Shown here: piece after piece, positions 1-64,000 of the stretch
Layout: every line of letters begins with the position of its first letter
Numbering within the stretch: position 1 is the first letter of the stretch
DNA from: Chloroflexota bacterium
Lineage (GTDB): Bacteria; Chloroflexota; Anaerolineae; Anaerolineales; Anaerolineaceae
Reading direction: 5' to 3'
Assembly: GCA_012799995.1 (NCBI GenBank)
Contig: JAAZKE010000096.1
Coordinates: 1 to 64,000, forward strand
Length of the DNA stretch: 64,000 nt
Notes under the pieces: generated by a model
Databases searched by the model: none
The model's input: only the letters and a program-made list of their open reading frames with translations
What the model was told of the DNA's origin: nothing
Made by a program: the position numbers and the translations under genes

Positions 1-336
1 ACCCGCCTGACAAAATTCGGCGCCTTTGCCAAACTTGACGATGATGTTGAAGGATTAATTCACATTTCTGAAATCAGCGAAAAACGCATCGACCATGCCA
101 AAGAAGTTCTGCATGAAGGTGACAAAGTCACACTGCGTGTGATTAAGGTTGACCCCGATAACCATCGTATCGGTCTTTCGATCCGCCGCGTGGACTCAAT
201 GGCTTACGCAGAATTGGACTGGATGTCCCTTTTGGACAGCGATCTGGCAACGCTCGAATCCTCAAAAGACGAGGAGGAGGAAGAAGTCGAAGCTAAACCG
301 GAAGCAGCTGAAGCAAAAGAGGAAGCGGAAGCATAA
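1..336 (+). CDS. S1 RNA-binding domain protein, 3' end only (ribosomal protein S1-like), acidic C-terminal tail
   Basis: Open from base 1 in frame: TRLTKFGAFAKLDDDVEGLIHISEISEKRIDHAKEVLHEGDKVTLRVIKVDPDNHRIGLSIRRV is a typical S1 repeat; ends with a Glu-rich tail; followed by a terminator. Confidence 0.85.
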   Translation, partial: TRLTKFGAFAKLDDDVEGLIHISEISEKRIDHAKEVLHEGDKVTLRVIKVDPDNHRIGLSIRRVDSMAYAELDWMSLLDSDLATLESSKDEEEEEVEAKPEAAEAKEEAEA

Positions 337-353
337 CTCCAGCAAAACCAGTA

Positions 354-382
354 AAAGGGCGAGTAACTCGCCCTTTTTATTT
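354..382 (+). terminator. Rho-independent terminator after the S1-domain gene
   Basis: AAAGGGCGAG-TAA-CTCGCCCTTT followed by TTATTT. Confidence 0.85.
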
Positions 383-498
383 CCTCTAAGGGTTCGTTCG
401 TCTGGGAATAACAGACCATTTTATACCGGTTCTAATCAACCATTGGCATAGCAGTATCCGCTTTCGTATGCAGATCAGTATCTAAATCTGTTACAATC

Positions 499-1080
499 TT
501 GCAGAAACCTTATTCAACGAACGGAGCGCGAGTGCCGGAATCAATCTATTACGTTTTTGGACATTTCAACCAGCCCACTGAGGAAAAATTTAAGGGAATC
601 CGCAATCAATTCAGCGGAAATGTCGTCCCGCTCTTCCCGCATATCACCCTCGGCGGATATGCGCAGCTTCCTTTGAACACTCTGATTAACTGGGTACACA
701 CCTTCGCTAACGCTCAGGCGCCGCTTAAAATCAACTTCAATCATATTGGCTGGGTTTCAGGCGGCTTCTGGTTTATTGCTCCGCGCGTCAGTATGAATTT
801 GCTTGTATTCCACCGCGCATTTCACGCAAACTATGACAGCTGTCTGCGCACAACGGGTTATAACTTCACTCTCTGTTCAGAAAACTGGGTGCCGCATGTC
901 TCAGTTTTCTCACCGGAAGAAAACGCCACCCAAAATGATATTGATATCCTGTTGAAAACTTTTCGCCCTTTCAGCGGTGAGATGACAGCGCTCTCTATTT
1001 ACGAGGAACAATCCAATCAGCCATTGGCACGCTTTGAACTCAACAACCTGGCTGAGGAACGGGAACGTGGCAAAAACTGA
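499..1080 (+). CDS. 2'-5' RNA ligase / phosphodiesterase superfamily protein
   Basis: Two-histidine motif pattern (FPHITLGGY ... WVPHVSVFSP); a GTG at 532 may be the true start. Confidence 0.65.
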   Translation: MQKPYSTNGARVPESIYYVFGHFNQPTEEKFKGIRNQFSGNVVPLFPHITLGGYAQLPLNTLINWVHTFANAQAPLKINFNHIGWVSGGFWFIAPRVSMNLLVFHRAFHANYDSCLRTTGYNFTLCSENWVPHVSVFSPEENATQNDIDILLKTFRPFSGEMTALSIYEEQSNQPLARFELNNLAEERERGKN

Positions 1081-2164
1081 CTGGATCATTGACGGTCATC
1101 AGGATATCGCGTTCGAGTCATTGGTAAACCGGCGTGATTACACGCTGCCAATCGCGAAAATTCGGGCGCTTGAATCTTCCAGAATCGATAATCAGGCTAC
1201 ATTAAGCTGGGATGCTTACCAAAAAGGGAACATCCGCCTCATTTTCAGCACCATTTTTATAGAACCGCAAAGCCACGGCTGCCCTCCCTTTGCAGCCGGC
1301 ACTCATTACGCTACAAAGCAGCAATTTCATGAGGGTGTTGAACATCAGCTCTCCTTTTATCGTCATTACCAAAATGATTATCCGGATAAATTTCGCCTGA
1401 TTGCAACCCAGGAGCAGTTGGACGAATTTCTGCGGGATAAAGAAGACCATCCGGATGACGGCTTGATTGGACTGGTCCTTTTGCTGGAAGGGTGTGAAGG
1501 GTTGCGCAGTTTTGATGATATCTGCATATACAGCGAAGCTGGTATCCGCATAATCGGTCCTGTTTGGGAAGGCGGACGCTGGTGCGGCGGAACTTTTTCC
1601 GGTACTGCGGATCGCCTGACAGCGGAAGGGCGCACGTTACTGAGACACCTGGCAGCAGCTAAGCAGATTCTGGATATTTCACACATGAATTCGTTGAGCG
1701 CAATGGACAGCCTCGAATCGTATCAGGGAATTGTGATTGCCAGTCATGCCAATTGCCGCGCACTGCTTGCCAACCCACCCAACGAACGACAACTTGATGA
1801 CCTCACGATTAAACGCCTGATTGAAAGGGATGGTGTGATCGGCGTGATCCCGTTCAATGAGTTTCTTGACAGCTCCTGGCAAAGCAGGAATCCCCGGGAA
1901 CAGGTCACGCTCAGAGAGTTATCTAATCACATCGACCACATCTGCCAGCTGGCGGGGGATGCCAACCATGTCGCTATTGGCAGTGATTTGGATGGCGGCT
2001 TTGGATTCCCCAACATTCCGCTTGAAATGAACGATGTCGGAGATTTGCGCTTAATGGAACACATATTGCAGCAAAAGGGGTATCATCAGGATGAGATCAC
2101 AGCTGTCTTTCACGGCAATTGGTTGAGGATATTGAAAAAAGGACTACCTTCATGGAAGAAATAA
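1067..2164 (+). CDS. Membrane dipeptidase (renal dipeptidase, peptidase M19 family)
   Basis: DGHQDIAFE, ILDISHMN, IVIASHANCRAL, HVAIGSDLDGGFG motifs; ORF track gives 1034 but GTG at 1067 fits better. Confidence 0.85.
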   Translation: MAKTDWIIDGHQDIAFESLVNRRDYTLPIAKIRALESSRIDNQATLSWDAYQKGNIRLIFSTIFIEPQSHGCPPFAAGTHYATKQQFHEGVEHQLSFYRHYQNDYPDKFRLIATQEQLDEFLRDKEDHPDDGLIGLVLLLEGCEGLRSFDDICIYSEAGIRIIGPVWEGGRWCGGTFSGTADRLTAEGRTLLRHLAAAKQILDISHMNSLSAMDSLESYQGIVIASHANCRALLANPPNERQLDDLTIKRLIERDGVIGVIPFNEFLDSSWQSRNPREQVTLRELSNHIDHICQLAGDANHVAIGSDLDGGFGFPNIPLEMNDVGDLRLMEHILQQKGYHQDEITAVFHGNWLRILKKGLPSWKK

Positions 2165-2610
2165 AACTGGTCATTCCCAAAAACGGCGAGGATAAAACGC
2201 CGATCAAATCCAAAATCCGCAATGGGCTGATCTTAACACTGATCGGCTATCTGTTGCTATTGCTCGGAGCAAAACCTTCGCTGTTCGGGTTGGACCGCAG
2301 CCCGGTGATTGGTTTTGTACAAACCGCGATGATTATTCTTGGTCTGGGTGTTCTTTGCCTGGGAGCCTACATCAGTCTGAAAAAATTCTGGAAACGCCCC
2401 GGACCCACTTTGACGGCAGATTTTGGCACCCGTATTCTGGCAACAGGCTACGTGATCGCAGTTTTTACCGGGATGGCCGATGTGTTTGGCTTTGGTTCGC
2501 ACCCTATCCCGGGTGTACCGTTTTTCGGGCCACTACAGTCCATGGGAGTTGTGATCGGAGAAGCTTTGATCGCGATCGGAATCGTGATGATGGGTTCAGT
2601 GGCTGATTGA
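2152..2610 (+). CDS. Small integral membrane protein, unknown function
   Basis: ORF with several hydrophobic segments; ATG at 2152 preferred over 2119. Confidence 0.6.
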   Translation: MEEIKLVIPKNGEDKTPIKSKIRNGLILTLIGYLLLLLGAKPSLFGLDRSPVIGFVQTAMIILGLGVLCLGAYISLKKFWKRPGPTLTADFGTRILATGYVIAVFTGMADVFGFGSHPIPGVPFFGPLQSMGVVIGEALIAIGIVMMGSVAD

Positions 2611-2631
2611 CAGGCTAAACAGCCCCTGCTG

Positions 2632-3438
2632 TCAACGAAGCAGAGAAATCCGAAGATCCGAAAAACTGACGGTAATCGGCGCCTCACCAGAGGATCGCAC
2701 AGTGACGCCAAATCCGCCCGGCGACAGCATGTTTTCCCTTGTTTCAACAATCAATTTGTCATTCACAAAAGCACGTATCAAATCATCCTGAACCAGGATA
2801 CCAAGACGGTATTTCTGCGGAGCACCGGGACGAACCAGCCCGTTTGATTCCCAGTCAGTGAGCGGCTGCAGTTTGTTTTTTACGCGCGCTTCCACCCGGG
2901 TCTGTCCAAGACAATTGAACCAGATCCGAATGTTGTTTTCGCTGTCTCCCGCTTTAAAAATGACGCCATAGACATCTTCCGGAGTGGAACAAATCGGCAG
3001 GGTAACCTGCATCGTCAGATAATAGTTTTCAAGCCACGGCAAACTGCCGTAGCTTTCCACCGCCCCAACTGTGTTTTGCATTGCCAGTGTCAACTCGCCG
3101 TTGGAAAGAACTGCATTCCCCTGATCAGAACGGAAGGTTTGCCAGTCCTCCGCATCAGCAAACCCATCTTCGACAACGACCTGCCCCAATTCCGGGATCT
3201 GATCCCGGGTGGGAAAAGGCGTGGGTGTATTCAATGGGCGCGGAGTAGAGGTAGCAGGGAACCAGATCACCGTTTCCGTTGCAGTAGCGGATGGCAACGG
3301 AGTAAAAATCGGGATCGTCTCAGTCATGGTTGGCTCAGCGATCGAATAAATGTCAATCCGGCGGCAGCCGTTCACCGTGATCAGGAACAGCAAGCCGATC
3401 AGCACTGCAATCGTCGCTCGAATCTGAATCCGTTTCAT
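2632..3438 (-). CDS. Putative lipoprotein with concanavalin-A-like/LamG-type domain
   Basis: Signal peptide with lipobox (LFLITVNGC), Thr/Pro-rich linker, then beta-rich domain (YYLTMQVTLPICSTPEDVYGVIFKAGDSENNIRIWFNC). Confidence 0.55.
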   Translation of the reverse strand: MKRIQIRATIAVLIGLLFLITVNGCRRIDIYSIAEPTMTETIPIFTPLPSATATETVIWFPATSTPRPLNTPTPFPTRDQIPELGQVVVEDGFADAEDWQTFRSDQGNAVLSNGELTLAMQNTVGAVESYGSLPWLENYYLTMQVTLPICSTPEDVYGVIFKAGDSENNIRIWFNCLGQTRVEARVKNKLQPLTDWESNGLVRPGAPQKYRLGILVQDDLIRAFVNDKLIVETRENMLSPGGFGVTVRSSGEAPITVSFSDLRISLLR

Positions 3439-5840
3439 TTCAGATGGGCGATGGTAACACCATCACCACCTTCAGCATCTTTTCCGTTTTCAATGTATTT
3501 GACATAAACGGAATCCAACAGGAACTTACGCGTCGCTTGGCGCAGTTTGCCAGTTCCTTTCCCATGAATGATACGCACATACGGCATCCGCGACAGCATG
3601 GCATCATCGAGATAGCGATCCAGCAAGTCTGTCATTTCTTCGGTAGATTTACCGCGTAGATCCAGCTCCAAACCGGGTGATTCATGAAAGATCTGCGTTT
3701 GCCGTTCGGCAGGCGTCACCGTCACAGGTTGTGTTTCCGGTGGGGCGATTTCAACGGATTCACCTTTCCGGATCAGATCACGCAGCGGTAGCCGCATCCG
3801 CAGTGCGCCTAATTGAACTTCGGCTTCATTGCGATCATTGTCGAGGGCTGTAACCACAGCCGGAGAGCCACTGCCGAGCGAACGCACGATTACTTTATCG
3901 CCGATTTTTAACGGGCGATCTTCAAGCTGCCCGGTTTTCTCATGGATTTCTTTGCGCGCTTTGGTTTCGATGGTCCTGGCAGACCGTTCTGACTGTTTCA
4001 AAGCATCTTCCAGCGGCTTCAATTCCTGCAGCGAGAGATGCGCGCCAACATAGGCCTTGCGCAATTTGGACAACTCCTGGCGCAGCTCCTGAATCTCTGC
4101 TTCCGTATCAGCATAGGTTTCCGCCAGTATTTTTTCTTTTTCCAGTTCAAGCGAGGTCAATTTCTCACGCAATTCCCGTTGATCCTTTTCCGCCAGACTG
4201 CGCATCCGGTCTGCATGCGATCGCGCTTTACGGGCGGCATCATGCTGGCGATGGATCTCATCCAACAGCGCTTCAGCCTTCATATCTGCTGGATCAATCT
4301 CTTCTCCGGCATACGTCAGAATTTCATCAGCCAGTCCCAACCGTTTTGCAATCAACAGCGCATTGGACCGTCCCGGCAGCCCAATGCTCAACCGATAGGT
4401 CGGCTGCAGCGAACGCAGGTCAAACTCCATCGATGCATTGATTGCTCCGGGCGTTACATGTGCAAATGTTTTGAGTTCCGGGAAGTGGGTCGCCACGAAA
4501 CACGGGACACGCTTCCTGATCATATAGCGCAGAATTCCCTTGGCAAGCGCAGCCCCTTCCTGCGGATCGGTTCCCGATCCCAACTCATCCAGCAGAACCA
4601 GTGATTTTGCGTTGGCGTCACGCAGAATCCGAATGATGTTGGTCATGTGACCGGAAAAAGTCGAGAGGGACTGCTCCAGCGACTGCTCATCACCAATATC
4701 GGCATAAACATTGCGAAAGATCGATAACTCAGAACCGGAACGTACCGGAATGTGCAGCCCTGATTGCGCCATCAGCACCAGCAGCCCAATCGTTTTGAGC
4801 GTTACCGTTTTCCCACCGGTATTCGGGCCGGTAATCACTACGGCAAATGTGTCTTCATTCAGAACAGCGTCAATCGGAACTACTTTATCCTGCGGGATCA
4901 GCGGATGCCGTGCTTCCTTCAGTTTAATAACTGGATTGCCGGTTTTGCGGTGCCTTTCACTAAGAATAGGTTCAGCAGCTATCATATCATCTGCATACTT
5001 TCCGCACATCAGCGCAAAATCCAGAGCAGCCAGCGCATTGACCGCCCCCTCAATCTGATCAGCATAATCGCCAATAAAATGCGTCAGATCCTGCAGAATA
5101 CGGATCACCTCGTTGCGTTCCTAAAGCTGCAGTTCCTGATAGGCATTGTTGATCTCAACCGTGGCAAGCGGTTCAACGAATAACGTCGCACCTGATGAGG
5201 ACTGGTCATGAATGATCGATTTTAGCTGTCCTTTGTATTCAGCTTTGATCGGAACCACGTAGCGCCCATTGCGCTGCGTTATGATCGCCTCCTGCAGCAT
5301 CGGCTGGTAGCGCGCCTCTTTTAACAGTCTTTCCAGCCGTCCGATCAAGCGGTGGTAGGCAACCTGAGTCTCACGCCGAATTTTCGCGAGTTTCTCTGAA
5401 GCGCTGTCAAGCACATCACCACGATCGTTGATCGTACTGTTGATCCGTTCAATCAAGCCCGCCGGTGGAATCATGTCCTCGGCAATTTCTGCCAGACCGG
5501 GATATTTTTCTGCATGGTGTGTGAGCATCCGCCAGGTGTCACGCGCGATCGAAAGTGTGTAGGAAATTTCGACAAAGGATTTCGCTTCCAGCATGCCTGA
5601 TTTCCGCGCCACTTCCAGATATGGGCGCAGATCAGTACAGCCACCGAGCCGCAGCGTGTCATTGACACTTAAAAGCGCCCGCGCTTCCGTCGTGAGGGAG
5701 AGTCTTTTACGAATCAGGGCAGCGTCAGTTTCAGGTTGCAGTCCATCCGCCAGAATTTCAGAGGCGGAGAAGCTAGCATAGCATCTCAGACGACGAATCA
5801 CCTCTGGAAATTCAAGCATGGAAAGCGATTTTTTATCCAT
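3435..5840 (-). pseudogene. mutS2: MutS2 (endonuclease MutS2) interrupted by an in-frame amber codon at 5121-5123
   Basis: ORF 5121-5840 (N-terminal 239 aa) and ORF 3435-5108 (557 aa with Walker A GPNTGGKTVTLKT and C-terminal Smr domain LDLRGKSTEEM...VRIIHGKGTGKLR) lie in the same frame, separated only by TAG: NNAYQELQL*ERNEVIRILQDL. Confidence 0.85.
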
Positions 5841-5858
5841 CTTTTCTCACAGCAAAAT

Positions 5859-7193
5859 TCAATTAACCAAGGGATCGGCTGCCAGCGATCCGATCAGTGA
5901 CCAGGGACCGGTCCATTCGATTTTCACCGGCAGCAGCTTTCCGCGCAAATCCAGATCGGATTCTACAAACACCAGATCCATATTCTCAGTTCTTCCCTGC
6001 CAGCGATGTTTCTTTTTCTCTTCAAACAGGACTTCTACCGTCGCCCCGAGCATGGCAGCATGTTTTTCAGTGGCGATCGTCTCCTGCAAAGCTTCAATCG
6101 TTCTAAAACGTTCCCATTTCACTTCATCTGGGACATCATCCGGCATGGTACGTTCGGACAGCGTGCCGGTTCGCGGTGAATAGCGCGCCAGATGCACCAC
6201 ATCCAGGCGCAAATCGCGCAGTTGATTTACGGTATCCTGGAACTGCGCATCCGTCTCCCCAGGGAAGCCGACGATAATATCGGTACCGATTGAAACGCCC
6301 GGAATACGATCACGAATCCGCTCAATCAGTTTACGATATTCAGCATCTGTGTAGCCGCGGCGCATATTTCGCAGCACTTCATCGTTACCAGCCTGTGCAG
6401 GAACTTCAATGTGACGCATCACTTTAGGCAGCTCACGCACAACGTCCAACAGCTCGTCAGTTATCCAGTTGGGATGGCTGGTGAGAAAGCGGATCCGTTT
6501 CAGCCCTTCATTTTTGTCAATTTCGCGCAACAGCCCTGCCAGGGTAGGATACTCTTCCATATCAAGACCGTAACGATCCACAATCTGACCGAGCAGCACC
6601 ACTTCTTTGACATTCTGCTCGGTCAGTGAGTTGATATGCTCAATAATTTCCTGTGGGTCGCGGCTGCGTTCAGCCCCACGTTTATAAGGGATAATGCAAT
6701 AGGCACAGGCATGAGAACAACCATAAACGATCGGAATATTGGCGCTGACTGCCCGTTTGCGCTGGTTTTTGGGCAACACCAGTGTTCCGGATTCCCAACG
6801 AAACCCCTTCGGTGGTTGAAAATCATTGATCGCTTCTGTTGTCTGCTTTTCTATCAGGTAATCAATGATCGGTTTGGCATCAGAAGGGGGTGCAAACACA
6901 TCGACATAGGGAAGTTTTTTTCTGATATCAGCCTGACCGCGAAATCCGACCATGCACCCCATCAAACCCAACACCAGGTTGGGATTCTTTTCTTTCAGCG
7001 GTTTGAGCGAACTCAACCGTCCCAGAGCTTTATCTTCCGCGCTTTGCCGAACCATACAGGTATTGAGGACAATAACGTCCGACTCTTCCACTTTGGCAGA
7101 TTCGCTGTATCCCAGCCGTTCCAAAGCTGAAGCCAGCCGCTGAGAATCGGCGACGTTCATTTGACAACCTTCGGTCCAAATGTGATATTTCAT
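5859..7193 (-). CDS. miaB: tRNA-2-methylthio-N6-dimethylallyladenosine synthase
   Basis: Radical SAM CxxxCxxC (CSHACAYC), N-terminal GCQMNVADSQR, C-terminal TRAM-like region. Confidence 0.93.
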   Translation of the reverse strand: MKYHIWTEGCQMNVADSQRLASALERLGYSESAKVEESDVIVLNTCMVRQSAEDKALGRLSSLKPLKEKNPNLVLGLMGCMVGFRGQADIRKKLPYVDVFAPPSDAKPIIDYLIEKQTTEAINDFQPPKGFRWESGTLVLPKNQRKRAVSANIPIVYGCSHACAYCIIPYKRGAERSRDPQEIIEHINSLTEQNVKEVVLLGQIVDRYGLDMEEYPTLAGLLREIDKNEGLKRIRFLTSHPNWITDELLDVVRELPKVMRHIEVPAQAGNDEVLRNMRRGYTDAEYRKLIERIRDRIPGVSIGTDIIVGFPGETDAQFQDTVNQLRDLRLDVVHLARYSPRTGTLSERTMPDDVPDEVKWERFRTIEALQETIATEKHAAMLGATVEVLFEEKKKHRWQGRTENMDLVFVESDLDLRGKLLPVKIEWTGPWSLIGSLAADPLVN

Positions 7194-7211
7194 ATTTCTC
7201 TCAAATTTCTA

Positions 7212-7973
7212 TCAGCCCTGGGTATCCGTTTTTTCAATCACCCAAAACTGCGACAATCCAAATATTTTCAAGGGGGTTTTCTCCAGCCACTGCAGTAATG
7301 ATCGAAGCCCTTTTCCGAAACGCGGATATCTGTTGATGATATTGTCATAAGCGCCGAAAATCACGGTATGGTATATGACCCTGACAGGCAATCCGCCAAT
7401 CAATCGCTTCAGATCGCTCGTCGTGTAGACGTTTACATGCGGCGCCAGCCGATCACGGAGTTTCCGCGGAAGATAATTCACAAACAGTTTATTCCCAAAG
7501 AAATAACGGTTTTTCCAGTAGATGCCATGGGTTTCAAACGGGTACCACCGATTCGGCACGAACAGAATCAGCCTGCCGCCCGGCTTGAGCGTCCTGATAA
7601 TTTCCATCATACAGGCGCGGTCATCCTGCACATGCTCAAGAACCTCATGGCTGGTGATCAAGTCAAAGCGCTCAGCAGCAAAAGGCAGGTGTTCGCCGAC
7701 TGCATTCACCACGCCTCCTTTTGCTCTGCCCAGCCGGTTCAATGCCTCGATTCCGCGTTCAAATTCCACTTCCAAACCGACGCTGAATTCTGCATCTGCA
7801 GCCAGCCGTTTCAAATACGATCCAACGCCGCAGCCATTCTCCAGAACAATTCCCCGCTCACGTCCGGCTGCCCATTTTTGAATCATCGTCAGCCTGCGAA
7901 CCTGACCATCGCGCCAAACGTAAGAAGGTTCGCCGCGCAAAGCTGCCTGATCAGAATGTCCTTTTTCGTTCAT
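7212..7973 (-). CDS. Class I SAM-dependent methyltransferase
   Basis: VLENGCGVGSYLKRLA motif I, FDLITSHEVLEHVQD, LKPGGRLILFVPN. Confidence 0.85.
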   Translation of the reverse strand: MNEKGHSDQAALRGEPSYVWRDGQVRRLTMIQKWAAGRERGIVLENGCGVGSYLKRLAADAEFSVGLEVEFERGIEALNRLGRAKGGVVNAVGEHLPFAAERFDLITSHEVLEHVQDDRACMMEIIRTLKPGGRLILFVPNRWYPFETHGIYWKNRYFFGNKLFVNYLPRKLRDRLAPHVNVYTTSDLKRLIGGLPVRVIYHTVIFGAYDNIINRYPRFGKGLRSLLQWLEKTPLKIFGLSQFWVIEKTDTQG

Positions 7974-9679
7974 TTTCCTGCTTGTTCCTGCTGTTCGGAA
8001 TGGTTCTTTGGCAGGAAGACGGTCAGCATCGTCCCTTTTCCCACAGCAGATTGAATGTCAAAATTACCTCTCAACCCTTTTGCCCGGGCAAGTATGTTGT
8101 TTATACCATGGCTGGAAGAGCGGCGATCATGAACAGGATTAAAGCCAACGCCATTATCGCTGACCTCAAGCTCATAGCCGTGTTCTTTTTCCTTGAAAGA
8201 AACGGTCACCTCGGTCGCACGGGCGTGTTTGGTGACATTTGCCAGCGCTTCTTTGCAGATCAGATAAAAGGTATTGACCATTTCCGAAGACAGCCCATCG
8301 ATATTCTCGATATCAGATTCAAACGTGGTAACAACCAGTGTGTTAGAGGAAAAATCATTCGTCAATCGGCGCAGGCTTTGCACCAGATTCTCATTGGTCA
8401 GCCGTGCTGGTTTCAGGTTCATGATGTAAGAGCGGATATCCTGAATCGTGCCATTCAGCGCTTTTATAGATTCCTGAATACGCTCACCGGATTCTTCCGG
8501 ATCGGTTTTCGTCAACAACCGCGCATGTTCCAGAGTCAGTCCCACTCCATAAATGGATTGAATCACACCATCATGCAGATCCATCCCGATCCGCTGACGC
8601 TCCTCAAGAATTGCCACGCGTTTGCTCTCGCGCTTCAGGCGGTAGTCCTGAATTATCGTCGCGATCCAGCTGTTGATTGAGGAGAGAAACAGCAGATTCA
8701 ATTTCTCAGCCTCGTCAACCGTCTTGGTGCCGTAGCAAACCACGCCAACCACGCCATCACTGGTGAACAGTGGCATCACCACGATATGGTTCATATCGAC
8801 CGCCAGCGCCCCCTTCTGGTTGATGATGTTGACTTCGTTCTCATTCAAAATATAGTTTCTTCTGGTCATCGCTACCTTCCCGACGATCCCTTTACCCAGG
8901 TTGACACTGGAAAAGCCAAACAGGCTGGTAGCATAGGAATGACCGCGCTTGAAGATCAGTTTGTATTCGGACGGGTCTTCATCATCACGGATGAAAAATT
9001 CGCCCAGTTCGATGTCCAGGTATTCCATCACCTGCAGCATCGATTCTTCAACAATTTTTTCCTGTTCGTCATGTCCAGATATCGAAATCCGCGCGACTTC
9101 ATTCAGCAGCGCCAGGTCTTCATTACGGCGCGCCAGTTCACGTTCATGCTCAGCAATCATGCTGTAAACAGTGGAATTGTTGATGCTGATCGCGGCGTAG
9201 TCAGCTATGAATGTCACCAGCTTTTCGTCAAAGGCATCAAAATGGCTGCCGCCAATGCGATTGACGAGGATAATCGAACCGAGTTTTTTGCGATTAAAGC
9301 TGATCGGGATGAAAAGCAGGTTGGAAATGGCCGGTTTATTGTCGGGGAAAATTTGATATTCTTCAGAGTTCAGCATATTCCCCGTCAGGTTGGCTGGCGA
9401 GCTCCCACGGATATTGTTGATCCGGTATTTCCCAGGCAGTTCAGGAGCACACAGGATTTCCTGCTCCACCTGTGTAAATCCATAGAGCACCATCGTATCG
9501 AACTGATCTTCATCCGTCACCGTTCCGGCAATACAATAGGTCGCATTGCAGGTGGCGCTTGCGAGCCCGGCAACTTTATTCAGGATGGAAAGAATAGTGA
9601 CTTCACTCAGGAGGTTAAGACAGTCTCGAAAAAAATCCTCCATCCGCATGAAATTGTTCGACAACGATGATAAATCCAT
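7970..9679 (-). CDS. GAF-domain sensor histidine kinase (NarL/HisKA_3 type)
   Basis: Two GAF-like regions; H-box ERQRIGMDLHDGVIQSIYGVGLTLEHAR; HATPase EALANVTKHARATEV ... VSDNGVGF. Stop overlaps the methyltransferase start. Confidence 0.88.
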   Translation of the reverse strand: MDLSSLSNNFMRMEDFFRDCLNLLSEVTILSILNKVAGLASATCNATYCIAGTVTDEDQFDTMVLYGFTQVEQEILCAPELPGKYRINNIRGSSPANLTGNMLNSEEYQIFPDNKPAISNLLFIPISFNRKKLGSIILVNRIGGSHFDAFDEKLVTFIADYAAISINNSTVYSMIAEHERELARRNEDLALLNEVARISISGHDEQEKIVEESMLQVMEYLDIELGEFFIRDDEDPSEYKLIFKRGHSYATSLFGFSSVNLGKGIVGKVAMTRRNYILNENEVNIINQKGALAVDMNHIVVMPLFTSDGVVGVVCYGTKTVDEAEKLNLLFLSSINSWIATIIQDYRLKRESKRVAILEERQRIGMDLHDGVIQSIYGVGLTLEHARLLTKTDPEESGERIQESIKALNGTIQDIRSYIMNLKPARLTNENLVQSLRRLTNDFSSNTLVVTTFESDIENIDGLSSEMVNTFYLICKEALANVTKHARATEVTVSFKEKEHGYELEVSDNGVGFNPVHDRRSSSHGINNILARAKGLRGNFDIQSAVGKGTMLTVFLPKNHSEQQEQAGK

Positions 9680-9926
9680 TTCAAATAATTCTACCTTGAA
9701 GAGCGCTGGATTTTCGGCCTTTTTCTCAGGAAATTTTGCGTTTTTAGAAACAATATAATGTGGGTTGGGCGTTTTTTTACCGCTCTCTGTTCACCAATTC
9801 GATAAGCGAACGGATTAAGCTTATAATTAAATTGGTAAGAAACCTGATATTAAATAATTCCGAACATCGTTTTAATACGGAAATGGTTTATTTAAAAGCG
9901 AGTTCAGGAGGTTAGGGAAAAAATTT

Positions 9927-10745
9927 ATGGCAAAAAGAAACCCAGTCATTGAGGGAAACCTGTTAAATCTGAACGACTTCATCACCGATGTCACCCCCAG
10001 TCAGCGAATCGCGATGCTGATCGACGGCGACAATGCACAGGCATCCCTGATTGACAAAATTCTAGCAGAAACAACAAAATACGGGATGATAACCATCCGT
10101 CGGATCTATGGCGATTGGACTACTTCCAACATGAATGGCTGGAAAGACGTGCTGCAGACGCATGCAATCCAACCAATTCAGCAGTTCCGCTATACAATTG
10201 GCAAAAATGCCACCGACAGTGCGATGATTATCGACGCAATGGATATTTTTTATTCCGGAGCGGTGGATGCCTTCTGTCTGGTTTCGAGTGACAGCGATTA
10301 CACGCGGCTGGCCACCCGCATTCGCGAACAGGGTATTTTCGTAATGGGAATCGGGAAAAAGACTACGCCGCGTGCGTTTGTCAACGCCTGTGACCTGTTC
10401 GTTTACACTGAAAATCTGGTTCCAAAGCCAGAACCCAAACAAAACAATAAACCACGGCGTAGCAAATCAGTTGAATCCGCACCTGCAGCCGAGAACGAAA
10501 CGGTATCCAATGACCCGCTGCCATTATTACGCGACGCCTTCGATCTGGCAGCCCGCGACAACGGCTGGGCATTTCTTGGTACGCTGGGACATCATTTACA
10601 ACAACTTGACCCTGGTTTCGATTCCCGTACCTTTGGATACAAGCAGCTTTCTCTGATGATTCAGGCTTATCCAGACGAGATCGAAACCAAAGAGATGAAA
10701 GGCAATGACGGGACAGCCACCATCTACGCCCGTCTCAAGACATAG
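9927..10745 (+). CDS. NYN (PIN-like) domain protein with C-terminal OST-HTH/LOTUS-like domain (LabA/DUF88 family)
   Basis: IAMLIDGDNAQ, RRIYGDWT, NATDSAMIIDAMD, DAFCLVSSDSDYTRLATRIREQG; C-term GWAFLGTLGHHLQQLDPGFDSRTFGYKQLSLMI. Confidence 0.85.
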   Translation: MAKRNPVIEGNLLNLNDFITDVTPSQRIAMLIDGDNAQASLIDKILAETTKYGMITIRRIYGDWTTSNMNGWKDVLQTHAIQPIQQFRYTIGKNATDSAMIIDAMDIFYSGAVDAFCLVSSDSDYTRLATRIREQGIFVMGIGKKTTPRAFVNACDLFVYTENLVPKPEPKQNNKPRRSKSVESAPAAENETVSNDPLPLLRDAFDLAARDNGWAFLGTLGHHLQQLDPGFDSRTFGYKQLSLMIQAYPDEIETKEMKGNDGTATIYARLKT

Positions 10746-10756
10746 AAAGGACTATC

Positions 10757-11338
10757 ATGAAAACATCCCCTCTCTCGAATTTCGTTGACATGGTAAAAAA
10801 CTCCGGGATCACCAACTGTGAAGCTTTGGGGAAAAACGCTCACCGGTTGGTATTGGTCGCTCTTTGGAAAACCGGGCTGGGCAATATCCTGAATGTCTCA
10901 CCAAAAATGACAGGGTCTCATATGGTGATTGATTTTCCGAAAACCGGCTATAAAATGCCGCTCAGCTACACCGAGCAGGACAATACAATTTACGGGCTGG
11001 TCTCGGGCGAAGAAGTATTCCATACGGCGGAATTGCTGGCTGCCAACCAGGTTGTACAGATCTGGATGAAAGATGGCTGGTTCAACGCCAATGCTGAGCT
11101 GTTGCCAAGCGGTGAGACAATTGAACTCCTGCGCAGCTCGCTGCCGAAAGATTTCTTCGGTATCCTTGGCGCTTCTATTCGCAACGGCACTCAAGATCAG
11201 GAAGTACGGCTGCTGCGGATCAATAAAATCTCTCCATTCACCGGTGCCAAAGGCCCGGGGCAATACTCCTGGGTGTGGTTCGCACTCAGCGTTCATCTCT
11301 TTCTCTCGTTGCTTGCGCGACAAGTAAAAAGAAAATAG
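10757..11338 (+). CDS. Conserved hypothetical protein, possibly deazaflavin/FMN split-barrel nitroreductase-like
   Basis: ORF 12 nt after the NYN gene; weak split-barrel-like pattern (VVQIWMKDGWFNANAELLPSGE). Confidence 0.45.
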   Translation: MKTSPLSNFVDMVKNSGITNCEALGKNAHRLVLVALWKTGLGNILNVSPKMTGSHMVIDFPKTGYKMPLSYTEQDNTIYGLVSGEEVFHTAELLAANQVVQIWMKDGWFNANAELLPSGETIELLRSSLPKDFFGILGASIRNGTQDQEVRLLRINKISPFTGAKGPGQYSWVWFALSVHLFLSLLARQVKRK

Positions 11339-11369
11339 AGCCATTCACAAAGGAGCCATTAAACAGCCT

Positions 11370-12596
11370 ATGATGGGATATGGTTATCAACCCCCTGCAC
11401 CGCCGAAGAAAACCAGCAATTCGCCACGAACACTGACAATCCTGATTCTGGCAATTTTAGGAGGGTTTCTTGGCGCATTTTTATTTAACCAATACGATCG
11501 CACGCCCACTTCAGATGGGAATGCCGCCATAAGCCAGGAAGTGACCTCTTTAAAGGCGACAGTAACAGCGCTGGAAAAACAACAAGGTTCGGAACCGGCT
11601 GTTTCTTCCGAGCTGGACATTTCCCATGTCAATATCGAGTCAACGATTACAAGGGTCGTGGAAGAAGTCGGCCCGGCAGTAGTCACCATCACCGCCGAGG
11701 TTCCAGTGACTACTTCGTACTATTGGTTCCCAACCACCCGGAATTCAACCAGCGTTGGCAGCGGAGTGATCATCAGCGATCAGGGGTACATCCTGACCAA
11801 CAACCATGTGGTAGAAGATTCCACCAGCTTAACGGTTGAATTTTCCAATGGTGAACAGGTTCCAGCCAGATTAATCAGTTCCGATGTTTTTACTGACCTG
11901 GCAGTGATCAAAGCCGATGGTATCATGCCAGCAGTCGCCAAATTGGGAGATTCGTCTTTGTTAAAATCCGGCGAAACCGCAATCGCAATCGGATCTCCAC
12001 TGGGCAGCTTTAAAAACACGGTAACAGTGGGTGTGATCAGCGCGACAGGCCGGTTCCTGGAAAGCGACAGCGGCTTTAACATGGAAAATCTGATTCAGAC
12101 GGATGCGGCCATTAATCAGGGAAACTCCGGTGGACCGCTGGTAAACCTGGCTGGCGAAGTGATCGGGATCAATGTGATGATCGTTCGCGGCTCCAGCATG
12201 TCCCAGACCTACGCCGAAGGGCTGGGTTTCGCCATCCCCTCTGATACTGCCCGCCTGATAGCCGAACAGATTATTGAGAATGGCACTTTCAGCCGCCCCT
12301 ACCTTGGGATCCGATGGGTGGATATCAACCCAGCGATGGCATCGCGCTACAACTTCCCAGTCGATTATGGGGTATATGTGTTGGGGGTCGAGTCTGGTTC
12401 TCCGGCATATAACGGTGGTATCCGTAAGCATGACATCCTTTCTAAAATCGGTGATTACGAAATTGACGCGAACAATGCTTTTTATAACTGTCTGTTCAAG
12501 TTCTCGCCGGGCGATACCGTTGTCATTTCGTTGATCCGCAACAACCGGCAGATGACTGTAGAAGTTACGTTGGGAGGAAGCGGGACCAGTTTGTAA
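11370..12596 (+). CDS. Membrane-anchored trypsin-like serine protease with PDZ domain (HtrA/DegP S1C family)
   Basis: YILTNNHVV (His), TDLAVIKAD (Asp), INQGNSGGPLVNLAGEVIGIN (Ser), C-term PDZ. Confidence 0.92.
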   Translation: MMGYGYQPPAPPKKTSNSPRTLTILILAILGGFLGAFLFNQYDRTPTSDGNAAISQEVTSLKATVTALEKQQGSEPAVSSELDISHVNIESTITRVVEEVGPAVVTITAEVPVTTSYYWFPTTRNSTSVGSGVIISDQGYILTNNHVVEDSTSLTVEFSNGEQVPARLISSDVFTDLAVIKADGIMPAVAKLGDSSLLKSGETAIAIGSPLGSFKNTVTVGVISATGRFLESDSGFNMENLIQTDAAINQGNSGGPLVNLAGEVIGINVMIVRGSSMSQTYAEGLGFAIPSDTARLIAEQIIENGTFSRPYLGIRWVDINPAMASRYNFPVDYGVYVLGVESGSPAYNGGIRKHDILSKIGDYEIDANNAFYNCLFKFSPGDTVVISLIRNNRQMTVEVTLGGSGTSL

Positions 12597-12606
12597 GTTT
12601 GCTCTG

Positions 12607-14349
12607 ATGCCTGAATCTGAATCCATCTCACTGAAGACCATCAAATCAGCACTGACGCTGTTCTTTTTCATCGGAGCAGCTGCAGTGTTTTTAACGTTCA
12701 GAAATCCCTCTGAACCTCGGAACAGTGTTTGGCTGGGTTACTCTGCCGAACGATTGGCCTTGGGTATTTTCCTGATTCTGTTACTGATTCTCTTCGCTAT
12801 TGCTTTAGTAGTTGTATCCCGCAAAGCAGACAAAACGCTCAACAAATTGACCCAACTTAACACCTTTCTCGCTCAAGGGGACCGGCTGCTTTTCGCCTGG
12901 CTTACCATTGCAGCGCTGTTGCTGTTTGCGCTGTGGTGTTTTGTTTTCTCATGGCTGTTCATCCTGGCAAACTTCCGACCGGCGATTGGCTGGGCAGGGA
13001 TCATTCTGCTGACAAGTCTGATTGCACTCACACGATCCTATTCTTCAACCTTGCGAAACAGATTGCCAGAATGGCGCGCCCGATATCGCCTGTTCCCGCG
13101 ACTGTCCGATCTTTCAAAGGATCAAAAACATGTTTTTTGGCTGTTGTGCATCCTCGGAATACTCACAATTGTGGTATTGATGCCTTCGAACATAAACGGA
13201 ACAGCTGACTGGAATGCGTTCCAGCGTTACGGCGGGGATGAGTATGTGATCTACCCGATCCTGATGGACGTAATGGCGCCGGGCGAAACCTTTTCTGCCA
13301 CGCTCTATCACCGGTTCATCTACGAGGATTACCATTACGGATACCCATTTTACGCCTGGTCGATAATGGTATTGCAGCCGGTACAATGGCTGCTCGGTGC
13401 TGATTTCCCAGATGCTGTACACATCAATCTGCCTCTTTTGCGCATTATGGTGTCAGTCGTGCCGGTGATTCTGGCAGCGATCATTCTGGTTTACCTGTTC
13501 ACCCAATTCCGTGGGATTCTTATCAGCAGCGCAGTTTTTCTGTTTTTAATCACCGCGCCCGGCACCATGCAGAATAACCAGGGATTCTGGCACCCGGACG
13601 GGCTCAATCTGCTGTTTGTAGTATTGACGATCTACTTTCTGCGGCGTGATCGCTTCCGCTTTGGGCGCAACTATTACCTGTCAGCTTTTTTCTGCGGACT
13701 TTCCATCGCGATTCGACTGTATGGCTTCTTCTTTGCCCCGGCGATTGCGGTTTATCTGTTGATTCCGCTGTTCAAAAAGCAATTATCGCTGGGAAACTCC
13801 ATTCGAAAGGGGCTACTTTTTATCCTGGTCATGACATTGACGATCGCTTTCAGCAGTCCTTACCTGTTTCGCTCTGATGCACGGCAGAACATGCTTGCAA
13901 TCCTCAACGAGAAATCGGGAGAGATGGCCGAAGGATACGCGGGTGATTATGATCCGCGAAACGATTACCGTCCCGGTTGGGATGCCTGGTACCCGGCATT
14001 TGAAGATCATTATGTAGAGATGTTCTGTTTCTTCTTCTTGATTTTTTCGATGGTCGTCGGTTTTGTTATCGGTAATCATCGGTTAACCCACCTGATTACT
14101 TTTTTGTGGTTTGTAACGATCACCGGGTACCTGATTTTCTTTGTGGCAGTAAAATCAACCCAATACGTCCTGCCGGCATTGCTTCCCTTAATGGCAGCTA
14201 TCTTCAGCTTGCCAATCACGCTGCAGGACTGGCAGTCAGCAGCCTTTTACAAAAAGAAACAGCTGGTGACAGCTGCCTGGATTACTTCGATTGGAATTTT
14301 TCTTGCCCAATTGATCATTAACCTCATCAAGATTGCGCCGCGCTTCTGA
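12607..14349 (+). CDS. Multi-pass membrane protein, GT39/ArnT-like glycosyltransferase
   Basis: Many hydrophobic helices; GGDEYVIYPILMDVMAPGETF, HPDGLNLLFVVLTIYFL, AIRLYGFFFAPAI typical of PMT-type architecture. Confidence 0.6.
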   Translation: MPESESISLKTIKSALTLFFFIGAAAVFLTFRNPSEPRNSVWLGYSAERLALGIFLILLLILFAIALVVVSRKADKTLNKLTQLNTFLAQGDRLLFAWLTIAALLLFALWCFVFSWLFILANFRPAIGWAGIILLTSLIALTRSYSSTLRNRLPEWRARYRLFPRLSDLSKDQKHVFWLLCILGILTIVVLMPSNINGTADWNAFQRYGGDEYVIYPILMDVMAPGETFSATLYHRFIYEDYHYGYPFYAWSIMVLQPVQWLLGADFPDAVHINLPLLRIMVSVVPVILAAIILVYLFTQFRGILISSAVFLFLITAPGTMQNNQGFWHPDGLNLLFVVLTIYFLRRDRFRFGRNYYLSAFFCGLSIAIRLYGFFFAPAIAVYLLIPLFKKQLSLGNSIRKGLLFILVMTLTIAFSSPYLFRSDARQNMLAILNEKSGEMAEGYAGDYDPRNDYRPGWDAWYPAFEDHYVEMFCFFFLIFSMVVGFVIGNHRLTHLITFLWFVTITGYLIFFVAVKSTQYVLPALLPLMAAIFSLPITLQDWQSAAFYKKKQLVTAAWITSIGIFLAQLIINLIKIAPRF

Positions 14350-14444
14350 TCGCTTTCTATGGGGAACTTTCCTGAAAAGTTTTCCATAATACTTTATCGA
14401 ATCAAGAGAACTATCATCGAACATTGAACTAAAGGAGAGTTTGT

Positions 14445-15629
14445 ATGCAGACATGGAACCGCGAACAACAGGAAATTATTGATACGATCGATCAGAATAC
14501 CGAAATCATTCTGAACGTTTTACATGAAATCCACAGCAACCCCGAGCTTGGAAACCGTGAATTCAAAGCGACTGCGCTGCTGCAAAAAACGCTCGCGGAC
14601 GCTGGATTCACTGTAACGCCAAACTTCGCCGGGATCGAAACTGCCTTTATCGCTCAAAAAGGCAGCGGAGCAAACCCCAAAATAGCCTATCTGTGCGAAT
14701 ACGATGCTTTGCCGGAAATCGGTCATGCCTGCGGCCACAATGTGATCGCAGCCACCTCACTGGCAGCCGGCATTGGACTAGCGAGTGTAATTGATCGCGT
14801 GGGCGGAACCGTATATGTGATTGGCACGCCAGCGGAAGAAACCCAGGGAGCCAAAGTTGCGATGGTCGACCAACAGCTGTTCAAAGATTATGACGCGGCG
14901 ATGATGATTCATGCCTACAACCACAATTATCGCTTTACCAATGCGCTGGCAGTGATGCGCTTCCAACTCGCTTTTAAAGGAAAGCCATCACATGCTTCCG
15001 GCTCCCCCTGGGAAGGGATTAATGCATTGGATGCGATGAATCTGACATTTGCAGGGATCAGTGCCTTTCGCCAGCAGATGAAGCCGGATTGGCGGGTTCA
15101 TGGCATCATCACAGACGGAGGAACAGCGCCAAACATCATTCCCGAACGCACAGTAGCCAGGTTTTACCTGCGGGCAGGACTGGACAGAGAGCTGGAGATT
15201 CTATTTGAACGTTTCAAGAACATCGTCAATGGCGCTGCCTTGATGACAGGCGCAACCGCTGAACTGTTCGATTTCGGCGCACGTTATGACTGCATGACCA
15301 ACAATCGCCCATTGGCGGAGCGTACCGAGAAATATGCAGTCGAGGGACTGGGAGCGGGCTCATTCGATGAAGCCCCCGCCTCTTTCGGATCAATTGACAT
15401 GGGAAATGTTTCAGGACAATGTCCCGCAATTCATATGCTGATCGGGATCACCGAAGGGAAAGAGATTCCCCTTCACACACCAGAATTTCGCGAGGCCGCC
15501 ATCTCCCCGTCAGCGCAGGCAGAGACGATCCGCATGGGGAAAGCGCTCGCATTGACGGGGCTGGATGTGATTAATGATGAGGGATTCCGCCGAGCCGTGC
15601 GCATGGAGTTTGACCACGTCCACCAATAG
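14445..15629 (+). CDS. M20 family metallopeptidase/amidohydrolase (AbgB-like)
   Basis: HSNPELGNREFKA, AYLCEYDALPEIGHACGHNVIAATSL, GTPAEETQGAK. Confidence 0.88.
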   Translation: MQTWNREQQEIIDTIDQNTEIILNVLHEIHSNPELGNREFKATALLQKTLADAGFTVTPNFAGIETAFIAQKGSGANPKIAYLCEYDALPEIGHACGHNVIAATSLAAGIGLASVIDRVGGTVYVIGTPAEETQGAKVAMVDQQLFKDYDAAMMIHAYNHNYRFTNALAVMRFQLAFKGKPSHASGSPWEGINALDAMNLTFAGISAFRQQMKPDWRVHGIITDGGTAPNIIPERTVARFYLRAGLDRELEILFERFKNIVNGAALMTGATAELFDFGARYDCMTNNRPLAERTEKYAVEGLGAGSFDEAPASFGSIDMGNVSGQCPAIHMLIGITEGKEIPLHTPEFREAAISPSAQAETIRMGKALALTGLDVINDEGFRRAVRMEFDHVHQ

Positions 15630-15698
15630 AATTTTTACCAACCAATCTCACATTCAAAAACCACAGCTCATCAGGGCGATGATTGGTTCCGGTATTGC

Positions 15699-15729
15699 TT
15701 GACAATGACGCAACGTCATCGTTTATGCT
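15699..15729 (+). promoter_or_regulatory. MerR-family type promoter/operator
   Basis: TTGACA - 19 nt - TATGCT; spacer holds the perfect inverted repeat ATGACG-CAA-CGTCAT (15705-15719). Confidence 0.85.
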
Positions 15730-15750
15730 GAATAAAAAGGGGAACCAAAA

Positions 15751-16758
15751 ATGAAAAAGCTCTGGAAAATATTGAAAGCCATCTTAAAGGTGATTGGGAT
15801 CGTATTCGCAACGCTGTCAGCCCTGCTGCTTCTGGCGGTCATCCTTTTGCAGCTCACGGAAAAGGGAGGTGATGTAGGCTCCTGGCGCTCCTCCGAAATC
15901 CGTGAAAACTACGAAAGTGAATATAAAAAGGCCATGAAGGCATTGCCAAATCCGGCGCAGAGGCTGGATATTCCAACGAGTTTTGGCACGGTGCGCGTGT
16001 ATATCTGGCCTGGTGATGATCCTGAACATAAATATCCATTGCTGTTGTTACCAGGGCGGGCTTCAGGTGTGCCGATGTGGTCAGAAAATTTACCTGGATT
16101 GATCTCTCAGCGTACCGTTTTAGCATTGGACGCATTAGGAGACAGTGGACTGAGCGAACAAACGAAAAAAATCAGCAATTCACAGGAGCAGGCAGAATGG
16201 TTAAAACAAACCCTGGATGCATTGCCCTTTGAAAAGGTGCACCTCGTCGGGCATTCCTTTGGTGGGTGGAGCGCAGCCAACTTTGCTTCCCGCTATCCGG
16301 ATCAAGTTGCCTCGCTGATCCTTTTGGAACCGGTCTTCACGTTTCAGGGCATCCATCCTTCTTTTTACATTAAAGCCATACCCTCCATGATCCCATTCCT
16401 CCCCAAAAGGATGAAAGAAGCCATGTTGCGGGAACTCGGTGGAGGCGCTGAAATAAATCCAGACGACCCCGTGGGCATGATGATCGCAGCTGCCACCAGC
16501 GGTTATGTCTCCAAATTGCCTCTGCCAGACCAGATCACCACTATCCAAATGGAGAGCTGGCTGATGCCGGTATACGTTGCAATGGCTGCAAAAAGCCCTC
16601 TTCATGACGCTTATGCAGCTGAAAAAACTGCCCGCGACCATGTCAAAGATCTTACAATAAAGGTATGGCAAGAGGCTACCCACTCCCTGCCGATGGAAGC
16701 AGCGGAGGAGATCGATCAGGAGATATTGAAATTTACTACTGATGTCGAAAAAAGATGA
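15751..16758 (+). CDS. Alpha/beta hydrolase
   Basis: VHLVGHSFGGWSAANFASRYPDQV nucleophile elbow; N-terminal TM segment. Confidence 0.85.
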   Translation: MKKLWKILKAILKVIGIVFATLSALLLLAVILLQLTEKGGDVGSWRSSEIRENYESEYKKAMKALPNPAQRLDIPTSFGTVRVYIWPGDDPEHKYPLLLLPGRASGVPMWSENLPGLISQRTVLALDALGDSGLSEQTKKISNSQEQAEWLKQTLDALPFEKVHLVGHSFGGWSAANFASRYPDQVASLILLEPVFTFQGIHPSFYIKAIPSMIPFLPKRMKEAMLRELGGGAEINPDDPVGMMIAAATSGYVSKLPLPDQITTIQMESWLMPVYVAMAAKSPLHDAYAAEKTARDHVKDLTIKVWQEATHSLPMEAAEEIDQEILKFTTDVEKR

Positions 16759-17491
16759 ATCCTGCCGCATGCAAACCGGTACTGCCGCTCGCAGCGCCGG
16801 CGTCTCGCTGCGCACTCTGCAATACTATGACCGAATCGGACTGCTTCCCGCCGGTGGCCGCCAGGCGAATGGCATGCGCTATTATACGGGAGAACAGCTC
16901 CTGAGACTGGAACAGATTCTTTTTTATAAAAATATGGGCTTCTCCCTCGCTGAAATCCGTGACATCCTGGAAAAGAAAGAGTCATTAGAAATAGATGCGC
17001 TCCTCAATAGTCAAGAACGGTCAGTGTATGCCAAAATTGAGAACCTGTACTCCATTATCGGCGCACTGGATGCAGCCCGGCAGCTGTTCAAGGCAGGCAT
17101 CCAACCTCCTTGGGGGCACATCTCTGCGCTGATCACCAGCCTTTCCGGTACAGAAACAAGACACTGGGATGGATATGCCTTGAGCCCGGACGATGCAGCC
17201 CGATTTACCGCTGTACTTCATACGCATGAAAATGCTTTTGCCCTGTTCCATGATTTAAAAAAGCTCATCATTAAGGCATCCGTATTTCAGGCTGCCGGAG
17301 TCTCACCTTCAGCGCCCATCGCAGAACGGCTACGTCAGGAGTGGCAGGAATATGGCATCTGGATGGAGCAGAATCATCCTGAATTACTGGCAAGTTTCAA
17401 GAAACTGGACGAGAATCAACAGATCTTCGAGGCTGAGCTATATGCCAGCGCGCTGGCATTCCTGAATTTTTCGTCAGCCAATTCCGACTGA
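16742..17491 (+). CDS. MerR family transcriptional regulator
   Basis: TAARSAGVSLRTLQYYDRIGLLPAGGRQANGMRYYTGEQLLRLEQILFYKNMGFSLAEI; overlaps the hydrolase gene by 17 nt. Confidence 0.9.
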   Translation: MSKKDESCRMQTGTAARSAGVSLRTLQYYDRIGLLPAGGRQANGMRYYTGEQLLRLEQILFYKNMGFSLAEIRDILEKKESLEIDALLNSQERSVYAKIENLYSIIGALDAARQLFKAGIQPPWGHISALITSLSGTETRHWDGYALSPDDAARFTAVLHTHENAFALFHDLKKLIIKASVFQAAGVSPSAPIAERLRQEWQEYGIWMEQNHPELLASFKKLDENQQIFEAELYASALAFLNFSSANSD

Positions 17492-17581
17492 ATGCGTTTG
17501 CATCCTTTTGGATAGAACAGGAATTTAAAAAGGTCCTCCCGTATATCGATTGGAAAGGGGTTTCTCGAATCGATTTAAAAT

Positions 17582-18322
17582 TTAAGCGGAAGGAAGGATG
17601 GCTGGCAGCAATACGTCAATATTGCCATGGAGCACCACCGCCGCCTCGTCATCGAATGGCGTTGGGTCACGGTTGAGGATGATCAGGCGATCTCCGCTGT
17701 AATAACGTAATAATCCGGCAGCCGGATAAACCACCAATGAAGTGCCACCAACTATCATCGCGTCTGCACTGGAAATTGCCCTGATCGCTTCTTTTAATAC
17801 GTCTTCGTCAAGCATCTCCTCATAGAGCACCACATCCGGGCGGATCAGTCCTCCGCATTTCTGGCAGCGCGGAACTTCTTCAGCCTGGATGACTTCCTGA
17901 TATTGGGCGGGTCTGCCACATCTCATACAATAGTAGCGATTGAGATTACCATGCAATTCAAGCACCCGGGTTGAGCCAGCCTGCTGATGCAGCCCATCGA
18001 TGTTTTGGGTGATGATCGCCAGTAGCCGTCCCTGTCTTTCCAGTTCCACCAGCGCATGATGCGCCGGATTCGGTTTGGCGTCTGGGAAGGTCAAATATTT
18101 GCGCTGGAACCGATAATAGTCAGCCGGATGGCTGACAAAATAGTGATGGCTCAAAATCGTCTCCGGAGGAATGATTGTGTCCATTTCACGGTTATACAAC
18201 CCATCTGCCGAACGAAAATCGGGAATATTCGATGCAGTGGAAACGCCTGCGCCACCAAAGAAAACGATCTTCTGGCTCAAAGTGAGCAGTTCCTTCGCCT
18301 GTTGAATCAATTTGTTATCCAT
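17582..18322 (-). CDS. cobB: Sir2-family NAD-dependent protein deacylase
   Basis: FFGGAGVSTASNIPDFRSADGLYN, ITQNIDGLHQQAG, ELHGN, CxxC zinc pairs (CMRCG, CQKCG). ATG at 18322 preferred over 18334. Confidence 0.9.
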   Translation of the reverse strand: MDNKLIQQAKELLTLSQKIVFFGGAGVSTASNIPDFRSADGLYNREMDTIIPPETILSHHYFVSHPADYYRFQRKYLTFPDAKPNPAHHALVELERQGRLLAIITQNIDGLHQQAGSTRVLELHGNLNRYYCMRCGRPAQYQEVIQAEEVPRCQKCGGLIRPDVVLYEEMLDEDVLKEAIRAISSADAMIVGGTSLVVYPAAGLLRYYSGDRLIILNRDPTPFDDEAAVVLHGNIDVLLPAILPSA

Positions 18323-18372
18323 GTTAAATAGCATATCACAGACGGGCAGTTCGGACGCAACCAGTTGGGAAC

Positions 18373-18404
18373 AAAAAAGCGTGACCCGGTCATCAGATCA
18401 CGCT
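18373..18404 (-). terminator. Rho-independent terminator downstream of metK
   Basis: Minus strand AGCGTGA-TCTGATGACCGGG-TCACGCT followed by TTTTT. Confidence 0.75.
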
Positions 18405-18425
18405 CTTCCATTCACGAAAAGGGAA

Positions 18426-19637
18426 TTATTTCAGCGCCTTTTTCAGCTCTTCGACTTTATCGGTTTTTTCCCAGGTAAAGTCAGCATCTTCACGGCCAAA
18501 ATGACCATAGTTAGAGGTTTTGCGATAAATCGGGCGGCGCAGATTCAGATTTTTAATGATCGCACCTGGGCGCAGGTCAAAGGTCTTATCGACCAGCGCT
18601 GCCAGTTCCAGATCATTCAGTTTGCCGGTGCCAAAGGTTTCCACGTTAATGCTGATCGGTTTGGCAACCCCAATCGCGTAGGAAATCTGGATTTCACAGC
18701 GGTCAGCCAACCCGGCTGCCACAATATTTTTTGCCACATAGCGCGCTGCATAGCTGGCTGAGCGATCAACCTTGGTACAGTCTTTGCCGCTGAAGCAACC
18801 GCCGCCATGCCGTCCCATCCCACCGTAGGAGTCCACAATGATCTTACGACCAGTCAAGCCGGAATCTCCCAGCGGGCCACCGACGGTGAATTCACCAGTT
18901 GGGTTTACAAAAACTTTCAAGTCCGCGTCAATCAGTTCTTTCGGCAACACCGGATCGATCACCATTTTTCGGATGGCAGCTTCAATTTCATCATGGCGGT
19001 TGCGCATAGAGGTCGAATGCTGCGTGCTGATGACCACCGTGTCAATGCGTTTCGGTTTCCCATAGGAATATTCAACTGTCACCTGGCTCTTTCCATCAGG
19101 ATAAACCCAGGGCAACAACCCGCTCTTGCGCACTTCAGTCAGTTTTTCCGCCAGGCGATGAGCCAAGTGGATCGGCAGCGGCATCAACACATCGGTTTCG
19201 TTGCAGGCATAGCCAAACATCATCCCCTGATCGCCCGCGCCAACATCCTCAATCCCGGTGCCAGCTGAATCACCATGTTTTGCTTCCTGCGATTTGTCCA
19301 CACCCAAAGCAATATCCGGTGATTGGGTGGATATGGATGAAAGCACGCCACAGGTATTACCATCGAAGCACTTGTCGCTGCAGTCATAGCCAACGTCTCT
19401 GACGACTTCACGGACCACATCATCAAAATTTACAAAAGCCTCGGTAGTGATTTCGCCGAAAATCATCACGAAACCGGTTTTGGACGCTGCTTCACAGGCA
19501 ACCCGCGAATAGGGGTCCTGCTCATAGCAGGCATCAAGAATTGCATCGCTGATCTGATCACAGAGTTTGTCGGGATGCCCTTCCGTTACCGATTCTGAGG
19601 TGAACAGGAATTTGGGCGAACTCATAAAGGTAGACAT
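18426..19637 (-). CDS. metK: S-adenosylmethionine synthetase
   Basis: [64 protein letters not shown]. Confidence 0.95.
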
Positions 19638-19653
19638 AGATAATTTCCTCCAT

Positions 19654-19682
19654 AAAAAAACCCCCTGTCATGATTAGGGGGT
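19654..19682 (-). terminator. Expression-platform terminator of the metK leader
   Basis: Minus strand ACCCCCT-AATCATGAC-AGGGGGT then a T-run, immediately before the metK Shine-Dalgarno. Confidence 0.8.
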
Positions 19683-19699
19683 GCGATTTCAATCGTGCC

Positions 19700-19802
<103 letters not shown>

Positions 19803-19829
19803 CGCCACAGGGGCTATTAATTATTCGTA

Positions 19830-19858
19830 ATTAAAACACACGGCGCCCTGATTGTCAA
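19830..19858 (-). promoter_or_regulatory. Predicted sigma-70-type promoter of the metK leader
   Basis: Minus strand TTGACA (19853-19858) - 17 nt - TTTAAT (19830-19835). Confidence 0.65.
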
Positions 19859-19871
19859 ATCGGGCACCGTG
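19839..19871 (-). terminator. Hairpin ending the ABC/sugar operon (weak Rho-independent terminator)
   Basis: Minus strand CACGGTGCCC-loop-GGGCGCCGTG (one G-U pair) followed by TGTTTTAATT. Confidence 0.55.
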
Positions 19872-19898
19872 ATGAAATTGAGAATATTTGAGACCAGT

Positions 19899-20741
19899 TT
19901 AACCCTTTACTGCTCCGGCTGTCATTCCGCGGATGACATAACGCTGTGTAATTACCGCTAAAACCAGAATCGGCAACGTGATAACAGTTGCAGCTGCCAT
20001 CAGCCCTCCCCAGTCAATGGAGGCATACGAAATGAAGTTGTAAATTGCTACCGGAACCGTCCTGGTCCGGTTGGTTGCAAGCACAATCGAGAACATGAAA
20101 TTGTTCCAGGAAAAGGTAAACGAAAGGATGGTTGCAGTTACAATCCCCGGAACGGAAAGCGGCAGCACGATGGAAACAAAGGTCCTAAGCGAACTGGCAC
20201 CGTCCACAACCGCAGCTTCACCCAGCTCTTTTGGCAGACTCTCAAAAAACGGGGTCATCAACCATACAATGAACGGCAGCCCGGTGAGCATGTGAGCCAA
20301 AATCAGCGAGGTGTAGGTGTCCACCATCTTCAATTCGCGGAACATGATGTAGAGTGGCAGTAAAAATGTGATTCCAGGCACAATCCTGGAGGTCAAAATC
20401 AGCATCGAGAGCTTTTTCTGCCCATGACGGGCGATGGAGTAGGATGCCGGCAGGCCAATCAGAAGTCCAAAAAAGGTAGACCCGGCAGCAACAATCACAC
20501 TGTTCTTAATGAACTTGAAGAAGTTTTGCTGGACAAAGACCTTCTGATAATTATCCATCGTCAACCCTTTCAACCAGTTGACGGGCAATTTGGAAAGCTC
20601 GATCGGTGTTTTAAATGAACAGTACACCATCCAGAGAAAGGGGCTGAGGAAAATCACCAGCAGAATAAAAATCGCGACAAAATACAGAACGCTGAATATT
20701 CTACGTTGGGTTCTATACATGGATGTTTTTTTCGCTGCCAT
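19899..20741 (-). CDS. Carbohydrate ABC transporter permease (MalG-like)
   Basis: EAAxxDGAS motif (ELGEAAVVDGASSLRTFVSIVLPLSVPGI). Confidence 0.92.
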   Translation of the reverse strand: MAAKKTSMYRTQRRIFSVLYFVAIFILLVIFLSPFLWMVYCSFKTPIELSKLPVNWLKGLTMDNYQKVFVQQNFFKFIKNSVIVAAGSTFFGLLIGLPASYSIARHGQKKLSMLILTSRIVPGITFLLPLYIMFRELKMVDTYTSLILAHMLTGLPFIVWLMTPFFESLPKELGEAAVVDGASSLRTFVSIVLPLSVPGIVTATILSFTFSWNNFMFSIVLATNRTRTVPVAIYNFISYASIDWGGLMAAATVITLPILVLAVITQRYVIRGMTAGAVKG

Positions 20742-20744
20742 CGC

Positions 20745-21626
20745 TCAAACCTCCAATCGTTTTCTGGTATAAGTGACAAACAAGACTGTCCCCAGTACGA
20801 TCGCAAAGAAAATTACCAGCATCGAAGAGGCATAGCCAAATTTGAAGTAATAAAAGGAATTCTGATAGGTATAGATATTCAATGTTTCTGAAGAATACCC
20901 TGGGCCGCCACCAGTTGTGGAATAGATAATGTCAAAAATCTTGAAGCAGTCAATAAAGCGAAGCAGCGCGCCAATCGCAATGGTCGGACGCAGCATCGGC
21001 AAGGTAATATGCCAGATTGTCTGGAAGGTGTTGGCGCCATCGACGATTGCCGATTCATAGGGGTCAGTGGGCAACGTCGCCAGCCCGGCAAGCGTGATCA
21101 GTGTGATCAGCGGCGTCCATTCCCAGCTGTCAATCAGAATCAGGCTGGGGATTACGGTCGAAGTGCTTGACAGCCATTTCGAAATTGGCAGCCCCACCTG
21201 TTTCAGCAGGTAATTCATCACGCCGGTCGTCGGTTCCAAAATCAACAGCCATACCATCGCAATCGCAACCGGTGTCGCCATCATCGGTAACAACAAAATT
21301 GAATTGACAATGCGTTTGCCGGGATATTTTTTTGCATCAATCAGAATACCGGAAGCTACACCCAGCGTCACCTGAATGATCAGGCTGCCACCTGTAAAAT
21401 AAAAGGTGCGCCACACGGACTGGATAAAACGCTCGTCTTTAGTGAACAGTTCAATGTAGTTTGTCATGCCGATAAATTCCGTCGGCGCCTTGGACGTTAG
21501 CGTCCAGTTTGTGAGTGAATTCCAAACTGTATATCCGAGCGGAAAAACCATCATCAATATGATGAAAATAACCGCAGGAAGCGGAAAGATATGTTTTTCA
21601 TGACGATCGATCCAACGAGAAATCAT
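20745..21626 (-). CDS. Sugar ABC transporter permease (MalF-like)
   Basis: PTDPYESAIVDGANTFQTIWHITLPMLRPTI; adjacent to the second permease. Confidence 0.92.
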   Translation of the reverse strand: MISRWIDRHEKHIFPLPAVIFIILMMVFPLGYTVWNSLTNWTLTSKAPTEFIGMTNYIELFTKDERFIQSVWRTFYFTGGSLIIQVTLGVASGILIDAKKYPGKRIVNSILLLPMMATPVAIAMVWLLILEPTTGVMNYLLKQVGLPISKWLSSTSTVIPSLILIDSWEWTPLITLITLAGLATLPTDPYESAIVDGANTFQTIWHITLPMLRPTIAIGALLRFIDCFKIFDIIYSTTGGGPGYSSETLNIYTYQNSFYYFKFGYASSMLVIFFAIVLGTVLFVTYTRKRLEV

Positions 21627-21665
21627 TCCCCCTCCGTCTTTTTAAAAACCGAATATGCTTTGAGA

Positions 21666-21698
21666 CTGTTCCGCAAGCAGATAAAGCTTGCGGAACAG
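21666..21698 (-). other. Intercistronic stem-loop between substrate-binding protein and permease genes
   Basis: CTGTTCCGCAAGC-AGATAAA-GCTTGCGGAACAG: perfect 13-bp arms, 7-nt loop, no T-run. Confidence 0.8.
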
Positions 21699-21724
21699 AA
21701 TTTGAATTGAATCCCTACCGTAAT

Positions 21725-23002
21725 TTACGGTTTTTCGTTATTCAGCATTTCCTGGAACTTGACATTGGCTTCATCAGCCGCTTTCAAGTAATCGCCACCT
21801 TCGATCGCGGTTACAACGATACCGCCAATAAGGTCACGGGCTTCCGTCACTGCAGTGATCAGCGGGCGGTCGTAGCTCTTTGCACCAATCGAACCGGCAA
21901 CGGCTGCTGCCCAGTCCGCTGGGAAGGACTTGATCCCTTCAGGATCATTCCATACGGAAGTTCGAGCAAGTTGCTGTGCTTTTTCGCCCTGAATGAAGAG
22001 TGAATTCTCCTTACCGGTAGCCCAGCGGATGAACTCCCAGGCCGCATCTTTATTCTGAGATTCAGCATAAATCGACAACCCCCAGGCAGTAATGTCATAC
22101 ATCACCGCGCCGGCAGGCCCAGCCGGGAATACGGCGCAACCGGTCACTTCTGCGACGTCCGATTTGGTCGGATCAAGCAGGTTCGGATAGAGCGAGGAAG
22201 CGTCGGTGTAGAAGGCAACTTTTTTCTCGTTGAAGATACCAATACACTGTGCCCAGTGCATGTTCAGCACTCCTGGAGGACCAAAATTCTTCAGCAAATT
22301 GGAATACATCTCAATGCCGGCGAGGGTCTCAGGTGTATTGAGTGTAGCAGTATAGGTATCGCGATCGAACCAGTCGCCTCCGTAGCTGTAAATGAAAGAA
22401 GAGAGCTGGGTGACCAGCGGGCTGCGCTGACCACGGGCGACAAAGCCATAGAATTCATTAGCCGGATCGTTCAGCTTCTCAGCAGCGGCATACAGTTCAT
22501 CCAACGTAGTGGGAACTTCAATACCATTTTCTTCCAGGATGTCCTTGCGATAATATAGGATTTCCTGCTCAGTTACCAGCGGGATCGCTGTAATGGTACC
22601 GTTGAATGTAGTCGCACTGCGGGATGATTCAGTGAAGTCCTCAAAATCGTATTCAACATCCGCAGCGGTCTTTTCCGCCAGGTCATAGTACCAGCCATTC
22701 ATCTCCATGTTCGCGCCTTCCTGCAGCGGGCGGGTCATGAACACATCCACGCCTGCGTTTCCGGCAATGAACTCAGTGGTGAGCTTCTGGTTGAGTTGTT
22801 CCTCACCATAGGATTCCCATTCAACTTTGATCCCAGTCAGGGCTTCAAATTCCGGGATTTTTGGCGCCACAGCGTCCGTCCAGGCATGGTTTGCCAGCAC
22901 AACGCGAATTGTTTGACCGTCAAACGGTTTGTCCTGCGCAGACACAGAAAGAACGCTTGACAGGATCAGGATCAGCACCAACAACAAATTCAGTCTTTTC
23001 AT
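21725..23002 (-). CDS. ABC transporter extracellular substrate-binding protein (sugar type)
   Basis: Signal peptide; family 1 SBP pattern (ALTGIKVEWESYGEEQLNQKLTTEFIAGNAGVDVFMTRP). Confidence 0.9.
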   Translation of the reverse strand: MKRLNLLLVLILILSSVLSVSAQDKPFDGQTIRVVLANHAWTDAVAPKIPEFEALTGIKVEWESYGEEQLNQKLTTEFIAGNAGVDVFMTRPLQEGANMEMNGWYYDLAEKTAADVEYDFEDFTESSRSATTFNGTITAIPLVTEQEILYYRKDILEENGIEVPTTLDELYAAAEKLNDPANEFYGFVARGQRSPLVTQLSSFIYSYGGDWFDRDTYTATLNTPETLAGIEMYSNLLKNFGPPGVLNMHWAQCIGIFNEKKVAFYTDASSLYPNLLDPTKSDVAEVTGCAVFPAGPAGAVMYDITAWGLSIYAESQNKDAAWEFIRWATGKENSLFIQGEKAQQLARTSVWNDPEGIKSFPADWAAAVAGSIGAKSYDRPLITAVTEARDLIGGIVVTAIEGGDYLKAADEANVKFQEMLNNEKP

Positions 23003-23087
23003 TTTTTTCTCCTTTCAAATTGCGGATCTGAACAACTGACTGCTCAGGAACCCGCTTTCAACAATAAGATACAATAAGAAACGCGAA

Positions 23088-24107
23088 CTAATCCAGCTTT
23101 ATCATGACTTTAACCGGATTAATTTTCCCAGCTGATAGATCTTCAATTAACCGTCCCACATCATCCAGTTTCGCTACCTGCTCCACCAACACCATCGGTT
23201 TGATTCTGCCACTGCGGATCGCTTCAATTGCAGTTTCGAATTCCGAGATGAAGCCGTAAGAACCGCTCACCGTCAGCTCACGCGTGACGATCTGCTGCAT
23301 ATTGATCTCAACCATCGGTTGGGAGTTTCCGATCCAGGTAACATGCGCGCCATTTGCTGCAATCTGCAGGGAGAGTGCCGCCGTCGGGCTGATACCAACT
23401 GCTTCAATCACGCCATCGGCGCCACGTCCGTTGGTTGCAGACTTCACAAATTCAAGCGGATCGGTTGTTTTGGAATTGACGATTTCATCAGCTCCCAGCT
23501 TTTTGGCGAACGCAAGCCGGTCATCATCAGTGTCAATCATGATGATCTTCCCAGCCCCTTTCAGACGGACTGACAGCAGGGTCAACAGTCCGATCGTACC
23601 GGCGCCGATGATTACCAGCGATTCGCACAAAAGCAGTGGCGTGCGGTTAACGGCGTGCATTGCAACACCCAGCGGTTCCACCATCGCACCTTCCTCGAAA
23701 GTAAGCGAATCCGGCAGTGCGAAAACCATATCCTCGCGCACTTTCACATATTCAGCATAAGCCCCATCCAAATCCACTCCCAGTCCATGGCGGTTTGAAC
23801 AGACGTTAGGAAATCCTTTGCGGCAGTTTTCGCAAATGCCACAAGTCATCAGCGGATTCGCCAGCACGCGATCTCCTTTTTTCCAGCGTGTAACCTTTTC
23901 GCCAACGGCATCAACGACCCCGCTGAACTCATGTCCCATAATGATTGGCGGTTTACGCCTGCCGGTGGTACCACGGAAACCATGCACGTCAGAGCCGCAA
24001 ATCCCAACTGCCTTGACAGCGATACGCACGTCACACTCCCCGACTTCGGGAAGCGGAACTTCCCGAAGCGGCATGGTCATTGGATTTTCATAAACAAATG
24101 CTTTCAT
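23088..24107 (-). CDS. Zinc-dependent alcohol/polyol dehydrogenase (MDR family)
   Basis: GICGSDVHGF, GHEFSGVVDAVGEKV, CGICENCRKGFPNVC, VIIGAGTIGLL. Confidence 0.9.
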   Translation of the reverse strand: MKAFVYENPMTMPLREVPLPEVGECDVRIAVKAVGICGSDVHGFRGTTGRRKPPIIMGHEFSGVVDAVGEKVTRWKKGDRVLANPLMTCGICENCRKGFPNVCSNRHGLGVDLDGAYAEYVKVREDMVFALPDSLTFEEGAMVEPLGVAMHAVNRTPLLLCESLVIIGAGTIGLLTLLSVRLKGAGKIIMIDTDDDRLAFAKKLGADEIVNSKTTDPLEFVKSATNGRGADGVIEAVGISPTAALSLQIAANGAHVTWIGNSQPMVEINMQQIVTRELTVSGSYGFISEFETAIEAIRSGRIKPMVLVEQVAKLDDVGRLIEDLSAGKINPVKVMIKLD

Positions 24108-24110
24108 ATA

Positions 24111-24794
24111 TCAGGCTTTTCCAATTTTCGTTCGTTTTACACGGTCAACAATCTCACCGAAAACCCGTCTGAAATCCGGGTCTGCCGGCTTGAATTCGGT
24201 ACCGCTGATTACCAACGGCGCGCCAAAAACCACGATTTCAGCGCCCATCTCAAGCGATTTAATGGCCTGGTCAATCGATAAGCCACCAACAGCCTGCACC
24301 GGAATTTTCACCCGATCCAGCACTGGCTGAAGGTCGTTCAAAGGACTCAAGCCGGCGATCATATTCCTTTCATCAAAACCGGTATGGACAATGATATAGT
24401 CCACGCCCATCTCTTCAGCCTGTTTGGCACGCCCTGGTTTGTCCTCACACAGCATCACATCGCACATCACCTTACCGTTATAACGGGCTGCCATCTTCAC
24501 CTGTTCAATAATGGAGGCATCATGAGCCTGTCCCATCACCACCACAAAACTCGCCCCAGCTTTGAACATCATCTCCGCTTCGAGCCCGGCACCGTCCATT
24601 GTTTTCAAATCCGCCACAATCGGCACATCAGGGAACTCCCGTCTCAACGCACGCACGCCATGTAATCCTTCTGCCAGAATTAATGGTGTACCAGCTTCCA
24701 GCCAGTCCACGCCCATTTCCACGGCAGCATGCGCCATTTCGAGTGCTTCGTCAATATTCGTCAGATCTAAAGATATTTGAATAATCGGTTCCAT
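24111..24794 (-). CDS. OMPDC-superfamily protein, 3-hexulose-6-phosphate synthase / keto-gulonate-P decarboxylase-like
   Basis: IVADLKTMDGAGLEAEMMFKAGASFVVVMG (DxKxxD signature), VQAVGGLSIDQA, VVFGAPLV. Start 24794 assumes the MEPIIQ Met. Confidence 0.8.
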   Translation of the reverse strand: MEPIIQISLDLTNIDEALEMAHAAVEMGVDWLEAGTPLILAEGLHGVRALRREFPDVPIVADLKTMDGAGLEAEMMFKAGASFVVVMGQAHDASIIEQVKMAARYNGKVMCDVMLCEDKPGRAKQAEEMGVDYIIVHTGFDERNMIAGLSPLNDLQPVLDRVKIPVQAVGGLSIDQAIKSLEMGAEIVVFGAPLVISGTEFKPADPDFRRVFGEIVDRVKRTKIGKA

Positions 24795-24795
24795 G

Positions 24796-25842
24796 TTATA
24801 CACCCATTTTAATCACAGATTTGATGTTATTCCCTGATTCCATCTCTGAAAACGCAGTTTCCCACGATTCCATTTCATAAACGCATCCCTGCATAAAGTC
24901 CAGCGGAATCAACCCCGCAGCCAACATCGCGATGGAGCGTTCCCAGGTTGCATAAGTGTGGCTGAACGAAGTTTGAATCCGGGCTGCCTTCTGAACCAGC
25001 GGATCGAGCGAAAAGTTCATCGGCTGCGGTCCCCAACCTACTTTGGTGATCTGCCCAAGCGGACGAACCAGCTCAATCGACTGTTTGAGCGCTGCACTGA
25101 CGCCGGTACAATCCACCACCAGATGGGCACCATAGCCATCGCCAAGCGTTTTGATCAACGCAACTGGATCTTCCTGCTGGATATTCACTGTGTAATGAGC
25201 GCCCAGATCTCTGGCAATCGCCAGCCGCTTGCTGTCGATATCAGTCCCGGTCACGATGATCGTGCCCGCGCCACTGATTTTTGCCATCAGCATCGAAAAA
25301 ATCCCAATCGCGCCTGCACCTTGAATTACAACAATATCCCCTGGTTTCACGTTGGAAACTTCAAGAATCGTGCGGTTTGCCACACAGATCGGCTCAATCA
25401 GAGCAGCGTGTTCAAAGGGAATGGAATCCGGTAAGCGGTGCAGGATCTGAGGACGGGCAACAACATATTCGGTCATTGAGCCATCAATCAGGTTGCCATA
25501 CCCGAGTCGTTCAGGGCACAAATTGTAATTGCCGGTGCGGCAAAAAATACATTCACCGCAAACGTACGCGGCGGTCTCAACAGCCACCCGCTCACCAACC
25601 GCGAAGCTTTTGACGTCATCACCAACTTCTGCCACAACACCGCAGAATTCATGTCCCAGCACCACCGGAATCTTTATTTTCCAGCTTTGATGGTTACGCC
25701 ACATGTGGATATCACTGCCGCACACACCGACCGCAGCAACTTTTATCAGCACCTGATCCGGTCCAATGGCGGGTTTGTCGATGTCTTTAATCTCGACTGA
25801 TCGGTCCTGATAATCATATTTAACAATCGCTCTCATTTTCAA
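24796..25842 (-). CDS. Zinc-dependent alcohol/polyol dehydrogenase (MDR family)
   Basis: GVCGSDIHMW, GHEFCGVVAEVGDDV, CGECIFCRTGNYNLC, VVIQGAGAIGIFSM. Confidence 0.9.
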   Translation of the reverse strand: MKMRAIVKYDYQDRSVEIKDIDKPAIGPDQVLIKVAAVGVCGSDIHMWRNHQSWKIKIPVVLGHEFCGVVAEVGDDVKSFAVGERVAVETAAYVCGECIFCRTGNYNLCPERLGYGNLIDGSMTEYVVARPQILHRLPDSIPFEHAALIEPICVANRTILEVSNVKPGDIVVIQGAGAIGIFSMLMAKISGAGTIIVTGTDIDSKRLAIARDLGAHYTVNIQQEDPVALIKTLGDGYGAHLVVDCTGVSAALKQSIELVRPLGQITKVGWGPQPMNFSLDPLVQKAARIQTSFSHTYATWERSIAMLAAGLIPLDFMQGCVYEMESWETAFSEMESGNNIKSVIKMGV

Positions 25843-25854
25843 TTTTTCCCGCCG

Positions 25855-26748
25855 TTAAGACTTGAAATAGCGCTCACGCATTTTTTTAAGGAATTCAATC
25901 GACTGATGCATCTCGTCCATGCCATGGATCCCGTCTTCGATGCTTACCCAGCCCTGATACCCGGATTGCGACAAGAGGCTGAAAATTTTGTCATAATCGT
26001 TAAGTCCCTGCCCGGTGATTCCATGTTGGAGCTTGTCAAAATAGCCGACGGTTCCATCCGTCTGCCGCAATTCCTCAAGCGTCGCACCGGGAAGCAGGAA
26101 ACGGTCACTGGCATGCATGGTTTTAACGCGCGGCAGTACTTTCTCCAGCAGTTCTATCGGATCATCACCGGCAATGATTGCATTGGAAGGGTCATATTGA
26201 ACGCCAAAGTACTCATAGTCATCAATAGCATCTACGATTTCCAGAAAAACATCCATCTTCTGTGCAAATTCAGGATACTTCCAGTAGCCATCTTTGTAAT
26301 GATTTTCCATCGCCAACACCACGTCATACTCACGGGCAATCGGCAGCAGCTGTTGAAAGTTTTCAACTACCCATTCCACCCCCTGCTCACGGCTGACGTT
26401 GGGATAGCGCTGACCGCTGAGGACACGACAGGCTGCTTTTGGGCCACCCAACCGGCGCGTCACCCGGATCATGTCCACTTCATGGTCAAAAGATCTTTTC
26501 CGTTCGTCCGCATCCGGACTGGTGAAGTTGGGAGAAGCACATAACATTGGCATGGCATAACCGGCGTTATGGATCGCTTCACCGATAGAATCGATGTAAC
26601 CATCCTCCAGGCTCGTGAAAAAGCCTTCATACATCTCCAGTCCTTCCGCACCGAGCGGTTTGGAAAGTTCAATCCAGTCAAAGATGGTCATTGTCCGTGT
26701 TACCGACAAATCGTCAATAAAGCACTTGGGAAAAGCAGAAATTTTCAT
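25855..26748 (-). CDS. Sugar phosphate isomerase/epimerase (xylose isomerase-like TIM barrel)
   Basis: VVLAMENHYKDGYW, YFGVQYDPSNAIIAGDDPIELLEKVLPRVKTMHASDR, GYQGWVSIEDG. Confidence 0.85.
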   Translation of the reverse strand: MKISAFPKCFIDDLSVTRTMTIFDWIELSKPLGAEGLEMYEGFFTSLEDGYIDSIGEAIHNAGYAMPMLCASPNFTSPDADERKRSFDHEVDMIRVTRRLGGPKAACRVLSGQRYPNVSREQGVEWVVENFQQLLPIAREYDVVLAMENHYKDGYWKYPEFAQKMDVFLEIVDAIDDYEYFGVQYDPSNAIIAGDDPIELLEKVLPRVKTMHASDRFLLPGATLEELRQTDGTVGYFDKLQHGITGQGLNDYDKIFSLLSQSGYQGWVSIEDGIHGMDEMHQSIEFLKKMRERYFKS

Positions 26749-26847
26749 TTTCTCCTTACTTATGCCATTTCGCGATCGATGACATGATCGGAAATTCAGA
26801 AGAATGTTTATACGGTCAAAAAATCGTTTGTGTTCGAATTAAAACCC

Positions 26848-26853
26848 ATTATA
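26848..26853 (-). promoter_or_regulatory. Candidate -10 element of the sugar operon
   Basis: TATAAT on the minus strand in the 26.75-27.06 kb intergenic region; no good -35 at 16-18 nt. Confidence 0.45.
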
Positions 26854-26882
26854 CTAACAAATTTTTACTTCCTGCGAGGGAT

Positions 26883-26900
26883 TTTTGTGCTGGCACAAAA
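26883..26900. promoter_or_regulatory. Perfect palindromic operator candidate upstream of the sugar operon
   Basis: TTTTGTGC-TG-GCACAAAA: 8-bp perfect arms. Confidence 0.6.
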
Positions 26901-27056
26901 GAAGCATGAACTAAATCAAATATTCCCTTATAAAACACAGGAAAGAAGATTCCCTCCGGCAACGCGATCATCCGTTTTCGCAGCTGAAATAATTTCTGAT
27001 ACGGGTGACGCATTTTTTTATTGTTGGCGTCTTTTCAGTTCCAGCTTTGTACAATC

Positions 27057-27704
27057 TTAGAAACCAAGTTCCTCGCCAATCAGGATCACCTGAATTCTGC
27101 CCTCCGGTTTGCAAATACGGGTGCGCAAGAACTGGACACATAACGTTGACTGCGCTTGGCACTCGCTGCATACCCCGGTTATCAGACAAGGCGTCTTCGG
27201 TTCCAGGCGGGAGGCGTTAATTGGCCCGGCGATGGTCTGTGCGCGCAATTCGGCTTCTTTTACCGAGCGCACTATCTTGTTGATCCCAGCCATCACGATC
27301 ACCTGTTTTGGCCCAAAGGCAAGCGCAGCAACCCGATTGCCGGTGGAGTCAATGTTAAACAGCTGCCCATCTTCTGAAATCGCATTTGCACCCATCAGGA
27401 ATGTGTCCGCAAGCAGCACCTGTCGCTGCATTTCCATGCGCTCTTCAGGGCTTTTCGCCCTGTCACGGTCGATAACTTTGAACCCTTTTTCGATTATTCT
27501 GTCTTTCAAGCCGGTTTGTTCGACGGTAACGGACCCGCCCCATCCGACTACCGAGCCTTCTGGAATCAATGAAAGTGCCAGTTCAACTGCTTCTTCTTTC
27601 GTCTCACAGTAATGCGCGCCAAAAAACCGCTTTTTCAGAGCTGCGACTACCGTATTCGCCAATTTTTCATTTCTAACTGTAACTGGTGATTTTCCCATCG
27701 AATT
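27057..27704 (-). CDS. LUD-domain protein (lactate utilization / DUF162 family)
   Basis: EGSVVGWGGSVTVEQTGLKDRI, DTFLMGANAISEDGQLFNIDSTGNRVAALAFGPKQVIVMAGINKIV. Start approximate; the track extends to 27767. Confidence 0.85.
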   Translation of the reverse strand, partial: NSMGKSPVTVRNEKLANTVVAALKKRFFGAHYCETKEEAVELALSLIPEGSVVGWGGSVTVEQTGLKDRIIEKGFKVIDRDRAKSPEERMEMQRQVLLADTFLMGANAISEDGQLFNIDSTGNRVAALAFGPKQVIVMAGINKIVRSVKEAELRAQTIAGPINASRLEPKTPCLITGVCSECQAQSTLCVQFLRTRICKPEGRIQVILIGEELGF

Positions 27705-27804
27705 TCTCTCCTTATTCAATTGTTGAACGTTTCTGTTGATTTGAATTGAAGCGATAATGCCATTCAATACGACTCTTAATCAGATTATACCGAATGAAGC
27801 TGCA

Positions 27805-29666
27805 TTAGCCGAAATAATCGCGAATGGTATCCGCCAGCGATTCGTTGATTCCATCCACCAGCAGCAATTCAGCTTTCTCCGCTTTAGCAATTGCCTCAAT
27901 ATTGCCGAAATGTTTGAGCAATGCTTTCCGCTTGACAGCGCCAATGCCGGGTATTTTTTCCAGTTGCGATGCCATCCCTTCCCTGGAGCGACGGGCACGA
28001 TGGGCAGTAATTGCGAAGCGATGCGCCTCATCACGGATACGCTGGATCAGATACAGCCCTTCGGAATGACGCGGCAACAGGATGGAATCAGATTTTTCCG
28101 GCAGAAAAACTTCCTCCACACGCTTTGCCAGTCCGACAACCGCCACTCTGCCAAAGAGATCAAATTCCTTCAGCACGCTGACAGCGCGGCTCAGTTGCCC
28201 TTTGCCGCCATCCATGATAATTAAATCAGGCAGCAGCGCAAAGGATTCGTCAATTTTCTGCCCGGCTTTGCGTTCTAGCTCCTGTGCCGATTGCCAGCGT
28301 TTCAGCCGCCGGGTCAACACTTCAGTCATACTGTCAAAATCGTTGGGACCTTCAACAGTCTTGATGTTGAAGCGGCGATATTTCCCTTTGGCAGGAACCC
28401 CCTGTTCAAAAACAACCATCGAACCGACAGAAAGCGTCCCCTGCGTATTCGAAATGTCGTAGCACTCAATCTTGTTGGGAGTTTTATCCAGCAAAAAGGC
28501 ACTCTGAATCTCAGCAAGCGCCGTGCTTTGCTTGTTGGTGTCGTTCTCCCACTGGGTTTTGAGGGCGCGCAGAGTATCAAAAGCATTCTCGGCAGCCATC
28601 TTGACCAGATCTTTATCTTTACCGCTCTTCGGCACTTTGAGCACAATCTTCTCACCCCGCGCTTTTGCCGCAGCCATTGTTGGATAATTTTCTTCTCTTC
28701 CACTTCCATCGGCAGCAACATCTGGTCAGGGATAGTGGCAGCATCGCTGTAGTATTGTTTCAGAAATTCCGAAAGCACTGCCTGATCTTTTTCGTCCTCG
28801 GTTCCCTTCATCATAAAGTATTCCTGACCAATCAGCTTGCCATTTCGAATGAAGAAAAGCTGAACACAGGCCTCGTTATCCGACCTCGCCAGCGCGATCA
28901 CATCCGAATCCACCCGGCTGTCGCTGACAATTTTCTGTTTTTCGACCACCCGGCTGATAGCATGAATCTGGTCCCGCAAAGTTGCAGCCCTTTCGAACCT
29001 CAGCTCGTCCGAAGCCGCAGCCATCTGTTCCTGCAATCTCGAAACGATCGTATCGGATTTACCATCCAGGAAATTGCCGATATCCACCATCATCTCGTAA
29101 TATTCTTTTTGAGAGATCGCACCGATGCAGGGGGCAGAACACAGTTTGATATCGTAATACAGGCAGGCACGCGTATCAGTACCGGTAATTTCCCGGTCAC
29201 AGGTGAGGTATGGAAAGATCCGGCGCAACAAGTCCAGCGTTTGATGAACCGCCCATACGCTTGTGTATGGGCCAAAGTAATGCGAACCGTCGTGCACCAT
29301 CTGACGGGTGACGCTGATGCGCGGATACGGCAACTGATATTCGATCTTGATATAGGGATAGCGTTTGTCATCCTTGAGCTGGATGTTGTATTGCGGCCGG
29401 TTCTTCTTGATCAGGTTCATCTCAAGAATCAGCGCTTCCAATTCCGATTCCACCACAATCCAGTCAATATGGTCAATCAACGAGACCATTCGCTGGATAC
29501 GGACAGTATGCTGCGCTGTGGCATGAAAGTAAGAACGTACCCGGTTACGCAGATTGATTGCCTTGCCGATGTAGATGATCTTGTCATCCGCGTCTTTCAT
29601 CAGGTAACAGCCGGGTTTCAGGGGAAGGGTATTGAGAATTCCCTGAATTTTTTCGCTGAAAGCCAT
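27805..29666 (-). pseudogene. uvrC: Excinuclease ABC subunit C, split by a 1-nt frameshift near 28660-28677
   Basis: ORF 28326-29666 carries GIY-YIG (PGCYLMKDADDKIIYIGKAINLRNRVRSYF) and UVR region up to EEKKIIQQWL; ORF 27805-28677 resumes as AAAKARGEKIVLKVPKSG...IECYDISNTQGT...IIMDGGKGQLSRA plus a C-terminal HhH. Frames differ by one. Confidence 0.85.
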
Positions 29667-29669
29667 GCC

Positions 29670-30107
29670 CTACAAGTCCAAAATGATCGTCACCGGGCCA
29701 TCGTTGAGCAATGATACTTTCATGTCGCCGCCGAATTGTCCCTGTTGCGTGGGAATTCCCGCTTCATTGAAGCGGCGGACAAATTCGTCCACCATCGGTG
29801 AGGCACTTTCGGGCGCAGCGGCTCTGATAAAAGAAGGCCGGTTCCCTTTTCTGGTATCTGCGCACAGCGTAAATTGCGAAACGACCAGCGCCTCGCCATT
29901 GATATCTTTGACAGACAAATTCATTTTGTCCTCAGCATCACGAAAAATGCGCAACGCAGAGGCTTTTTTCACCATCGCTGCCAGGTTCTCTTCGGTGTCG
30001 TCTTGAACAACCCCCAGAAGAATAAGCATACCCTGCCCGATTTTAGCTATTTCTTTGCCTTCCACACTGACGGAGGCATGAGAAACCCGTTGAATTACCG
30101 CTCTCAT
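29670..30107 (-). CDS. dtd: D-aminoacyl-tRNA deacylase
   Basis: MRAVIQRVSHASVSVEG, LVVSQFTLCADTRKGNRPSF, GxFGGDMKVSLLNDGPVTI. Confidence 0.95.
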   Translation of the reverse strand: MRAVIQRVSHASVSVEGKEIAKIGQGMLILLGVVQDDTEENLAAMVKKASALRIFRDAEDKMNLSVKDINGEALVVSQFTLCADTRKGNRPSFIRAAAPESASPMVDEFVRRFNEAGIPTQQGQFGGDMKVSLLNDGPVTIILDL

Positions 30108-30125
30108 TTCACTTTCCCTCGTTTT

Positions 30126-31022
30126 TTAATCATACCCCGGCGGCTCAACGTGCACATAGACACGGCCAACATCGTCAAGCTCCATCAGACGTTTCTCAAT
30201 CACCGTTTCAATGTGATGGACGTCATGCAGGGTAGTTTTTCCGTCAACGTTGATATGCACGTCCAGCAGATATTTTGTTCCGACATATTCCGTAAACAGC
30301 TGATGAACGTTCAAAACGCCCGGAACAGACTTAATCACTTTGGCAAATTCTTCCCGGCGATCTTCCGGAGCCCCGGCGCCGGTGATGAATTCCATGTTTT
30401 CTCTCAGCGCCATATAGGCAGCCCGGAAAATCCAGATCGAAACCAGGATACCGGCAATCGGGTCAGCAAGCGGCGTCAAGTAACGTGCGCCTAAAACACC
30501 AAGAATTGCCGTAAAGGAGGAGATGGTGTCAGTGATGTTGTCCAAAGCTGTCGTTCTGAGCGTTGGACTGTTAATTTTGTCCGCAATTCTGCGAATTAAA
30601 AGGAACATCACGCCTTTGATCGATGCTGAAACCGCCAGCACAACGATCGGGAAGATTTCTGTCAGCGGTTCAGCGCCAAAGCGGATCTTCTCAATCGAAC
30701 CCGATAAAGCACGGTAGCCGGCAATGGCAATCGAAAGGCTGATCATTAATCCAATCAACGGCTCAAAGCGCTTATGACCCTGTGGGTGAGATATATCCGG
30801 CGGTTGCATGGAAACGTACATCCCTACCACCAGCAACAGCGAATACATGACGTCACCGAGCGAGTTATAAGCATCCGCCCGCAACGCGCTCGATGCCGAA
30901 TAGTTGGCGGCGATCCACTTCATCACCGCCAGCAACACGTTTCCGGACAGCGTGATCGTCATCGCTTTGTAGTACTGGTTATTGGTTTGAGTGGATGGGA
31001 TTTTCTCAGAAATAAATTTCAT
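30126..31022 (-). CDS. Cation diffusion facilitator family transporter
   Basis: SALRADAYNSLGDVMYSLLLVVG, HPQGHKRFEPLIGLMIS, C-term CDF cytoplasmic domain. Confidence 0.88.
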   Translation of the reverse strand: MKFISEKIPSTQTNNQYYKAMTITLSGNVLLAVMKWIAANYSASSALRADAYNSLGDVMYSLLLVVGMYVSMQPPDISHPQGHKRFEPLIGLMISLSIAIAGYRALSGSIEKIRFGAEPLTEIFPIVVLAVSASIKGVMFLLIRRIADKINSPTLRTTALDNITDTISSFTAILGVLGARYLTPLADPIAGILVSIWIFRAAYMALRENMEFITGAGAPEDRREEFAKVIKSVPGVLNVHQLFTEYVGTKYLLDVHINVDGKTTLHDVHHIETVIEKRLMELDDVGRVYVHVEPPGYD

Positions 31023-31056
31023 AATGCGAATTCACACGATTGTTTAATCAACCCTG

Positions 31057-31875
31057 TCAGAAGGCAAGTTTGGTGAACAAACGCCCGTAATAGAAGGCTT
31101 CAATCACATTCTTCGCTTCGATTTGGACGGTTTTCCCATCAGTTCGCACCGATCCCGGCAGCCGTGAAGCGGACTCTGCATAATGGGGCATATTGAAAGT
31201 GAGTGCAACAGATACTTTACCGTTAATCTTGAAAGGTTTTGGCGCTTTCCCATTTTTTATATTTTCAACCGCTTTTTTCGCTCCGGCGTAGATCAATTCT
31301 CTGGTTTTTTCGGGAGGCAGACAGCTGGCTGAAAAATAGCCGCTGGCTTCTTTCACGATCACAGTTTCAATCCCGGGGATGAAGGTTTGCGCTTCGGCAG
31401 CTATCGCCTGATCGCCGGTCACCATCACAGCCGGGACGCCGCAATAGCCGGCAATCGAGGCATTCAAGGCAAATTCTCCAAACGGTTCCCCGTTGACACA
31501 CCAGGCCAGCACTTCCTCATCCCAGGTGTGCGCCAGAATGGCATCTGCCGTTCCAGCCATGGCATGGTAACCGACGAATATTACCCCGTCGAAACTGCTG
31601 TCAATGCCATTCATCATGCTCCAGGGTGATGAATTTCCGGCATTCAGACGACAATTTGAATTGAGCTCCTCAATCAGAAGATTATGACCACTCGAGTGGC
31701 CGTCCGCAACCTCAATTTCATCAGCACCGCCAGCCAACGCACCCTCAATAGCAGCGTTCACATCTGCTGTCATCAGGCTTCGATAACGCCCATATTCAGC
31801 GTGTGTCGGGCTGACATGTTCCCAGCGGGTTACCCCGGTAATCCCTTCCATGTCACAGGCAATTAGAATTTTCAT
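31057..31875 (-). CDS. M55 family metallopeptidase (DppA-like D-aminopeptidase)
   Basis: MKILIACDMEGITGVTRWEHV, ADEIEVADGHSSGHNLL, VIFVGYHAMAGT. Confidence 0.9.
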   Translation of the reverse strand: MKILIACDMEGITGVTRWEHVSPTHAEYGRYRSLMTADVNAAIEGALAGGADEIEVADGHSSGHNLLIEELNSNCRLNAGNSSPWSMMNGIDSSFDGVIFVGYHAMAGTADAILAHTWDEEVLAWCVNGEPFGEFALNASIAGYCGVPAVMVTGDQAIAAEAQTFIPGIETVIVKEASGYFSASCLPPEKTRELIYAGAKKAVENIKNGKAPKPFKINGKVSVALTFNMPHYAESASRLPGSVRTDGKTVQIEAKNVIEAFYYGRLFTKLAF

Positions 31876-32030
31876 TTATCCTGTCATTCCTCTGTATCGT
31901 CAATATTTAAAGAAATCACCCGGATAAATTTCTCCAGGAGACTCATTTAAGTTTACTATCAATTTCATAAATCTGCGGAATCGTTCAAACTGTGAATGCA
32001 AAACTTAATGGTTTGTGATTTAATTCAGGC

Positions 32031-32927
32031 ATGAAACCAACTCACGGAAAAGCATTTACAAGTGTTTTCAGCATGACAACAGTGTTTGACTATCTTTGGA
32101 TCGTTGTCGGCTGCCTGATTCAAGCTCTCGGCATGGTGTATTTCCTCATTCCAGCGCACCTGATCAGCGGTGGGGTATCCGGTATTGCACAGGTAATCAA
32201 TGCGCTGTCGGGCTGGCCCATCGGTATGATGACCTTTCTGGGCAATCTGCCGTTGTTTCTAATCGGTTGGCGGTATCTGGGAGGAAGACGCTTTGCCTTC
32301 AGAACTGTAACTGCGGTGGTTTGTTTTTCTCTGCTTACCGACCTGTTTTCCAGTCTGACCAAACAGACACCTATTACCGATGACCTGATTCTGAATACCC
32401 TTTACGGATCAGTGCTGTTGGGAATTGGCTTCGGCATGGTATATCGCGGCAGCGGTACCAGCGGCGGCAGTGACATTATCGGGCGGATCCTCAATCAACG
32501 GCTGGGAATGCCGATATCCCAATCCTACCTGTTAACTGATTCCGTCTCAGTGATTTTGGGCGGGTTGACCTTCGGCTGGGATTTGGCACTCTATGGGCTC
32601 ATCGCAATCTACATCAGCGGCATCGCTGCTGAAATGATTTCGGAAGGGTCAGGAGTGTTTCGACAGGCGATTATCATCACCGATCATCCTGAAGCCATCA
32701 TTGAAGGGGTCATAACCCAACTTGAACGCGGCGTGACGAAAATCCAGGCCACGGGTGCCTATTCCGGCAGGAAAAAAACGGTTTTATATTGCGTGGTGAT
32801 TCGCAGTGAGGTAATTCGGCTGAAGCGGCTGGTCAACGAAGCTGATCCGGCTGCCTTTATGGTCGTCGGTCAGGCGCATGAGGTAATGGGAGAAGGATTC
32901 CAGGGATATAAATCCCTGAACAGCTAA
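32031..32927 (+). CDS. YitT family membrane protein (with DUF2179 C-terminus)
   Basis: FLIPAHLISGGVSGIAQVINAL, GIGFGMVYRGSGTSGGSDIIGRIL, C-term ERGVTKIQATGAYSGRKKTVLYCVV. Confidence 0.9.
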   Translation: MKPTHGKAFTSVFSMTTVFDYLWIVVGCLIQALGMVYFLIPAHLISGGVSGIAQVINALSGWPIGMMTFLGNLPLFLIGWRYLGGRRFAFRTVTAVVCFSLLTDLFSSLTKQTPITDDLILNTLYGSVLLGIGFGMVYRGSGTSGGSDIIGRILNQRLGMPISQSYLLTDSVSVILGGLTFGWDLALYGLIAIYISGIAAEMISEGSGVFRQAIIITDHPEAIIEGVITQLERGVTKIQATGAYSGRKKTVLYCVVIRSEVIRLKRLVNEADPAAFMVVGQAHEVMGEGFQGYKSLNS

Positions 32928-33838
32928 TCTTTTCGAATGAAATAGCCAAGCGCGCGCAGCACTTTTGGGTTATTGCGCCAGTTTTTCTCGACTTTTACAT
33001 TTAATTCCAGATAGATGTTCCTATCGGTTAGTTTCTCAATTTCCATTCGTGCATATTCGCCGATCTTCCGAATCATCGCCCCTTTTTTGCCAATCACAAT
33101 CGGTTTATGCGATTCGCGATCCAACAACAGCGTTGCATGGATGTAGGCATTCTTCTCCGAACGATCTTTGTATTCATCCAGCCGTACGGCGATAGCATGT
33201 GGAATCTCCTCACTCAAATTCATCAACAATGATTCACGAATCAGGTCACAGGCAATCTGGCGCTCATACAGGTCAGTAATCTGGTCTTCGGGGAAATATT
33301 GCGGTCCGACCGGGATCCGCTCAATTAAGCGCTCAAGCAGCCGGTCAACCCCTGCAGCAATCTGAGCGGAGATGACTAAACTTTCAGCTTCTGGAAGCAA
33401 TTCAAGATAATTCTCGGCAGCTTTCTCCAGGTCTTCTTGAACCACCAGATCGGCTTTATTTAACGCAATCAGCGTGTTCTCCTGCAGGTTTAATGCTTTG
33501 ATCTTCTGGGCAATATTGATATCTTCCGCAAACGGTTTTACAGAAATATCGACAATCCAGAGGATCACATCCACATCGCTGAAGGTACCCAGCGCGGATT
33601 CATTCATGAAGTCGCCTATCTTTGTGACTGGCTGATGGATTCCGGGAGTATCAACCAGAATCAGTTGATACTGCTCCGTTGTCAAAATGCCGAGCTGGTT
33701 CCGTTGGGTGGTTTGCGGGCGAGGCGATACCGCGGCAATCTTCTGCCCTAAAATCTGGTTGATGAGCGTGGATTTACCAACATTCGGTCTTCCGACAACA
33801 CCTACGTATCCGGAGCGAAATTCTGCTTTGCTCATTGG
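32924..33838 (-). CDS. era: GTPase Era
   Basis: VGRPNVGKSTLINQILGQKIAAVSPRPQTTQ, DTPGIH, NKAD, KH domain VIGKKGAMIRKIGEYARMEIE. Start approximate. Confidence 0.94.
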   Translation of the reverse strand, partial: PMSKAEFRSGYVGVVGRPNVGKSTLINQILGQKIAAVSPRPQTTQRNQLGILTTEQYQLILVDTPGIHQPVTKIGDFMNESALGTFSDVDVILWIVDISVKPFAEDINIAQKIKALNLQENTLIALNKADLVVQEDLEKAAENYLELLPEAESLVISAQIAAGVDRLLERLIERIPVGPQYFPEDQITDLYERQIACDLIRESLLMNLSEEIPHAIAVRLDEYKDRSEKNAYIHATLLLDRESHKPIVIGKKGAMIRKIGEYARMEIEKLTDRNIYLELNVKVEKNWRNNPKVLRALGYFIRKD

Positions 33839-34137
33839 GGGTCCTCCATCCGTCTGTTCTCCTCCCAAAGCAATGCCAGGTCTTTTTTCTTTCGGTGTGG
33901 GAGTTTTTTAAGCTCAAGTTCACGAATCATCGCGTCATGTCGGTTTTCTTTTTGTTCGATATAGGCAATTTTCAGCGGGGGGTTCATTTTGGTATAAGAC
34001 GACCCCTTGCCGGAACAATGTTGCTTGAAACGGCGTTCCGGATCAGTTGTCCAGCCGGTGTAAAATGCACCATTAACACACGCCAGCATATAACAAAAGT
34101 ACCTTTTCTCGTCCGGCGCTGTGTTTGCTTCAGACAT
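33832..34137 (-). CDS. GIY-YIG nuclease family protein
   Basis: YFCYMLACVNGAFYTGWTTDPERRFKQH; start reassigned to ATG at 34137 (MSEAN); the track start at 34323 overlaps the upstream gene. Confidence 0.85.
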   Translation of the reverse strand: MSEANTAPDEKRYFCYMLACVNGAFYTGWTTDPERRFKQHCSGKGSSYTKMNPPLKIAYIEQKENRHDAMIRELELKKLPHRKKKDLALLWEENRRMEDPQ

Positions 34138-34138
34138 G

Positions 34139-35128
34139 TTAGTCCTTTTTCTTCCCTGCCAGTCCACCCAGGAACATCTGTCCCAGATAATCACCGAAAG
34201 TCGGAGCCTTGAAAGTGGATTGGGTTTCCTGTCGCCATTTTCCAGCTGTGTAGTCTGAGATCCAGCTTTCCCTCCCAGCCCAACCTTCCTTGAAAACGCC
34301 CACCAGCCCCTGTCGGTCGCCACTCTGAATCAGATCGCGCATCGATTTCAACTGAAAAACGTAGTCATTCATCAAACGCAGCGTATTGTCACGATTCCCC
34401 AGGATTTCGTCCGCCAGTTGCTCCGGCGTTCGCGGTTGACTGTCCAGCCGCGTCATGGCCGCAAACTGTTTACCAGCCATTTTGCGCGCCTCTTTCCAAC
34501 CTGTCTGAGCCAACGCTGCACCAAGCAGTGTTGAAGAGAGCAGCTTTGGTAGCGTATCGATCAAAGCGACCATCCCGTCCAATTCAGATGGATCGGTGAA
34601 AAAGTTGTATGCGCCCACCAGCGAAGCCAGGTCAGAAGCCAGTTTTACAACCGATGGATCGGTAGTCGCATCTGGAGCGATGATAAAGCTGCCGGATTTG
34701 AACAGGTCTTCATGAGCAGTGTGGTGTTCATCGCCAACTTCATCCAGATAGGATGCGTTGATTGCAGGGTATACGCCCAGATAATGGCTGGGCTCCTTAA
34801 GATACTGCGCTGCCAGCTGAGCGCCTTTTACCCGGTTCGGGCTGAAATCCAATACAGCAGCGTGCGGTTTCAGCTCTGGCCCGATCAGGCGTAATGTCTC
34901 TTCGATCTGATTGGCAGGGATCGCCAGCAGGACAATATCAGCACCGGCAGTTGCCGTGATGATCGGATGGATCACCTGATCGACAGCATCTTTCGCCAGG
35001 GCGTTCTCCTCGGCATATTTATGTAGATCAGAGCCGATACGTTTCAAATCAGCCTTTTGATAGCGCAATGCCAGCCCCAGCGAAGTGCCAATTTCTCCCA
35101 ACCCGATTATTGAAACCTGAACAGTCAT
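34139..35128 (-). CDS. Prephenate dehydrogenase-like NAD(P)-binding protein
   Basis: VSIIGLGEIGTSLGLALR, ADIVLLAIPANQIEETL, AVLDFSPNRVKGAQL. Confidence 0.75.
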   Translation of the reverse strand: MTVQVSIIGLGEIGTSLGLALRYQKADLKRIGSDLHKYAEENALAKDAVDQVIHPIITATAGADIVLLAIPANQIEETLRLIGPELKPHAAVLDFSPNRVKGAQLAAQYLKEPSHYLGVYPAINASYLDEVGDEHHTAHEDLFKSGSFIIAPDATTDPSVVKLASDLASLVGAYNFFTDPSELDGMVALIDTLPKLLSSTLLGAALAQTGWKEARKMAGKQFAAMTRLDSQPRTPEQLADEILGNRDNTLRLMNDYVFQLKSMRDLIQSGDRQGLVGVFKEGWAGRESWISDYTAGKWRQETQSTFKAPTFGDYLGQMFLGGLAGKKKD

Positions 35129-35784
35129 AGTGATCTCCCCATCATCAAATTGAAAATTATGCGAACGATTTGAAATAAGCCATTGGTAAAGAAATGAATG
35201 CGCATATATGGTAACAGCATAAACAAAACCATCAGAATTTGCATACCGTGCGCCTGGATCCGATCCCAGGTTGGGCGCGCGCTGTATGGAATAAAATGTT
35301 CGACTACTTTTTCGCCATCCAGCGGTGCCAGCGGAATCAGATTAAACACGAAAAGGCTGATATTGATAATCACGAAATGCAGGAAGAAGTAGGATAAATA
35401 CCCCCAAACGCCTCCCAGCATGGTGCCTGCGCCAGCCTTGATAACCCATTTGTAAATCAACGCCCCAATCCCCGCCAGCGCCAGATTGGAAGCAGGCCCC
35501 GCAAAGGCTATCCACATCAAACCGGATTTATTTTTTCTTTGAATGATCCCGGGCGAGATGTTTACCGGCTTAGCCCAGCCAAACCCGGTCAGCAGCAGCA
35601 TTAAAGAGCCAAAGGGATCAAGATGCTTTAACGGGTTCAAGGTGATTCGCCCTTCCTGACGAGGCAGTGGATCGCCATAGTGATCTGCCAGCAAGGCATG
35701 AGATAACTCATGAACGGTAAAAGCAATCATTAAAATGACCAGCCTTGAGAGCAGAGCCGGCAGGTTAAACGAATTCATGAGCAT
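35125..35784 (-). CDS. Site-2 protease family (M50) metalloprotease
   Basis: [18 protein letters not shown] (HExxH variant HELSH), [10 protein letters not shown]. Confidence 0.9.
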
Positions 35785-35882
35785 GGAAAAATTATATCAT
35801 TCGAGAAAGAACAGCCCCTTGCCTTGTCGAAGAACCTGTTGGCGTTCTGGTCAGACATGCCTGAATCTCTTATAATAAGGGC

Positions 35883-36104
35883 GTGGACAAACAATACCAA
35901 CTTGATGATCTGATCACGCTGAAAAAACCTCATCCCTGCGGTTCTGTGCAGTGGAAAGTAGTGCGGCTGGGTGCGGAAATTGGGCTGGAATGCCTGAAAT
36001 GCAAGCATCGGGTGCTTTTAAGTCGGCGTGAGCTGGCGCGTAAAATGAAAGGGCAGCCGATTCACACTGAGTCCACGACCGGAGAAAACCCATGCCAATC
36101 CTGA
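35883..36104 (+). CDS. DUF951 family protein
   Basis: [48 protein letters not shown]. Confidence 0.85.
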
Positions 36105-36586
36105 ACGAAAACGCATTGGAAGTATTCAGCCGCAGCGCTGATCAAACCCGTCGTTTTGGGATGCGCCTGGGCAGATATTTGAAAGTGGGCGATCTCATTT
36201 GCCTGAATGGCGAACTGGGCAGCGGTAAAACCACCTTCATCCAGGGAATTGCACAGGGATGGGGCAGCATTGACCCTGCCACCAGCCCGACTTTTGTTTT
36301 GATCAACGAATATCAACGCATGGATCGTTCGCTGTTGTTTCACATGGACGCGTACCGCATCGGCAGTAATCCGGAAGCTGAGGAACTGGACCTGGACAGA
36401 ATGCTGCAGGAAGGGGCGCTTTTGATCGAATGGGCAGAGAGAATTGACCGCGTGCTGCCCAAAGAACGACTGGGAATTGACCTCTATTGGATAGCTGATG
36501 AACAGCGCAGGCTCTTTTTTACGCCTGAAGGCGAGCGATATCGAGAACTTACCCGGGCTTTTCGTCAAAATGCTTTCGGAGTATGA
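36092..36586 (+). CDS. tsaE: tRNA threonylcarbamoyladenosine biosynthesis ATPase TsaE
   Basis: [30 protein letters not shown]. Confidence 0.92.
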
Positions 36587-36596
36587 TAAAGAAACT

Positions 36597-37265
36597 ATGT
36601 TGCTCGCGATAGATACTTCAACAGCTACAATCGGGCTCGCCATATATGATGGCAGCTCAGTGATTGGGGAAACCGCCTGGACCGCTGGCAACCATCACAC
36701 CATGACGCTGGCTCCGGCGGTGTTGCGCCTTTGTGAATCAGTTGATCTCAATTTTGAGCATATCAAAGGATTTGGTATCGCGCTGGGGCCGGGATCATTC
36801 ACCAGTTTACGGGTAGGACTTTCCTTCGTAAAGGGAATGGCTTTGGGCCTGAATGTGCCGATTATCGGTGTGCCGACATTGGATATTCTGGCAGCTGCGC
36901 AGCCGCGTTCGACATTACCTCTGTGTGCTGTGCTACAGGCAGGACGGAATCGGATTGCCACGCAGTATTATCGTTATGAAAAGAAAAAATGGGTGAGCCA
37001 GGGAGAGCTGAACGTCTTCAGCCTTGAGGAGTTTGCGCAATCTATCCAGAATCCAACGCTGGTAAGCGGAGAACTGACTGCCGAATTCCGCACCTTTTTA
37101 CGCCGTAACAATCGCGATATCCGGATGGCAACGCCAGCGATGTGCCTGCGACGGACCGGTTTTCTGGCGGAAATCGCCTGGCAGGGGCTGGTGAAAGGAA
37201 GAATTAACCCTCCTTCCGAGTTAGCCCCGATCTATCTGCATACGAAAGGATCGCTGGCGGTCTAA
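36597..37265 (+). CDS. tsaB: tRNA threonylcarbamoyladenosine biosynthesis protein TsaB
   Basis: LLAIDTSTATIGLAIYDG, GIALGPGSFTSLRVGLSFVKGMALG; start reassigned downstream of the track start at 36498. Confidence 0.92.
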   Translation: MLLAIDTSTATIGLAIYDGSSVIGETAWTAGNHHTMTLAPAVLRLCESVDLNFEHIKGFGIALGPGSFTSLRVGLSFVKGMALGLNVPIIGVPTLDILAAAQPRSTLPLCAVLQAGRNRIATQYYRYEKKKWVSQGELNVFSLEEFAQSIQNPTLVSGELTAEFRTFLRRNNRDIRMATPAMCLRRTGFLAEIAWQGLVKGRINPPSELAPIYLHTKGSLAV

Positions 37266-37271
37266 CGCGCT

Positions 37272-37778
37272 ATGGAGGCGCTGTCATTTCAGATCAGGAG
37301 GATGCAGGAAGAAGATATTCAGCGCGTGATGGAAATTGAACGTGCTTCCTCCGAGCTGATTTGGCCGGAGAACTCCTATCGCTTTGAATTGCGCGAAAAC
37401 AACGCGGAACGGGCATGGGTGGCATATGAGTCGGGCGGGCTGGTGATTGGGTTTGTGATGTTGTGGCTTATCCTGGATGAGATGCACGTCCCCAATTTCG
37501 CAGTTTTACCTGAGTTCAGAAGGCAAGGAGTCGGATTTGGGTTGCTGAGCAACGGTCTTGCTCAAGGGTGGTATGAGGGAGCGCGCTGTTCCTTTCTGGA
37601 AGTACGATCGGGAAACCGCGCCGCAATAGGGTTATATAAAAAGTTGGGGTTTGAGCAGGTGAGCGTACGAAAAGGCTATTATCAGAATAACCGGGAGGAC
37701 GCGCTCCTGATGAATCTGGACCAAAATGGGTACCAAAATTTTATGGACAAATGGGGGATGCAATGGAAGACAAACTGA
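37272..37778 (+). CDS. rimI: Ribosomal protein S18-alanine N-acetyltransferase-like GNAT
   Basis: FAVLPEFRRQGVGFGLL, EVRSGNRAAIGLYKKLGF; follows tsaE-tsaB. Confidence 0.85.
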   Translation: MEALSFQIRRMQEEDIQRVMEIERASSELIWPENSYRFELRENNAERAWVAYESGGLVIGFVMLWLILDEMHVPNFAVLPEFRRQGVGFGLLSNGLAQGWYEGARCSFLEVRSGNRAAIGLYKKLGFEQVSVRKGYYQNNREDALLMNLDQNGYQNFMDKWGMQWKTN

Positions 37779-38428
37779 CACGGATGAAATCACTCGCCGA
37801 GAGAGTTTCTGCCTGCAGCGCCTGTCAATTGCATCTGTCGCGAAAAAAGTCAGTCCCCGGTGAAGGCAATATCGAGACCAGGATCATGCTGATTGGCGAA
37901 GGGCCGGGCATGAATGAAAATGAAACCGGACGTCCTTTTGTAGGACAGGCGGGCAATTTTCTAAACGAGCTGCTGGGCGCCGCCAAATTAAAACGCAGCG
38001 ATGTCTTCATCACCAACGTGGTCAAGTGTCGTCCGCCAGCAAACCGTGATCCACTGCCGGAAGAGCTGATGGCCTGCAATCAATACCTGGAAGAACAGAT
38101 TCAGCTGATTGACCCGCTGATCATCGTCACCCTGGGTCGGTATTCGATGGGGCGTTTCTTTCCGCTGCAACGCATCAGTTCCATTCATGGCCAGGCTACC
38201 TGGATCAACGACAGGTATATCGTACCGATGTTCCACCCGGCTGCGGCACTGCATCAACCGAATCTCCGTGACATCGTATTGCGGGATTTCGCAAAAATTC
38301 CCCAATACCTTCAAGAGGCGCTTGCTGCTGCGGAAAAAGCCGTTTCAGAGGAAGCAGATACAGATGCAGATGCTTCACAATCCCCAACATCATCGCAGGA
38401 CAATGGCGTTCAATTGTCTCTCTTCTGA
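37751..38428 (+). CDS. Uracil-DNA glycosylase, type 4 family
   Basis: CQLHLSRKKSVPGEGNIETRIMLIGEGPGMNENETGRPFVGQAGNFLNELL, FHPAAALHQPNLR. Confidence 0.92.
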   Translation: MGDAMEDKLTRMKSLAERVSACSACQLHLSRKKSVPGEGNIETRIMLIGEGPGMNENETGRPFVGQAGNFLNELLGAAKLKRSDVFITNVVKCRPPANRDPLPEELMACNQYLEEQIQLIDPLIIVTLGRYSMGRFFPLQRISSIHGQATWINDRYIVPMFHPAAALHQPNLRDIVLRDFAKIPQYLQEALAAAEKAVSEEADTDADASQSPTSSQDNGVQLSLF

Positions 38429-38539
38429 TTGGATACCAGGAAACCTCAAAATGATCTCAACTGTAAATGAAAAAACTATAACCGAAAACCTGTCCCTGGA
38501 CAGCATCTGGAATCGTTTTATTGAGGGGAAGAGATCACG

Positions 38540-39658
38540 ATGAAAGTGCTGTTGGTCGCCAATACGGATTGGTATCTCTATAACTTTCGGATCGATTTAG
38601 CCTGTCATTTAAAATCCCAGGGGTGGGACGTCGTTTTGGTTGCCCCCAAAGGAAAATACAGCGAACGTTTTAAAGAGCTCGGGTTCCGCTATATCCCGCT
38701 GGAGTTCTCACGCAAAGGAATTAACCCGCTGCAGGAGCTGGCAACACTCCGCCATTTTGAAAAGATCTATGATCAGGAAAAACCGGATCTGGTGCATCAG
38801 TTCACGATTAAATGCGTCATTTATGGTTCACTGGCTGCAAAAAGGATCGGAATCATTCCGATTGTCAATTCAATCACAGGACTGGGCTTCATCTATGTCA
38901 GCGAGGGTCTGATTGCCCGTAGCCTGCGTAAAATCGTGAACCCGCTCTATCGAAAAGCACTCAAAGGCACCCAGGTGATCTTTGAAAACTCCGATGACGC
39001 TGCCCTGTTTTTGGAAAGGAAATTCGTCACGCCTGACCAGGTCAATATAATCCTCGGCACCGGCATCGATACCAAAAAGTTTAAACCGATCCCGCCACCG
39101 GAATCCGTTCCTCTGGTGATTCTGCCTTCGCGTTTGCTTTGGGATAAAGGGGTGGGCGAATTTGTGGAAGCCGCTACCATGATCCGTTCCAAAGGCATCA
39201 ATGCGCGTTTCGCTCTGGTTGGCAAAAAAGATGAAGGAAATCCTTCCAGCATTTCTTTTGAACAGTTGACCCAATGGCAAAAGGAGGGCAACGTCGAATG
39301 GTGGGGCTGGCAGGAAGATATCCTGACGACGCTTTCGCTTTCGGACATCGTCTGTCTGCCATCCTACCGTGAAGGATTGCCCAAAGTCCTGATTGAGGCC
39401 GCTTCCTGCAGTCGTCCTATCGTTACCACCGATACCGCTGGCTGCCGCGAAGTCGTGGCTAATGGGGTAAATGGCTACCTGGTGCCGGTGAAAAATGCAG
39501 CTGAACTGGCTGCTGCCCTCGAAAAACTGTTGCTTGACCCTGTCTTGCGGAAAAAAATGGGGCAAGCTGGCAGGAAACGGGCAGTTGAGCTGTTCGCCAA
39601 CGAAAAAGTGAACAACCAGATTGAAGCCGTTTACCAGAAAGGGCTTTCTCTGCGATGA
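38540..39658 (+). CDS. Glycosyltransferase family 4 (PglA-like)
   Basis: VLLVANTDWYLYNFRIDLACHLKSQGWDVVLVAP, PSYREGLPKVLIEAASCSRPIVTTDTAGC. Confidence 0.88.
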   Translation: MKVLLVANTDWYLYNFRIDLACHLKSQGWDVVLVAPKGKYSERFKELGFRYIPLEFSRKGINPLQELATLRHFEKIYDQEKPDLVHQFTIKCVIYGSLAAKRIGIIPIVNSITGLGFIYVSEGLIARSLRKIVNPLYRKALKGTQVIFENSDDAALFLERKFVTPDQVNIILGTGIDTKKFKPIPPPESVPLVILPSRLLWDKGVGEFVEAATMIRSKGINARFALVGKKDEGNPSSISFEQLTQWQKEGNVEWWGWQEDILTTLSLSDIVCLPSYREGLPKVLIEAASCSRPIVTTDTAGCREVVANGVNGYLVPVKNAAELAAALEKLLLDPVLRKKMGQAGRKRAVELFANEKVNNQIEAVYQKGLSLR

Positions 39659-40743
39659 CCCTGGAATCTGGTACAGCAGGCAAGATCTTTGAGACGATCG
39701 CAATCAGCTTCTTTGTAAGCCTGTTGCTGGTCCCACTGTTGACCAGATTCGCCATTAAAGTGAGATTGGTCGATGTCCCGAACAGTGCACCGCACAAACT
39801 TCATACCCGCATTATTCCCATCAGTGGGGGACTCACCTATGCGATTACGCTCATAATCACCTCTCTGACGATACTGGATCATTTGGGGAATCAGCTGCAA
39901 TCACTGTTGATTGCGGCATTGCTGATATTTCTTTTTGGTCTGTGGGATGATTTTCACCCGCTTTCTGTTCAAATGAAACTCGTTGGTCAGTTCGCAGGCG
40001 CAATTTTACTTTTCGTGTTGGGAGTTCGTGTTCGTGTGTTTGATACGCTTGGCCTGTTGCTATCGCTTTCACCAACAATAATTTATATATTAAATCTCCT
40101 AACCACCTTGATATGGCTGGTGTTCATCACCAACGCCTACAACCTGGTCGACAGCATGGATGGATTGATGATCGGTCTTTCCAACATCGCGTTGATCTTT
40201 TTCCTGCTGGCTTCGATCGATTCGCATCAAATTTCGCTGGCGCTGCTGTGCGCGGCGATGCTTGGGGCTGGAGTGGTGATCAACTTTTTCAATTCCTCAC
40301 CGGGATTTATCTTTATGGGTGATTCCGGTGCGCAGATGATCGGTTTTCTGTTGGGAGCAATTGCGATCCTTTATGACCCACCTGAACGCCTCCAATTGAG
40401 CACCTGGTTCATGCCGGTGCTGCTGCTCGCCGTTCCGATTTTCGACTCTGTGCTGGTAATCATTTCCCGACTTCGAAAAAAACAGCATATCTACAGCGCC
40501 GGACTGGATCATACCTATCATCGGCTGACCCATCTGGGACTGTCTTCCGTCCAGTCGGTTCAGCTGATGCAGCTGACAGCGATTGGGTTGGAGATTCTGG
40601 CCTTTTTTGCCATCTCGCAGGATCCTCTGACCGCCAATATCATGTTTTTGCTGATTGTGATCCTCGGAATTCTTGCCATCATCCTGCTTGAAAGTAACAT
40701 CCCTTGGAAAATCAAAATCTTATCTCACAACAAAAACGACTGA
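39655..40743 (+). CDS. Undecaprenyl-phosphate sugar-1-phosphate transferase (MraY/WecA/TagO family)
   Basis: HTRIIPISGGL, LFGLWDDFHPLS, NAYNLVDSMDGL, FIFMGDSGAQMIGFLLG. Confidence 0.9.
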   Translation: MTLESGTAGKIFETIAISFFVSLLLVPLLTRFAIKVRLVDVPNSAPHKLHTRIIPISGGLTYAITLIITSLTILDHLGNQLQSLLIAALLIFLFGLWDDFHPLSVQMKLVGQFAGAILLFVLGVRVRVFDTLGLLLSLSPTIIYILNLLTTLIWLVFITNAYNLVDSMDGLMIGLSNIALIFFLLASIDSHQISLALLCAAMLGAGVVINFFNSSPGFIFMGDSGAQMIGFLLGAIAILYDPPERLQLSTWFMPVLLLAVPIFDSVLVIISRLRKKQHIYSAGLDHTYHRLTHLGLSSVQSVQLMQLTAIGLEILAFFAISQDPLTANIMFLLIVILGILAIILLESNIPWKIKILSHNKND

Positions 40744-43310
40744 TCGTTACAGTTTATTTTTTGCTGCTGTCGCTCGTTGCCGCGTTTGCGCTGACAATGC
40801 TGTGGAAGATTCCGAGCGGTGTCAGCCAGTCATCTGGGCTTGGGTTTTCACCAAGCCGCATGGCAATGCTGGCAGGATTGATGCTTGCCGGAATTGGTTC
40901 TTTCATCTTGTTTTTACTGAGCCTCAGAAAGAAAGGATTGCCGCGTTTCATCGCGTTTATTCAAGGGGGTAACAATACCCGCTTGAGCGAATTGCTTTGG
41001 ATAGGGTGTATCCTGAGTTTGCCCTTTCTGCTGATGCCACTTGAGCAGTTCGGTTCCGCTGCTGCGATTGTCGAAAGGTTGCGACCCTTTTTCCTGCTTT
41101 TAAGTTGGAGCTGTGCATCCGGTCTGGCGTTGGTGAGGATTCTGCTCTCGGACTGGTCTGTTGGCTCAGTCTCAGGGCTATCTGACAAACCGTTCCTGGT
41201 TTTCTGCGCACTTTTCCTAGCATCGGTCGCTTTTATCGCATTGTCTGGATGGGGAGTTTCCTCTGCCACTGAAGTCTGGTACGACAATGCTATACCGTTA
41301 CTGCCTCAGCAAATTGCATTAGTTCTGCTGCTGGTCTTGATTCTGATCGGGGTGATCAACCAGACCTGTCTGCGCATGTTACACAACCGCTGGTTTTGGT
41401 TCTTTTTCATTTGGGCGCTCGCAGCTGCCTTATGGCAGGCTGTGCCAATGCGACGTCATTTCTTCGCCCCGGGCCCCTACCCGCCGGATAACCAGTTTTA
41501 CCCTTACTCCGATGCGATGGGGAATGACCTGGCTGCACAGAGCGCGTTGGCGGGTCTGAGTTTTAACTTTGGCAGAATAGTTTTAAAACCGGTTGTAAGT
41601 TACGTGATCTACCTGTTCACCTTGTTAAGCGGAAACCAGATGAACGCAACCCTGACGATTCAAAGCGCAATGTTCGGGGTCTTACCAGCGCTGCTGTTCC
41701 TGTTCGTATCGGGAGAAATAACGGTTTTGGCTGGTCTGATCGCAGCCGGGCTGCAGATTGCTCATGAAATCAACGCCCTGAACAGTGACACGGTATTGAC
41801 CGTGCATTCAAAACTCGAAATGAGCGAATTTCTGGCAGAAATTCTGTTTCTGTCGTTCGCCTGGTCAGTTTTCAAGTGGCTCAAAAACAACGCCAATTCG
41901 CGCGTTTACGCTGTCACAGCCGGAGGAATTCTGGCATTGTTGGTATTCACGCGCTTTAACTTCGTAGCGATGTTGCCAGCTGTGCTTCCACTGAGTTTGA
42001 TTGTTCTCCGGAAAAATCTGAAACGCTGGGCAGGTACTTCACTGCTGTTTGTAGGAGCATTTTTGCTGGCACTCTCCCCCTGGCTGATTCGGTCATACCA
42101 GATCACCGGGAAAATCGCACCCGAGATTTTTGATTCCTTCCAGGCGGTGGTTGTCGATCAGCGACTGAGTCTAATCGCGGTACCAGAACCGATTCAACCA
42201 ATCACAGAGCCTGCGGAAACTCCGAGTAGAGAAGTCGTTCCCACCACACAATTTCCGGTAAATAAAGAAGATGTTGCCAAAACAGAAACCATTGGCAGGC
42301 AACCTGCGCTGAAAATCTCTCCGCTCTTTGACACGATTTCTAATCATGCACTTCACAACCTGAGTGCGCTGTTATTTGTACTGCCGCATCAGGTCAGCTG
42401 GGAATCCCTGAGAACCATCTATCAGTCAGAAGATTCCCTGTGGCGGGCACACTGGAATGGGAAGTTGACATTCCCGCAAATGCTGATGCTGCTGCTGAAC
42501 GGAGTGGTTCTCAGCGCCAGCTTGGCTTTCTTATGGAAAAAGTTCCGCTGGCAGGGAATGACGGTCCTATATCTGACAATCGTGTACGCAGCTGCGCTTG
42601 GGATTGCACGAACCTCAGGCGGACGTTACCTGGTTCCGATGAACTGGAGTGTGATTTATCTCTATGCGATTGGGCTGGGAGCATTCCTCAAAGGCGAAAC
42701 CACAGATCAGCTGATTGCGAAGGGTTCTACTGAATCTACCGTCGAAATCACCAAGCCCATTCGGGCTGTCTGGCTGCCATTGATTACGCTGGCTTTCGCC
42801 GGAGTATATTTTTCCATGATCGTCATTGAGAAGGTTACGCCCCCAACCATCGTAGAAAAATCCGAAGGACAGCTTCTCCAGCAGCTCTCCATCTTTTCAG
42901 AGTCGGAAGATATCGTCTCTGACCTGTCTACCGCCGTCGAGGAGGGAAAGGTGCAGATCTATTCCGGCAAGGCGCTGTATTCGCGTTTTTATTACTTCAA
43001 TCAGGGCGAATCAGGCAACGATGCAGCCTTTGTTCCGCAGCCCTATTCACGTTGGATATTTCGCTTAATGCAGCCTGACGGTTTTGCAGATGTGGTGCTG
43101 CCAACCGATCAGATTCCTGAATCGATGCCAAATGCCAGTGATGTAATAGTGTTGGGTTGTCTGAATAAAGAAAAAGGATTGATTGACGCGCTGGCTGTCT
43201 TCGTGGAGCCATCCAACGTTGAAAAATCAGCCTATTATCGACAACCGGAACATCCTGCTGCCTGTCCGCTGGCTGAACCGGTGTGCCCGGCAACTGACGA
43301 ATGTTATTAA
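40704..43310 (+). CDS. Large multi-pass membrane protein, putative integral membrane glycosyltransferase
   Basis: 868 aa, many TM segments, embedded in a glycosyltransferase cluster; begins inside the preceding gene. Confidence 0.5.
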   Translation: MENQNLISQQKRLIVTVYFLLLSLVAAFALTMLWKIPSGVSQSSGLGFSPSRMAMLAGLMLAGIGSFILFLLSLRKKGLPRFIAFIQGGNNTRLSELLWIGCILSLPFLLMPLEQFGSAAAIVERLRPFFLLLSWSCASGLALVRILLSDWSVGSVSGLSDKPFLVFCALFLASVAFIALSGWGVSSATEVWYDNAIPLLPQQIALVLLLVLILIGVINQTCLRMLHNRWFWFFFIWALAAALWQAVPMRRHFFAPGPYPPDNQFYPYSDAMGNDLAAQSALAGLSFNFGRIVLKPVVSYVIYLFTLLSGNQMNATLTIQSAMFGVLPALLFLFVSGEITVLAGLIAAGLQIAHEINALNSDTVLTVHSKLEMSEFLAEILFLSFAWSVFKWLKNNANSRVYAVTAGGILALLVFTRFNFVAMLPAVLPLSLIVLRKNLKRWAGTSLLFVGAFLLALSPWLIRSYQITGKIAPEIFDSFQAVVVDQRLSLIAVPEPIQPITEPAETPSREVVPTTQFPVNKEDVAKTETIGRQPALKISPLFDTISNHALHNLSALLFVLPHQVSWESLRTIYQSEDSLWRAHWNGKLTFPQMLMLLLNGVVLSASLAFLWKKFRWQGMTVLYLTIVYAAALGIARTSGGRYLVPMNWSVIYLYAIGLGAFLKGETTDQLIAKGSTESTVEITKPIRAVWLPLITLAFAGVYFSMIVIEKVTPPTIVEKSEGQLLQQLSIFSESEDIVSDLSTAVEEGKVQIYSGKALYSRFYYFNQGESGNDAAFVPQPYSRWIFRLMQPDGFADVVLPTDQIPESMPNASDVIVLGCLNKEKGLIDALAVFVEPSNVEKSAYYRQPEHPAACPLAEPVCPATDECY

Positions 43311-44446
43311 GATTTCTTTCTGGAATTCAGGACTTCGTTAAAAACCGCTTCGTACTGCGCAGCAATCAGCGCAATATCATATTGCTTTGCCATTTCAAGG
43401 CTGTTTCGGCGCAGCGTCATCACCAGCTCAGGATCGTTTATCAGCTCACGAAGCAACGCTGCGTATCCCTGAACATCGTGGGGCGAGCGCGCATATCCAT
43501 TTTTGTTTTCCACGACGATTTCGCGATTGCCGCCGGCATCGCTCAACAGCAGCGCCAATCCGGATGCCATCGCCTGAATACCGACAATCGGCAGCCCCTC
43601 CGTCAACGAAGGGAGGAACAACAGATCGCTCTGATGAAAGGCTTCCACGACCTGCTGCGGTTTTACCCAACCTGTAATAGAAATCTTGTTCTGCAACTCC
43701 TTCTGATGAATCAAAGCTTCAATCTGCGGACGATCCTGCCCATCTCCAAGCAACTGGCATCGCCAGTCCAGCTCCTTAACTTCGGCCAGTGCTTCCACCA
43801 AAACCGGCAGATTCTTCTGCGGCACAAAGCGACCGGCAAAAGCGATCTTCAGCGGAGAATGAGGTTCAAGGGTACGATTGTGGATCGCGTCATAATCAAT
43901 GCCATTCGGGATAACGTCAATCGGAACCTGGTAGGACTTGAGCGCCAGCGAACGCGAGAACTCGCTGACAGCCACCACCCTGCTTGCTTTTTCCCAGATG
44001 GAATGAGTAAAGGGGTAGACAAAGCGAAACCATTTCCCGGTTTTTTCGGGAGAGGCACCGGGAATATCTCCGAGGTGAACGGTCAATACATAGGGTATTT
44101 TCCGCCATTGAGCATAAGGGAAAACCGCCGGGCCTCCGGGAACAGCAAAATGGGCATGGACAATATCCGGGGTGAAATCCCGCATCCGCAAGCAATAGCG
44201 ATTGGCTGCCAGGATAAAAGCTGCCATGGTTGGAAATCCCGCCCGATAGGCTTGGGTGCGATATGATTTGAGCCGTACAATCTCAATGCCATCCTGCATT
44301 TCACGTTCCGGCAAATCCTCGAAGGCAGCGCTGACGACCCTCAGCTGATGACCGCGCTTGGCAAGCGCAATCGCCAAATCACGTGCAATTTGCCCGCCGC
44401 CTCCGCCTATGGGAGGGAACTCATGAATGACAGTCAGAATATTCAT
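43307..44446 (-). CDS. Glycosyltransferase family 4
   Basis: FPPIGGGGGQIARDLAIALAKRGHQL, KIAFAGRFVPQKNLPVLVEAL, PSLTEGLPIVGIQAMASG. Confidence 0.9.
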   Translation of the reverse strand: MNILTVIHEFPPIGGGGGQIARDLAIALAKRGHQLRVVSAAFEDLPEREMQDGIEIVRLKSYRTQAYRAGFPTMAAFILAANRYCLRMRDFTPDIVHAHFAVPGGPAVFPYAQWRKIPYVLTVHLGDIPGASPEKTGKWFRFVYPFTHSIWEKASRVVAVSEFSRSLALKSYQVPIDVIPNGIDYDAIHNRTLEPHSPLKIAFAGRFVPQKNLPVLVEALAEVKELDWRCQLLGDGQDRPQIEALIHQKELQNKISITGWVKPQQVVEAFHQSDLLFLPSLTEGLPIVGIQAMASGLALLLSDAGGNREIVVENKNGYARSPHDVQGYAALLRELINDPELVMTLRRNSLEMAKQYDIALIAAQYEAVFNEVLNSRKKS

Positions 44447-44448
44447 GC

Positions 44449-45405
44449 TCAGCTGGCTGGCTCTTCATCAAAATTAGTGAGCGAACGAATGGTGTAGGTT
44501 TTCTTGTTCTGCGACTCATAATAAGCGCGCGTGAGCAGCTCTGCCAGCAAGCCCATCATGATCAGCACAAATCCGAGGATGAAAATCATGATCCCGACAT
44601 TGAACCAGGGAGAGGCGACAACCGAAATTTTCCAGAAAATCCGCCGTATAGCCAGGAATAACAGAATCAGGAAGCCAACAGTGGAAAGCATTAATCCGGA
44701 TCCGCCGAACATGTAAATCGGTTTATTGGCGTAACTGGACAGGAATTTCACCGTAAAAAGATCAAGGATCACCTTGGCAGTGCGCTCCAGCCCATATTTT
44801 GGCTTTCCAAAACGGCGCGGGTGGTGATTTACATCCACTTCACAGATGCGGGCACCAACGGTATTCGCCAGCGCCGGAATAAAGCGGTGCATCTCGCCAT
44901 ACAGTCGGATGCCGGTAATCACTTCGCGGCGATAGGCTTTGAGCGTACAGCCATAATCGTGCAGGTCAACGCCTGTGACCCGCGAGATAATTTTGTTGGC
45001 AATGGTTGAAGGCAACCGTCGCGAGAGCGTATCCTGGCGTTTTTTACGCCAGCCGCTCACCAGATCATATCCCTCATCGATTTTCTCTAACATCATCGGA
45101 ATGTCAGCAGGGTCATTCTGCAAATCGGCATCAATCAGCACAATCACCTCTCCGGAAGCATGATCCACCCCGGCAGCAATCGCCGCAGTTTGACCAAAAT
45201 TCCGTCGCAGGGCAATCACTTTGACGTGTTTTGGGTCTTTTTCTGCGATTTTCATCAATTCTTCCATGCTGTTATCCGAAGACCCATCATCCACCAGAAT
45301 AAACTCCCACTCAGAAAAGTCCTTCATAACAGCTGAAACTTCCTGATAGAGCAACGGAATATTATCATGTTCGTTATAAACGGGAGATACGATCGATAAG
45401 TACAT
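44449..45405 (-). CDS. Glycosyltransferase family 2 (DPM1/ArnC-like, C-terminal TM pair)
   Basis: LSIVSPVYNEHDNIPLLYQEV, FILVDDGSSDNSMEEL, VIVLIDADLQNDPADIPMML. Confidence 0.92.
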   Translation of the reverse strand: MYLSIVSPVYNEHDNIPLLYQEVSAVMKDFSEWEFILVDDGSSDNSMEELMKIAEKDPKHVKVIALRRNFGQTAAIAAGVDHASGEVIVLIDADLQNDPADIPMMLEKIDEGYDLVSGWRKKRQDTLSRRLPSTIANKIISRVTGVDLHDYGCTLKAYRREVITGIRLYGEMHRFIPALANTVGARICEVDVNHHPRRFGKPKYGLERTAKVILDLFTVKFLSSYANKPIYMFGGSGLMLSTVGFLILLFLAIRRIFWKISVVASPWFNVGIMIFILGFVLIMMGLLAELLTRAYYESQNKKTYTIRSLTNFDEEPAS

Positions 45406-45414
45406 ACTTTTACC

Positions 45415-47322
45415 TCATATTTCAAACTGAGCCCAGGCTTCCAACGCCTGATTCAATTCCTGTTCAAGTTGGCTGTACTGCCTGCCGAGCGCAGCAATTT
45501 CCTCAAAAGTCTGGGCGGGATTTTGCAAAGACAATGAAATCTCCTGCAACTGCTGCTCGAACGAGTTAATTTTACTCTCCAAAGCTTCTTTTTCCTTCAG
45601 CAATCGCATGCGGGCATTGTTGGACAGTTTCGGAGATTCCGATTTTCCCGCAGGAGTTGGAACTGGAGCCATCGCCGAAGAAGCTTTATTTTTTTCTTCA
45701 ACAGCTTCCTGTCTGGTTTGTTTCCAGACACGATACTCTGTATAGGTGCCATTATACGCGGTCAGAGACACAGTTGCAGGCTCAATTTCCCAAATTTGCG
45801 AGGCAATCCCGTCCACCAGATAACGGTCATGCGAAACAAGGATGATTGTACCTGTAAACTCTTTCAGCACAGCTTGCAGAATTTCCTGAGCTTCCACGTC
45901 CAGATGATTCATCGGTTCATCCAGCAATAAGAGGTTGGCCTTCAACAGGGAGAGCAGCGCCAGAGCCAGTCTTCCGCGCTCTCCTCCCGAGAGCATACTG
46001 ACTTTTTTATAGACATCGTCGCCTAGAAACAAAAAACGGGCTAAATAAGAGCGGATTTCCGCCGGGAGCATCGCAGGAAACTGGTCACTGATAGTTTCGA
46101 ATGCTGTTTTATTACGATCCAGCTTCTCGTGTGCCTGTGCAAAATAGCCAACTTCCAGATTCGCTCCAAGATTTACCTGTCCTCCTAAGGGAGTGAGCTC
46201 CGCCAGAATTGTTTTGATAAATGTACTTTTACCAGCTCCGTTAGGGCCAATAACAGCTGCACATTCTCCCCGCAACAGGGTCAGATCGGGCACATTGATC
46301 AGCACCTTCCGGTCGTCATGATACCCAACCTTAAGGTCACTGGTTCGCAGCACAATATCCCCAGATCTTTTTGCCGTTTCAAGGCGTAATTTAATTTCCT
46401 GACGACTTTTTGGAGCTGTCAGCCGTGATTCTTCCAGCATACGTTCCAGTCGTGTGCGCCTTCCCTGTGCCTGACGGGTATTCTGTCCTTCTATGTTACG
46501 CCGAATGTATTCTTTTTCTTTGGCGATGAACTGCTGCTGTGCCTCAAACTCCTTCGTCATGCGTTCATAGCGTTCTTCCCGTTGAACCAGATAGGCAGAA
46601 TAATTGCCATGATAAATTTCAAAACCGGGATCCATCTCCCAAATCATCTGAACGGTCTGATCCAGAAAATAACGGTCATGCGAAACCATCAGAACTGAAC
46701 CGTCGAATTCCTTTATAAAACCTTCCAGCCATTCGATCGCTTCGATATCAAGATGATTGGTGGGCTCATCCAGTACCAGCAAATCCGGATTTTCCAACAG
46801 AATTTTGGCAAGGTAAGCGCGGGTTTTCTGACCACCGGAAAGTTGCCTCCACGGTTTTTCAGCTTCTGTCTCGCTAAATCCGAGTCCATTCAGCACGCGC
46901 CGAATTTTTTGTTCATAGAGATACCCTTCGCGCAGCTCAAAGGCATTCTGTATTCTGCCAAATTCATCCAGCAGGGCAACATCATAGGGATTTTTCTCAA
47001 GTCCTTTTGCCAGCAACTTCATCTTTTCCTGCAACTCAATTAAATCAGAAAAGACATCATGACAAATACCGTAGGCGCTTTGATCAAAAGAGAGCACGAT
47101 TTTTTGCGGCAGGTAGCCAATGCGCAATCCTTTCGATCGCCGCACAGTTCCCTCATCCGCACTCTGTTCCCCAATCAAAATCCTCAGCAAGGTGGTTTTA
47201 CCGCACCCGTTTGGTCCAACCAACCCTATGCGAGCTTTAGGTGGAATCGATAAAGAAACCGAGCGTAAAATATCGAAAGAACCGAAGGATTTTTTAAGTT
47301 GATCAGCGAGTATCAGCGTCAT
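45415..47322 (-). CDS. ABC-F family ATPase
   Basis: Two ATPase domains (GPNGCGKTTLL, GPNGAGKSTFI), LSGGQKTRAYLAK and LSGGERGRLALA; start reassigned to MTLILADQL at 47322 because the upstream track codons lie across a parS site. Confidence 0.92.
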   Translation of the reverse strand: MTLILADQLKKSFGSFDILRSVSLSIPPKARIGLVGPNGCGKTTLLRILIGEQSADEGTVRRSKGLRIGYLPQKIVLSFDQSAYGICHDVFSDLIELQEKMKLLAKGLEKNPYDVALLDEFGRIQNAFELREGYLYEQKIRRVLNGLGFSETEAEKPWRQLSGGQKTRAYLAKILLENPDLLVLDEPTNHLDIEAIEWLEGFIKEFDGSVLMVSHDRYFLDQTVQMIWEMDPGFEIYHGNYSAYLVQREERYERMTKEFEAQQQFIAKEKEYIRRNIEGQNTRQAQGRRTRLERMLEESRLTAPKSRQEIKLRLETAKRSGDIVLRTSDLKVGYHDDRKVLINVPDLTLLRGECAAVIGPNGAGKSTFIKTILAELTPLGGQVNLGANLEVGYFAQAHEKLDRNKTAFETISDQFPAMLPAEIRSYLARFLFLGDDVYKKVSMLSGGERGRLALALLSLLKANLLLLDEPMNHLDVEAQEILQAVLKEFTGTIILVSHDRYLVDGIASQIWEIEPATVSLTAYNGTYTEYRVWKQTRQEAVEEKNKASSAMAPVPTPAGKSESPKLSNNARMRLLKEKEALESKINSFEQQLQEISLSLQNPAQTFEEIAALGRQYSQLEQELNQALEAWAQFEI

Positions 47323-47353
47323 TTTGATCGTTCCCCAGCTAGTATAACAGAAA

Positions 47354-47369
47354 TGTTTCACGTGAAACA
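47354..47369. promoter_or_regulatory. parS: parS centromere site (ParB binding)
   Basis: TGTTTCACGTGAAACA, exact match to the canonical 16-bp bacterial parS; embedded in the 18-bp palindrome ATGTTTCACGTGAAACAT (47353-47370), intergenic. Confidence 0.92.
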
Positions 47370-47423
47370 TTCGCTATAGAAAGGCACTATAATGAACAAA
47401 AAAATAATAATATAGGAGTTGTC

Positions 47424-47936
47424 ATGCCAAACAGAAAAAACTGGAACAGCAAACCGGAATTTACGATTGATTTGAAAAAGAAATATAAAGCAGTTCTCTC
47501 CACTGACTTGGGCGATATCACTATCAATCTTTTTGCCGAACAGGCGCCAATCACAGTTAACAATTTCGTTTTTCTGATAAATGAAGGTTTTTACGATGAA
47601 ACCATCTTCCATCGTGTCATCGCTGACTTCATGGTGCAGGGAGGCGATCCCACCGGAACCGGCATGGGAGGTCCAGGGTATAAATTCAAGGACGAGTTTC
47701 ACAAAGATCTGAAGCATGATAAACCCGGCATTCTTTCGATGGCAAACTCTGGACCGAATACCAATGGTTCGCAATTCTTTATTACTCACGTTCCCACACC
47801 CTGGCTTGACGGGAAACATACTGTTTTCGGGCAGGTCGTCGATGGTATGGAGGTAGTTTACAAAATACCTGAAAGAGACCCTCGTTTTGATACTCCAGCA
47901 GGAAAAATTTTGTCAGCTAAGATTATTGTTGAATAA
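47424..47936 (+). CDS. Peptidyl-prolyl cis-trans isomerase, cyclophilin type
   Basis: [66 protein letters not shown]. Confidence 0.94.
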
Positions 47937-48017
47937 TTCGATAAATATAGTATATTATTATTTGATTCTTGACTGATTTTATGATATTCTTTAAGAAAGT
48001 TTAATCATAGGAGATAA

Positions 48018-48197
<180 letters not shown>

Positions 48198-48216
48198 ATC
48201 TCTACTTGTTAAATAG

Positions 48217-48248
48217 GAACCCTTTGTTATCAAAGGGTTCTTTTCTTT
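48217..48248 (+). terminator. Rho-independent terminator after ferredoxin
   Basis: GAACCCTTTG-TTAT-CAAAGGGTTC followed by TTTTCTTT. Confidence 0.9.
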
Positions 48249-48478
48249 AATGAATACTATAGTTTTCTTAATAGCTTTGTGGAAAGTGTGGAAAAGAATA
48301 ATAACTTGGAAAATTATGCCAAAAAGCTGCTGACCTTAACGAAATATTGTGTTGAAATGGAAAAGAAAAATTGTTGAAATGCTTTCTCTTTTGTTGATAT
48401 CAAAACTTCCTAAGCCATATAAACCAAATATTTGTGGATAAAAAAAGAATTCCACAAATCCATGTGGAATTCTCATCA
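48249..48478. other. AT-rich non-coding segment with DnaA-box-like motifs (candidate replication-origin element)
   Basis: Hand count about 30% GC; TGTGGATAA at 48433-48441 (exact reverse complement of TTATCCACA), tandem TGTGGAAAG/TGTGGAAAA at 48278-48295, plus TGTGGAATT/AATTCCACA near the right edge. Confidence 0.45.
48440..48472 (-). terminator. Rho-independent terminator of the minus-strand nucleotidyltransferase gene
   Basis: Minus strand GAATTCCACA-TGGATT-TGTGGAATTC followed by a T-run (48447-48472 hairpin). Confidence 0.75.
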
Positions 48479-49489
48479 TCAAGGTTCGATGATTCCTTTC
48501 TCTCTTACCCATTTTTCTTGGACATCTTCTACTTTTTCCAGAAGTGCCTCCAGTTGATTGTGCCGTTGATAATAAAAGTGAGGGCTGATTTCGAGCATGT
48601 TCAGAAAACTGTTGTAATACTCGTTATCATCGAGCTGTATAAAATTCGCAATTGAACTCCAGGTTTTCGCCATCAGCCAGATCGAAGAAGTCAGGTGTTC
48701 GTTCCAATACCATTCCACCGGTCTTATGTAATATAGCAGTCGACTGGCATTCAACTTTATCATCGAGCTGTTGACTGGATTATTTCCGAAAAATTCCACA
48801 TAGTATTTCCAGGCATTGAAGAAATACTCGTAATAAGGTGAAATATCCCTGTTTCCGAGCAGTAAGGCATGCAAATCTGCCATCAGTTCCGGCTCATCCA
48901 GATCATCCGCAATCGTTTTGAACTGCTTTAACATCGTTCGATCCGTAAGCGGTTTTCCTACCAAAGTGGCAACTGCATTGGCAGCATTTTCAACAGTTTT
49001 CAGATATGTAGCGGGATAATTCCCTCCATATTGCAATGTTTTCGAAAGCGAGTTGAATTTCTCACGCGCAGCTTTTGAAAACAAATGCGACCGATAGATC
49101 ACCGCTTCCGGTTGGAAAAAGCCGGCTTCGACTGAAGCCTGCGCAAATTCAAACCAGTGACCGGTGCCATACAGTACGATCGGGTCAAAACAAAGGGACG
49201 ATCCGACCCACGGATCCTTACGGATCTTCCGTGGCGGCGAATATGTGTTCTGCTCAATATGATGAATGTCCAGCGTCGCTTCCGGTGTAATCGTCACAAT
49301 TTCCCGTGGTGCACTCACCGGTAAATTGTGGACAATCACTAGATCAACGTCAGTCGTACCATTGATAAACGGATCCTCCTCCAACATTGATCCCACCAGA
49401 TATACGCACACCACAGAATGGTCGCTGCGAATCAGTTTGTTAATGTATGTTTGTGTCAGTGTGAGAAGGCGTTCTTTCGTTATCCTCAT
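48479..49489 (-). CDS. Nucleotidyltransferase-domain protein (MNT/KNT-like), unknown substrate
   Basis: VCVYLVGSMLEEDPFINGTTDVDLVIVHN: GS...DxD pol-beta NTase signature; helical C-terminus. Confidence 0.65.
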   Translation of the reverse strand: MRITKERLLTLTQTYINKLIRSDHSVVCVYLVGSMLEEDPFINGTTDVDLVIVHNLPVSAPREIVTITPEATLDIHHIEQNTYSPPRKIRKDPWVGSSLCFDPIVLYGTGHWFEFAQASVEAGFFQPEAVIYRSHLFSKAAREKFNSLSKTLQYGGNYPATYLKTVENAANAVATLVGKPLTDRTMLKQFKTIADDLDEPELMADLHALLLGNRDISPYYEYFFNAWKYYVEFFGNNPVNSSMIKLNASRLLYYIRPVEWYWNEHLTSSIWLMAKTWSSIANFIQLDDNEYYNSFLNMLEISPHFYYQRHNQLEALLEKVEDVQEKWVREKGIIEP

Positions 49490-49511
49490 AAACTTATTTT
49501 AGTGCGCTCCG

Positions 49512-51299
49512 TTATTTTTTACAAATTCTTTCAATTTCGCTCAGATTTTCATTCAGAATGTCAAAGCCGCCCTGCCAGAACGCTGCATCACGGAAATTGA
49601 TCCCTGCATCAGACAAAACCGTTTCCGGCGCTTTGGATCCGCCGGCAGCAAGAATCTTCTTATATTGCGGGATGAAAGATTTCCCTTCATTTTTATAGCG
49701 TTTGTAGAGGCTCAGCACCAGTAACTGTCCGAAGGCGTAGGCGTATACATAGAATGGCGTATGGAAAATGTGCGGGATGCAAATCCATTCCAGCCGGAAT
49801 TCCTCGTTGACATGAACCGCATCGCCAAATTGATCCTGCAGGTTCTCAAGATACGCCTGATTCAGATCGTCCATACCGACACCCTGTGGAATCATCTCAT
49901 GGGCTTGTTTTTCAAACAGAGCAAAGTAAGCCTGACGCTGAATGGTGGCGTAATTGTCGTCCATTTGCTCCATCAGGATCTGCAATTTCAGATCTTCTCC
50001 CGGATTCTCCCTGAGAATCGAGTCTGTCAGCAGCATCTCACCAAAAGTAGACGCGGTTTCTGCCAATGGCAGGCAGGAGCCCTGATGGAAAATGTGATGT
50101 TGGTTGGCAGACAGCGAGTGAATGGCATGGCCAAGCTCGTGCGCCATGGTAGAAACGTCACCGATGTTCCCATTGTAATTGAGCAGCACCCAGGGAGTGT
50201 GCTTCGGTCCCAGCGTTGAGCAGAACGCACCGCCCTGCTTTCCGGGGCGTATTTCACTGTCAACGTGGTTTTCAGCAAAAACCTGACGAGCCATCTTGGC
50301 GAATTCCGGGTCAAATTCATTGAATGCGTTATAAACCATCTCATAAGCCTGGCTGAAACTGTATTTCTTTTCGCTCTCTTTCAGTGGTGCGTAAATGTCA
50401 TAGCGATTAAAGGTTTTCAGCCCCAAAAGGTCTTTTTTGACTTTGAAATAGCGCTGGAATACTTCCCTGTTCTTTACACTGGTATCCAGCAGCAGATCTA
50501 CCACCTCATCCGGGATATCGTTGATTCGGTTTCGGACAGAGATAGGCGTTGGATATTTTCTCAGGTTGATATTTTCAAGATGCCAGTCACGTGCGATTGT
50601 CTGGTAAATCTGGCCGAGAATAGCGCTGTCATTTCCGTAGACCCGATACAACTCCTGATAAGCTTTCTTCCGCATAGCAGGTTTTTCAGATTTGACATGC
50701 TTCATCAATTCACCGCGTGTGAGCGTCTGTTTTTTGCCATCCACCATCAGGAAGAACTGATAGCGATTGGTGATCGCATCATAAAGGGTAGTCAGCGCTT
50801 CCGATCCGGAAATGTTCTTGAGATTGATAATCTGCTCCGCATCTTCCGTTAAGGTAAATGGTTTCGTATTTCGGATTTCCTGTAAAAAATACTGATAATC
50901 AGGAGTTGCTTTATAAAATGGAGCTGCTTCTATATCGCTGAGCGATTTCCACCACAAAGAGAAAAACAGCGTTTCATTGGTGATAAGAGCGAGTTTTGCC
51001 TGAATTTGTCCTACCAAAGCCATGGCGTCCGCATTCATGGTGTTTTCCGCAAAGCGCAGGAACGAGAATCCGCTCAAACGTGAGCCAATTTCGGTCATCT
51101 CCTGAAGCATGCTGATCATTTGATGGAAATCAGCCATCTTCATTTTTGGGGATAATTTTGAGCGGCTGGCGACAAACTCATCTTTCAACGATTCCAGTTT
51201 CTTCAGATCGCTCATGAACTTCTTTGATTTTCCATCGCTGTATAGTTCGTCAAGACTCCAGCGACTTTGCTGATACGTTTCCTGTTTTTTCATGTTCAT
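49512..51299 (-). CDS. pepF: M3 family oligoendopeptidase F
   Basis: VSTMAHELGHAIHSLSANQH, EVFQRYFKVKKDLLGLKTFNRYDIYAPL. Confidence 0.92.
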   Translation of the reverse strand: MNMKKQETYQQSRWSLDELYSDGKSKKFMSDLKKLESLKDEFVASRSKLSPKMKMADFHQMISMLQEMTEIGSRLSGFSFLRFAENTMNADAMALVGQIQAKLALITNETLFFSLWWKSLSDIEAAPFYKATPDYQYFLQEIRNTKPFTLTEDAEQIINLKNISGSEALTTLYDAITNRYQFFLMVDGKKQTLTRGELMKHVKSEKPAMRKKAYQELYRVYGNDSAILGQIYQTIARDWHLENINLRKYPTPISVRNRINDIPDEVVDLLLDTSVKNREVFQRYFKVKKDLLGLKTFNRYDIYAPLKESEKKYSFSQAYEMVYNAFNEFDPEFAKMARQVFAENHVDSEIRPGKQGGAFCSTLGPKHTPWVLLNYNGNIGDVSTMAHELGHAIHSLSANQHHIFHQGSCLPLAETASTFGEMLLTDSILRENPGEDLKLQILMEQMDDNYATIQRQAYFALFEKQAHEMIPQGVGMDDLNQAYLENLQDQFGDAVHVNEEFRLEWICIPHIFHTPFYVYAYAFGQLLVLSLYKRYKNEGKSFIPQYKKILAAGGSKAPETVLSDAGINFRDAAFWQGGFDILNENLSEIERICKK

Positions 51300-51306
51300 G
51301 TCCTTT

Positions 51307-52959
51307 TCAATACTTAAGGATGAATAATAAATCGTTCACGTTTGTACCGGACGGTCCGGTTTTAATCAGACCATGGATCTTTTCAAAGAAATGATATGAA
51401 TCGTGATTTTGCAGATAAATTGCGGGATCAAGACCCTGCTCGTCCGCTTTTGTTGCGGTTTCAGCTGTTACGATTGCCCCGGCTGCGTCAGTCGGTCCGT
51501 CCTCACCATCAGTGGCGAAAGTGATCAGTGCCAGATTTTTCTTGCCTGCGAGCGGTTTTACCCCAGCCAGGGCAGTTTCAAGATTCCTGCCGCCTAAACC
51601 GACATGGCCTTGAATCGAAACGGTTGTTTCTCCGCCGTAGATCAAAACTTCGGGATTATAGGTAACTGGTTGCATTAATTCGCTCGCAAGTTGTTTCCCG
51701 ACAACAGAAGCTTCTCCAGCCAGCGAATTGGTAATGATGGATGCGGCAAATCCCAACGATTCAGCTTTTTGCAACGATGCTTCCGCTGCTTTCCGGTTGT
51801 CACCCAGAAGGATGACAGGGTTGGCATGAGCGATCTCATCATCAGATTTCTCCGCACTGGTTTCGATTTCCGCGCCATTTTTGAGGAAGGCAGTGATTGA
51901 GGATGGCATCGCATTTGCCAAATGATATTTATCCAAGATTTCAAGGCATTGGCTGAATGTAGTTGTATCGGCAACTGTTGGCCCCGACGCGATCACGTCC
52001 GGGTCATTACCAATCACATCGGAAAGAATACAGGTTACGATTTTTGCCGGGAAAGCCTTTTTTGCCAGTTTCCCGCCTTTGACTTGGTCAATATGCTTAC
52101 GAATGGTGTTGAATTCATGGATGGTGGCGCCGCTTTCCAGCAATAGTCGTGAAGCGGTACGATAATCCGCAAAGCTGATCCCCTCTTCCGGCAGTGTCAT
52201 TAATGACGAACCGCCGCCGGAGATCAGGAACAGAATCAAGTTCTTTTCGCCTGCGCTCGACACGAATTCAAGCGCTTTTCTTCCGCATTCCAGGCTGCGC
52301 TCTCCCGGTACAGGATGATCGCCAAGCGCCACTTCGAATTGATCGGGCAATTGGAGCGTGTCGTCACGATGTTTTGTGATCACCAACCCATTGTTAATCC
52401 GCTCCCCAAGGTATTTTGAAACGCCGGCTGCCATGCCTTGAGCTGCTTTGCCGAGCGCCAGCAACTGTATCTTTTCGTAATCGGAAAGATTGAACGGAAC
52501 GTCGTCAATCGTCAGCATATCCCCTGTCAGGTTAAAGCTGTTATGAATCATAGGGACAGGGGAGACAGCTTCAATCGCACTGTCAATGAGCAGATTGACA
52601 ATCTCGGGCAGTCTCAGAGCTACTAACTCCCGTGGCAGGGAAAAACGCCCGTCTCGGTTTGGCGGGAAATCCCAGATATGAAGTACAGCTCCGACTGGGA
52701 GCTCTCCATAATAATGTGGAAACAGTTCACTGGTATTGTCGTCAGACGCTTCATATTTCAGTTTCCCGCTCAACTTTGTCTCGTCCACTTCCAGCAACAG
52801 AAGATCGGTTTGCCCGCGATAAAAACGGTTGGCTGTGCTTATCACCTGATCAAAGGTTGAAAAGTGAATGAAACCTTCCCAATCCAGGCTGATCGGCTGG
52901 TAAGAGCCGGAATCTTTGGCCTGCTCCCACTCATAATTGACAAGAATATGATAAATCAT
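51307..52959 (-). CDS. DUF952 domain fused to glycerate 2-kinase (MOFRL/DUF4147 family)
   Basis: N-term MIYHILVNYEWEQAKDSGSYQPISLDWEGFIHFSTFDQVISTANRFYRGQ...LFPHYYGELPVGAV (DUF952); C-term ALGKAAQGMAAGV, LISGGGSSLMTLPEEG, CILSDVIGNDPDVIASGPTVAD, TFATDGEDGPTDAAGA (glycerate kinase). Confidence 0.88.
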   Translation of the reverse strand: MIYHILVNYEWEQAKDSGSYQPISLDWEGFIHFSTFDQVISTANRFYRGQTDLLLLEVDETKLSGKLKYEASDDNTSELFPHYYGELPVGAVLHIWDFPPNRDGRFSLPRELVALRLPEIVNLLIDSAIEAVSPVPMIHNSFNLTGDMLTIDDVPFNLSDYEKIQLLALGKAAQGMAAGVSKYLGERINNGLVITKHRDDTLQLPDQFEVALGDHPVPGERSLECGRKALEFVSSAGEKNLILFLISGGGSSLMTLPEEGISFADYRTASRLLLESGATIHEFNTIRKHIDQVKGGKLAKKAFPAKIVTCILSDVIGNDPDVIASGPTVADTTTFSQCLEILDKYHLANAMPSSITAFLKNGAEIETSAEKSDDEIAHANPVILLGDNRKAAEASLQKAESLGFAASIITNSLAGEASVVGKQLASELMQPVTYNPEVLIYGGETTVSIQGHVGLGGRNLETALAGVKPLAGKKNLALITFATDGEDGPTDAAGAIVTAETATKADEQGLDPAIYLQNHDSYHFFEKIHGLIKTGPSGTNVNDLLFILKY

Positions 52960-53026
52960 AAGTTTTCCCTGCTTATTTCTAAAATTTCACACTAAAATTA
53001 TAGCTGTTTATTCAAGGAGCGGAAAT

Positions 53027-53800
53027 GTGATGGAAATTGATCAGATAAAACAACTTTGTGAGGCATTCGGTGGTTCCTGGTTCTTTTATGTTGAAAAATT
53101 CGGGCAACAACCGTTGATGGTTACCAACAGGACAGCTGACAGCAGGTTTCAAACCGCATCAGTGATCAAGGTACCAATCCTGCTGGCATGGCTGGAAGCA
53201 GAGCGACGTGGATTGGTGAGCTCTGACGAACTTTGTAACCTGGATGATGAGACAAAGGTAGAAGGATCCGGTTTCTCCTATCTGATGCGCGCACGACAGC
53301 TGCCTTATGCGGATGTTTTGATGATGATGATTGCCACTTCGGATAATACCTGCACCAATGCAGTCATCAGCCGGCTTGGCTTTGACTTTATCAACACCAC
53401 TTTTCGGGATATTTTCGATCTTCAAGGCACCCATCTGGGCCGAAAAATGATGACACGACCGCAACCGGAGAAAGGGATTGACAATTGGACGACTGGGGCA
53501 GACATGATCCACTGTTACCAGCTGATCCAACAGCTGACGGAAGATGAACGCAATTTTGTTGCAGAGCGGTTGAAAATGTGTCAGGCGAGTGACCTGTTTT
53601 TGCGGGACATTCGCGGCGATGGCGTGATTTTCTATCATAAAACCGGTGGCTTACGAAATGTGATGAACGACTGGGGATATAGCGATGATTGCTGGCTGTT
53701 CATGCTGACGAACGATTTCAGTGATTATCAAAAGGTATATAAGGCGTTTGGTATTTTGGGAAAAACGTTCCTGGTTTCCAAAAAAGATGATATTGAGTAA
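53027..53800 (+). CDS. Serine hydrolase, class A beta-lactamase-like fold
   Basis: SVIK (SxxK), SDN, HKTGG motifs; start GTGATGG near 53027-53030. Confidence 0.8.
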   Translation: MMEIDQIKQLCEAFGGSWFFYVEKFGQQPLMVTNRTADSRFQTASVIKVPILLAWLEAERRGLVSSDELCNLDDETKVEGSGFSYLMRARQLPYADVLMMMIATSDNTCTNAVISRLGFDFINTTFRDIFDLQGTHLGRKMMTRPQPEKGIDNWTTGADMIHCYQLIQQLTEDERNFVAERLKMCQASDLFLRDIRGDGVIFYHKTGGLRNVMNDWGYSDDCWLFMLTNDFSDYQKVYKAFGILGKTFLVSKKDDIE

Positions 53801-53831
53801 AAATGAGGCGCTGATTATCAGCGCCTCATTT
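53801..53831. terminator. Bidirectional Rho-independent terminator between convergent genes
   Basis: AAATGAGGCGCTGA-TTA-TCAGCGCCTCATTT perfect 14-bp arms. Confidence 0.88.
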
Positions 53832-53862
53832 ACTATCAAAATTACTGAATAGCATAATCCCG

Positions 53863-54897
53863 CTATTTGAAATACGACGACCCCAGATAACGTACCGAGG
53901 CAGCCAGATGATCCCTCAGGTAATCCGCTTCCCTGATGTCGTCTATATATACGCCATTGCGCGAGCGTGAGGAGTGTACCACAATGGAATCTCCCAGGCT
54001 GATCGAAGCGTGCGTGATCGCCACCCTGCCATCAGCTTCTTTTTCGCCATAGAGCACCACATCCCCCGGTTGGTAAGGCTGATCCACGCATAAGTCAGGA
54101 ATCAGCTGCATATTGGCGTCACGCAGCAGTTGCAGCCCAGCCATACGATAGCTCCACTGCGCCAATCCCGAACAGTCGATTCCCAGCGGTGAAGTTCCGC
54201 CCCACAGGTAAGGCGTTCCAATCAATGACAGCGCTTTCTGGCAGATTCTTTCGCGTTGAGCTTCAACCGTTTGTGGCAGCGCGTCCAGTGGAATCAAATC
54301 CGCCAGGGACACCCAACCGGATTCATTAGCGTTGGTTCTTCCCATATCCCCTTTGATTTCCAAAATCGGGATACATGTTCCCCCCAACAAAACCGACAAC
54401 CGCTTGCGTTGATCAGGGGAATCGAAGACAGGTACAATATTTTGATCGACCATGTGTGTCGCTTTTTCGAGCGATCCTTCACTCAAATAGGGTAGATACG
54501 TGTAACTCAGGTAGCCATCTCCGCAATTGCGTGCATAAGCCCAACTTTCCTCCTCAAAGAGGATTTCAACCTGGTCGCCCCATAAAAGTTGCGTTGTCAG
54601 TTCCGACTGAAACGATTTTTCATGGTGCATACTGGTCAGATTTTTATTCACGTGCAGGATACGATTGGTTTCTTTTCTCAGAATTTCTACCCCGGTTGAC
54701 TCAATATGCTTATCGGGAAACTGCCTTTCAAGCTTCTGTAACAGCAGATCCAGGTTGCTTTGCTGCAATACGCTTCCGCTTAATTGAATCGTATTGGAAT
54801 CCTTTTCGGTTGCTTCAATCTCAAATAAGTCCAGGTTCTTAACCCGAAAATTCTGTTTCTTAATTGCGTCTATCTCTGCCTGAAATTGTTTACTCAT
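53863..54897 (-). CDS. SH3/NlpC-P60 (C40) family peptidase, gamma-D-Glu-diamino acid endopeptidase-like
   Basis: GTPYLWGGTSPLGIDCSGLAQWSYRMAG, ITHASISLGDS. Confidence 0.9.
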   Translation of the reverse strand: MSKQFQAEIDAIKKQNFRVKNLDLFEIEATEKDSNTIQLSGSVLQQSNLDLLLQKLERQFPDKHIESTGVEILRKETNRILHVNKNLTSMHHEKSFQSELTTQLLWGDQVEILFEEESWAYARNCGDGYLSYTYLPYLSEGSLEKATHMVDQNIVPVFDSPDQRKRLSVLLGGTCIPILEIKGDMGRTNANESGWVSLADLIPLDALPQTVEAQRERICQKALSLIGTPYLWGGTSPLGIDCSGLAQWSYRMAGLQLLRDANMQLIPDLCVDQPYQPGDVVLYGEKEADGRVAITHASISLGDSIVVHSSRSRNGVYIDDIREADYLRDHLAASVRYLGSSYFK

Positions 54898-55936
54898 TGG
54901 TTTTACCGATCTCCTGTTCGTTGTTTTTAAAATGAAGCCCCAATCCGGGCCCTTTTGGTGCGATCACAGTTGCGTTTTCTGTGTACGTTAGTCCGTCGAA
55001 TGGATCATTGGCGATCAGCAGCGGTGTATCAAGATCAACCCAGTCCGCAATCCCCATCAGCTGGGACATCGCCCCCACTCCAACGGAAGTTTCAACCATG
55101 CAACCGAGCATCACCTGCATTCCATAAGATCGTGCGCGTTCGATCATAGTGATTGCCGGTGCGATACCACCACATTTCATCAATTTGACATTGATGCCGC
55201 GCACACCTGCCTGATGAAGACGGTCAATGTCTTCCAACGTTCGAACTGACTCGTCAGCGACGATTGGAATATCAGTAGCGCGCTGCACTTCGCCCATCCC
55301 TTCTATGTCATCTTTTGCGGTAGGTTGCTCGATCAGCTCAAGATCAAACTTTTCCAGCCTGCGGATCAGTGAGACCGCATCTTCAGCACACCATCCGGCG
55401 TTGGCATCCAGACGGATTTTTGCGTCCGGGCGGACTTCCCGGATGGCTCGCAGCCGTTCTTCGTCCAGTGCTTCCTGACCGGGTGCGCCAAGTTTAATTT
55501 TGATGTATGGATAGGCGCTTACCTGTTCCGCCATCGCTACCATCGCTTCAGGGGTATCGATACTCAATGTATAAGAAGTTATCATGGGTTCTGGTGCAGG
55601 GAGGTTGTAGAGTTTGTAGAGCGGCACTCCCTGCTGCCTGCCAATCCGGTCGTGGAAGGCGATGTCCACAGCAGCGATTGCCGGAGAAGGTGCAGCCGTT
55701 CCGATCCAACGCTGAATCTCATCAATCGTATCTGGAAATGGTTCGCGGCGCGTTGCACATTGATCCCAGAAATCAGTCATCTCCTGATAATTGATCCCGT
55801 AGTAAAACGGGATTGTGCCTTCCCCCCATCCCTCGTCCCCTGCCAACCGCAACCAGAAAGCGGTTCTCGTGGTTGAGGATCCGTATGAAACGGTGAAGGG
55901 GTTTTTGAGGATTAACTCAATCCGCTTCCATTGCAT
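54890..55936 (-). CDS. Dipeptide epimerase (enolase superfamily, L-Ala-D/L-Glu epimerase-like)
   Basis: YIKIKLGAPG, IRLDANAGW, ELIEQPTAKDD, IPIVADESV, GINVKLMKCGGI. Start approximate. Confidence 0.9.
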   Translation of the reverse strand: MQWKRIELILKNPFTVSYGSSTTRTAFWLRLAGDEGWGEGTIPFYYGINYQEMTDFWDQCATRREPFPDTIDEIQRWIGTAAPSPAIAAVDIAFHDRIGRQQGVPLYKLYNLPAPEPMITSYTLSIDTPEAMVAMAEQVSAYPYIKIKLGAPGQEALDEERLRAIREVRPDAKIRLDANAGWCAEDAVSLIRRLEKFDLELIEQPTAKDDIEGMGEVQRATDIPIVADESVRTLEDIDRLHQAGVRGINVKLMKCGGIAPAITMIERARSYGMQVMLGCMVETSVGVGAMSQLMGIADWVDLDTPLLIANDPFDGLTYTENATVIAPKGPGLGLHFKNNEQEIGKTNE

Positions 55937-56909
55937 TCTTTTCATCATCATCAATTATCCCTGGATATAAATCTTCTTTTTCTATTTCACCGTAGCGAAT
56001 TCGCAGGTAGGATTCGTAGCGATCTTTGGAAACATCCCCCTGTTCAACCGCCTGATGCACTGCGCACCCGACTTCAGTGGGGTGATGGCTGCAATCGCGA
56101 TACAAACATTGGGAAACCAGAGGGCTGATTTCAGGAAAATATCCATCGAGTTCCTCCGGTTCGATATCCCATAATGCCAATGTCTTTATTCCCGGCATGT
56201 CAGCGATATATCCACCACCTTCGAGCGGGAACATCTGCCGCACAACGGTAGTGTGTTTGCCTTTGCTGGTGAAACCGCTGACTTCATTCACTTTCAGGTC
56301 GAGGTTGGGGTCAATACGGTTGATCAGACTGGATTTGCCAACACCGGATGGCCCGATCAATCCGCTGATCTTCCCCTGCAGCACCGTCCGCAGCTCTTCA
56401 ATTCCATAGCCGGTCTCAGCTGAGGTAAACATCACGCGGTAACCGATTTTTTCGTAGGGGATCATTTTCTGGTTGATTTCCTGTTCGGGTACGAGATCAA
56501 CCTTGTTGATAACAATCACCGGCGGAACTTTCTGACGTTCACAAATAACCAGGAAGCGATCCAACATGCCCAATCGGGGTTCCGGCTGGGCTGCTGCAAA
56601 CACCAACAGGATCTGATCCGGATTGGCGATCAATACCTGCCGATACTCCATTTTAATGCCGGTGATCATGCGAATTAGCTCACTCTTCCGCGGTAAAACA
56701 GATTCGATGACGCCAATTCCTTCCTCAATCAGAGAATAGGTAACCAGATCCCCAATTGTGATTATATCGGTTTTATATTCAGTTTTTTGGCTTTTCTTCA
56801 GTTTTCCACGAGCTGTGCAGGTGATCAATTCCTTACCGTTATCAACGGTATAAAAGGATGACTGATACCTGAGAACGCGCCCGGTTGGATTCATAGCAGG
56901 TTGCATCAC
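55917..56909 (-). CDS. rsgA: Ribosome small subunit-dependent GTPase A
   Basis: Circularly permuted GTPase: VINKVDLV then GPSGVGKSSLINRI, then DMPGI; zinc cluster CLYRDCSHHPTEVGCAV. Confidence 0.94.
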   Translation of the reverse strand: MMQPAMNPTGRVLRYQSSFYTVDNGKELITCTARGKLKKSQKTEYKTDIITIGDLVTYSLIEEGIGVIESVLPRKSELIRMITGIKMEYRQVLIANPDQILLVFAAAQPEPRLGMLDRFLVICERQKVPPVIVINKVDLVPEQEINQKMIPYEKIGYRVMFTSAETGYGIEELRTVLQGKISGLIGPSGVGKSSLINRIDPNLDLKVNEVSGFTSKGKHTTVVRQMFPLEGGGYIADMPGIKTLALWDIEPEELDGYFPEISPLVSQCLYRDCSHHPTEVGCAVHQAVEQGDVSKDRYESYLRIRYGEIEKEDLYPGIIDDDEKNAMEAD

Positions 56910-56916
56910 GCGCTGC

Positions 56917-59175
56917 TTATGGCTGTTCCGGCGTAATTTGCCAGGGGGCTTTGGTAGGCACCGGCGTGGGTGTTACCGTAGCTGTCGGAGTGGCGGTCTT
57001 GGTTATATAAACGCCAGCTTCCCAGTGGTACGGCGTAATTGCTTTGCCTTCAAAATACAGCTCCAGAACACGCTTGAAAATCGGCGCAGCGAACTGCGAC
57101 CCTTCTCCGATATTCTCAACCATAACGGCGATCGCAATATCCGGTTTCCCTTCCAGTTTCCGGTCAGTAAAGCCTGCAAACCAGGCATGTGGTTTGGTGC
57201 TTGGTCCGGTTTGTGCTGACCCGGTCTTCCCATAAACCGGATAGTTAATAGAGCGGAAAGTACCGTAGGCTGTTCCGCGTGGATTGCTGGTGACTTCCAG
57301 CATTGCGGCTCGAATGATCTCCAGATTTTCAGCTGAAACCGGCAAGGTACCCTGAGCTTCCGGTTTAAACGCCAGCAACACATTGCCTTCGACATCGAGC
57401 ACCTGTTCCACTACCTGAGGACGGTACAACGTGCCTCCATTGCCGACTGCAGCCACAAAGCGCGCCACCTGTAGCGGCGTAACCAACAACGTGGATTGAC
57501 CAATGCCTAACTGTACTGAGGAGTATTCATCAGGCGGGGTGTCGACTTTGCCGGGTTCTTCTTCAATTTCTCCAATTTGCGTAAGCGATCCCAGACCGAA
57601 TCCGCGCGCCATGCTGGGCAGGTATTCAGCTCCCATCTGGCGGAACAGTTCCAGTCCGATTTTATAAAACCAGGGGTTACAGGAACGCATCAACCCTTCC
57701 GAGAGCGTGAGCATACCGGAAGCGGCAACTTCATGATCCAGTGTCCAGTCCGTTAAGGTGACGCCCTGCAGCTCGGTGAATTCATAGCCGCACATGTATT
57801 GATCCGTGCTGGCATAAATCCCCGATTCGAGTGCAGCTGCCATCGCAATGATTTTAAAGACTGAACCGAGCGGGTATTGCCCCTGCGTCGCACGGTTGTA
57901 CATTGGCCGACTTTCAGAGTAAAGGTTGTCGTAGCTGTACAAACTGTTGTAATTGTTGTAATCCAGCAGGTTAGGGTCAAAAGTTGGCGAAGATGCCAGC
58001 CCAACGACGCGGCCGGTATCGCGTTCCAAAACAACGATTGCGGCATTGAAGCCGGCGATCGATCGTTGCAGGTCATATTGGAAGTCTTCGCGGAAGGTGG
58101 TGTAAACGGTGTCAGAAGGAGCCATCTCACTCTTATAAAGCCTTGTAACCGGATTCCCTTCCGGATCGACAATATAAAGGGACACTCCACGTTTGCCTGC
58201 GAGCATCTCCTGCGCCCACTTTTCAATTCCCAAACGCCCAACGCGTTCATCAATCCGGTATCCCTGCATCCGCATTTCATCCGCTTCGGCTTCACCGATG
58301 GGCTGGACGTAGCCAACCAGGTGGGGAGCTGATCCGCCTTCGTAGTAAAAACGGCTGGCGCTGTATGGATTCAGGTAAACGCCGGTATAGCTCGAAATCA
58401 CGTCTATCCGTTCTTCAATAATCGGCGCGGGAACCTCGCCAATGATCACATAATCGTAAGGATTGGCTTCTTCCATTAATTGGGTAATCACGAAGGTTGT
58501 TTTCCCGGTTACCCGCGAAAGTTCGTTGATCACCCGTCCCCACTGATTGGAGGCTACGTTGGCAGGCACAACCCCAATCGCATAGGCTTCGGTCTCGGCT
58601 GCCAGCGGAACGCCTTCGATATCGTAGATCGGACCGCGTGATGGAACTTCAATGTCTATTTTCAGCTGATTTCCTCCGCGCAGCTCCGGCATAATCATGC
58701 CATCGTCCCATTGCACTTTCCAGGTATTCCCATCAAAAGAAAGATTCATAATCATTTCGCGAGAAAATTCGCCTACCAGCGTGGTGGTGTAACGGGCTTC
58801 ATAACCCACCTGCGCATTGGTCGGATTGGTCAATGCAGTGGTTATCCCGCAATTGACTTCATTAAGTGTCAGGTTGATTTCAAAATCTTTATAACGCGTG
58901 GAAAATTCTTCGAATGTGATCGTATCGCGCGATACCTGATCCAGCAGGTTATACATCGCAATGTAGTCCTTGGCTTTCCAAAAATCGAGGAACTGAGTGG
59001 CTGTCTCGCGCGCGTCTGGCACTGAGGTGATTTGAATCACCGGGCTTGGCAGAGGCGTTTCCGTCGGAATCGGCGTGTCAGTCATCGGTGGTGTGGTTGG
59101 CGCCGGTTTCGGGAAAATGCCGCATCCGGTGGTGATCAGGCAAATCAATAAAACAAGATGGGTAACTTTCTTCAT
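56917..59175 (-). CDS. Penicillin-binding protein 2-type transpeptidase with NTF2-like N-terminus, lipoprotein signal
   Basis: Lipobox LITTGCG; QYPLGSVFKIIAM (SxxK), RSCNPWFY (SCN), GKTGSAQTG (KTGS). Confidence 0.92.
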   Translation of the reverse strand: MKKVTHLVLLICLITTGCGIFPKPAPTTPPMTDTPIPTETPLPSPVIQITSVPDARETATQFLDFWKAKDYIAMYNLLDQVSRDTITFEEFSTRYKDFEINLTLNEVNCGITTALTNPTNAQVGYEARYTTTLVGEFSREMIMNLSFDGNTWKVQWDDGMIMPELRGGNQLKIDIEVPSRGPIYDIEGVPLAAETEAYAIGVVPANVASNQWGRVINELSRVTGKTTFVITQLMEEANPYDYVIIGEVPAPIIEERIDVISSYTGVYLNPYSASRFYYEGGSAPHLVGYVQPIGEAEADEMRMQGYRIDERVGRLGIEKWAQEMLAGKRGVSLYIVDPEGNPVTRLYKSEMAPSDTVYTTFREDFQYDLQRSIAGFNAAIVVLERDTGRVVGLASSPTFDPNLLDYNNYNSLYSYDNLYSESRPMYNRATQGQYPLGSVFKIIAMAAALESGIYASTDQYMCGYEFTELQGVTLTDWTLDHEVAASGMLTLSEGLMRSCNPWFYKIGLELFRQMGAEYLPSMARGFGLGSLTQIGEIEEEPGKVDTPPDEYSSVQLGIGQSTLLVTPLQVARFVAAVGNGGTLYRPQVVEQVLDVEGNVLLAFKPEAQGTLPVSAENLEIIRAAMLEVTSNPRGTAYGTFRSINYPVYGKTGSAQTGPSTKPHAWFAGFTDRKLEGKPDIAIAVMVENIGEGSQFAAPIFKRVLELYFEGKAITPYHWEAGVYITKTATPTATVTPTPVPTKAPWQITPEQP

Positions 59176-59882
59176 ATGCTTCTGTTTCTCTTGAATCCAG
59201 CCTTATTGAAGGCTGCTGTTTGAATTAAAAGCTTTGTGTCAATCTCACAATTGTAACGGATATGCGCACGACAACCGATCGAACTATGCACGGGTAATAT
59301 AACCCCTGCTCGGCGCAACAGCTCTCCGCAGTGACATAGTGGCAGCCCTACTACATTGGCATAGCAGCCTTGAATAGAACCTACCAGAGGGAATTCCTGA
59401 TTTTGAATCGCGTAAGCTCCGGCTTCTCCCAGAGGATCACCGCTGGCAACATAAGCTTGGATCAGGGGCTCGCTAAGCGAATTCATGTGGACTGCGGTCT
59501 CACTGTGGGTGCTCAGTAACGTGATCTCGTTTTTCTCAGGGATGGCAACTGTAACTGCCGTACAGACGGTATGTGTCCTCCCGCTCAAACTGCGCAACAT
59601 TTCCGCAGCGTGCGATGGATTCTCCGGTTTACCCAGAATAGTGTCATTGAGGATCACCGTCGTATCCGCAGCCAGCAATACTGCCCCCGCTTGTCCAGGC
59701 TGATTGAGCGAAGCGATCGCTTTTTCGCGTGCCATGCGCTTGCAGTATGCGATCGGCGCTTCATGTGGGAGTGGGCTCTCGTCAATGTCGGCTGAAAAAA
59801 CGGTAAAATTGTCGATAATCCAGGAGAAAAGTTCGCGTCTTCGGGCGGATGATGAGGCGAGCAGGATTGGTTCAGAAGCCAT
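59172..59882 (-). CDS. maf: Maf family nucleotide pyrophosphatase
   Basis: ILLASSSARRRELF, VLLAADTTVILND, GKPENPSHAAEMLRSLSGRTHTVCTAV. Confidence 0.92.
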   Translation of the reverse strand: MASEPILLASSSARRRELFSWIIDNFTVFSADIDESPLPHEAPIAYCKRMAREKAIASLNQPGQAGAVLLAADTTVILNDTILGKPENPSHAAEMLRSLSGRTHTVCTAVTVAIPEKNEITLLSTHSETAVHMNSLSEPLIQAYVASGDPLGEAGAYAIQNQEFPLVGSIQGCYANVVGLPLCHCGELLRRAGVILPVHSSIGCRAHIRYNCEIDTKLLIQTAAFNKAGFKRNRSI

Positions 59883-60040
59883 AGAAGTGATTTTAACACA
59901 AAGGATATTTAAGGCAGATTAGACGTGCTACTATACGCATGACTGACCAGTTTATAATGAGAAAGAAGTACGCAAAGCTTGTTGCGTGTTTGAATCAAAT
60001 ACATAATCGTTATTCAGCTTTTTCCCCGTAAAGATTATTC

Positions 60041-60090
60041 TTGAATTCCAATAGATGAATCATATATAATTTAAAAAAGTAACCGGTTAC
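60041..60090 (+). promoter_or_regulatory. Promoter with palindromic operator upstream of the MarR-family gene
   Basis: TTGAAT - 18 nt - TATAAT (60065-60070), then GTAACCGGTTAC perfect 12-bp palindrome at 60079-60090, around predicted +1. Confidence 0.7.
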
Positions 60091-60110
60091 AGGATATTCA
60101 GGAGTTGCGA

Positions 60111-60578
60111 ATGAAAAACTTTTCCCGTAAAGAGATTTTGCTAACCAGGCTTTTCAATCTCTCCAATAAAATTCAGAGTCTTGGAAATATGCTTGATTCA
60201 GAAATCACGATGAAGCAGGGAAAAATGTTGGAAATAATTAGCCAATATGAAGCCGGTACAATCAAGATCACTGAGTTATCTGAGTTAATTGGCAGCTCAC
60301 GTCAGAATGCCAAGAAGATGGCGTTATTGCTTTCCAACCAGGGTTATCTTTCTCTTACCAGGGATGAAAAAGATGCGCGCATACTGCGCGTTGCTCTAAC
60401 GGAAAAGGGCATTCGTTACTGTTCTTCGCACCGCAACACAGATAAACGATTCCTGAACAATGTGTTTGATGGCTTTGAGGATAAACAGTTGAAAGGGTTG
60501 ATAAAGAGTTTTGACAAGCTGAGTAAAAATGTGGCCAGGATGGAAAAAAATGCCACGCCCAAAGAACCGGAAGTATGA
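60111..60578 (+). CDS. MarR family transcriptional regulator
   Basis: ITELSELIGSSRQNAKKMALLLSNQGYLSLTRDEKDARILRVALTEKG wHTH; ATG at 60111 with GGAG SD (track gives TTG 60105). Confidence 0.85.
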   Translation: MKNFSRKEILLTRLFNLSNKIQSLGNMLDSEITMKQGKMLEIISQYEAGTIKITELSELIGSSRQNAKKMALLLSNQGYLSLTRDEKDARILRVALTEKGIRYCSSHRNTDKRFLNNVFDGFEDKQLKGLIKSFDKLSKNVARMEKNATPKEPEV

Positions 60579-61756
60579 GCGGTTTCAGCGTTTTGCATAT
60601 CATTACCGATCTCGATATTGGCGGGGCTGAACGCATGTTGACCCAGCTGTTACCCTACCTGGCTGAAAAAGGGGTCAGGCAAAGTGTAGTTTGTCTCAAA
60701 AATGAGGGCCCGCTGGCAGAAGTGATCCGTTTACAGGGGTACGACGTGACCTGTCTGGGTATGAAGCCCGGTAAGGCAGATCGCGTCTCGTTTTGTCAAT
60801 TATTGAAAATCATCGCTAAAACCAAACCGGACCTGATCCAATCCTGGCTTTACCATGCTGACCTGTACGGCAGTCTGGCGGCACTGCTTACGAGGCGAAA
60901 GATTGTCTGGGGACTGCACAATAACGCCCTCAGTCCGGAAGTGAAGCGCTCAACGCGGATTGTTGTTCGGTTGCTTTCCATTTTGTCTCGATTTGTGCCT
61001 AAACGAATTATCAGCGTTTCCAATGCTGCTACGGCAGAGCATGTTCGGCAAGGGTATTGCGCCAAGCGATTTGTCTATATACCAAATGGCTTTAACACCG
61101 AAATCTTCAAGCCGGATTCAGGACGACGAACGTATTTCCGCGAAAAGTTGCGAATTGACGATCGTGTAGTTTTGTATGGAAATATCTCCCGCTTTGACCC
61201 GCAAAAAAACCATTTGGGGCTATTGAATGCCTGGAAGAAGTTTTCTGAGCTGCGTCCTGAATGGGACGTGCGGTTGTTGCTGGCGGGAAAAGGACTGAAT
61301 ACCAGCAACCGCGAACTCAACATCTGGCTGTCGCGCCTTCAAATGACCGACCGCATTTATTTGCTGGGGGAACGCGATGACGTTCCAACTGTTTTGAATG
61401 CGCTGGATGTGTTTGTGCTCTCCTCATTGAGTGAGGCATTTCCACTGGCATTGGGCGAGGCGATGAGTACCGGCTTACTATGTCTGAGTACTGATTGCGG
61501 CGATGCGGCTGAGATGTTGGGTGAAAATGGCATAATTGTGCCGCGTGATGACGTTGAGGCGCTTGCCAAGGGAATGCGCAAAGCCCTGATAATGCCTGCT
61601 GCGGAAAGGGATGCGATGCGTGTGGCTGTGCGTCAACGGGCGGTGAAGGAATATACGCTGGCTCAGGTTGCGGATCGTTATTTGCAGGTATATCGTGGAG
61701 TTTTGGGGTTCCCTGAGGAGATTAAACAGGAATCAGCTGAAAATACTACAGCTTAG
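60575..61756 (+). CDS. Glycosyltransferase family 4
   Basis: DLDIGGAERMLTQLLPYLAEKGVRQ, GNISRFDPQKNHLGLL, LSSLSEAFPLALGEAMSTGL; 4-nt overlap with marR. Confidence 0.9.
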   Translation: MSGFSVLHIITDLDIGGAERMLTQLLPYLAEKGVRQSVVCLKNEGPLAEVIRLQGYDVTCLGMKPGKADRVSFCQLLKIIAKTKPDLIQSWLYHADLYGSLAALLTRRKIVWGLHNNALSPEVKRSTRIVVRLLSILSRFVPKRIISVSNAATAEHVRQGYCAKRFVYIPNGFNTEIFKPDSGRRTYFREKLRIDDRVVLYGNISRFDPQKNHLGLLNAWKKFSELRPEWDVRLLLAGKGLNTSNRELNIWLSRLQMTDRIYLLGERDDVPTVLNALDVFVLSSLSEAFPLALGEAMSTGLLCLSTDCGDAAEMLGENGIIVPRDDVEALAKGMRKALIMPAAERDAMRVAVRQRAVKEYTLAQVADRYLQVYRGVLGFPEEIKQESAENTTA

Positions 61757-61757
61757 G

Positions 61758-61994
61758 CTACTCTCTTCTTTTCTTCTGGATCAGGCTCAAAATATCAGCC
61801 GCCGTTTTCACTTCCATCGCTTCTGCGGTGAGGAACTTTATACCAAATTCCTCTTCTACTGCAGCCAACAGCTGAATATTGGCGAAGGAATCCCAGCTGG
61901 CAATAGTATCCGCTGACGCGGTTTCATCGATGATCAGGGTTTCTTCATCAAAGACTTCGCGCATAATGGTTTGAAGCCGTTCCAGATCGGTCAT
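61758..61994 (-). CDS. Acyl carrier protein
   Basis: ADTIASWDSFANIQLLAAVEEEFGIKF: DS(F) phosphopantetheine site. Confidence 0.9.
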   Translation of the reverse strand: MTDLERLQTIMREVFDEETLIIDETASADTIASWDSFANIQLLAAVEEEFGIKFLTAEAMEVKTAADILSLIQKKRRE

Positions 61995-62002
61995 TTTTGT
62001 TC

Positions 62003-63829
62003 TTATCCTTGGTTGTTACTTTGTATTTTTGTCGGAATCGGTGAGAAGCTGGACAAATCCAGTTCATAGGCAGTCCCTGAATCAGACTCGTCCGTGATTG
62101 CAAAACCCAACATCGGCAGCAGCTCTGCGATCAATCCATTTTTCGGGGTCGGAATGTATTCCGCCTTCAGCGTTTCGATACCTTCTCCCTGCAGTGCTGA
62201 TACCAGCTTGTTCAGCGTCTCTGCTTCCAATTCGCGCTGAAAAACACGGCAACTCATCACCCACGAGTCAAGAAATGCGCTTTTCTCCTCAGAATTCAGC
62301 CGGACAATCAACGCTGCGATTAAGCCATAGCGGCTGAAGCGATCCTCCATGGTGACGCGATACAGGCGCACATCGGTGGCTGTAGCCCAATCAATGATCG
62401 TGCTTTCGTTATAGCGCATTGTTCTGAAATTAAACTGATTGGTTTTGTTGATCAGCTGGGTGAAACGGGGAATTTCAGCTTCGCTCACCGCTGCAAAGCT
62501 CGCCTTCATTTCAAGCGCTTCCAGATAGTCATCATAATCCAAGGTTGTCTGCTGTAGTTGCGTTCGCTGGCTGTCCGCGCGCAGACTCTCGGTTCGTTGC
62601 AGGTCTTCCTTTGAGAGTTGGGCTGGTTCAAAAAAGTCCCCCTGGAACAGCGTGCGGCTGTATAGTGCGGGATCTTCAGGTACCTCAACGACGCTCACCA
62701 TCGGCAGCGCCATGCGCACCGCTTCGCGCTCGGCTGGATTGTCATCAAAAAAGACCAATGCATCCGGGTTGATATTCAATTGGTGTGCGATTGTGAGCAG
62801 GTTTTCAAATTTTGGCTGCCAGTTGGCAATGAAGACTGCAAAATCCTCCAGCTGGAGCACCATATTGGGATGGTGCTGGAAGGCAGAGCGCGCAATGTTT
62901 TCCTCATTTTTACTGCAAACCGCCAGCAGGATACCGCGTTCACGAAACGCCTTCAAGGTATGTTGAAAATCGAGAAAGGCTTCCCCTAATGCATTATTCG
63001 GGTCGAGATTGATGCCGTCTATGCCATCATCCCCGATGATACCACCCCAAAGGGTATTATCCAGATCAACTACCAGACATTTGCGGGAAACGCCAAAAGC
63101 TGCAGCGATTTGACTGCTGAGCGCTGCGGCTGCAACAGGCAGTGCGTCCATCGCAAAAGGCTGTTTGTTCAGGAACCAGGCGGATTCATCGAACCAGCGT
63201 TGCTTGCCATAATCGGCTGCAATTGAATCAAAATCCGTGTAGAAAAGAAATGACGGGCGCGAAAGGACGCCAAGTGCGTTGATTCGACGCAGCATCGCAT
63301 CTCTGCCATAAGGGATGTTTGCCTCAAGCTGACCGAGCAAATGACGCGGAGGCAGCACCAGGTTGGACTGCAACACCATTGCCGGACAGCTGCGGTGAAA
63401 TTGATTCCAAAATCCATATTGCTCATCAAGATAAGCCTGAGCAAGTGCAGTCACCTCATCCGCTGAAGCGAGCAGCGCTGGAAAACTGTGAATGTCGCGC
63501 CAGGTGTTGACAGAGATCACGATGTCCGGTTGAAACTTTACCAGGTCACTATGCGGATTGATCAGCGATTCCGGGTAACTGCGGACGCCACCCTCATAAA
63601 ACTCAGGCATAAATCCATCAGCCAAAAGGAATGGACGCAGCGCTTCTGCGAGAAAATGCAGGTTGCAGCTTCCAATCAACGCGATCTTTTTATGAGAAAG
63701 AGCCGCTTTATCCCATTTCGCTTCGTTCTTTTGCAGTTTTTGAGCCAGCGAAAGCAATTCAACAGCACTGCTTGCCTGAAGGGCTTCGCGTTTTGGCAGT
63801 TCTGGTGGGGAAGTTTGTGAGCGGTTCAT
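62003..63829 (-). CDS. HAD-IIIC family phosphatase, FkbH-like
   Basis: CLVVDLDNTLWGGIIGDDG (DxDxT), AVCSKNEENIA, ALVFFDDNPAEREAVR; C-term GNAT-like region. Confidence 0.9.
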   Translation of the reverse strand: MNRSQTSPPELPKREALQASSAVELLSLAQKLQKNEAKWDKAALSHKKIALIGSCNLHFLAEALRPFLLADGFMPEFYEGGVRSYPESLINPHSDLVKFQPDIVISVNTWRDIHSFPALLASADEVTALAQAYLDEQYGFWNQFHRSCPAMVLQSNLVLPPRHLLGQLEANIPYGRDAMLRRINALGVLSRPSFLFYTDFDSIAADYGKQRWFDESAWFLNKQPFAMDALPVAAAALSSQIAAAFGVSRKCLVVDLDNTLWGGIIGDDGIDGINLDPNNALGEAFLDFQHTLKAFRERGILLAVCSKNEENIARSAFQHHPNMVLQLEDFAVFIANWQPKFENLLTIAHQLNINPDALVFFDDNPAEREAVRMALPMVSVVEVPEDPALYSRTLFQGDFFEPAQLSKEDLQRTESLRADSQRTQLQQTTLDYDDYLEALEMKASFAAVSEAEIPRFTQLINKTNQFNFRTMRYNESTIIDWATATDVRLYRVTMEDRFSRYGLIAALIVRLNSEEKSAFLDSWVMSCRVFQRELEAETLNKLVSALQGEGIETLKAEYIPTPKNGLIAELLPMLGFAITDESDSGTAYELDLSSFSPIPTKIQSNNQG

Positions 63830-63831
63830 TT

Positions 63832-64000
63832 TTACTGGTTCCTCTGGTCAATAATCTGCATGAATTGTATCAAAGGATCATAATTCAATATGTAACCGAG
63901 ACTGGTGAAGATCAGGCTCATGCCAATGACCGTTCCAATGGTCGATAGCGTGAACAGAAGCAGGATCAGAAGGCTCTTTTTTCGATTCGCATTGGCATAT
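63832..64000 (-). CDS. C-terminus of a membrane protein (partial; extends past window end)
   Basis: Minus frame YANANRKKSLLILLLFTLSTIGTVIGMSLIFTSLGYILNYDPLIQFMQIIDQRNQ*; directly upstream of FkbH. Confidence 0.6.
   Translation of the reverse strand, partial: YANANRKKSLLILLLFTLSTIGTVIGMSLIFTSLGYILNYDPLIQFMQIIDQRNQ

Follow-up and report, generated by a model that had tools for sequence, protein, structure and literature searches.

DnaA-dependent replication origins that lie away from dnaA are known from Escherichia coli (oriC) and from Caulobacter, where the origin is near hemE. In the basal unwinding system (BUS), described for Bacillus subtilis and other bacteria, box-bound DnaA extends onto single-stranded triplets, and the rule for the system calls for three or more NAN triplets (DnaA-trios) within 16 nt (PMC8287927). 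A literature search for an oriC of Chloroflexi or Anaerolinea found no paper in the library consulted (predicted-origin databases such as DoriC were outside the search). The locus analyzed here, an intergenic gap in an uncultured member of the Anaerolineaceae (Chloroflexota), is very probably oriC, the origin of chromosome replication, which here lies close to parS and apart from dnaA. The kind is already known, DnaA-dependent oriC displaced from dnaA, and the gap is a new member. At the sequence level, support comes from the GC-skew minimum of a relative, from boxes and a layout that are conserved, and from the terminators and parS; DnaA binding, the unwinding site, and the action of ParB are what we infer.

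Genomic setting

The window is the whole stretch of DNA that was analyzed, the first 64,000 bases of a 69,329-bp contig (C51) in a genome of 2.31 Mb and 117 contigs. Its host belongs to the genus of Flexilinea, and matches to the flanking gene identified same-genus genomes, namely, Flexilinea flocculi TC1 and MAGs labelled Leptolinea or Flexilinea. The gene order is ABC-F ATPase (-), parS, cyclophilin (+), ferredoxin (+), the gap, a nucleotidyltransferase-like gene (-), and an oligopeptidase-like gene (-). The features are as follows.

45415-47370, minus strand: ABC-F ATPase gene
47354-47369: parS (centromere-like site), TGTTTCACGTGAAACA, the sole copy in the whole genome at ≤1 mismatch
48198-48478: whole intergenic gap, candidate oriC, 281 bp, 30% GC
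48215-48242, plus strand: ferredoxin intrinsic terminator, putative left insulation of the origin
48243-48277: AT-rich stretch ending TAA-TAG-CTT, adjoining the boxes, presumed unwinding element
48269-48274: two DnaA-trio-like triplets within the AT-rich stretch
48278-48286, minus strand: DnaA box 1 of the head-to-tail pair, TGTGGAAAG = CTTTCCACA
48287-48295, minus strand: DnaA box 2 of the head-to-tail pair, TGTGGAAAA = TTTTCCACA
48335-48343, plus strand: CTTAACGAA element, putative regulator half-site
48350 and 48372: weak motif TGTTGAAAT
48392: weak motif TGTTGATAT
48433-48441, minus strand: exact consensus DnaA box TTATCCACA (top strand TGTGGATAA)
48448-48471 (arms 48448-48456 and 48463-48471): inverted DnaA-box pair AATTCCACA-N6-TGTGGAATT, kept as a pair in relatives
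48445-48474, minus strand: intrinsic terminator formed by the inverted boxes, with its T run on the low-coordinate side, ending the nucleotidyltransferase-like gene
48479-49489, minus strand: nucleotidyltransferase-like gene (336 amino acids, GS-x12-DVD motif), marker neighbor of the candidate origin across Anaerolineaceae

The initial annotation had proposed a candidate origin, or a DnaA-binding locus, in an AT-rich noncoding stretch of about 30% GC, lying between a ferredoxin terminator and a convergent gene. It listed an exact box, back-to-back 9-mers, flanking copies, and weak motifs, placed parS about 0.9 kb away, and noted a Rho-independent terminator formed by the copies at the right edge. 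All of these motifs were found where it had put them, the gap measures 30% GC, and parS is 924 bp from the tandem boxes. The gap is bounded by converging terminators, one on the plus strand (48215-48242) and one on the minus strand (48474-48445) after the convergent gene.

One or two parS copies lie beside abcF, at the abcF/cyclophilin junction, in 12 of 13 same-genus genomes, and the single ParB gene of the genome is on a different contig. If the first ATG is used, parS (47354-47370) overlaps the first ABC-F codons (MFHVKHF); the true start may be a later ATG (MTLILADQ), because several relatives align only from residue 13-17. On the other side of the gap, the nucleotidyltransferase-like protein had no match in Pfam or NCBIfam, and an Rfam search of the region returned no RNA family. 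The open reading frame at 48434-48655 (+) runs antisense to a conserved gene and was for that reason not taken as a gene. A short contig labelled Methanoregulaceae archaeon (L193) carries a fragment of the Anaerolineaceae origin-flanking gene and is likely contamination of that assembly.

DnaA boxes and composition of the gap

Five TGTGGA/TCCACA cores lie in the 281-bp gap versus 21 in the other 63.7 kb of the window. The expected number is 0.09 (Poisson P = 5e-8), and P is still about 1e-5 after allowing for ~230 possible segments of that size. Other segments of gap size hold at most one core each and five other AT-rich stretches hold none, so that the box density, which the initial annotation had suggested comparing with background, is far above that of other AT-rich gaps. 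The count of exact 9-mers alone was set aside as uninformative, with just 24 exact boxes in 2.3 Mb, one of them in the gap; that the gap has only one counts against an origin.

Beside the cluster, the AT-rich stretch adjoins the tandem pair and is the presumed site of unwinding. CTTAA[AC]GAA, the form of the element at 48335, recurs at the same relative place in six of 11 species (background, ~0.008 per 300 bp). The weak TGTTGA motifs are present in the window but are not kept in relatives. At the right edge, the inverted pair is a GC-containing 12-bp hairpin stem followed by a T run at the gene end, an arrangement that covers the right-edge copies only. It may serve two roles, as DnaA boxes and as an intrinsic terminator, and its being explicable as a terminator counts against the origin reading.

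GC skew

Skew was computed on fetched stretches of relatives. The most informative is G004, a same-genus relative with a single contig of 2,945,494 bp, in which 20-kb pieces were sampled around the chromosome, followed by base-level cumulative skew. G004 has a clear two-arm skew, the cumulative curve bottoming out at 292,309 and peaking, at the terminus, near 1,687 kb. Its orthologous boxes are at about 294.96-295.16 kb, 2-3 kb from the minimum, and its parS is at 296.3 kb. The skew sign also changes near parS in F. flocculi (G009, between about 52 and 70 kb, parS at 49.6 kb), G001 (37-52 kb, parS at 42.6 kb), and G013 (80-98 kb, parS at 86.5 kb). Outside the genus, Longilinea arvoryzae has a skew flip at 660-665 kb, a box cluster at 677.4-677.7 kb, and dnaA at 3.83 Mb, and all of these flips are consistent with an origin at the gap. 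The 69-kb contig itself has a shallow, broad minimum near 57 kb, about 9 kb to the right of the gap, which also counts against an origin there; own-contig skew was dropped as a test, since the contig is too short and the signal shallow. The skew check proposed in the initial annotation thus placed the minimum of G004 near the orthologous gap and not at dnaA, and with the box density, the genus-wide layout, and the flanking gene that marks clusters elsewhere, it bears out the origin reading.

The gap could instead be a DnaA-titration or regulatory locus (datA/DARS-like), with the true origin elsewhere within about 10 kb. DnaA can bind clusters that are not origins, exact boxes in the gap are few, and the local skew minimum of Longilinea is 12 kb from its cluster. 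However, loci of the datA/DARS type have boxes without an unwinding element and lie off the skew minimum, whereas this gap has an AT-rich flank and its ortholog in G004 lies close to the minimum. As in known origins, the box cluster occurs together with an AT-rich flank, a head-to-tail pair, and a trio layout, and no competing intergenic cluster was found in loci of up to 18 kb around parS. Comparable core counts around parS were limited to four inside the coding region of the neighbor gene (G002) and three elsewhere (G007). A titration locus is improbable, and oriC remains the preferred reading.

Conservation within the genus

Each of the 11 species examined has a box cluster in the same gap, with individual P values from 2e-3 to 6e-10, and exact or near-exact boxes recur in the gap and are rare elsewhere across the fetched 9-18 kb of relatives. 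Alignment of the 11 species gave a common plan, in which position and layout are both kept: an AT-rich stretch, a head-to-tail pair, a spacer, and an inverted pair. The AT-rich stretch keeps its aligned position in all 11 and ends in a TTCTTAATA(TA)G-like string followed by three or four mostly G/C bases, after which come two 9-mers, head to tail with no gap between them. The spacer carries the CTTAA[AC]GAA element in the six species mentioned above. The inverted pair is NNNTCCACA-N5/6-TGTGGANNN in most species, with the arms farther apart in G004. The tandem pair is degenerate in G001 and G005, which counts against the origin reading.

Within the inverted pair, the outer three bases vary and are complementary in several species (AAT/ATT, ATA/TAT, GTA/TAC, and GAA/TTC), while the core stays TCCACA/TGTGGA in almost all. 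A fixed core with compensating outer bases would be expected of a joint hairpin/terminator and DnaA-box pair. The 12-bp stem with its T run and the compensatory changes between species would also be expected if the boxes had arisen as part of two ordinary intrinsic terminators in a gap that is AT-rich, with no role for DnaA. Terminators need no such conserved word, however; the inverted pair lacks a good T run on the gene side in G001 and G006, and neither the tandem boxes nor the exact box is part of the stem. This explanation is highly improbable, and the kept layout argues for an origin.

Position of dnaA and sister genera

In the host genome, the initiator gene dnaA is tens of kilobases or more from the gap. 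An origin at dnaA, with the gap secondary, is scarcely credible: dnaA-proximal origins are common in bacteria, the host's dnaA contig breaks off 466 bp upstream of the gene, and G045 has a box cluster beside dnaA, but in G004 dnaA is at 385 kb, well within the arm of positive skew and about 90 kb away from the minimum, in Longilinea the distance is >1 Mb, and dnaA loci of Anaerolineaceae have almost no boxes (zero or one in each of the 30 loci scanned, except G025, with a cluster of four). G045 (locus L234) belongs to another family of the order, and because its cluster adjoins dnaA, origin displacement is not universal in the order.

The displaced origin has counterparts elsewhere in the family. 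The nucleotidyltransferase-like gene was found at 29 GTDB loci, and clusters of 6-10 boxes are next to it or nearby in genera such as Anaerolinea, Longilinea, and Pelolinea. A typical cluster has three TTATCCACA boxes at 20-21-bp steps, then additional boxes, and finally, at its distal end, a tandem or overlapping pair adjoining GGGC and TAG/TAA triplets (DnaA-trios). These clusters and the skew of L. arvoryzae indicate that the displaced origin is not peculiar to the window's genus. The tandem pattern TGTGGANNNTGTGGA was rejected as a family-wide origin finder, as it gave too many chance matches outside the genus.

Palindromes shared by oriC, dnaA, and nrdR loci

In sister genera of the Anaerolineales, an NrdR-box-like palindrome, CCCCATATATGGGG, is present at three kinds of site: within oriC and upstream of both dnaA and nrdR-nrdJ. 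The nrdR product is a repressor of ribonucleotide reductase; nrdR was assigned here from the N-terminal sequence and a following ribonucleotide-reductase-like gene. The occurrences are as follows.

oriC: L221 (genome G032), 1501; L177, 10700-11260; L180, 2120-2660; L182, 6990-7460
dnaA loci: L047, L056, and L196
nrdR loci: L224, L226, L227, L228, L232, and L233

Exact CCCCATATATGGGG was found 22 times in 61 genomes: six at box clusters, four upstream of dnaA, and at least seven directly upstream of nrdR. At ≤2 mismatches, it has a constant position upstream of dnaA in roughly half of 32 dnaA loci and occurs nowhere else in them (background, ~0.004 per 500 bp). In sister genera, oriC frequently has two copies separated by 159-160 bp. 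Weak partner palindromes lie about 29-31 bp from it at nrdR and in oriC, a spacing that fits paired NrdR boxes, which are 16 bp long and 15-16 bp apart (PMC12176259). G000 and G004 have no CCCCATATATGGGG at ≤1 mismatch anywhere.

In the window's genus, TTTAAG[GA]-N8-CCTTAAA lies upstream of dnaA in six of six species (the host's own dnaA promoter, L001, 237-258; relatives L040, L042, L049, L054, and L133). Its one match in 1.02 Mb of G004 is consistent with the dnaA site itself. CTTAA[AC]GAA, half of this motif, recurs in the oriC of the genus. A tentative reading of these motifs, quite possible though not favored, is that origins of Anaerolineales are often displaced from dnaA, that NrdR, a dNTP/ATP sensor, would tie origin firing directly to the nucleotide pool in sister genera, and that the window's genus lost the site or replaced it with a CTTAAAGAA-type element common to oriC and the dnaA promoter. 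If true, this would link nucleotide sensing to replication initiation in sister genera.

Proposed mechanism and significance

DnaA-ATP would bind the head-to-tail boxes (48278-48295) as a platform, and the DnaA oligomer would extend across the 3-nt spacer onto the AT-rich strand (48243-48277), opening it as in the layout of a basal unwinding system. On the other side, the exact box (48433) and the inverted pair (48448-48471) may recruit more DnaA. Converging transcription would be excluded by the inverted pair and the ferredoxin terminator, and ParB on parS, 0.9 kb away, would segregate newly copied origins.

The gap offers a precise, testable origin for a widespread and poorly studied group, one that a dnaA-centered origin search would miss. 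The nucleotidyltransferase-like gene and parS could anchor coverage-based estimates of growth rate in metagenomes. Comparison of the full sister-genus origins with the reduced one here points to the parts that are kept, namely, an AT-rich flank beside tandem boxes, plus an inverted pair.

Comparison with known systems

The gap probably works like a BUS, although membership is not claimed for the window. As in the BUS of B. subtilis and others (PMC8287927), two tandem boxes are followed by a short spacer and an AT-rich strand with TAG/TAA triplets, and the boxes at 48278-48295 are 3 nt from the trio region, within the 16-nt limit. Sister genera show the textbook form, e.g., TAATAATAGTAG-GGGC-box-box in L192, and at least three NAN triplets within 16 nt were found in nine of 11 sister-genus origins. 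The window's genus differs in keeping only about two triplets and in boxes that are often imperfect; the window has TAA-TAG only, which counts against the origin reading, and its triplets are not above shuffles, AT-rich DNA giving as much by chance. The BUS pattern was therefore discarded as a statistical test, since AT-rich flanks pass by chance and no single species was significant.

The right edge resembles an intrinsic (Rho-independent) terminator in its inverted-box stem and T run and differs from one in that the stem core is fixed as a DnaA-box core and extra boxes lie outside the stem. Compared with the displaced origins of E. coli and Caulobacter, the gap is small and box-poor and has other neighbors, the nucleotidyltransferase-like gene on one side and ferredoxin, cyclophilin, and ABC-F genes on the other. 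It nevertheless shares with them a box cluster, an AT-rich unwinding flank, a skew minimum, and a dnaA gene located elsewhere, and with many ParABS species it shares a parS site close to the origin.
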